A stretch of DNA of 22,854 bases from a virus, in IMG/VR virus record IMGVR_UViG_3300036671_000152, positions 1-22,854 of that record, one strand, 5' to 3'. Shown piece by piece: positions 1 to 22,854 of this stretch. Made by a program: the position numbers and the translations under genes. The notes below the pieces were generated by a model. That model was not told the origin of the DNA, did no database searches, and worked only from the letters and a program-made list of their open reading frames with translations. Position 1 is the stretch's first letter. Each line of letters opens with the position of its first letter.

Positions 1-1164
1 AAAAGACTGGATGATATTAGCGAGGACTTCGCTAGTGATGAACTTATCAATCGCATCAAAAATCTTGATGAACCCTTGCTCGATTGTTGGCCCATGCGTT
101 TCCATCCACAAAATTAAGCTATCCAGGTGGGGGGCAACATTTTCAAGGATTGCAGAACCAATTTCCAGCAAACTATCCCGAGCAGTAGCCATAGCCACAT
201 CAAACTTGAACTTGCTTGTGTCAGCAACAAAGCCCAAAGCCTCATCCATGATTTTGATGTCATCAGTCGCTAGGCGAACAATCTCCGCATACGCCTCAGT
301 GTTCTCACCCGTCAAAGAAAAGACAGCGCTAAGACCCTCAATGGAACCGATGACCTTAGTGAAGTCCTCCTGATTATCACCAAAAGCCTCACGCAACTTA
401 GTGAGAGTGCTGAGGAAACCATCCTGCTCAATACTCTCAGCCACGCCCTGGGAGGTGAACCCATACTGCTCCAACATCTTCTTGGCTTCTTCAGTGGGCT
501 TGATGAACGCCTGCATCGCCCCACGAATACCCGTGACCGCCTCGGAAGCGCTCAGACCACCCTTAGTGAGCGCAGCAATCAGCCCTGTGGTTTCCTGGAA
601 GCTCACACCCAACTCTGCAGAGATAGGGATCACACGACCAAGCGCACCAGCAAGCTCCTCAGGGGCAAACTGTCCAAGCCTTACCGCCTCAGCCAAAGCC
701 TCAACAGCATCAGTGCCAGAAAGGTTTGACTCCCCATAAGTGTTCATCGCGGCGGTCGCAGCGTTAGCAATACTGCCAACATCGCCCAAACCAATAGCAG
801 CACCCTTCAGTGACGCCTTAAGGACATCCACAGCGGTTGCCCCACGCAAACCAGCAGAGGTGATGAAGAACAAAGCATCGGCTGCCTCATTCCCAGACTT
901 ACCGAACTGAGGGCCAAGATCCCTAGCGGCCTTCTCCAGGTCACCTATCTCATCGGCGGTAAGCCCAACCAAACCCTGAATCTTTGCGAAGGTAGTTTCG
1001 AACTGTGCAGCCTCCTTCACCGAGGCAACAGCAACAGCAGAGATAGCGGCAGCAGCAACCCGACCCACATCCACCGCAAAATTCTGAAAATTAGCTAGCG
1101 CCCGCTGGGCGCCCTCCAACCCCTTCGGATCAAACTTAGTAACTAACGGGATAAAGATAGCCAT
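1..1164 (-). CDS. Tail tape measure protein, N-terminal part
   Basis: The frame is open from an ATG at 1164 to the left edge (388 codons), so the C-terminal part lies outside the window. The protein starts MAIFIPLVTKFDPKGLEGAQ. It then has an Ala-rich segment (about residues 30-50), a stretch typical of TP901-type tape measure cores (FGKSGNEAADALFFITSAGL, about 80-100), and more alpha-helical sequence with 'GVSFQETTGLIAALTKGGLS' near residue 180. Tape measure proteins set tail length and sit inside the tail tube during assembly. The start overlaps the stop of the upstream minor tail gene (TGATG), implying translational coupling. Position right after the frameshifting chaperone and one tail gene is the standard siphovirus order. 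Total length and any C-terminal hydrolase domains cannot be seen. Confidence 0.93.
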   Translation of the reverse strand, partial: MAIFIPLVTKFDPKGLEGAQRALANFQNFAVDVGRVAAAAISAVAVASVKEAAQFETTFAKIQGLVGLTADEIGDLEKAARDLGPQFGKSGNEAADALFFITSAGLRGATAVDVLKASLKGAAIGLGDVGSIANAATAAMNTYGESNLSGTDAVEALAEAVRLGQFAPEELAGALGRVIPISAELGVSFQETTGLIAALTKGGLSASEAVTGIRGAMQAFIKPTEEAKKMLEQYGFTSQGVAESIEQDGFLSTLTKLREAFGDNQEDFTKVIGSIEGLSAVFSLTGENTEAYAEIVRLATDDIKIMDEALGFVADTSKFKFDVAMATARDSLLEIGSAILENVAPHLDSLILWMETHGPTIEQGFIKIFDAIDKFITSEVLANIIQSF

Positions 1165-1766
1165 CAGACAGCCCTCACTCTTTGCAATTCTCTAGACGCA
1201 TCCCGCATATAGTCGTCAATCGCACGCTTCCCAAGTCCCTCAATGCGCCCATGCTTTTTTAATGCAGAATCGAACACAAAAAATCCTGACTTACCTTTAG
1301 CAAGCCCTACGCGGTCAGCGATAGCAGAATTAAACTTGTCGCCCTGACTGGTAACATTGTGCCTGAACGGGATTGAACCATTCCGGCTGTAGAACTTAGA
1401 CCTTGTGGAGCCAGGACGCTTACTCGACCCTGCAAGCTCCGCATAATCAAAACCTAGCCGACCTTTACCACCCGTAAACTTCATCGACAACAAACGGTTC
1501 CCACCGCCACGACTACCGCCAGGGGTAAACGACACAGACGCGCGAGGAATCCCGCCCCACCGTGTAACGCCGTTATGGTCTTGCATACCCGAAATAGGAG
1601 CTTGCGGGGGAACCTCGCCCGCGATTTCCTTAGCAATACCCATAATACTTTTGCGCATATCCTTACGCAACGCATTCAAAGACCCACGGTCAATCTTCCG
1701 CAACTCTCTTGTTACCTGGGCCACCCCTTGAGGGCGCATACTTGTAGACAACAAAAAGGGCTCCAA
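1164..1766 (-). CDS. Putative minor tail protein
   Basis: A 200-aa basic protein between the tail assembly chaperone and the tape measure gene. I chose the TTG start at 1766 because a G-rich Shine-Dalgarno-like run (GGGGGGGACGG) lies just upstream. The first in-frame ATG (1739) has no such site. The N-terminal half has an amphipathic segment (QVTRELRKIDRGSLNALRKD), and the middle is rich in Gly, Ser and Arg. The size and 'FDYAELAGS' are loosely reminiscent of HK97 gp10-type tail completion proteins, but the gene sits later in the order than gp10 usually does. The role is therefore inferred from position. It starts only 15 bases after the stop of the frameshift extension and overlaps the tape measure start. 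Confidence 0.7.
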   Translation of the reverse strand: MEPFLLSTSMRPQGVAQVTRELRKIDRGSLNALRKDMRKSIMGIAKEIAGEVPPQAPISGMQDHNGVTRWGGIPRASVSFTPGGSRGGGNRLLSMKFTGGKGRLGFDYAELAGSSKRPGSTRSKFYSRNGSIPFRHNVTSQGDKFNSAIADRVGLAKGKSGFFVFDSALKKHGRIEGLGKRAIDDYMRDASRELQRVRAV

Positions 1767-1781
1767 ACCGTCCCCCCCAGT

Positions 1782-2200
1782 TTACCGCCTACCCCTACCC
1801 CGCCTATTAGACTCCTGCGCACGCGCCTCCAAAGCACGCTGCAACGTCCACAACATGCGAGGCGACAACCTCATCAACTCGCGTGGACTGATCCCCGTCT
1901 CAATCGCAAGATTAGCGAACAACCAATGGGCTGAGGAATCCCCCAAACCCTTTAAGCTTTTGGGTCGAGAGGTTCCACCGAATCCACCAGGTCAACCCAC
2001 TTAGCAAACGTAAGCTTTGTTTCACCAGTACGCTTCAACACATGCCACGCTAACCAAAGAAGGTGCGTAATCTTCCCGTCACGGGCCAACGTCGAAACAC
2101 TCACGTTATATTCGCCCTCAAACGCCACAAGGTCAGTAGCAACCCCGTTAGCCTCACAAGACGTACCATCCAAAAACGTTACTAGGAAATTAAAGTTCAT
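1782..2200 (-). CDS. Tail assembly chaperone, frameshifted long form (gpGT-like)
   Basis: This is the -1 frameshift product of the preceding entry. Ribosomes read 2200 to 1958, slip one base back on CCCAAAA, and continue from the AGC codon at 1958 to the TAA at 1782-1784. That gives 81 + 58 = 139 residues. The extension begins SLKGLGDSSAHWLFANLA, has ISPRELMRLSPRMLWTLQRA in the middle, and ends with an Arg-rich tail. A helical 'SPRELM...LWTL' region followed by a charged tail is what gpT-type domains look like in actinophages. The domain has no start codon or ribosome site of its own that would argue for separate translation. The product should be minor relative to the short form, as in lambda. 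Confidence 0.8.
1952..2200 (-). CDS. Tail assembly chaperone, short form (gpG-like)
   Basis: An 82-aa protein (MNFNFLVTFLDGTSCEANGV...) between the major tail protein and the tape measure region. This is where siphoviruses encode the gpG/gpGT tail chaperones that coat the tape measure protein during tail assembly. The gene ends ...EPLDPKA and stops at TAA (1952-1954). The slippery heptamer CCCAAAA lies two codons before the stop in the correct register (C CCA AAA). The frame one base back continues for 58 codons with chaperone-like sequence. I infer this ORF is the zero-frame product of a programmed -1 frameshift gene. The primary sequence is too divergent for a family call, so identification rests on position, size and the frameshift arrangement. 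Confidence 0.82.
   Translation of the reverse strand: MNFNFLVTFLDGTSCEANGVATDLVAFEGEYNVSVSTLARDGKITHLLWLAWHVLKRTGETKLTFAKWVDLVDSVEPLDPKA
1958..1964 (-). other. -1 ribosomal frameshift slippery heptamer
   Basis: The minus strand reads C CCA AAA in the zero frame of the tail chaperone, a perfect X XXY YYZ heptamer, followed by GCT and TAA. The -1 frame is open for 58 codons beyond it. A second homopolymeric stretch (GGGTTTGGGGG) follows about 10 bases later but is past the zero-frame stop, so it is not needed. Confidence 0.8.
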
Positions 2201-2218
2201 ACCCTAGAGTGTAGCGGA

Positions 2219-2626
2219 TTAGGCTACGGCGCGTGTAATATCCCCCGTGACAGGCCAAGACACAGAAGTCGTGGCGAGGTCGCCCACACTTGAAGCAAAC
2301 GGGCTATACCCAGACACTAGGCAAGAGAAGCTATACGAAGGGTTCCCGGCACCAACCGCCAAAGATGTCGGAAGAATAGCCACCGTGACCACAGTACCAA
2401 TCAGCGGCTCAATAACGCTATCCAAAGCCGAGGCCGCAAAATCCTGGTGAAAATCGAGTTGCAACGTAGCATCCCTTAACCCACCTATGCGAGTGCGCGA
2501 CTCATTTCCAAAAGATGTAGTATCAAGGTCATCCACACTAATATCAAGTGTGCAAGACGCAAGGCTCGCACTCAAATCCTCTGAAGCGATAGTGATGCTG
2601 TAATCTGTTGCTGCGAACTTTGCCAA
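2219..2626 (-). CDS. Major tail protein (tail tube)
   Basis: A 135-aa protein, rich in beta-branched residues and Ser/Thr, starting MAKFAATDYSITIASEDLSA. Its order (between the tail terminator and the chaperones), its length and its pattern of alternating polar and hydrophobic strands fit a phage tail tube protein. These form hexameric rings that stack into the tail. Segments such as TLDISVDDLDTTSFGNESRT and LRDATLQLDFHQDF resemble the strand-turn-strand layout of tube proteins ('...T.fG...r...gl.d...ql...'). The start is preceded by AAAAGGAGCC, a strong ribosome site. No extra immunoglobulin-like domain is present. The family assignment is by pattern and position, not by alignment. Confidence 0.8.
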   Translation of the reverse strand: MAKFAATDYSITIASEDLSASLASCTLDISVDDLDTTSFGNESRTRIGGLRDATLQLDFHQDFAASALDSVIEPLIGTVVTVAILPTSLAVGAGNPSYSFSCLVSGYSPFASSVGDLATTSVSWPVTGDITRAVA

Positions 2627-2638
2627 AATAGGCTCCTT

Positions 2639-3040
2639 TTAATCCGAATAAACTATTGCGGAAAACTCCGCGGCCATGTACTGTTGCTCCCCTAAGTTTA
2701 TCGCACCCACGTTTGTCATCTCCGAGAGACGCACATCGTAGGCTGCACCGTCAAGAGTCTTATCCGACTGGAGTGCGGCCTTGATCCCGCCGGCCCCGGT
2801 GGAGGCGTAAGCGTTTAGTTTGTTTTGTGCCGACCTCTCCGACACCCTGCCCACAATGACAGTGATTGTAAAGTTGTAGACAACAAGCCCGCCCTGCATA
2901 GCCTGGTCATACTGAATACTGTTTAGCTGCACCACGGCAATAGGTGGGGAAGGATTATCAGGCAGGTCGGCGGACGTGCGTAAACCGCTAATCGTCGCCA
3001 AGTTTGTTGCGAGCCCATCCCGAATCGTGTCAATACTCAC
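2639..3040 (-). CDS. Tail terminator / tail completion protein
   Basis: A 133-aa protein starting MSIDTIRDGLATNLATISGL. It has a Pro-rich turn (DLPDNPSPPIAVVQL), a beta-rich middle and a C-terminal strand (QQYMAAEFSAIVYSD). This N-terminal helix followed by a Pro-rich loop and strands is characteristic of tail terminator/completion proteins (lambda gpU or HK97 gp10-adjacent types) that cap the tail tube and join it to the head. The start overlaps the end of the connector gene by four bases (ATGA at 3037-3040). It sits just upstream of the tail tube gene, as expected for this function. Confidence 0.72.
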   Translation of the reverse strand: MSIDTIRDGLATNLATISGLRTSADLPDNPSPPIAVVQLNSIQYDQAMQGGLVVYNFTITVIVGRVSERSAQNKLNAYASTGAGGIKAALQSDKTLDGAAYDVRLSEMTNVGAINLGEQQYMAAEFSAIVYSD

Positions 3041-3630
3041 GCGGTCAACATCCTCTTAAACGGCATCAAAAGTTTTTCCACGTCAGGATCGACACGGCCC
3101 ACATGCATCACCATGTCCCCAAAACCCATAACACCCGTCGGGCTGTCATATCTCTTGAACTGGCGCATGGAAAGAATGATGCACGCTTGCTTTACCGCGG
3201 AAGGAACAGTCGCATACCCCCACACCCCCACAATCTGCACACTCGCCTCGCTGTATGAGCCGTTATTAAAACTGTAATCCCCCGTAGCCCGCACAGCATA
3301 AAAAGGTGTCTCCACGCCCCCCACAAGGCCGTTGAGAGGGGATAGCTCAAAGTCGCTAGTGGCCCACGTCTGGTTATATGTTCCATCGCCTGCCGTGTCT
3401 GTCTTGAGCGTCGTCACGCTCTGGCAGTCATCAATCTGCACCACGTTCCCCACATCAGGCCGATATGCGCGGGTAGCGTTAGACGAGTAGAAAACCCGTT
3501 CACACCACCCATCAATCTCACGGGAAGCAGCCTCAATACTTATCTCCAGCAGAGCATCGTCAACGGTGTCTGTAATTCGTAGCGCTGCCTTAACGTCGGC
3601 CAAACTTGCGTAGGGATTTTCAATAGTCAT
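3037..3630 (-). CDS. Head-tail connector (gp6-like) protein
   Basis: A 197-aa protein beginning MTIENPYASLADVKAALRI, followed by DDALLEISIEAASREIDGWC. The pattern 'Y.sl.dvk..l.i.....D..l...i..As..id..c.R.F' is diagnostic of the HK97 gp6 / SPP1 gp15-like adaptor family, which forms a ring below the portal. The C-terminus contains the helix PSAVKQACIILSMRQFKRYD typical of the same family. The first gene after the capsid gene and the hairpin at 3682-3718, it overlaps the tail terminator gene by four bases. An AGGGGGAG ribosome site lies just upstream of the ATG at 3630. Confidence 0.88.
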   Translation of the reverse strand: MTIENPYASLADVKAALRITDTVDDALLEISIEAASREIDGWCERVFYSSNATRAYRPDVGNVVQIDDCQSVTTLKTDTAGDGTYNQTWATSDFELSPLNGLVGGVETPFYAVRATGDYSFNNGSYSEASVQIVGVWGYATVPSAVKQACIILSMRQFKRYDSPTGVMGFGDMVMHVGRVDPDVEKLLMPFKRMLTA

Positions 3631-3646
3631 AGGGGGAGCCTCCAGT

Positions 3647-3660
3647 CTCTAGTTTACCGC
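3647..3660 (-). repeat. Dispersed 14-bp motif, copy between capsid and connector genes
   Basis: On the plus strand the sequence is CTCTAGTTTACCGC. An identical 14-mer lies at 8268-8281 (end of the large terminase gene). Shorter or degenerate versions lie at 1779-1788, 4996-5006 and 20417-20431. All are in the same orientation relative to transcription and most are at gene boundaries, as seen for repressor-bound 'stoperator' sites in some actinophages. Confidence 0.45.
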
Positions 3661-3681
3661 GCCAACCGTTACCCGCTTAAA

Positions 3682-3718
3682 GGGGAAAGCCCCCAACCGT
3701 ATAGGCCAGGGGCTCCCC
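3682..3718 (-). terminator. Hairpin after the capsid gene, possible partial terminator
   Basis: Two G/C arms (GGGGA-AA-GCCCC and GGGGC-TCCCC on the plus strand) can pair over about 10 bp around a 15-base loop, between the capsid stop (3735) and the connector start (3630). On the minus strand only a short TTTAAG follows, so termination would be weak. The likely effect is to lower expression of downstream head-tail genes relative to capsid, or to stabilise the capsid mRNA 3' end. Confidence 0.55.
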
Positions 3719-3734
3719 GTAATGAAACTTCCTA

Positions 3735-4904
3735 TTAAGAGGCAGCTCCACCAGTGAACTTGCGAATGTGGGTCGTGTGAGAAAGTTTCCCATCAACACG
3801 CATTGAGAAACGGTAAGTAACCGTATCCTTATTGAACGCGTAGTCCGACGAGGAAGCAACCGCGAGGCCGCCAGCCATACGCACTTTGTACGAAGGCATG
3901 TGACCGAACAACACGCTAATCGCAGCAGCGGCAGGATCAGCGATGTTTGGGTTTTCGATAACATCGAACCCGGCAAACTGGTCAGGCTGTCCGATACCAA
4001 CCGTGTAAAGGTACTGGTTGTTGTCGTCCTTCAATTTCCGAAGGGCACCAATACCCGCACCAGAAGCCATGTAAGCAGTACCAGGCAGACGACGAACCAA
4101 ACCATCCACGCCCGAGTAGGCAAGGTCGATCAGGTTATCGGCAGTAAAGGCACCAGCAACAGCAGACGCGCCAGTAACACCAGCAGAAGCACCCACCACA
4201 ACACCTTGAGGTTTGGACGAACCATCGCCAGTGGTGAGTGCAGAGTTGATAGCGGTACCAAGACCGTTACCAGCCTGGTTAGCAAGGTGGGCCTCAAGGT
4301 CGAATCCGGAGTCGGATACTAATTCTGAACTCACCGGTATGAGAAGGCCATATTTAAACGCTCCCAAAGTGATGCTCGCGTAAGTAGGTTCAGACTCGGT
4401 CATAGCAGCACCGGCAGCGGAAAGCACCGCAGAGCTATAAGCGGTCAGTGTAGGAATTGTAAGGTCTTCACCAGACGTAGTGTTGAAACGTTCTCCAACC
4501 TCAAGCATCGGCCCAACCAAACGGGCAACATCGAACACATTTGAGTAAAATGATTTAGGGACGGTGTTAGCAGAAGGCACCAACGTAGTGCGACGCTCAA
4601 AGTGATGGCTGCGAGTTTCACCGCGACCAATGGAACGCAGAATGTCATCCGAGGAACGCGACTCAGCACTTACAGGGGCGAACCCGCGTGATGCTTCCTC
4701 AGCCTCAGTAACACGCTGTGCGTTACGGGTAGCAACCTCAATAGCAGCATCCGCACGACGAATGTCAGCCTCAATACGATCAATCTTTTCTGAACCAGCA
4801 ACATCAAGGCCACGACCCTCAGACTCGGCGGATTCCAAAACTTCACGAATCTGCATTGTCAGGTTAGCGCGTGCCTCTTGCTGGGTTCTAATGAACTCAG
4901 ACAT
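3735..4904 (-). CDS. Major capsid protein, HK97 fold
   Basis: A 389-aa protein. Residues 1-70 form a charged, helical delta-domain-like segment (QEARANLTMQIREVLESAES; EKIDRIEADIRRADAAIEVA) of the type that acts as an internal scaffold and is cut off by the capsid protease. From about residue 105 the mature region follows, with PKSFYSNVFDVARLVGPMLE, the E-loop area (TTSGEDLTIPTLTAYSS) and SKPQGVVVGASAG, a well-known HK97-family signature. The C-terminus (SSDYAFNKDTVTYRFSMRVD) matches the P-domain/A-domain strand that ends these proteins. It is encoded directly downstream of the tmRNA-like RNA with a 265-base leader full of inverted repeats. The ribosome site GAAAAGAG precedes the ATG. There is a long separation from its protease gene, so the gene probably has its own promoter. 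Confidence 0.95.
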   Translation of the reverse strand: MSEFIRTQQEARANLTMQIREVLESAESEGRGLDVAGSEKIDRIEADIRRADAAIEVATRNAQRVTEAEEASRGFAPVSAESRSSDDILRSIGRGETRSHHFERRTTLVPSANTVPKSFYSNVFDVARLVGPMLEVGERFNTTSGEDLTIPTLTAYSSAVLSAAGAAMTESEPTYASITLGAFKYGLLIPVSSELVSDSGFDLEAHLANQAGNGLGTAINSALTTGDGSSKPQGVVVGASAGVTGASAVAGAFTADNLIDLAYSGVDGLVRRLPGTAYMASGAGIGALRKLKDDNNQYLYTVGIGQPDQFAGFDVIENPNIADPAAAAISVLFGHMPSYKVRMAGGLAVASSSDYAFNKDTVTYRFSMRVDGKLSHTTHIRKFTGGAAS

Positions 4905-4923
4905 GAATTACTCTTTTCTTTAT

Positions 4924-4983
4924 CGGTAATAGTTAGGTTTCGCAGCGGCGGTAACGCTCAACTACTCCGACAGCGGTAACGCT
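4924..4983. repeat. Three CGGTAA repeats with 25-bp spacing
   Basis: CGGTAA begins at 4924, 4949 and 4974. The second and third copies share the longer GCGGTAACGCT (4948-4958, 4973-4983). The regular spacing just before the capsid ribosome site suggests a DNA-binding protein array. Confidence 0.5.
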
Positions 4984-5050
4984 TATCCGGTACCCCAATT
5001 TTACCGCGAGAGTGTATACGTACTTTTATGGAAGCCGGTGTCCACGTTTT

Positions 5051-5090
5051 TATGTCACATACGTACCTAGTTGGGTACATATGTGACATA
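5051..5090. repeat. 17-bp inverted repeat upstream of capsid gene
   Basis: Arms 5051-5067 and 5074-5090 pair with one mismatch around a 6-base loop. The arms contain TATGTCACAT and ATGTGACATA. An adjacent half-site (TGTCACA, 5093-5099) gives a competing pairing. Confidence 0.7.
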
Positions 5091-5101
5091 AGTGTCACAA
5101 G

Positions 5102-5119
5102 CGTACCAAAATTGGTACG
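5102..5119. promoter_or_regulatory. Perfect 18-bp dyad, operator-like
   Basis: CGTACCAAAATTGGTACG has eight perfectly inverted bases on each side of a 2-base centre. It lies about 50 bases past the 3' end of the tmRNA-like RNA. The symmetry and length fit a dimeric repressor site; the binding protein is unknown. Confidence 0.5.
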
Positions 5120-5169
5120 GTATTGACTCGTTCCGTACACAGCAAACTTTATTGGGTACAGGAACCTAG

Positions 5170-5248
5170 TGGAAGTGTGGGGACTCGAACCCCAGTCCAA
5201 CAAGGATCCGCAAGCGGCATTTCCTCGCTGTCGAAACCATCCACTCCC
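5170..5248 (-). ncRNA. tmRNA-like RNA: tRNA-like domain without mRNA-like domain
   Basis: Read on the minus strand, this 79-nt sequence folds as the tRNA-like domain of tmRNA. The 5' GGGAGTG pairs with 3' CACTTCC in a 7-bp acceptor stem, including a G3-U70 wobble, the alanine identity element, followed by discriminator A. The stemless D-loop segment reads GATGGTTTCGA and, with the next bases, contains GGTTTCGAC as in mycobacterial tmRNA. A 9-bp P2 stem (5222-5230/5198-5206, two G-U) follows. P2 is capped by a short hairpin with a CUUG tetraloop instead of the tag ORF and pseudoknots. GGAC precedes a perfect T arm (TGGGG-TTCGAGT-CCCCA). CCA is not encoded. There is no space for a tag reading frame. 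Known tmRNA fragments at attachment sites keep only the 3' end, whereas both ends are intact here. It could sequester alanyl-tRNA synthetase, SmpB or EF-Tu, or be processed from the capsid mRNA. Confidence 0.78.
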
Positions 5249-5249
5249 T

Positions 5250-5293
5250 AAAAAGAAAACCTGCCCGTACCCATAAGGGGCAGAGGGGCAGGT
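5250..5293 (-). terminator. Intrinsic terminator-like hairpin directly before the tmRNA-like RNA
   Basis: On the minus strand ACCTGCCC (5293-5286) pairs with GGGCAGGT (5266-5259), followed by TTTTCTTTTT that ends two bases before the RNA 5' end. It could end an upstream transcript or, if the nearby promoter is active, serve as a leader hairpin or attenuator. Confidence 0.65.
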
Positions 5294-5311
5294 GTTAGTA
5301 ACACAAGTATA
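5292..5311 (-). promoter_or_regulatory. Extended -10 promoter with palindromic operator
   Basis: On the minus strand TGCTATACT gives an extended -10 (TATACT at 5311-5306), with no good -35. The predicted start near 5299 falls inside the perfect dyad GTGTTAGTAACAC (5292-5304). Transcription would run into the hairpin and the tmRNA-like RNA, about 50 bases downstream. Confidence 0.5.
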
Positions 5312-5319
5312 GCACTTTG

Positions 5320-5388
5320 CTAGGCCGTACTTTTAAGTGGACAGTATGCGGTTTTGTCCTGCCACAAGGACGGCGGCACCCCGGACAT
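5320..5388 (-). CDS. Possible 22-residue peptide
   Basis: A short frame starting ATG at 5388 with a strong ribosome site (GGGGAGGG, 7 bases spacing) encodes MSGVPPSLWQDKTAYCPLKS plus two residues and stops at TAG. It lies between the terminator of the packaging operon and the promoter of the tmRNA-like RNA. I do not recognise the peptide. The ribosome site is the main support. The sequence could instead be part of a structured RNA, because GTCC/GGAC and CCCTCC/GGAGGG inverted pairs also occur in 5355-5430. Confidence 0.4.
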   Translation of the reverse strand: MSGVPPSLWQDKTAYCPLKSTA

Positions 5389-5473
5389 GGGAAGACCCTC
5401 CCCGCAAGCAACGAGGAGGGCCGTTTTCACCCAATGAAAGGAATCTAATGAACTACCACACACTTACAGAGTA

Positions 5474-5523
5474 ACACAAAGAGAAACCTCCCGCGCACCA
5501 GAAGGGGGTAGGCGCACGGGAGG
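5474..5523 (-). terminator. Strong intrinsic terminator of the packaging/protease operon
   Basis: Arms 5487-5499 and 5511-5523 form a 13-bp stem with two G-U pairs (minus-strand CCTCCCGTGCGCC with GGTGCGCGGGAGG) and an 11-base loop. TTTCTCTTTGTG follows. It lies just after the stop codon of the 72-aa gene at 5537. Confidence 0.85.
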
Positions 5524-5536
5524 AAGTTAAACCCTA

Positions 5537-5755
5537 CTAACGCTGCTCAACAGCACCAATAACGCGGGTCTCTTTTTCTACCTGCTCGGTAGCGCCCTTA
5601 GACACTTGCGACAACACTGGCGATTTCCGAACAGAAGCATTATCAAGCTCCAGAATAGCATCCGCAAACTCAGGGGCCAACACTTTTATAGCTCCCACAG
5701 AAGGATGCTTAGCAACTTTCATAATTGCCTCAATAATTTGTTCACGACTAGCCAT
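5537..5755 (-). CDS. Hypothetical 72-aa protein after capsid protease
   Basis: The protein starts MASREQIIEAIMKVAKHPSV, continues with a helical LAPEFADAILELDNASVRKS and has a polar tail ending GAVEQR. I recognise no family. It lies two bases after the protease stop and is the last gene before a strong terminator, so it is co-transcribed with packaging and capsid maturation genes. In many siphoviruses this slot holds a small scaffold-like or capsid-associated protein. The helical, charged composition is compatible with that, but nothing in the sequence proves it. Confidence 0.7.
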   Translation of the reverse strand: MASREQIIEAIMKVAKHPSVGAIKVLAPEFADAILELDNASVRKSPVLSQVSKGATEQVEKETRVIGAVEQR

Positions 5756-5757
5756 TC

Positions 5758-6744
5758 TTATGCTCCTAACAATAGTTCTAGCTTCTTCTTCTTCAGCGCA
5801 AGCTTTTCCAACTCGCCCGTGAAGTCCTCCACTGGGGGAGCCTCAACCGCGGGGGCCAACTCATCAATCACCGTAGTCAGCAGTTGCCGATCATTGGCGC
5901 TAATGTCCTCACCGTTCTCAATCTTCAGCAACGCATCCGCAAGCGCATCAGCATCCACCCCAGAACGCTTAGCAGCCTTGTCCAGGCCACGCACCATCGT
6001 AGTCCCAGCGGTAGCCGTATAGGCAGGGAACGCCACAATAGACACCTCATGGAGTGACACGCGGTTCAGTGTCCTCACGGTGCCGTCACTGTTCCACTCA
6101 TCCCCACCACGCGCCACAGTGAAACCAAACGACATAGAATCCACGTCACCACGCTTGATAAGCTCACGCGCATCATTCCCCACCGTTGTATTAGCGATGT
6201 CTGCCTCCACATACAGGCCGCGTGCATCCTCACTAATCCGTAGGGTGTTAGCCCTTGTTGAGGCCAGAACGTCGCCGGTGCTGTGATTCCAGAGAAGCTT
6301 AATGTCATTACGGTTACGCAGTGACCCACGGAAAGCCCCCGGCGCGATACGCTCCGTGAACGGTAGCGGCTCACTATCCGAATTGAACACAGCGGCATAC
6401 CCGGAGAACTGCATCCCAGTATCGGTTTCGCGTATCTCAAAATCGGCAGCATTGACACGGGTTTCCATTTTGCTCAAAGCTTGGCCTTTAGCCCTTCCAT
6501 TATTATCTTGCTCCACTTTACCAATAACCTCATCGGCGACCGCCAAAAACCGTTTCACCGTGGGGGCACCCAAAACAACACCCCACACAGTATTCCCAGA
6601 CTCGGTAAGCGCCTCACGCGCCTCCACCCACATGCCAGGGGTCATCCCACCATGCGCCACCGCGTTAGCAACCTCCACATCGACAGCACGCCGAGCAATC
6701 GCACGCACCCACGAGGGAGGCATCAAAACATCCGACTCCATCAT
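5758..6744 (-). CDS. Capsid maturation protease (HK97 prohead protease, U35) with extra N-terminal domain
   Basis: A 328-aa protein. The protease core spans about residues 93-255: METRVNAADFEIRETDTGMQ, GYAAVFN, ERIAPGAF, the catalytic His in LWNHSTGDVLA and the catalytic Ser in RGDVDSMSFGF, then SLHEVSIVAFPAY. This is the standard prohead protease pattern. The C-terminal about 70 residues are acidic then Lys/Leu-rich, ending LEKLALKKKKLELLLGA, and may act as a scaffold-like coiled coil. The first about 90 residues (MMESDVLMPPSWVRAIARRA...) are not part of the usual family. The ATG at 6744 overlaps the portal stop by four bases, which supports the long start, though METRVNA could be an internal start. 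It cleaves the delta domain of the capsid protein and probably itself. Confidence 0.9.
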   Translation of the reverse strand: MMESDVLMPPSWVRAIARRAVDVEVANAVAHGGMTPGMWVEAREALTESGNTVWGVVLGAPTVKRFLAVADEVIGKVEQDNNGRAKGQALSKMETRVNAADFEIRETDTGMQFSGYAAVFNSDSEPLPFTERIAPGAFRGSLRNRNDIKLLWNHSTGDVLASTRANTLRISEDARGLYVEADIANTTVGNDARELIKRGDVDSMSFGFTVARGGDEWNSDGTVRTLNRVSLHEVSIVAFPAYTATAGTTMVRGLDKAAKRSGVDADALADALLKIENGEDISANDRQLLTTVIDELAPAVEAPPVEDFTGELEKLALKKKKLELLLGA

Positions 6745-8108
6745 TTCACCTCATCCTTGTAAACAGCATCCGGGTTATCAGGACCAACCTGTGCCACCCC
6801 CTGCAACTGCACCGAGGGAAGCCCCGTATGCGCAACCGGGGGAAGCCCCACCATCCCCAAAGCCTCCGACGGCTCAAACCCAGCAACCACTAGATCACGC
6901 GCCATCTGTACCCTCTCACGCTGCGCACGCACACCAGCATCCGACAAATCCACGTTCGCAAGAGGAACCCGTACAGCCTCGGCAGCCGGGCCTTCCTGTG
7001 GTGACATGTCCTCCAACCGGCGAATATCGTTGATAGCTAAAAAGCCTGACTGTATCCCTGTCGAGTAAGCGCTGTACCTTGTTTGAATGTCAGCACGCAA
7101 AAGCCCGTTCATGTTGAACTTTACAAACGCGGTTTCCCCGCCAGGATACCTAGACATTAGAGAACTCATCACCGCCTCTAATTTTGCGATGTAGGGCCGG
7201 AGAGTGAAGTTGGAAAATTGCAACGCGTTCTGCTCTACGCTCGCAAAAGTATTCGTACCCGGAAGATTTAGCATGTGAGAAGGAATACGCCAAATCCGGG
7301 CAACATCCTCCACCGCCATACGTCGCGCCTCGAGCGCCTGCGACTTCTCAGGGTCAGCCTGTGTCGGCTTAAAAGTTGCGCCCCCACTAAGAATCCCGGT
7401 ACGTCCAGACTTGCGCCAACCCTTATGCGCGTTGTCGAACGAGCCACGCAAACTTTCTGCCTGCTCCTGTGTGAGCGCCCCAGGGTACTCAATCACGCCC
7501 GCAAGCGTTGTCCCACTCCCAAAAAACGTGGCAGCATACGCTTCCAAAGCTTTAGACAACCCCAAATTTTCGCGCAACCCCACCACACGGGAAACCCCGC
7601 GAATAGTCCCAGGACGCAACAAATCAGGCACATACAAAATGTCCTCAGACGTGAGAGGCTTCTCCTCGCCCTGCACCGTGAACACTAGCCGGCCCTGCCC
7701 GTTACGGGTAATCTCCACATCCATCGGATTAAGCACAACAAGGTTCACAACCTCGCCCTTACCGTTGCTATACACCCGCACAAAACAATTACCGTCAATG
7801 AGAAGCGAAACAAGCAGCGAGTTATAGAACACAGAATGGCCCGCAAAATTTACGTCAGGTTGCGACACCCAAGACGGTTTAGGACGAAACGGTCTCCTGT
7901 TCCCATCAAGACGGATAAACGCATCCACCGGCAACGTCGAAATAGTATCCGCAATAAGCGACACCGCAGAATGAACAGCAGCAATACTCAACGCGTTATT
8001 CTGATCCACACCCACACCGGCAATTGTGCCAGCAGTCACATCCCCGCCACTACCCCACAAGGTTTGAAAACTAATCTCGCGTTGTTCGAACAGTTTGCCA
8101 AAAATCAT
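6741..8108 (-). CDS. Portal protein (HK97 family)
   Basis: A 455-aa protein with clear portal features: ALSIAAVHSAVSLIADTIST near residue 40, the 'LLIDGNCFVRVY' strand, NPMDVEITR, and the helix region EAYAATFFGSGTTLAGVIEY. These are followed by the family hallmark DVARIWRIPSHMLNLPGTNT and TFASVEQNALQFSNFTLRPY. Portals form the dodecameric ring at the unique capsid vertex through which DNA is packaged and ejected. The start overlaps the stop of the small membrane protein gene by four bases (ATGA), and its own stop overlaps the protease start. The order TerL-small membrane protein-portal-protease is coherent with one packaging/head operon. Confidence 0.96.
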   Translation of the reverse strand: MIFGKLFEQREISFQTLWGSGGDVTAGTIAGVGVDQNNALSIAAVHSAVSLIADTISTLPVDAFIRLDGNRRPFRPKPSWVSQPDVNFAGHSVFYNSLLVSLLIDGNCFVRVYSNGKGEVVNLVVLNPMDVEITRNGQGRLVFTVQGEEKPLTSEDILYVPDLLRPGTIRGVSRVVGLRENLGLSKALEAYAATFFGSGTTLAGVIEYPGALTQEQAESLRGSFDNAHKGWRKSGRTGILSGGATFKPTQADPEKSQALEARRMAVEDVARIWRIPSHMLNLPGTNTFASVEQNALQFSNFTLRPYIAKLEAVMSSLMSRYPGGETAFVKFNMNGLLRADIQTRYSAYSTGIQSGFLAINDIRRLEDMSPQEGPAAEAVRVPLANVDLSDAGVRAQRERVQMARDLVVAGFEPSEALGMVGLPPVAHTGLPSVQLQGVAQVGPDNPDAVYKDEVK

Positions 8109-8239
8109 TTACTCTCCAACGAAATACCAATAACGATAACAATAATTCCTGCCACGATAAACCCGAGGGGAACCCAAATAAGTGCTGCGCCCGCAACAAC
8201 GAAGGCTGACCCAACAATCTGCAAAATGTTATCCATCAT
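8105..8239 (-). CDS. Small two-helix membrane protein between terminase and portal
   Basis: A 44-aa frame (start ATG at 8239 or the adjacent ATG at 8236) encodes MMDNILQIVGSAFVVAGAAL followed by a second hydrophobic run (FIVAGIIVIVIGISLE) and ends SK. Two membrane segments of about 17 residues are separated by WVPLG. The AAGGTG ribosome site overlaps the terminase stop, and the stop overlaps the portal start by four bases. These tight overlaps argue strongly that the gene is real. The function is unknown: a holin-like role is conceivable, but the site is odd for a lysis gene, and head-related small membrane proteins at this position occur in actinophages. Confidence 0.8.
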   Translation of the reverse strand: MMDNILQIVGSAFVVAGAALIWVPLGFIVAGIIVIVIGISLESK

Positions 8240-8243
8240 CACC

Positions 8244-9770
8244 TTAATCAAAAAATTGTGGAGGCTCCTCTAGTTTACCGCCTCCGAGTGCCCGGTCTAC
8301 AGCAATAGTCATAGCAACCGCAGCATCAATCTTGCGTGGACTGTTCCTAGAGTCTTTGACAATACGCGGGCCAACATTATCGAGCTTTGTTATCGCGTTA
8401 CTGAGATGCCGGGTTAGTACAGGGTTTCCGTCATGTATCAACCGTTTCTCCATTACCGCATCAAACACCAGAGCGCCAGCCGTCACCATACGGCGTGCAG
8501 AAGTGCTGGGCCACTCCACAATCGGCACACCCTTATCCTGCAAAATCCCCATCGACCTCTGCCAACGGAAAGGGTCACACGCAACCTCACGCACCTTCGG
8601 ATGAGCCTGACAAAAATCGAGAATAGTCTGCTCCACCTCAGCAATATCCACCCGCCACTCATCATCATGAATCGTAATATCTTTCTCCCACGACTTCACC
8701 ATAAACACCTTTACCGACTCATCACCCTTAGGGACAACCGCGCCCACAATGACAGAAGCATCCCCAGAGAAGGAACCGTCAAAACCGAGAACAATCTCAT
8801 CATCAGGGGACACCGTAAACTCTGCCTCGCACGCCTCCCACGCCCCCGTAGGCAACCATGACAGTTGGGAGGACACCCACTGGTTACACCTTTTCGTACG
8901 AAACTCTGCCTCAGGTGTACGCCTCACAGCGCTCTCAAAGTCAGCGATAGCGTTCAGATCCCCCAACCCAGGGTTTGCTATACGCCAGGTGTCCTCAAGT
9001 TTGTGGTCAGCCTCCTCGGGTGCCTCCCACCACGCCATAAAAAAACTGGGGTCATCAACTTCACCTCGAGCAACTTTCTGCCCGTACTGGTACAGAGAAT
9101 AGGCGATGGAATCCCTGCCGGTACTGTCAGCCTTCACACCCGCTGTGGTGATACCGATAAGAGTGGCAAGGTTTCCGCGAGCACCCATTGCAAGGCTAAA
9201 AGTGTCATAAAGTTCGCGGTTCTTCTGCGCGTGAACCTCATCCATCACCGTCAAAGTAGGGGAAAGTCCCTCCTTGCTATACGCCTCAGCAGACACCACC
9301 CGGTACACAGAACCCATCTTGGGCAACTCAATCGCGTCACGGTAAAGTTTTGTAATCCCAGACAATTCCGGGGAACCCTCAAGCATTCGCTTAGCATCCT
9401 GAAAGACAATCCGAGCCTGTTCTTTCTCCGCAGCCACCGAATACACCTCAGCACCCTTAGGGCCAAGAATCAAACCATAAAGGGCAATCACCGAACCCAA
9501 AGCGCTCTTACCGTTCTTTCGAGGCATGCCCACAAGTTGCGACTGATGCCGATACCCACCGTTCTCAAAAGCGAACATGTGTTCGAGTAAACTCACCTGC
9601 CAGGGGCGCAACACCAAAGGCGAACCAGAACCCCCCGCCACAGAATCCTTAGTGATCAGACCATAAGCCTCCGCAAAATCGCAGATAGGTTCCTCATCAC
9701 GCCCAGCCTGAATCGCCTTCTCGGGTACAGGTGTCAGCCAGCGAGGAGGCCAGCTCTCAACTTCCGTCAC
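8244..9770 (-). CDS. Terminase large subunit
   Basis: A 508-aa packaging motor ATPase/nuclease. The N-terminal ATPase has an adenine-binding-type PLVLRPWQVSLLEHMFAF, Walker A GMPRKNGKSALGS (about residue 90) and Walker B LTVMDEVHAQ (about 172), followed by the coupling motif LIGITTAG. The C-terminal RNase H-like nuclease begins with the acidic motif LGFDGSFSGDASV (about 330), continues with CDPFRWQ, and ends with KIDAAVAMTIAVDRAL. A GTG at 9770 is preferred over the upstream TTG because AGAGG lies seven bases before it. The gene overlaps the small subunit by 14 bases. The nuclease end carries a copy of the dispersed CTCTAGTTTACCGC motif within codons for GGKLEE. Confidence 0.96.
   Translation of the reverse strand: MTEVESWPPRWLTPVPEKAIQAGRDEEPICDFAEAYGLITKDSVAGGSGSPLVLRPWQVSLLEHMFAFENGGYRHQSQLVGMPRKNGKSALGSVIALYGLILGPKGAEVYSVAAEKEQARIVFQDAKRMLEGSPELSGITKLYRDAIELPKMGSVYRVVSAEAYSKEGLSPTLTVMDEVHAQKNRELYDTFSLAMGARGNLATLIGITTAGVKADSTGRDSIAYSLYQYGQKVARGEVDDPSFFMAWWEAPEEADHKLEDTWRIANPGLGDLNAIADFESAVRRTPEAEFRTKRCNQWVSSQLSWLPTGAWEACEAEFTVSPDDEIVLGFDGSFSGDASVIVGAVVPKGDESVKVFMVKSWEKDITIHDDEWRVDIAEVEQTILDFCQAHPKVREVACDPFRWQRSMGILQDKGVPIVEWPSTSARRMVTAGALVFDAVMEKRLIHDGNPVLTRHLSNAITKLDNVGPRIVKDSRNSPRKIDAAVAMTIAVDRALGGGKLEEPPQFFD
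8268..8281 (-). repeat. Dispersed 14-bp motif, copy in the terminase 3' end
   Basis: Identical to the 14-mer at 3647-3660 (CTCTAGTTTACCGC on plus). It lies inside coding sequence, so conservation may be partly coincidental. Confidence 0.4.
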
Positions 9771-10230
9771 CCGCAAGCCTCTCAGACCTGGTAGCCCTAC
9801 GCTCCATAAGTTCCTCCAACTTGCTCTTAGCCTTCACCTCAGCGACACCCAAACGCGAACGGTCAGAAGGGGTGAACCCGAGCAGGGAAAGGTTGGACAC
9901 AATCTGCCGGTCAAGTTCCCGCAACCCGCGCCTCATTGTGGCATCATCAGTTTGCATCACCTTTACCCGCAAGTTCCACCGTTCATCAACCATCTCACAA
10001 GTCATGGTGAGCAGTTCCAGGTCAGTCCTATCTGAAACCCAGGTTGCACCCATACCCCACACACGATTCCATAAGTCGTGCCCATACTTCAGCAACCGGC
10101 GCGGAGGCTGAGGAGTTTCCTCAACCTGCTGCAAAAGCACCACGCTGTTCTCATCAGGCATGGCCCGCTTCCCAGGGTTCCCTAGCAGGCGTTTCTGCTC
10201 AATCGGTTTCGATGGTCTACCTGCGGGCAT
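9757..10230 (-). CDS. Terminase small subunit (P27-like)
   Basis: A 157-aa protein beginning MPAGRPSKPIEQKRLLGNPG. The 'GRPxKPxxxKRLxGNPGKR' opening is a signature of the phage P27-type small terminase family, which recognises the packaging site and loads the large subunit. A helical DNA-binding/oligomerisation region follows (PPRRLLKYGHDLWNRVWGMG; DLELLTMTCEMVDERWNLRV). The last part contains SLLGFTPSDRSRLGVAEVKA, also typical of the family. It starts by TAATG overlap with the ParB-methyltransferase gene and overlaps the large subunit gene. Confidence 0.93.
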   Translation of the reverse strand: MPAGRPSKPIEQKRLLGNPGKRAMPDENSVVLLQQVEETPQPPRRLLKYGHDLWNRVWGMGATWVSDRTDLELLTMTCEMVDERWNLRVKVMQTDDATMRRGLRELDRQIVSNLSLLGFTPSDRSRLGVAEVKAKSKLEELMERRATRSERLAGDGS

Positions 10231-11375
10231 TACAACAACACCGCCTTTTCTCCAGTCGAATTTTCCCAGCGCTCGATAATCACATCACAGTATTTAGGGT
10301 CAAGCTCCATCGCATAACAACTCTTATTCAACTTCTCAGCAGCCATAACCGTAAATCCAGATCCTGCATACAAGTCCACAACAATCTCTCCCTTGTTGCC
10401 CCAACGCTCCAGAAACCACAAAGCAAGCGCAACTGGTTTCTGTGTTGGGTGAACTCTGGTTTCATCACCCCTAGCTGTGTAATTAGTTGTCACAAGAACG
10501 CGAGCCAATTCACGCTTATGTGGTGTCTTAGACCAGCAAGTTTCAAAAGCGCTGCCAAATTTCCCATCAAGTAATCCGATGTTTTCATCACTGTATTTAT
10601 CCCAGATAATCCAGCTCCCGAGGTTGGGATACTTCCGCCCTAATGTTTCAATGTAATAATCAGCGCCCCACAAGAAAATCTCCTTGCAATAAGAAAATGT
10701 GTCAATCAAAAAAGATGCGTCAAACTGAACATCATCGTTGATAACAGCATCATGCTTTCTTCCCTTATCGCCCATCTTTGAATAATCAGTGTCAAGGTTC
10801 ATGCCATAAGGCGGATCCGTAAACACCATGTCAGCCCTCGCGCCATCCATAAGCTTCTCAACAGTTGCCTTATCCGATGAGTCACCACACAGAAGCCGAT
10901 GGTTACCCAACCTCCACAAGTTGCCCAACCTGGCATTAGGTTCCTTAGGAGGCTCAGGCGGATTATCCTCCTCTGAGTCATCATCATTAGCGGTCACTGC
11001 TTCAAACCCGAGCGCCTCAATATCAAACCCAGCCTGCTCCAACTCCAGCAACTGTGCAGACAACACCTCAGGGTTCCACTCCGCCAACTCAGCCGAACGA
11101 TTATCAGCCAACGCAAACGCCGTAGCCTGCTCCGCCGACCAATCACGCGGAACCCGCACAACATCAACGCTCGTCACCCCCAACACGCGGGCCGCCTCCA
11201 CAGTCCCATTCCCCGCCACAATCACATTCTCAGCCGTAACCACAATCGGCTTGCGCTGACCGAACTCTTTCAAGCTCGAAGCAATCGCCGCCAAGTTCGC
11301 ATCAGAATGTTTCCGCGCATTATTAGGGTCAGGAACCAAACTCTCAACCGCAACCGACTCAATCTTTAAACTCAC
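10230..11375 (-). CDS. ParB-like nuclease domain fused to adenine-type DNA methyltransferase
   Basis: A 381-aa protein. Residues 1-105 form a ParB/Srx-like domain: VESLVPDPNNARKHSDANLA, SLKEFGQRKPIVV and the GNGTVEAARVLG motif. After an acidic linker (NDDDSEEDNPPEPPKEPN), residues 150-375 form an amino-methyltransferase of the beta class. The catalytic motif TDPPYGMNL comes first, then WGADYY, HPTQKPVALALWFLER, and the AdoMet motif DLYAGSGFTVMAAE near the C-terminus. This fusion is widespread next to phage terminases and is thought to protect phage DNA from restriction or to mark it for packaging. It starts at GTG by GTGA overlap with the P-loop gene and overlaps the small terminase start. 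The target sequence cannot be read from the protein. Confidence 0.93.
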   Translation of the reverse strand: MSLKIESVAVESLVPDPNNARKHSDANLAAIASSLKEFGQRKPIVVTAENVIVAGNGTVEAARVLGVTSVDVVRVPRDWSAEQATAFALADNRSAELAEWNPEVLSAQLLELEQAGFDIEALGFEAVTANDDDSEEDNPPEPPKEPNARLGNLWRLGNHRLLCGDSSDKATVEKLMDGARADMVFTDPPYGMNLDTDYSKMGDKGRKHDAVINDDVQFDASFLIDTFSYCKEIFLWGADYYIETLGRKYPNLGSWIIWDKYSDENIGLLDGKFGSAFETCWSKTPHKRELARVLVTTNYTARGDETRVHPTQKPVALALWFLERWGNKGEIVVDLYAGSGFTVMAAEKLNKSCYAMELDPKYCDVIIERWENSTGEKAVLL

Positions 11376-11800
11376 GACGCACCCCTCTTGTAATAATAAT
11401 TATCAATAACCTCACGCACAAGCTTCTGATTCTCCACCGGCCTACCCCTCAACCTCTCCAAACACACAGCCCGACCTGGACTCACCTCCACAAACGATGC
11501 CCCCGCAAACCGATACTTAGCCCGGTCATCCATCGACGGATCAGTATGAATAATCCACACCCCCAAATACCTTTCACCCTGAGCAACACGCAACGCAGTC
11601 CCCACAGCAGCCTTCCGCGCAGCACGCGCAACCTCACGAACCTTCCCCCCATACTCAAACGGCAAAGTACCCTCCACAGACAACGCCAAAGCCAACCTAT
11701 CCATATCCACAACAATATCCCCGGCCTTACAATTCTCCGCAATATACGTAGACTTCCCCCCACACGGCGGGCCAGTAACAATCGTGATAGAAGGCATCAC
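11372..11800 (-). CDS. P-loop nucleotide kinase-like protein
   Basis: A 142-aa protein with an N-terminal Walker A motif, TIVTGPPCGGKSTYIAENCK, a following GDIVVDMDRLALAL (Walker B-like/strand 3), and a C-terminal Arg-rich ERLRGRPV lid. The fold is that of small AAA/polynucleotide or adenylate-kinase-like P-loop enzymes. Such genes are common just upstream of phage terminase or methyltransferase genes. The substrate could be a nucleoside, a nucleic acid end or an RNA, and cannot be decided. It is the first gene after the LexA-box region and thus the likely promoter-proximal gene of the packaging operon. The start may be GTG (11800) or ATG (11797); GGGGTG lies right before. Confidence 0.85.
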   Translation of the reverse strand: MMPSITIVTGPPCGGKSTYIAENCKAGDIVVDMDRLALALSVEGTLPFEYGGKVREVARAARKAAVGTALRVAQGERYLGVWIIHTDPSMDDRAKYRFAGASFVEVSPGRAVCLERLRGRPVENQKLVREVIDNYYYKRGAS

Positions 11801-11815
11801 CCCAGCCTACCGCAC

Positions 11816-11831
11816 TTGAACAGGCGTTCGA
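11816..11831. promoter_or_regulatory. LexA-like box 1
   Basis: TTGAAC-AGGC-GTTCGA matches the actinobacterial/Bacillus consensus TCGAAC-N4-GTTCGA at 11 of 12 fixed positions. It is about 16 bases upstream of the first gene of the packaging operon. Confidence 0.65.
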
Positions 11832-11977
11832 CCCAAAACCAATAATTACGCGGGTGTCCACAAAGCGGTGGGCTACGGGGTATAGAGTACCGCTGTATAA
11901 GGTTCGACCCCGCCCCGTAGTAATGCCGGGAGGGCCGGTGGGGTGCCGCCAGGGCTAGTCTCTGGTGTGTGTTTGTG

Positions 11978-11993
11978 TCGAACAGGTGTTCGT
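11978..11993. promoter_or_regulatory. LexA-like box 2
   Basis: TCGAAC-AGGT-GTTCGT, 11 of 12 consensus positions, in the middle of the control region. Confidence 0.65.
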
Positions 11994-12060
11994 ATTGCAT
12001 GTGACTGTTTAGGCGATTGCCGTACTCGGGTGCGCCCGGTGCCGTGATGTGAGCGTTTGT

Positions 12061-12076
12061 TCGAACGTGTGTTCTA
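12061..12076. promoter_or_regulatory. LexA-like box 3
   Basis: TCGAAC-GTGT-GTTCTA, 11 of 12 consensus positions. On the plus strand TTGTTC (12058-12063) and TATAGA at 18-base spacing resemble a weak promoter overlapping this box, but no plus-strand gene follows. Confidence 0.65.
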
Positions 12077-12092
12077 CTGGTATAGAGGGGTA

Positions 12093-12111
12093 CCCTCCCC
12101 CCCCTCCCCCC
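12093..12111 (-). other. G-run with G-quadruplex potential
   Basis: The minus strand has runs of 6, 8 and 3 G separated by single A, directly after the HNH stop codon. The 8-G run can supply two tracts, so four G-tracts are available. It may halt polymerase or replication, or mark the end of the replication operon. Confidence 0.5.
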
Positions 12112-12437
12112 TAAAGTTTTTTGTTCCCCCGGCTTTGATTACATTGTGAATGTGTTATAGCGAGAGGTGATTGCGGATTTGATGGGAGAAGATGGTCTGC
12201 TTGCCCTGTCCCTGGTGGTACGGGCTGCCCGCATAGGTGGCATACCCCCCCGGTGGCCTTTAAACGTTTGCGTGCCTTTTGGTAGTCGTAACCGTATAGG
12301 GCGGCCTTCTTGGCTTTGCGTTCCGGGTCAGCATCCCTTATACGATCGCGTATGCGTTCTTGCCCTCGGTGACAGTTTCGGCAAGTACTGTCTGGTGAAA
12401 GTACACCGCATCTGAGGCAAGGCTTGTTGAACTTCAT
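12111..12437 (-). CDS. HNH endonuclease
   Basis: A 108-aa protein with an N-terminal zinc ribbon (CLRCGVLSPDSTCRNCHRGQ), a basic helical linker and the HNH core CHLCGQPV...ADHLLP...HSQCNQSRGNK. The CxxC pair, the DH dipeptide and the terminal CN-x-RG-NK are standard for HNH nucleases. Phage HNH proteins encoded next to terminase genes often stimulate packaging-site cleavage; this one is separated from the terminase by three other units but in the same direction. AAGGATTCCC before the ATG is the ribosome site and lies inside a copy of the 20-base junction element. The stop is followed by a G-run. Confidence 0.88.
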   Translation of the reverse strand: MKFNKPCLRCGVLSPDSTCRNCHRGQERIRDRIRDADPERKAKKAALYGYDYQKARKRLKATGGVCHLCGQPVPPGTGQADHLLPSNPQSPLAITHSQCNQSRGNKKL

Positions 12438-12444
12438 CTAGTGG

Positions 12445-12464
12445 GAATCCTTAGCGATTTTTGC
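12445..12464 (-). repeat. 20-base junction element, copy A
   Basis: The plus strand reads GAATCCTTAGCGATTTTTGC. It spans the end of the 128-aa gene, and its AAGGAT (minus) serves as ribosome site for the HNH gene. Confidence 0.6.
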
Positions 12465-12837
12465 CAAGTCCTGCACTTGCCCAAGCCTTAACAACTAACG
12501 TAAACTCACTGATCGTCAAATTCGATAGACGGTCAAAGTCTTCCTCCGCGAACGACATTTCCGCCGCATCAAACAAGATAAGCAACTCCCCCCCATCCTG
12601 AGCAATCTGTGAAGCCCGTAAGTCTGCGAGCATCACAATCGGGAGTAAATAGAAACTCTTAGCAGTCCCCCGAAACGCTGCCGTCACAACCTCCACATGG
12701 GAAGGCGCATCCTCATAGAAGCCTTGAGCAAGCAGGTCAAACTCTGACAGTACAGGGAAACCTGTTGGGGTACGTCTCACACGCCACCAGCGCCTAGCTA
12801 AGGCGATTAGTAGCCTGTAACGCTTTACTACACGCAT
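12451..12837 (-). CDS. Hypothetical 128-aa protein
   Basis: The protein has a strongly basic N-terminus (MRVVKRYRLLIALARRWWRV), a central region with HVEVVTAAFRGTAKSFYLLP and an acidic helical LLILFDAAEMSFAEEDFDRL, ending WASAGLGKNR. I recognise no family. The aromatic/basic start could bind nucleic acid or be a short amphipathic helix. It begins at ATG 12837 with CGGGGAACA as a ribosome site and is overlapped by the short MKIxxDS frame. It lies between the metallophosphoesterase and HNH genes, in the early/middle replication segment. Confidence 0.75.
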   Translation of the reverse strand: MRVVKRYRLLIALARRWWRVRRTPTGFPVLSEFDLLAQGFYEDAPSHVEVVTAAFRGTAKSFYLLPIVMLADLRASQIAQDGGELLILFDAAEMSFAEEDFDRLSNLTISEFTLVVKAWASAGLGKNR

Positions 12838-12875
12838 TGTTCCCCGATGGTCGTAGAATCCTTACGAATTTTCAT
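12828..12875 (-). CDS. 15-residue MKIxxDS leader peptide, copy B
   Basis: ATG at 12875 overlaps the stop of the metallophosphoesterase gene (TGATG). The frame encodes MKIRKDSTTIGEQCV and ends just past the start codon of the 128-aa gene. The start lies in the 20-base junction element (plus strand GAATCCTTACGAATTTTCAT, 12856-12875). Equivalent short frames occur at 16007-16045 and 18065-18109. It may be translated by coupling and set downstream initiation, or it may simply reflect a nucleotide signal. Confidence 0.5.
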   Translation of the reverse strand: MKIRKDSTTIGEQCV

Positions 12876-14020
12876 CACAGTAACTCTATCCTGCCCCGAA
12901 ACGGTTCACCCTTCAGAAGCTCAAAACAAGTAATAGCTGTTGTGCTATCGCCCCCGCCGCGGATACGAGTAAACCAATCAGACCCGTTATCCGAGGTCGC
13001 ACACTGCACCCACCAGCGCCCCAACCCCGAACCGGATACTTCCTCCACCCTCGAGTGGTGGAAGTGCCCTGTGACAAGCGTTGTCGCTGCCGCCAAATAT
13101 GAATCCCGAAAACTTGCCTTCGACCAATACGCCGTCACACCATCCGGGCGCGAAACCTGGTGCCCATGGATCGCACCAAGAACATGCTGACCGTCACCGA
13201 ACACGTCAAACGCGAAACCCTCATCATGCGGTTGCGGTATCAGCCACTCAGTTACCGGCAGTCCAACCTCGGTAGCAAGCCTGCGCAACTGCTGAAGAAT
13301 CACAATCCCCCAGTCATCCAGTCCAGGCTTACCCACCTGTGCCTTGTTTACGCGGAACTGACAGTGGTTGGACGCTACCGATCCGAACGTTACCGGCGCA
13401 TACTTGCACGCCAGCTTCAGCAAGTCCCAGAGCAGGGCCGCCGCCAAATCAACTTGTTGCATCGGGCTGAGCGTATTCGAGGCAAGTTGTTCCATATCAG
13501 CCTTAGAACTCACTCCTTCTATGACATCGCCAATATCAAGAATCACGATGGCAGAATACCTACCGGATTTCAGCCGGGCCTCAATACGGTCATAGCTCGC
13601 ATGAATCCTTTGTATCGACTCCTCATGCCCACCACGAGAAGCGCCCTTACCAATCTGGAAGTCGGCAGGGCAAATAACAAACACACGGTCAGACACAATC
13701 GGTTTAGGCGGCTTCACCCGTGTGCGCTTAGCCTGCGCATAAAGTGTCGGCAGGTCGAAATCAGTAACCTTCTTACGAAAATGAAAACGGAATGCTGTCA
13801 ACCAAAGACCATCCCACCGTTGCCATTGTGAAGTCCTGGGTGCCCCCACAATCTCATACTCATCAGGACTGTAACCACGATCTGCGAGAAACTCATCAAA
13901 GTTAGGTGCCTCCGGTAAACCTTCTGTTGTCGCTGTACCCTCGACCCCATCGAACATGAGGCCAGGCCGGAAATCTTTAGGTGCCTCTACCTTCTTGGCT
14001 GGTTCCAAATTATCTAACAA
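12875..14020 (-). CDS. Calcineurin-like metallophosphoesterase
   Basis: A 381-aa protein. After an about 100-residue N-terminal part comes a series of metal-binding motifs in metallophosphoesterase order: FVICPADFQIGK (about 150), ILDIGDVIEG (about 197), the GNHE-equivalent GSVASNHCQF (about 252), LGAIHGHQVS (about 318) and VTGHFHHSRV (about 345). The first motif has DFQ where D-x-H is usual, so one ligand is altered, although the rest is intact. Phage members of this family act as DNA repair or recombination nucleases or as phosphatases; the substrate is unknown. The start is TTG (14020) with GGGGATTC from a junction element as its ribosome site, overlapping the upstream gene by 11 bases. 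The N-terminus (MLDNLEPAKKV) closely resembles that of the neighbouring gene. Confidence 0.88.
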   Translation of the reverse strand: MLDNLEPAKKVEAPKDFRPGLMFDGVEGTATTEGLPEAPNFDEFLADRGYSPDEYEIVGAPRTSQWQRWDGLWLTAFRFHFRKKVTDFDLPTLYAQAKRTRVKPPKPIVSDRVFVICPADFQIGKGASRGGHEESIQRIHASYDRIEARLKSGRYSAIVILDIGDVIEGVSSKADMEQLASNTLSPMQQVDLAAALLWDLLKLACKYAPVTFGSVASNHCQFRVNKAQVGKPGLDDWGIVILQQLRRLATEVGLPVTEWLIPQPHDEGFAFDVFGDGQHVLGAIHGHQVSRPDGVTAYWSKASFRDSYLAAATTLVTGHFHHSRVEEVSGSGLGRWWVQCATSDNGSDWFTRIRGGGDSTTAITCFELLKGEPFRGRIELL

Positions 14021-14264
14021 AAGAATCCCCAGGGATTTTCACCGGCCCACAACGGCACGACCCTAGCCTGTGAGCCCGTATTGGCGTGTCCCCAATAACC
14101 ACACCACGCGACTTGAGCACCTTCGACAACCCCCACGCACTCCACGTCACCTCATCCGCAAGCGCAGCAACCAGAACAGCCCTATCAGACTCATCAAGCT
14201 TGCTCATAGCGTCAGCGACACTACAACGGTAAACAGGTTTCGCCGGAACCAAATTCTCTAACAT
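14010..14264 (-). CDS. HTH-like DNA-binding protein
   Basis: An 84-aa protein. The core DESDRAVLVAALADEVTWSA-WGLSKVLKSRG-VVIGDTPIRAHRLGSC is a winged-helix/HTH-like pattern widespread in actinophages, where a recognition helix is followed by a conserved 'HR.G.C.C' ending. It may be a small regulator or a DNA-end-binding protein. The N-terminus MLENLVPAKPV is near-identical in design to that of the next gene (MLDNLEPAKKV), and the C-terminus ends KIPGDSFVR within a junction element. The ATG at 14264 has a strong GGAGGGG ribosome site. Confidence 0.72.
   Translation of the reverse strand: MLENLVPAKPVYRCSVADAMSKLDESDRAVLVAALADEVTWSAWGLSKVLKSRGVVIGDTPIRAHRLGSCRCGPVKIPGDSFVR
14023..14042 (-). repeat. 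20-base junction element, copy C
   Basis: The plus strand reads GAATCCCCAGGGATTTTCAC. It encodes KIPGDS at the end of the HTH-like gene and supplies GGGGAT, the ribosome site for the TTG start at 14020. Confidence 0.65.
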
Positions 14265-14307
14265 GGTTTCCCCTCCGTATCAGTTAGGGCAAAGCCTAGC
14301 CTAACGC

Positions 14308-14715
14308 TCACAAAAACACGACCTCCACCACACAACCCTGATTTCGATGGTCGGCGTAAAGTTTCATGGCGATAAGCTTCGTTACCTGAGCATCATCACC
14401 CCAAACACCCGCATCGGTCAAAGAATCTAAAACTGCCCTGGCGAGCTTGTCACAATCTGGTGGCACAATTGGTAGAGGTCTGTTAGCAATTTTCACTGTC
14501 TTAGGGCGCTCCAAATAGAACGACACTGTGACCTGTGCCGGGCCGTCCTCGGACACCCACCCCGCATCAGCAATCGCCTGCACAGCAGCGAGAGTGACCG
14601 CCTTACGCCACGCCGGCAGATATTTTGAGGCCTCAATCATGCGCCCACCACCCACATGCTTCTTAGACCCCTGCGGGGCAGGCCGACCCAACACGCTAAT
14701 GTACAAAGGCTCCAC
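14308..14715 (-). CDS. rusA: RusA-family Holliday junction resolvase
   Basis: A 135-aa protein with the RusA layout: GRPAPQGSKKHVGGGRMIEA at the N-terminus, a strand with VSFYLERPK, then the catalytic region PPDCDKLARAVLDSLTDAGV followed by WGDDAQV. The Asp residues in PDxDKL and in WGDDAQV correspond to the metal-binding Asp set of RusA. RusA dimers cut four-way DNA junctions and resolve recombination or replication intermediates before packaging. The GTG start (14715) has only a weak ribosome site. It is encoded with SSB and unknown small genes in the replication segment. Confidence 0.92.
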   Translation of the reverse strand: MEPLYISVLGRPAPQGSKKHVGGGRMIEASKYLPAWRKAVTLAAVQAIADAGWVSEDGPAQVTVSFYLERPKTVKIANRPLPIVPPDCDKLARAVLDSLTDAGVWGDDAQVTKLIAMKLYADHRNQGCVVEVVFL

Positions 14716-14733
14716 ACTTTAAGGATAGCGGGC

Positions 14734-14952
14734 CTAATGCGTTGGCCACATACCCCGCGAAGTCGCCTCATAATTCTGCTGCCACGCAACCCCACAATCA
14801 AACGCTTCACGGTCACGCTCAACAAGCCAAGCATCCCACGCAGGAGCACTCACAGCCTCGCCCTCAGCCCAATGCTCATCCATGAAAAACAGGACAATAC
14901 CCTTCACATCCTCGGTAGTCAGCACGCGGGCAGAATCGTGAGGAATTTTCAC
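14734..14952 (-). CDS. Hypothetical 72-aa protein beginning with MKIPHDS
   Basis: The first codons lie in a junction element (MKIPHDSARVLTTEDVKGIV). The rest is acidic with Trp residues (DEHWAEGEAVSAPAWDAWLV; CGVAWQQNYEAT). I recognise no family. The GTG start overlaps the stop of the membrane protein gene by four bases (GTGA), so it is translationally coupled. It is located between RusA and the small membrane protein. Confidence 0.75.
   Translation of the reverse strand: MKIPHDSARVLTTEDVKGIVLFFMDEHWAEGEAVSAPAWDAWLVERDREAFDCGVAWQQNYEATSRGMWPTH
14933..14952 (-). repeat. 20-base junction element, copy D
   Basis: The plus strand reads GAATCGTGAGGAATTTTCAC. Here it forms the actual first codons of a gene. 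Confidence 0.65.
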
Positions 14953-15125
14953 CGCTTCACCACACGCCCAAACAAAGCCATAACCGCAAGAACCGACAGC
15001 AAGGCCCCAAAGACGTATCCAAACCCGCTCAGTGCCCCACCAGTGGCGTTAGCGAGTAGGAAAAACGTTACCCCCATACCGCCAAGCATAAAAAACGCAA
15101 ACAATCTCCCGCTAAAAGCACTCAT
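14949..15125 (-). CDS. Small membrane protein
   Basis: A 58-aa frame starting at ATG 15125 (TGATG overlap with the upstream stop) and ending in GTGA overlap with the next gene. It encodes two hydrophobic segments, around FAFFMLGGMGVTFFLLANA and FGYVFGALLSVLAVMALFG, separated by a Gly/Thr turn. It ends with a basic RVVKR. Both overlaps support a real gene. The topology suggests an inner-membrane hairpin; the function is unknown, and such proteins can be superinfection-exclusion or holin-like factors. Confidence 0.8.
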   Translation of the reverse strand: MSAFSGRLFAFFMLGGMGVTFFLLANATGGALSGFGYVFGALLSVLAVMALFGRVVKR

Positions 15126-15313
15126 CAGTCCGCATCCCCAGCAATTTTCACCCGATTATTAAGAATGTCCCAAGCCGCATAATACTTTGTTGCAGCTAAC
15201 CTTCTTGCTTCCTGAGCTTCTTGAACCCGATACGAAGCAGAAACAAACTCTTTCTTCGCCTCATCAAACTCTTTCCACTCCGTAAGAATGTCATGATTAT
15301 CTATGCTATCCAT
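15125..15313 (-). CDS. Hypothetical 62-aa coiled-coil protein
   Basis: I chose the ATG at 15313 because it overlaps the SSB stop (TAATG). A longer frame upstream would overlap SSB coding by 48 bases. It encodes MDSIDNHDILTEWKEFDEAK followed by a helical, charged segment (YRVQEAQEARRLAATKYYAA) and ends KIAGDAD in a variant junction element. The heptad-like spacing suggests a short coiled coil. The function is unknown; its position beside SSB suggests a replication or recombination accessory. Confidence 0.7.
   Translation of the reverse strand: MDSIDNHDILTEWKEFDEAKKEFVSASYRVQEAQEARRLAATKYYAAWDILNNRVKIAGDAD
15132..15151 (-). repeat. 20-base junction element, variant copy J
   Basis: The plus strand reads GCATCCCCAGCAATTTTCAC, one base off the consensus ends. 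It sits at the gene end, and its GGGGAT is the ribosome site for the membrane protein. Confidence 0.55.
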
Positions 15314-15708
15314 TAGAACGGCGCATCCGGGACAGCCTGCCCAATCGTAGTTGTCGGCCATTGAGCCATAATCGCAGCCTCATCAACTTTCTTAGGTGCC
15401 TCACGATCATCCACAGTCGCAACAACCTCCGTAGCACGCACACGAATAGCCGACCCCGTAGACCCATCCCGCTTCTCAAACGTTGCCGTAGCCACCACAC
15501 GACCCGTAACCGTGACCTGCTTCACCCCATTAAGATTAGGGACAGAATCAGCGGTCACATCATAAACAGTCTTATCAACCGTTTCCCACTCGTCCTGATG
15601 GTTTTTCTTGCGCACATCGACCGCCACTTTCAGCGCAACACCCCAATCAAATGTTTTTACATCATTGAGCCAGCCAGTCACTACAATCTGTGCCTCGTTT
15701 TTAATCAT
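15313..15708 (-). CDS. Single-stranded DNA-binding protein (SSB-like)
   Basis: A 131-aa protein with an OB-fold-like N-terminal two thirds: QIVVTGWLNDVKTFDWGVAL, a Lys-rich strand (VAVDVRKKNHQDEWETVDKT), and VKQVTVTGRVVATATFEKRD. A disordered C-terminus then ends AVPDAPF, resembling the acidic 'DDxPF' tip by which bacterial SSBs recruit partners. It binds and protects single-stranded DNA during replication and recombination. It is shorter than host SSB (about 160-180 residues). The family match is by pattern. Its start overlaps the zinc-finger gene stop. Confidence 0.72.
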   Translation of the reverse strand: MIKNEAQIVVTGWLNDVKTFDWGVALKVAVDVRKKNHQDEWETVDKTVYDVTADSVPNLNGVKQVTVTGRVVATATFEKRDGSTGSAIRVRATEVVATVDDREAPKKVDEAAIMAQWPTTTIGQAVPDAPF

Positions 15709-16019
15709 GCGTTCTTCCCTTCGTTAGTTGTCCTCACACTACCCTCCACCGCCGACCCCGGCAACTCAATCACATGATTAGCATTCACGCAATCGGAATG
15801 ACCGCACGTTCTCACACCCGGCAACACTAGCCTGCCATCATCAAAAATGGGGGACACCTCACCCAAAAAGAGGCCTTGCCAAGGTAAACACTTGCCTGAC
15901 CTCGCACGATGTACCGTAGCAACTTTCTTCGCCCTACACCCGGCACACAAGACAGTTTTCTGCCGTGTGGACTTTAGCGACCACTCATACCCGCAACGCT
16001 CACAGACTATAAGCGGCAT
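15705..16019 (-). CDS. Zinc-binding protein, HNH-like
   Basis: A 104-aa Cys-rich protein. CERCGYEW and CAGCRAKK form a zinc ribbon (residues 6-30). The second half has KCLPWQG and GVRTCGHSDCVNANHVIELP, which resembles a compact HNH/zinc nuclease fold used in phage proteins (CGH...DCVN..H). The acidic catalytic residues cannot be assigned with certainty. It may be an HNH nuclease or a DNA-binding regulator. The stop overlaps the SSB start by four bases. The start is overlapped by a short MKFPK frame. Confidence 0.65.
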   Translation of the reverse strand: MPLIVCERCGYEWSLKSTRQKTVLCAGCRAKKVATVHRARSGKCLPWQGLFLGEVSPIFDDGRLVLPGVRTCGHSDCVNANHVIELPGSAVEGSVRTTNEGKNA

Positions 16020-16045
16020 ACAGGCAGAATCTTAGGAAATTTCAT
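16007..16045 (-). CDS. 12-residue MKI-like leader peptide, copy E
   Basis: ATG at 16045, with GGGGGG immediately before it, encodes MKFPKILPVCRL and ends inside the start of the zinc-binding gene. It is a diverged copy of the junction element with one base missing (19 bases, 16027-16045), which loses the DS codons. It supports a signal that works as DNA/RNA rather than as a peptide. Confidence 0.35.
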   Translation of the reverse strand: MKFPKILPVCRL

Positions 16046-16060
16046 CCCCCCAAATATAGC

Positions 16061-16579
16061 CTACGAACCATAAATTGTGGCATTAGGGTGCAACGGGTTC
16101 TCAGCCCGCCGATCATAAGCTATATCTGCCTGCAACAACTGGGCTGCCGTGAACGTGTACGCGCCCTGCCGCATCTCCTTCGTTAACTGTCCCCGCCTAC
16201 GTTTCACAGGGGCCGGAGCCACATCAGGCAGGCTCTCGACAACATCATCCACCGACCCCACACACTTAATGATAAACGTAGGCACCCAATCGGGGAGCGG
16301 AACAGGAACAGCCGCAGCTAACAAAACTTGCTCAGCTTTCACCGCATCAAACGCTTTCAGCCGCGCCTTAAACAACGCAAAAACTTCTAACGCCGTCACC
16401 TCACCAAATCCTCGCGCAACCTTCCAATACTCGCTCGACCACCCCTCATGTGCCCGCGAAACGCGCACTTGCCCTAGCTGTAACGGGTGCTCCAACCGCA
16501 ACACCTCAACATCAATCCCATACTCCCGCGCATAATCAATCATGACTTCCCCCTTAGTAGAATCCCTAGCGATTTTCAT
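16061..16579 (-). CDS. Hypothetical 172-aa protein with MKIARDST start
   Basis: Starting at ATG 16579 (TGATG overlap with the methyltransferase stop), the first residues MKIARDSTKGEV come from a junction element. The first codon of the 'core' could be ATG 16543, which has its own AAGGGGGA site and starts MIDYAREYGIDVEVLRLEHP. The remainder is Val/Ala-rich with a basic KRRRGQLTKEMR near residue 130. I recognise no family. In contrast to copies B and G, the short frame is fused in phase to this gene. Confidence 0.7.
   Translation of the reverse strand: MKIARDSTKGEVMIDYAREYGIDVEVLRLEHPLQLGQVRVSRAHEGWSSEYWKVARGFGEVTALEVFALFKARLKAFDAVKAEQVLLAAAVPVPLPDWVPTFIIKCVGSVDDVVESLPDVAPAPVKRRRGQLTKEMRQGAYTFTAAQLLQADIAYDRRAENPLHPNATIYGS
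16560..16579 (-). repeat. 20-base junction element, copy F
   Basis: The plus strand reads GAATCCCTAGCGATTTTCAT. It shares a further TTACTGTG upstream (minus strand) with copy B, also at a TGATG stop/start overlap. Confidence 0.7.
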
Positions 16580-17307
16580 CACAGTAACCCCTCGACTCTT
16601 TTGTTAGCTATCGCAGTGTACTTCTCGCTAATCTCGCTGCCCACAAAATGCCTATCGTTCAGCAACGCCATTTTCGCTGTAGTCCCTGACCCCATAAACG
16701 GATCGTAAACTAACGCGCCCGGCTTCGACCACGTAAGAATATGGTCTTGCGCTAAACGTTCAGGAAACGGGGCAGGATGCTCAACCCCGTTAAATGACGT
16801 GACATAGCGCCAGATATTATTACGAGGCGAAAAGTCAGGCACCGGGTTCTTTAGCTTCCCGCCAAAATCTTTATGCCCTGCCCACTTGTTCGGCTTATCG
16901 CATATTAGCGCCGCCAACACGTCACCTTTAGCAAAAACAAACATGTACTCGAATATCTGTGTGTACCTGCCGCCTTTGCGCTTAGCCGGGAACGTGCTGG
17001 AATTTTTCTCAAAAATCATCGTGTCGTGTAACTTAAAACCTAACTCCATAAAGTGAAGTGCTTGCCGAAACGATGACCCGGTTTCGCTACCCTTAACAGT
17101 CGCATCACCAATAACCCAAACCAGCACACCATCATCAGCAGTCACCCGATAAAGCTCAGTCGCGATGTCGTAAAAATCCCATTGATACCCCTCATAGCCT
17201 CGAAGGTCATCATATGGGGGAGAGGTAACAGTCAAGTTCACAAAACCATCACGCATCCGATGCATTGTGTCCAAACAGTTTTCGTTATATATCGTATCCA
17301 CGTTCAC
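16579..17307 (-). CDS. DNA methyltransferase with TSPPY motif
   Basis: A 242-aa protein. The catalytic motif TVTSPPYDDLRGYEGYQWDF is near residue 30 and the AdoMet-binding VYDPFMGSGTTAKMALLNDR near residue 210, so the order is beta-class. The [T]SPPY form is commonest in N4-cytosine methyltransferases, but N6-adenine cannot be excluded. The target is unreadable. No paired restriction enzyme is nearby, so it is an orphan, probably for protection against host restriction. The GTG start has a clear AAGGGGGAATT ribosome site, and a LexA-like box lies 11 bases upstream, so expression may be linked to the SOS state. Confidence 0.92.
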   Translation of the reverse strand: MNVDTIYNENCLDTMHRMRDGFVNLTVTSPPYDDLRGYEGYQWDFYDIATELYRVTADDGVLVWVIGDATVKGSETGSSFRQALHFMELGFKLHDTMIFEKNSSTFPAKRKGGRYTQIFEYMFVFAKGDVLAALICDKPNKWAGHKDFGGKLKNPVPDFSPRNNIWRYVTSFNGVEHPAPFPERLAQDHILTWSKPGALVYDPFMGSGTTAKMALLNDRHFVGSEISEKYTAIANKRVEGLL

Positions 17308-17317
17308 AATTCCCCCT

Positions 17318-17333
17318 TAGAACATCTGTTCAA
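17318..17333. promoter_or_regulatory. LexA-like box 4 upstream of methyltransferase
   Basis: The plus strand TAGAAC-ATCT-GTTCAA (minus TTGAAC-AGAT-GTTCTA) matches the consensus at 10 of 12 positions and lies between a hairpin (17353-17370) and the GTG start of the methyltransferase. Confidence 0.5.
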
Positions 17334-17352
17334 AGTTTTACTATCCCCAGAA

Positions 17353-17370
17353 TGGCCCCCGAAGGGGCCA
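17353..17370 (-). terminator. Perfect 7-bp GC hairpin between transcripts
   Basis: The plus strand TGGCCCC-CGAA-GGGGCCA, which is UUCG-looped on the minus strand. It lies after the stop of the 53-aa gene and before the LexA-like box. The T-run is weak (ATTCT), so termination may be partial. Confidence 0.55.
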
Positions 17371-17381
17371 CCCCGGTTCAA

Positions 17382-17543
17382 TTATTCTGAGATAACAAAA
17401 GACTCGATTGTCTTGTTATCTACAAGCCACTGGAAGAAGCTCCTGACCGTCTCACGCTGCGGGCCTTCTGGCGGGTTCACTATGTTGTAGTGCCGGATAA
17501 TCTTCTCCCCTTTTACGGGGTTTTGGGTTTCTGCGACTCTCAT
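17382..17543 (-). CDS. Hypothetical 53-aa protein
   Basis: Start at ATG 17543, with GAAAGG eight bases before it; ATG codons further upstream lack a ribosome site. The protein MRVAETQNPVKGEKIIRHYN is followed by PPEGPQRETVRSFFQWLVDN, ending ESFVISE. I recognise no family. The polar start and single amphipathic helix suggest a small soluble factor. It is followed by a hairpin, so it is the end of a transcription unit. Confidence 0.65.
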   Translation of the reverse strand: MRVAETQNPVKGEKIIRHYNIVNPPEGPQRETVRSFFQWLVDNKTIESFVISE

Positions 17544-17605
17544 TTTCTTGCCTTTCGTTTGGGTGATACTCATACTGTACACCACTACACACCCTGGCGC
17601 AACCA

Positions 17606-17761
17606 CTAAAACGGTACCTGCTCCAAACACCGCACATCAGCAAAATCCCACAACGCCCTACCCGCCAGCCCAGACTCCCCCAACAACAAACAACACACAT
17701 CACACTTCACAAGGCTCACCCCATGCCGACACTGTGGACAAGCAACCTCCAACCCACTCAC
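17606..17761 (-). CDS. Small zinc-finger protein
   Basis: A 51-aa frame starting at GTG 17761, overlapping the upstream stop by four bases (GTGA). It contains CPQCRHG and CDVCC (residues 8-25), a typical two-CxxC zinc knuckle, and then GRALWDFADVRCLEQVPF. The overlap and the paired Cys motifs support a real gene. It may be a treble-clef type protein-binding finger. Function unknown. Confidence 0.7.
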   Translation of the reverse strand: MSGLEVACPQCRHGVSLVKCDVCCLLLGESGLAGRALWDFADVRCLEQVPF

Positions 17762-18072
17762 CCCTCAACCAAGATAGGATGCCCCAACTCGCCAGGCCTA
17801 CAATCAAAATGTTCCCCAATCTTATGCAACGCCACAACCCACCCACGCCCCACAGGCTGAGCCCGCACACGCCGCACAACATCAAACAAGCCCTTAGCCG
17901 TCACCATCCCAGACGTAGACTCCTTCAACGCCGGAATAATTCCCGCCACCAACTCCGCATAACCATAACCCTCAAACATGGCAAGCCACATGATCACCTT
18001 CGACTCCGACACAAGCTGCCCATCCAGCGCCGAACACATCGACACAATCTCTGTCATCTCAGACTTATTCAT
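17758..18072 (-). CDS. Hypothetical 104-aa protein, possibly replication-associated
   Basis: All-helical sequence: MNKSEMTEIVSMCSALDGQL, KVIMWLAMFEGYGYAELVAG and AKGLFDVVRRVRAQPVGRGW. The pattern of two helices followed by '..g..vtaa.l...vr..ra' is seen in small actinophage proteins encoded beside replication initiators and proposed to help load helicase. That is an inference from pattern and neighbourhood. AAGGGGGAGTC is its ribosome site. The short MKIPYDST frame overlaps its start. Confidence 0.65.
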   Translation of the reverse strand: MNKSEMTEIVSMCSALDGQLVSESKVIMWLAMFEGYGYAELVAGIIPALKESTSGMVTAKGLFDVVRRVRAQPVGRGWVVALHKIGEHFDCRPGELGHPILVEG

Positions 18073-18109
18073 GACTCCCCCTTGCCGTAGAATCGTAAGG
18101 AATTTTCAT
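18065..18109 (-). CDS. 14-residue MKIxxDS leader peptide, copy G
   Basis: ATG at 18109 encodes MKIPYDSTARGSHE and ends seven bases inside the next gene. The first 20 bases are a junction element (plus strand GAATCGTAAGGAATTTTCAT, 18090-18109). Compared with copy F, the downstream AAGGGGGA-GTCATG is one base shorter, which puts the two starts out of frame. Confidence 0.5.
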   Translation of the reverse strand: MKIPYDSTARGSHE

Positions 18110-18119
18110 TACAACCCCA

Positions 18120-19523
18120 TCAAAAAAGTGTTTCATCATCAGCCTCCTGCCTGTAAGCCCATCGTAGCCTGCCCTCAATAATTGGCAGATATTCTTCTGT
18201 TAGCTCTGCCCCTACAAACTTGTACCCATCCAAGAGTGCGGCCTTACCAGTAGAACCCGACCCCGTAAACGGATCAAGCACCACACCCCCGGCTGGGGTA
18301 ACAAGTTTGATTAGGTAACGCATTAGGGCTGTAGGTTTCACGGTGGGATGGATGTTGCGATTTTGTGGCACTGGCCGGCCCCGCGTATCCTCTCCGCCCG
18401 AGTGAGTGCGCTTGCCCTCCACAATTTCCATGTCTTCTAGCCCTTCGTTGCGGTCACGCTTACTAGCCTTCGCACAATAGTAGAATCTTGACGGATTTTC
18501 ACCACTCTGTTCGTCGAGTAGCCCCGCACTAAACTCGTCAAGAATCACATTCGCAGGCCAACGGCCCTGAGCGTATGTGTTCGCAAGTATTTCCCTCGGC
18601 GCATACGCAACCCCGCCATTACCAACACCACTAGCACTAGCGGGCCTCTTTTGTGGCTTTTCTGCCCTGCTCCCTATTCTGCTCGCGTCAATGTTCAACC
18701 CGCCCACACCATGCAACAAAACATTCTGTGCCACCGTAGAACCCTTCGCAAACGGTTTCCGCCCCACAAAAATGGGTTCAAACGCAGGCTTCAACGCTGT
18801 ACCCCACCCCTCCCACTGTTGAGCCTCAGCAGTATGCGCGGAAGTTTCATCCAGATTGACGCGCTTCGTATGGTTTTCGCCAGGGACAAAGTGGTTAAGA
18901 GAATTCGACCACGATTTCTTACCCGTCACCACACGCTCTGCTTCTGGGCGAAACAGGTCATCAAAACTTTCACCAAGCCCCACGGTGTCCCGAATAATTT
19001 GGTAATCGTTCCAATTAGGAATCGCTGGTTGCGCCCCGGCTGTTAAGTAGTGTGCCAGCATAAAGTTTCCAAGCGCCGCCTGCAAGCTGTTTCTGCTGAC
19101 ACCGTTTTTGGTCATCGCAGCTTTTACTGAGTCCCGGAACACTTCAAAACCGGCAACAGTCCCGCCTCGCTTGTCAATCGCCTTAGACACATCCAAAGAC
19201 TTGGGAAATCCGCTCCCATACATCCAGGCGATACTGTCCCGAATCTCAAAACCAGCATCCTCAATAGCCACCGCCATCCGGTGCCAAGTCCTCGACCCGC
19301 CAAACGCCAGAATATGCCCACCAGGTTTCAACACCCGCAAACACTCCTCCCACACGCTCACGTCATAAGCAATCCCCGTAGAATCCCACTTCTTCCCCAT
19401 AAACCCCAACTCATAAGGTGGATCCGTCACCACACTATCCACCGAGCAATCCGCAAGCGTCTTCAAAACATCACGACAATCCCCAAACACCACGCGGGCA
19501 TCACCCACCAAAATTTCACTCAC
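18120..19523 (-). CDS. Large DNA methyltransferase (DPPY class)
   Basis: A 467-aa protein; the GTG at 19523 is chosen because it overlaps the initiator stop (GTGA) and has GGGGGGAACTG before it. The N-terminal catalytic motif VTDPPYELGFMGKKWDSTGI is near residue 35, FAFGG-type follows as LAFGGSRTWHRMAVAIEDAG, then an unusual about 200-residue insertion with NSLQAALGNFMLAHYLTAGA. The C-terminal part has FYYCAKASKRDRNEGLE, HPTVKPTALMRYLIKLVTP and VVLDPFTGSGSTGKAALLDG. This is the beta-class orphan adenine/cytosine methyltransferase layout frequent in phages. The insertion may hold the target-recognition domain. It is cotranscribed with the replication initiator. Confidence 0.93.
   Translation of the reverse strand: MSEILVGDARVVFGDCRDVLKTLADCSVDSVVTDPPYELGFMGKKWDSTGIAYDVSVWEECLRVLKPGGHILAFGGSRTWHRMAVAIEDAGFEIRDSIAWMYGSGFPKSLDVSKAIDKRGGTVAGFEVFRDSVKAAMTKNGVSRNSLQAALGNFMLAHYLTAGAQPAIPNWNDYQIIRDTVGLGESFDDLFRPEAERVVTGKKSWSNSLNHFVPGENHTKRVNLDETSAHTAEAQQWEGWGTALKPAFEPIFVGRKPFAKGSTVAQNVLLHGVGGLNIDASRIGSRAEKPQKRPASASGVGNGGVAYAPREILANTYAQGRWPANVILDEFSAGLLDEQSGENPSRFYYCAKASKRDRNEGLEDMEIVEGKRTHSGGEDTRGRPVPQNRNIHPTVKPTALMRYLIKLVTPAGGVVLDPFTGSGSTGKAALLDGYKFVGAELTEEYLPIIEGRLRWAYRQEADDETLF
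18483..18502 (-). repeat. 20-base junction element, intragenic copy H
   Basis: The plus strand reads GAATCTTGACGGATTTTCAC. It lies within codons for ENPSRFYYC in the methyltransferase gene, in a different frame (the KIRQDS frame is off-phase). It could be chance. Confidence 0.35.
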
Positions 19524-20323
19524 CAGTTCCCCCCAACCCATTCAGACGCATCCGCCTCAAGCTGCCCAGCCACCACAAGATTACCCTCCCCCAACGCCAA
19601 CTGTTCTTCCTCACGATACTTCTGCGATAACAAAGCACCCTCCTCCGCATTAGTAAGCTTACGCGCCTTCACCGCAGGAGCAGGCTTAAGAGGATTACTC
19701 CAAGAGCCCTTATGCAACCAAGTAGACGGATTCTTCGTATAACCAGGATCCCTATTCGGATCATCACGATAACGGACAGCACCAGCGAGCAACACATCAA
19801 AGCTAACTGTCTTAAGCGCTTTTTCAAACTTCTTGCGAGCATCGGCTTTGTCCTCGCTACCTGGATAGACCTCCCAGAACTGGTCGAACTCATCCGAAGA
19901 TTTAGAAACTTTTGCAACTTGTTTTAAGTTAGGTGGCTCTACGTTAGATGGCTCTAGTCCAGTGGCTATAGTTAGGTCGACACGGGTGTCCACCCCCCTC
20001 GACACGGGTGTCGACCCCCCTGGACTCTGGTGTCCACCCCCCTCGACAACGCGGAGAGTGTAAATAATTGAGCTGTTATTCCTCTGCTGTTTTGTCATCA
20101 CACCAAAGTCGACAAGCTCCTGCGCTGCACGATCCACAGACTTAGTGGAGCACCGTAAACGCTTAGCAAGGGTATCCCTCGAAGGGTAAGCCTTGTGAGT
20201 GTCATTGTCTGCATAACGTGAAAGCACCGCATATAGGCGCACAGCCCTATCGGAAATGTCCAAGTCGAGTAGCCACTCATCAATCATGGCGAACCTGCGC
20301 TCAAGCCTGATGGTTTGTCCCAT
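19520..20323 (-). CDS. Replication initiator with winged-helix domain
   Basis: A 267-aa protein. Residues 10-95 contain a winged helix: MIDEWLLDLDISDRAVRLYA, AYPSRDTLAKRLRCSTKSVD and RAAQELVDFGVMTKQQRNNS, like DnaD-type and replisome-organiser N-domains. A Gly/Pro/Ser-rich linker follows (residues 94-118). The C-terminal part has FDQFWEVYPGSEDKADARKK and TKNPSTWLHKGSWSN, the 'FW..YP....K..A...W' and 'HP.TWL..G.W' signature of phage replication proteins. The linker DNA consists of three tandem 22-bp iterons, so the protein probably binds an origin inside its own gene. The ATG is preceded by GAGAGG and by competing hairpins. Confidence 0.88.
   Translation of the reverse strand: MGQTIRLERRFAMIDEWLLDLDISDRAVRLYAVLSRYADNDTHKAYPSRDTLAKRLRCSTKSVDRAAQELVDFGVMTKQQRNNSSIIYTLRVVEGGGHQSPGGSTPVSRGVDTRVDLTIATGLEPSNVEPPNLKQVAKVSKSSDEFDQFWEVYPGSEDKADARKKFEKALKTVSFDVLLAGAVRYRDDPNRDPGYTKNPSTWLHKGSWSNPLKPAPAVKARKLTNAEEGALLSQKYREEEQLALGEGNLVVAGQLEADASEWVGGNW
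19979..20044. repeat. Three tandem 22-bp iterons inside the initiator gene; candidate origin
   Basis: Units at 19979-20000, 20001-20022 and 20023-20044; a partial one (GACAAC) follows. Each unit has the frame GAC-N3-GGTGTC-N-ACCCCCCT; the first two contain the perfect dyad GACAC-GG-GTGTC. A second pair of short direct repeats (TTAG[GA]TGGCTCTA, starting 19929 and 19944) lies on one side. An AT-rich stretch (20058-20090) lies on the other. Confidence 0.8.
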
Positions 20324-20337
20324 TGTCTAACCTCTCT

Positions 20338-20377
20338 ATCGGCTAGACTTGTAACTAGCCGATGCCATATACATCGG
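20338..20377 (-). promoter_or_regulatory. Competing hairpins in the initiator leader
   Basis: On the minus strand three segments lie in a row: CCGATG, CATCGGCTAG and CTAGCCGAT. Segment 2 pairs perfectly with segment 1 (6 bp, 20359-20364/20372-20377) or segment 3 (9 bp, 20338-20346/20355-20363). Segment 3 ends two bases before the GAGAGG ribosome site. The alternative folds could switch initiator translation. No ligand is apparent. Confidence 0.6.
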
Positions 20378-20383
20378 ATTTAT

Positions 20384-20417
20384 GTCAGGCTCGGGGTTCT
20401 CATGCTCCGGGCCTGAC
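20384..20417. terminator. 11-bp hairpin after the HNH gene
   Basis: Arms 20384-20394 and 20407-20417 pair with one G-U, with a 12-base loop. A T-rich tail (TCTATTTT) follows only in the plus direction. In the minus direction there is no T-run, so the hairpin may only separate the HNH and initiator messages or block antisense transcription. Confidence 0.55.
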
Positions 20418-20431
20418 TCTATTTTACCACG

Positions 20432-20773
20432 CTAGAAGCACTCTCCGATAATGAACTCTACCTTAGTACCATTCTCAAGCAACGTATACCAGCGGTGCTT
20501 CACAAGGTCAAACACCGGCATATCTGAAGTCTGCCACGCCGGAATCTTGTGACCCCAACCTCGAGCACTCGCAGCATCCGCAGACGTAGACTCCATCTCC
20601 CCATTCCAAAAAGCGCAAACCAACATCAGGTTATCAAGGCAGTCCAGAAGCTTCGATCCGCCCATGCCACGATTCTTCCGGTGATGAGGCACAAGGTCAT
20701 CCGTTGCGCCGCAATGCCAGCAGTGAGCATCCCTAGCGCGGAGAAGTGTCAGCGACTTTCGTGGGAGTGCCAT
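20432..20773 (-). CDS. HNH domain protein
   Basis: A 113-aa protein: an RxxCxxC-type start (LLRARDAHCWHCGATDDLVP), then the HNH core PHHRKNRGMGGSKLLDCLDN and a final WNGEMEST. The 'HH.KNR.MGGSK' and 'NG.MES' patterns are seen in small phage HNH-like proteins found beside replication and DNA-end enzymes. Its C-terminal third (KHRWYTLLENGTKVEFI) is not part of the usual core. It may be a nicking enzyme or DNA-binding factor. It begins at ATG 20773 after GAAGGGAACG and follows a structured RNA/terminator. Confidence 0.85.
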   Translation of the reverse strand: MALPRKSLTLLRARDAHCWHCGATDDLVPHHRKNRGMGGSKLLDCLDNLMLVCAFWNGEMESTSADAASARGWGHKIPAWQTSDMPVFDLVKHRWYTLLENGTKVEFIIGECF

Positions 20774-20802
20774 GCTCTCGTTCCCTTCAGCTAACTTTTA
20801 CT

Positions 20803-20898
20803 AAAAAAGCCCGGTAGTAACAGTTTGGGATTTCCAAACAGGTCCCGGACAATTGCAGCAGTGCTGTGCGGACAATTGCTAATGTCTGTTACCACCGG
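20803..20898 (-). ncRNA. Structured leader RNA ending in an intrinsic terminator
   Basis: On the minus strand CCGGTGGTAACAG (20898-20886) pairs with CTGTTACTACCGG (20823-20811) over 13 bp with one G-U, enclosing 62 bases, and GCTTTTTTAG follows. Inside are a hairpin GTTTGG/CCAAAC and two direct copies of GCAATTGTCCG, 23 bases apart. The layout (multi-branch fold plus terminator just before a coding gene) is that of a cis-regulatory RNA. I cannot match it to a known riboswitch class. Confidence 0.55.
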
Positions 20899-20918
20899 CA
20901 CCAACCCCCGAACCGTGA

Positions 20919-21069
20919 GTAATGTCGGAATATGGTGACATTACGGAATGCGGGAATATGTTTAAAACGTTTACACATCCCCACAACGTGTAAAAAATTG
21001 GCTCCGTATTTGACACGTCACAGTTATAGCGCAATCACTATAGGCCACAGTTATAACGCGATTGCTATA
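20919..21069. promoter_or_regulatory. Operator-rich intergenic region
   Basis: Repeats in order: inverted repeat GTAATGTC-N10-GACATTAC (20919-20944), inverted repeat TTTACAC-N11-GTGTAAA (20970-20994), and two 24-base direct repeats with 27-base spacing beginning CACAGTTATA (21019 and 21046, four mismatches). Each direct repeat includes TATAAC and TATAG/CTATA on the minus strand. The plus strand has a consensus -35 TTGACA at 21010-21015 without a matching -10. Likely control of the HNH/initiator operon by one or more repressors. Confidence 0.6.
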
Positions 21070-21071
21070 CG

Positions 21072-21395
21072 TCAAAGCTTCATCTCTGCCTGCATCAGCT
21101 TGGACATAGTTGCTTGAGCCATCAAAGCCGACTCTACCGAACGGAGCTTCATCCGCACACGGTTCACCTGCGCCTTGCTAACATCCCGCGCAAACCGTAC
21201 CTCCACACACTCCAGCTTGGCAAACGCCTGCCTCTCAGCCACCGATCCTGTCCCGTTAATGAACGCCTGCGCCTCCAGCCGGTCTAGGTCAGCCTCACAC
21301 TTAGCCAGGGCCATCTCAGCATCATAAAGTGCCTCCACACCCTTCTTGTTCAGCGCGGTAAGCTCCTGAATCTCAGCGACTATCTCCGATACCAT
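21072..21395 (-). CDS. Hypothetical coiled-coil protein
   Basis: A 107-aa protein, MVSEIVAEIQELTALNKKGV followed by a long helix AEMALAKCEADLDRLEAQAF, and a 'GTGSVAERQAFAKLE' segment in which 'G[ST]VAER.A' is shared by small actinophage proteins encoded beside recombination genes. The protein is almost entirely helical and charged. It is likely a partner of the downstream annealing or replication factors; this is inferred from neighbourhood. The ATG at 21395 is preferred to the overlapping GTG. It is the last gene before the operator region. Confidence 0.7.
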   Translation of the reverse strand: MVSEIVAEIQELTALNKKGVEALYDAEMALAKCEADLDRLEAQAFINGTGSVAERQAFAKLECVEVRFARDVSKAQVNRVRMKLRSVESALMAQATMSKLMQAEMKL

Positions 21396-21457
21396 CACAA
21401 ACCATCACCAACCTTGACAAGAGTTCGACACGCCAAAACTCTGCCAACACCAGGTCA

Positions 21458-22015
21458 TCATGTTGTTGCGCCTCCAGGTACGCTTGCGCTAGCTCCGTCA
21501 CGCTTGCCAGCAGGAGTGAGCTTTTCTGCATACGCCCTCAAATCGTTCAATACTTTGTCAGGTGCTCCCGCTTTTGAAGCTTCCCCCCAGAGTAACCGCA
21601 CCGCGTCAACATCCTTTAACAGTTTGGCTTCTGCAACCCAGTCACGCGCCTTCTGGCTCGCCTCGAACCTGGCAACCTTGTCCATTTCCTCCCGCGTAGT
21701 ACGCTTGTTCCCTGAATACCCGCCGTTAGCAAGAGCCCGCCCAATCGCACTAGTCTCACAATTTTCGAGCGCAGCAGCCTTGTTAGCGCCAGCCGTCCCA
21801 TCAATCTCAAACGCATACCCTGTAGCTTTCGGGCACCCACGCTCCAAATCCTCACCCGAAAGGTAAATGACTGCACGCACAAGCCAAATCTTTTCCAATC
21901 GGTTACTGTCCGTTGTCTCGTTCTCAGTAATGACACGCCCATCAGGATTGTCTTTATAGAACCTGACTAGGCGTTCCTCGACTGTTTCGTAGTCTGCAAG
22001 ATTAAAGTTAGCCAT
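21458..22015 (-). CDS. Putative single-strand annealing protein (ERF/Rad52-like)
   Basis: A 185-aa protein. It starts MANFNLADYETVEERLVRFY, continues with NPDGRVITE and LVRAVIYLSGEDLERGCPKA, and has the motif ANKAAALENCETSAIGRALA followed by NGGYSGNKRTTREEM. The 'LEN.ETSAIGRALA..G' box is shared by ERF-type annealing proteins and similar phage recombination proteins, which pair single strands in homology-directed repair. The last about 60 residues are polar and end GASASVPGGATT, as expected for a disordered partner-binding tail. The start overlaps the upstream stop (TGATG). The assignment is by motif only; a plain 'unknown recombination protein' is the alternative. Confidence 0.6.
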   Translation of the reverse strand: MANFNLADYETVEERLVRFYKDNPDGRVITENETTDSNRLEKIWLVRAVIYLSGEDLERGCPKATGYAFEIDGTAGANKAAALENCETSAIGRALANGGYSGNKRTTREEMDKVARFEASQKARDWVAEAKLLKDVDAVRLLWGEASKAGAPDKVLNDLRAYAEKLTPAGKRDGASASVPGGATT

Positions 22016-22467
22016 CAGCCCACCAACTTTGCATCGCGGCCAATGTTGGCAGCCTTTTGAAACTTGCCTTTAGTAGCGTAGGCACGCCTCATGTTGCGAT
22101 TGTCACCATCAACCGGCTCAAAATAACCAAGTTCCACAAAATCAGCCCACAGGTTAGGTGACAACCTCAAAAACTCACGATTGGATTCCTTCATGATTGC
22201 TTCCGCCCAGCTATCTAACCTGATCTTGAATACAAAGTTTCTGCCATGAACCTCACTCAGCTCACGCTTTACAGAATCTAGTTCAGCGATTACGTCCTTG
22301 GTGCCATCGAACACAGCCTCAATAGCCCTCAGCCTAATGACCTCGCTGCGCGAATCAGATAAATCCGCTTTCGATTTCTTAAGAGTTGCTTCCAACGCAG
22401 CAACCTCCGCCTGGAGGTTCTCAAAGCTTCTCGCTTCAGCCCTCACTCCATGCTTTCCCCTAGCCAT
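22015..22467 (-). CDS. Hypothetical protein with N-terminal coiled coil
   Basis: A 150-aa protein. Residues 15-80 form a coiled coil (FENLQAEVAALEATLKKSKA; EVIRLRAIEAVFDG), followed by a compact region (LDSWAEAIMKESNREFLRLS; NLWADFVELGYFEPVD). I recognise no family. The ATG at 22467 overlaps the upstream stop (TGATG), so it is preferred over the GTG three bases before. Its placement before the annealing protein suggests a recombination accessory. Confidence 0.75.
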   Translation of the reverse strand: MARGKHGVRAEARSFENLQAEVAALEATLKKSKADLSDSRSEVIRLRAIEAVFDGTKDVIAELDSVKRELSEVHGRNFVFKIRLDSWAEAIMKESNREFLRLSPNLWADFVELGYFEPVDGDNRNMRRAYATKGKFQKAANIGRDAKLVG

Positions 22468-22658
22468 CACTCCCCCTCATCGTCATCGTATGTACTAGAC
22501 ATAATGTTTTCCGCGGCCTCGAACAGCTCCCACTCAGTATTGCTGTGCGTTTGCGGAATGTTCCTACGTTGACGCATCCACATGACCGCAGCCTCAAGGC
22601 AACGCTCAATGTCACGCTCATCAGCATTAGAATCAACCACGCTATCTGTCGCCGCCAT
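22467..22658 (-). CDS. Hypothetical 63-aa acidic protein
   Basis: MAATDSVVDSNADERDIERC is followed by a helix with WMRQRRNIPQTHSNTEWELF and an acidic tail DDDEGE. I recognise no family. It is flanked on both sides by coupled start/stop overlaps (TAATG upstream and TGATG downstream). The compact size and acidity fit an early small regulatory or DNA-mimic-like protein, but this is speculation. Confidence 0.7.
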   Translation of the reverse strand: MAATDSVVDSNADERDIERCLEAAVMWMRQRRNIPQTHSNTEWELFEAAENIMSSTYDDDEGE

Positions 22659-22795
22659 TAGGCACCCATCCTTACCTGTAACGCGGCGCCCTCAGTAACC
22701 CAAAACCCGCGCCACAGACCATCATCGCGTGTCTCGTTCACCTCGCCCACATACTCATTCGCAATACGTAACACGTCTTCGTCTTCAGCAATCAT
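22658..22795 (-). CDS. Hypothetical 45-aa protein
   Basis: The frame from ATG 22795 to TAA at 22658 encodes MIAEDEDVLRIANEYVGEVN, then DGLWRGFWVTEGAALQVRMG and a final A. A GGGGAAGGG ribosome site and overlaps at both ends support it. Acidic N-terminus, single amphipathic region. Unknown function. Confidence 0.7.
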   Translation of the reverse strand: MIAEDEDVLRIANEYVGEVNETRDDGLWRGFWVTEGAALQVRMGA

Positions 22796-22854
22796 ATGTT
22801 TACCCTTCCCCACAATTTTTCGGCACACTCAACCAACCCTGCAATCATATCCTC
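22792..22854 (-). CDS. C-terminal end of an unknown gene
   Basis: The last 20 residues (EDMIAGLVECAEKLWGRVNI) of a frame that enters from the right edge and stops at TGA overlapping the next ATG. Too short for identification. Confidence 0.55.
   Translation of the reverse strand, partial: EDMIAGLVECAEKLWGRVNI

Follow-up and report, generated by a model that had tools for sequence, protein, structure and literature searches.

The minus strand of a viral DNA (IMG/VR record IMGVR_UViG_3300036671_000152; the window, the whole 22,854-nt stretch analysed here) carries, at positions 5248 to 5170, a complete tRNA-like domain (TLD) of tmRNA that lacks the mRNA-like domain. This mini-tmRNA is best explained as a functional phage RNA gene and is not a relic, and it belongs to a large family of RNAs of about 80 nt, mostly without annotation, whose sequences indicate that it is under strong selection. 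On balance, and with limited confidence, we favour a role as a chargeable, message-less competitor of host trans-translation, by which the phage would probably jam or bypass the host rescue system.

Structure of the Mini-tmRNA

In transcript order the element reads GGGAGTG-GATGGTTTCGAC-(P2/hairpin/P2')-GGAC-T arm-CACTTCC-A and measures 79 nt to the discriminator A73. A search of Rfam with cmscan matched it to the tmRNA model RF00023 (66.6 bits, E 3.2e-24, gathering score 47), in an alignment that spans model positions 1 to 374 and in which about 300 model positions are missing from the window copy. RNA folding (minimum free energy −32.3 kcal/mol, z −2.2) recovered a 7-bp acceptor stem with G3-U70, composed of the 5' strand GGGAGTG (5242–5248) and the 3' strand CACTTCC (5171–5177), which bears U70; a 9-bp P2 stem (5' strand 5222–5230, 3' strand 5198–5206); and a T arm of 5 bp with a TTCGAGT loop (5178–5194), all on the minus strand. 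The deformed D region, GATGGTTTCGAC, occupies 5230–5241. In the predicted fold P2 is topped by an internal loop and a 3-bp hairpin, and alignment A2 places the small capping hairpin that replaces the mRNA-like domain at 5209–5219; its commonest form across the family is AAAGCCGCAYGCGGA. These results bear out the initial annotation, which had recognized from the letters a complete TLD with its mRNA-like domain deleted and had named the same three stems.

The mRNA-like domain, the tag frame and the pseudoknots are absent, and the small hairpin closes P2. Some 30 nt are too short to fit a tag ORF, and the lack of a resume codon, tag coding sequence (CDS) and stop codon, also claimed at the outset, holds: there is neither room nor a conserved frame for them between the P2 strands. 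The RNA must be read from the minus strand, since the opposite strand would turn G3-U70 into an A-C mismatch. In the genome the discriminator (5170) is followed by CTA, so that CCA is not encoded and would need to be added post-transcriptionally. An anticodon arm with a 7-nt loop and a four-armed cloverleaf are likewise absent, while the capping loops vary between 4 and 5 nt; a degenerate or decoding tRNA was rejected given that the mini-tmRNA has no anticodon loop. ARAGORN, run on the window, reported neither a tRNA nor a tmRNA. A covariance model of the family, R1, scores the element at 86.2 bits (E 4e-23), the window being among the 46 sequences from which R1 was built.

Relatives in Viral Contigs and Isolated Phages

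Pattern scans of viral contigs revealed at least 159 loci, a few of them belonging to the window, to phiPsal1 or to genome contigs; at least 103 distinct elements have an acceptor of 6 or 7 bp. The first scan demanded TTCGAC, GGAC and the T loop and left the acceptor and discriminator free; the second, which used the inner hairpin and T arm alone, yielded at least 43 loci and at least 28 distinct elements. Four pattern matches (L010, L094, L100, L125) were dropped for lack of a proper acceptor. The RF00023 gathering score was exceeded in 35 of 36 carrier records. Among the matches listed from the first scan, C74 is present in 96 of 103 distinct members, and CCA is encoded by only 21 of the 103. 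The contigs of the CCA-encoding members have a lower GC content (median 0.44 versus 0.54), which may reflect other hosts. In the subgroup L186, L187, L188 and L194, TTCGAC is replaced by TTAGCC or TAGCC, and GGAC by GGTAC; its members offer a possible test of SmpB dependence.

Nine isolated phages carry the element: phiPsal1, pSt2308, LuckySocke, Shaeky, Alone3, BRock, GiJojo, Riptide and Tomas. None of their nine records has a tmRNA annotation at the site. BLAST against phage records placed the same element at 5569–5650 of Pontimonas phage phiPsal1, where it carries no annotation and again shortly precedes the major capsid gene; PMC6106888 describes a lytic phage whose map is circular and which shows no sign of integrating. 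In the Streptomyces phages pSt2308, LuckySocke, Shaeky, Alone3, BRock and GiJojo the mini-tmRNA lies inside tRNA arrays, occupying in Shaeky the gap between tRNA-Phe and tRNA-Leu, and an RNA ligase gene is found nearby in the BRock group. The hypothetical ORF annotated as gene 44 of GiJojo (L170 2999–3241), which the mini-tmRNA overlaps, is probably not a real gene. A form with a diverged D-loop was found in Riptide (L003 1476–1552), in Tomas (L175 1201–1278) and, by BLAST, in Naboo, whose record is without any annotation. The Riptide and Tomas copies, located among tRNA genes, have the D-loop GGTTAGATA or GGTGTGATA and GAAT replacing GGAC, and keep an intact acceptor and capping hairpin.

The initial annotation had proposed searches with tmRNA models and with a custom covariance model. 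Besides the RF00023 match, R1 scores the copies in these Streptomyces phages at 63–93 bits, several of these being R1 building sequences, while full tmRNAs and tRNAs reach no more than about 36 bits. BLAST matches confined to the T arm in Gordonia phages GMA2 and GodonK, a fecal phage and LR756500 proved to be full tmRNAs and were set aside, as was a match in Pseudomonas phage SM1, a permuted tmRNA. The SM1 gene is an unannotated two-piece permuted form (L205 474–773; RF04321, 118.6 bits). The GMA2 record holds, near its tRNA genes, an unannotated full tmRNA (L171 223–634) and a Pistol ribozyme (L171 944–1000; RF02679, 56.8 bits), together with a sub-threshold Y RNA-like match (L171 659–768).

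Covariation and Alanine Identity

Compensatory changes in the acceptor, P2 and T stems had been set beforehand as a test of the proposed structure, and they are present. With 103 distinct homologous elements and this strong covariation, the structure far exceeds what chance would give. Across 46 distinct sequences 94.8% of cells in the named structure are paired, compared with 69.7% in shuffles and 38–52% when the structure is slid, and the covariation score is 0.635 against 0.135, with both-side changes at 14 pairs. By element, 98.8% of acceptor cells are paired, the first three acceptor pairs being invariant; P2 has 90.6% of cells paired and both-side changes at all six counted pairs; and the T arm has 99.1% of cells paired, with both-side changes present. 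A position-fixed count on 65 sequences, which involves no alignment fitting, gives the same picture for P2 and the acceptor. When phages with the capsid arrangement are compared with one another, the RNA aligns at about 75–82% and the start of the capsid leader also aligns, but the rest of the spacer does not.

The claim that the determinants of alanine identity are intact was confirmed, and they are kept in nearly all members of the family. G3-U70 was found in 101 and A73 in 102 of the 103 distinct members among the matches listed from the first scan. In the second-scan set all seven acceptor pairs, G3-U70 and A73 are each kept in 28 of 28 distinct members, and the D-region TCGAC and the GGAC each in 21 of 28, again among the matches listed. 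Alanine identity is thus held more strictly than the D-loop motif (28/28 versus 21/28 among those matches).

Genomic Context and Distribution

In the window the mini-tmRNA lies between two minus-strand genes, with the head maturation protease gene (5758–6744; PHROG 80, E 6e-56) upstream and the major capsid protein gene (3735–4904; PHROG 10, E 1e-54), whose start is 265 nt away, downstream. The interval between the RNA and the capsid gene contains strong nested inverted repeats (5050–5127; 18-nt arms at 94%, 27-nt arms at 78%), perhaps an operator or a transcript-end structure. On the other, upstream side of the RNA, the 280-nt spacer holds two more hairpins, with 11- and 13-nt arms, at 5256–5296 and 5487–5523.

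This arrangement recurs: at 33 of the 34 loci with a capsid homologue, representing 16 distinct elements, the mini-tmRNA precedes the capsid gene on the same strand by no more than 270 nt. In other lineages its neighbors are exonuclease, replication-initiation, HNH, DnaB or primase genes, the terminase-portal gap or tRNA arrays, and the RNA is found on either strand relative to them. Since the contexts vary, the mini-tmRNA is best described as a stand-alone RNA gene and not as punctuation of one mRNA. The tRNA content of the carriers ranges from none, as in the window and phiPsal1, to about 30.

Known hosts, assigned from the isolated phages, are actinobacteria. A strict pattern search of approximately 85,000 bacterial and archaeal species genomes gave three matches, two of them credible with a proper acceptor, and both of these are metagenome-assembled genomes; the covariance model under strict filters detected no mini-tmRNA in 395 further actinobacterial genomes. 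Neither an SmpB gene nor a second, full-length tmRNA was detected in the 36 carrier records, among which the viral contigs are often fragments, leaving host SmpB as the only candidate partner. No integrase was found among the 20 window ORFs scanned or in the phiPsal1 annotation.

Proposed Role and Alternatives

In the model of a competitor of host trans-translation, host RNase P and 3'-end processing would release the mini-tmRNA from a phage transcript; it would receive CCA, and host AlaRS, recognizing G3-U70, would attach alanine. The charged RNA would then bind host SmpB and EF-Tu and, being message-less, would keep SmpB and stalled ribosomes occupied, leaving nascent chains without the proteolysis tag. 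The model presumes that the RNA is expressed and that the phage would benefit. EF-Tu is known to deliver the TLD with SmpB to non-stop ribosomes (PMC8012679).

This role, one of several suggested in the initial annotation, is favored by the precedent of mycobacteriophage DS6A, by the absence of phage SmpB from the carrier records, and by a placement likely to give high expression; by analogy with DS6A it appears the best supported of those suggested. PMC4131195 and PMC11915505, citing Mao 2009, state that a DS6A-like molecule strongly inhibits tmRNA in E. coli, and the former adds that inhibition was irrespective of chargeability, with SmpB titration perhaps the cause. Phage Wildcat expresses its full tmRNA more strongly than any other lytic gene (PMC7474061), making high mini-tmRNA levels plausible, and placement upstream of a capsid gene or within tRNA arrays would suit high expression.

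The D-loop motif region of tmRNA is a contact for SmpB. Its change in 7 of 28 distinct members among the matches listed, and its divergence in Riptide and Tomas, count against the competitor role. Plain SmpB titration also leaves the strict retention of G3-U70 and A73 unexplained, since the inhibition described in PMC4131195 occurred with chargeable and unchargeable molecules alike. The invariant alanine identity suggests an action of the charged RNA on ribosomes.

The same constraint bears on a second explanation, rescue without a tag, which we regard as unlikely, yet as a serious rival. Here Ala-mini-tmRNA, with host SmpB and EF-Tu, would enter non-stop ribosomes and take the nascent chain, extending it by at least one untemplated alanine before it falls away or is hydrolyzed; the phage would gain ribosome recycling without ClpXP-type tagging. 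The strict alanine identity agrees with this scheme, as does the mRNA-independent synthesis of polyalanine in vitro by SmpB and a TLD fragment (Shimizu and Ueda 2006, as quoted in PMC3929946). Mitochondrial CDS-less tmRNAs, moreover, are found together with SmpB, and a part in dealing with incomplete mRNAs has been proposed for them (PMC11915505). One carrier phage encodes an RF-1/ArfB-domain protein, but such a protein was found in only 1 of 28 carrier records, so that release of the chain would be left to the host, and the inhibition of tmRNA by the DS6A-like molecule, as reported in PMC4131195, points the other way. The RF-1/ArfB-domain gene lies at 129073–129366 of a 146-kb phage (L065, G015), in an open frame of 179 aa. 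The wider proposition, that charged message-less tmRNAs specific to viruses are widespread and add alanine template-free to stalled chains, beyond mere titration of SmpB, is in our judgment doubtful; on that reading the members with a diverged D-loop may have given up SmpB altogether.

A third explanation, which we consider improbable, assigns the mini-tmRNA to a phage translation kit, as a resistant stand-in that would sustain tmRNA-like or Ala-tRNA-like activity while host RNases attack tRNAs. Its location within the tRNA arrays of Streptomyces phages and the RNA ligase gene near it in the BRock group would be expected of such a kit. The window and phiPsal1, however, carry the mini-tmRNA without any tRNA, and a molecule with no anticodon loop cannot decode, nor can one with no message tag.

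The initial annotation also suggested a processing punctuation of the capsid mRNA; acting in cis, it would process the leader of that mRNA through RNase P and a 3' cleavage at the mini-tmRNA. Despite the regularity of the position ahead of the capsid gene on the same strand, the other lineages, with either strand and quite different neighbors, remove punctuation as a general role; it would in any case require neither G3-U70 nor the tmRNA D-loop, and we regard it as very improbable. Finally, an attachment-site or excision remnant of host ssrA, a common integration site and one for which an ssrA-like stretch is annotated as attR in a Pseudomonas phage record, had been called less likely in the initial annotation and is refuted for the family by the retention of both halves with covarying P2 stems, the lack of an integrase among the scanned window ORFs and the description of phiPsal1 as lytic.

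The family points to host ribosome rescue as a target that phages hit repeatedly, a proposal testable in Streptomyces lividans and other laboratory hosts. The family also supplies natural minimal TLDs for work on SmpB, alanylation and template-free peptidyl transfer.

Relation to Known Systems

The window element has the traits of a TLD-only (CDS-less) tmRNA, namely homology to both ends of tmRNA, no mRNA-like domain, and G3-U70 with A73. The initial annotation knew of no clear phage case; it is nevertheless not the first, since PMC4131195 and PMC11915505, both citing Mao 2009, describe such a tmRNA in mycobacteriophage DS6A, which the former lists as "TLD only". No publication on the mini-tmRNA family was found in a search lying mostly outside subscription journals.

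Full phage tmRNAs, such as those of Bxz1, Wildcat, Gordonia phages GMA2 and GodonK and the Streptomyces BE phages, have the same TLD and often lie in tRNA arrays, but keep the mRNA-like domain and tag that the mini-tmRNAs are without. The capping hairpin CCGCAYGCGG resembles a CTA-NGCAYG-TAG hairpin that immediately precedes P2 in full phage tmRNAs, a likeness in a short motif which suggests that the mini-tmRNA arose by deletion of the tmRNA middle. With tRNA-Ala the mini-tmRNA shares the 7-bp acceptor, G3-U70, A73 and the T arm; in contrast to tRNA-Ala, it has no anticodon arm, a deformed D region and a tmRNA-type P2. The CDS-less tmRNAs of jakobid and oomycete mitochondria and the plastid forms of about 65 bp (RF02544; PMC11915505) also consist of a TLD without a tag frame. 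The mitochondrial RNAs are usually permuted, with a nucleus-encoded SmpB, whereas the phage RNAs are in one piece and their genomes are without SmpB.

The closest relative is the DS6A gene (tmID 11587), likewise a phage gene with little beyond the TLD, no tag CDS and an actinobacterial host. It differs in being known from a single phage, compared here from its published description, while the present elements form a large and diverse family with measured covariation and several contexts. The single odd case thus becomes a large family in phages of actinobacteria, and probably of other hosts too, that had escaped tmRNA annotation in nine isolated phages and, in the window, ARAGORN. The kind of molecule was known from one phage; new here are the breadth of the family, its covariation, its contexts and its alanine constraint.
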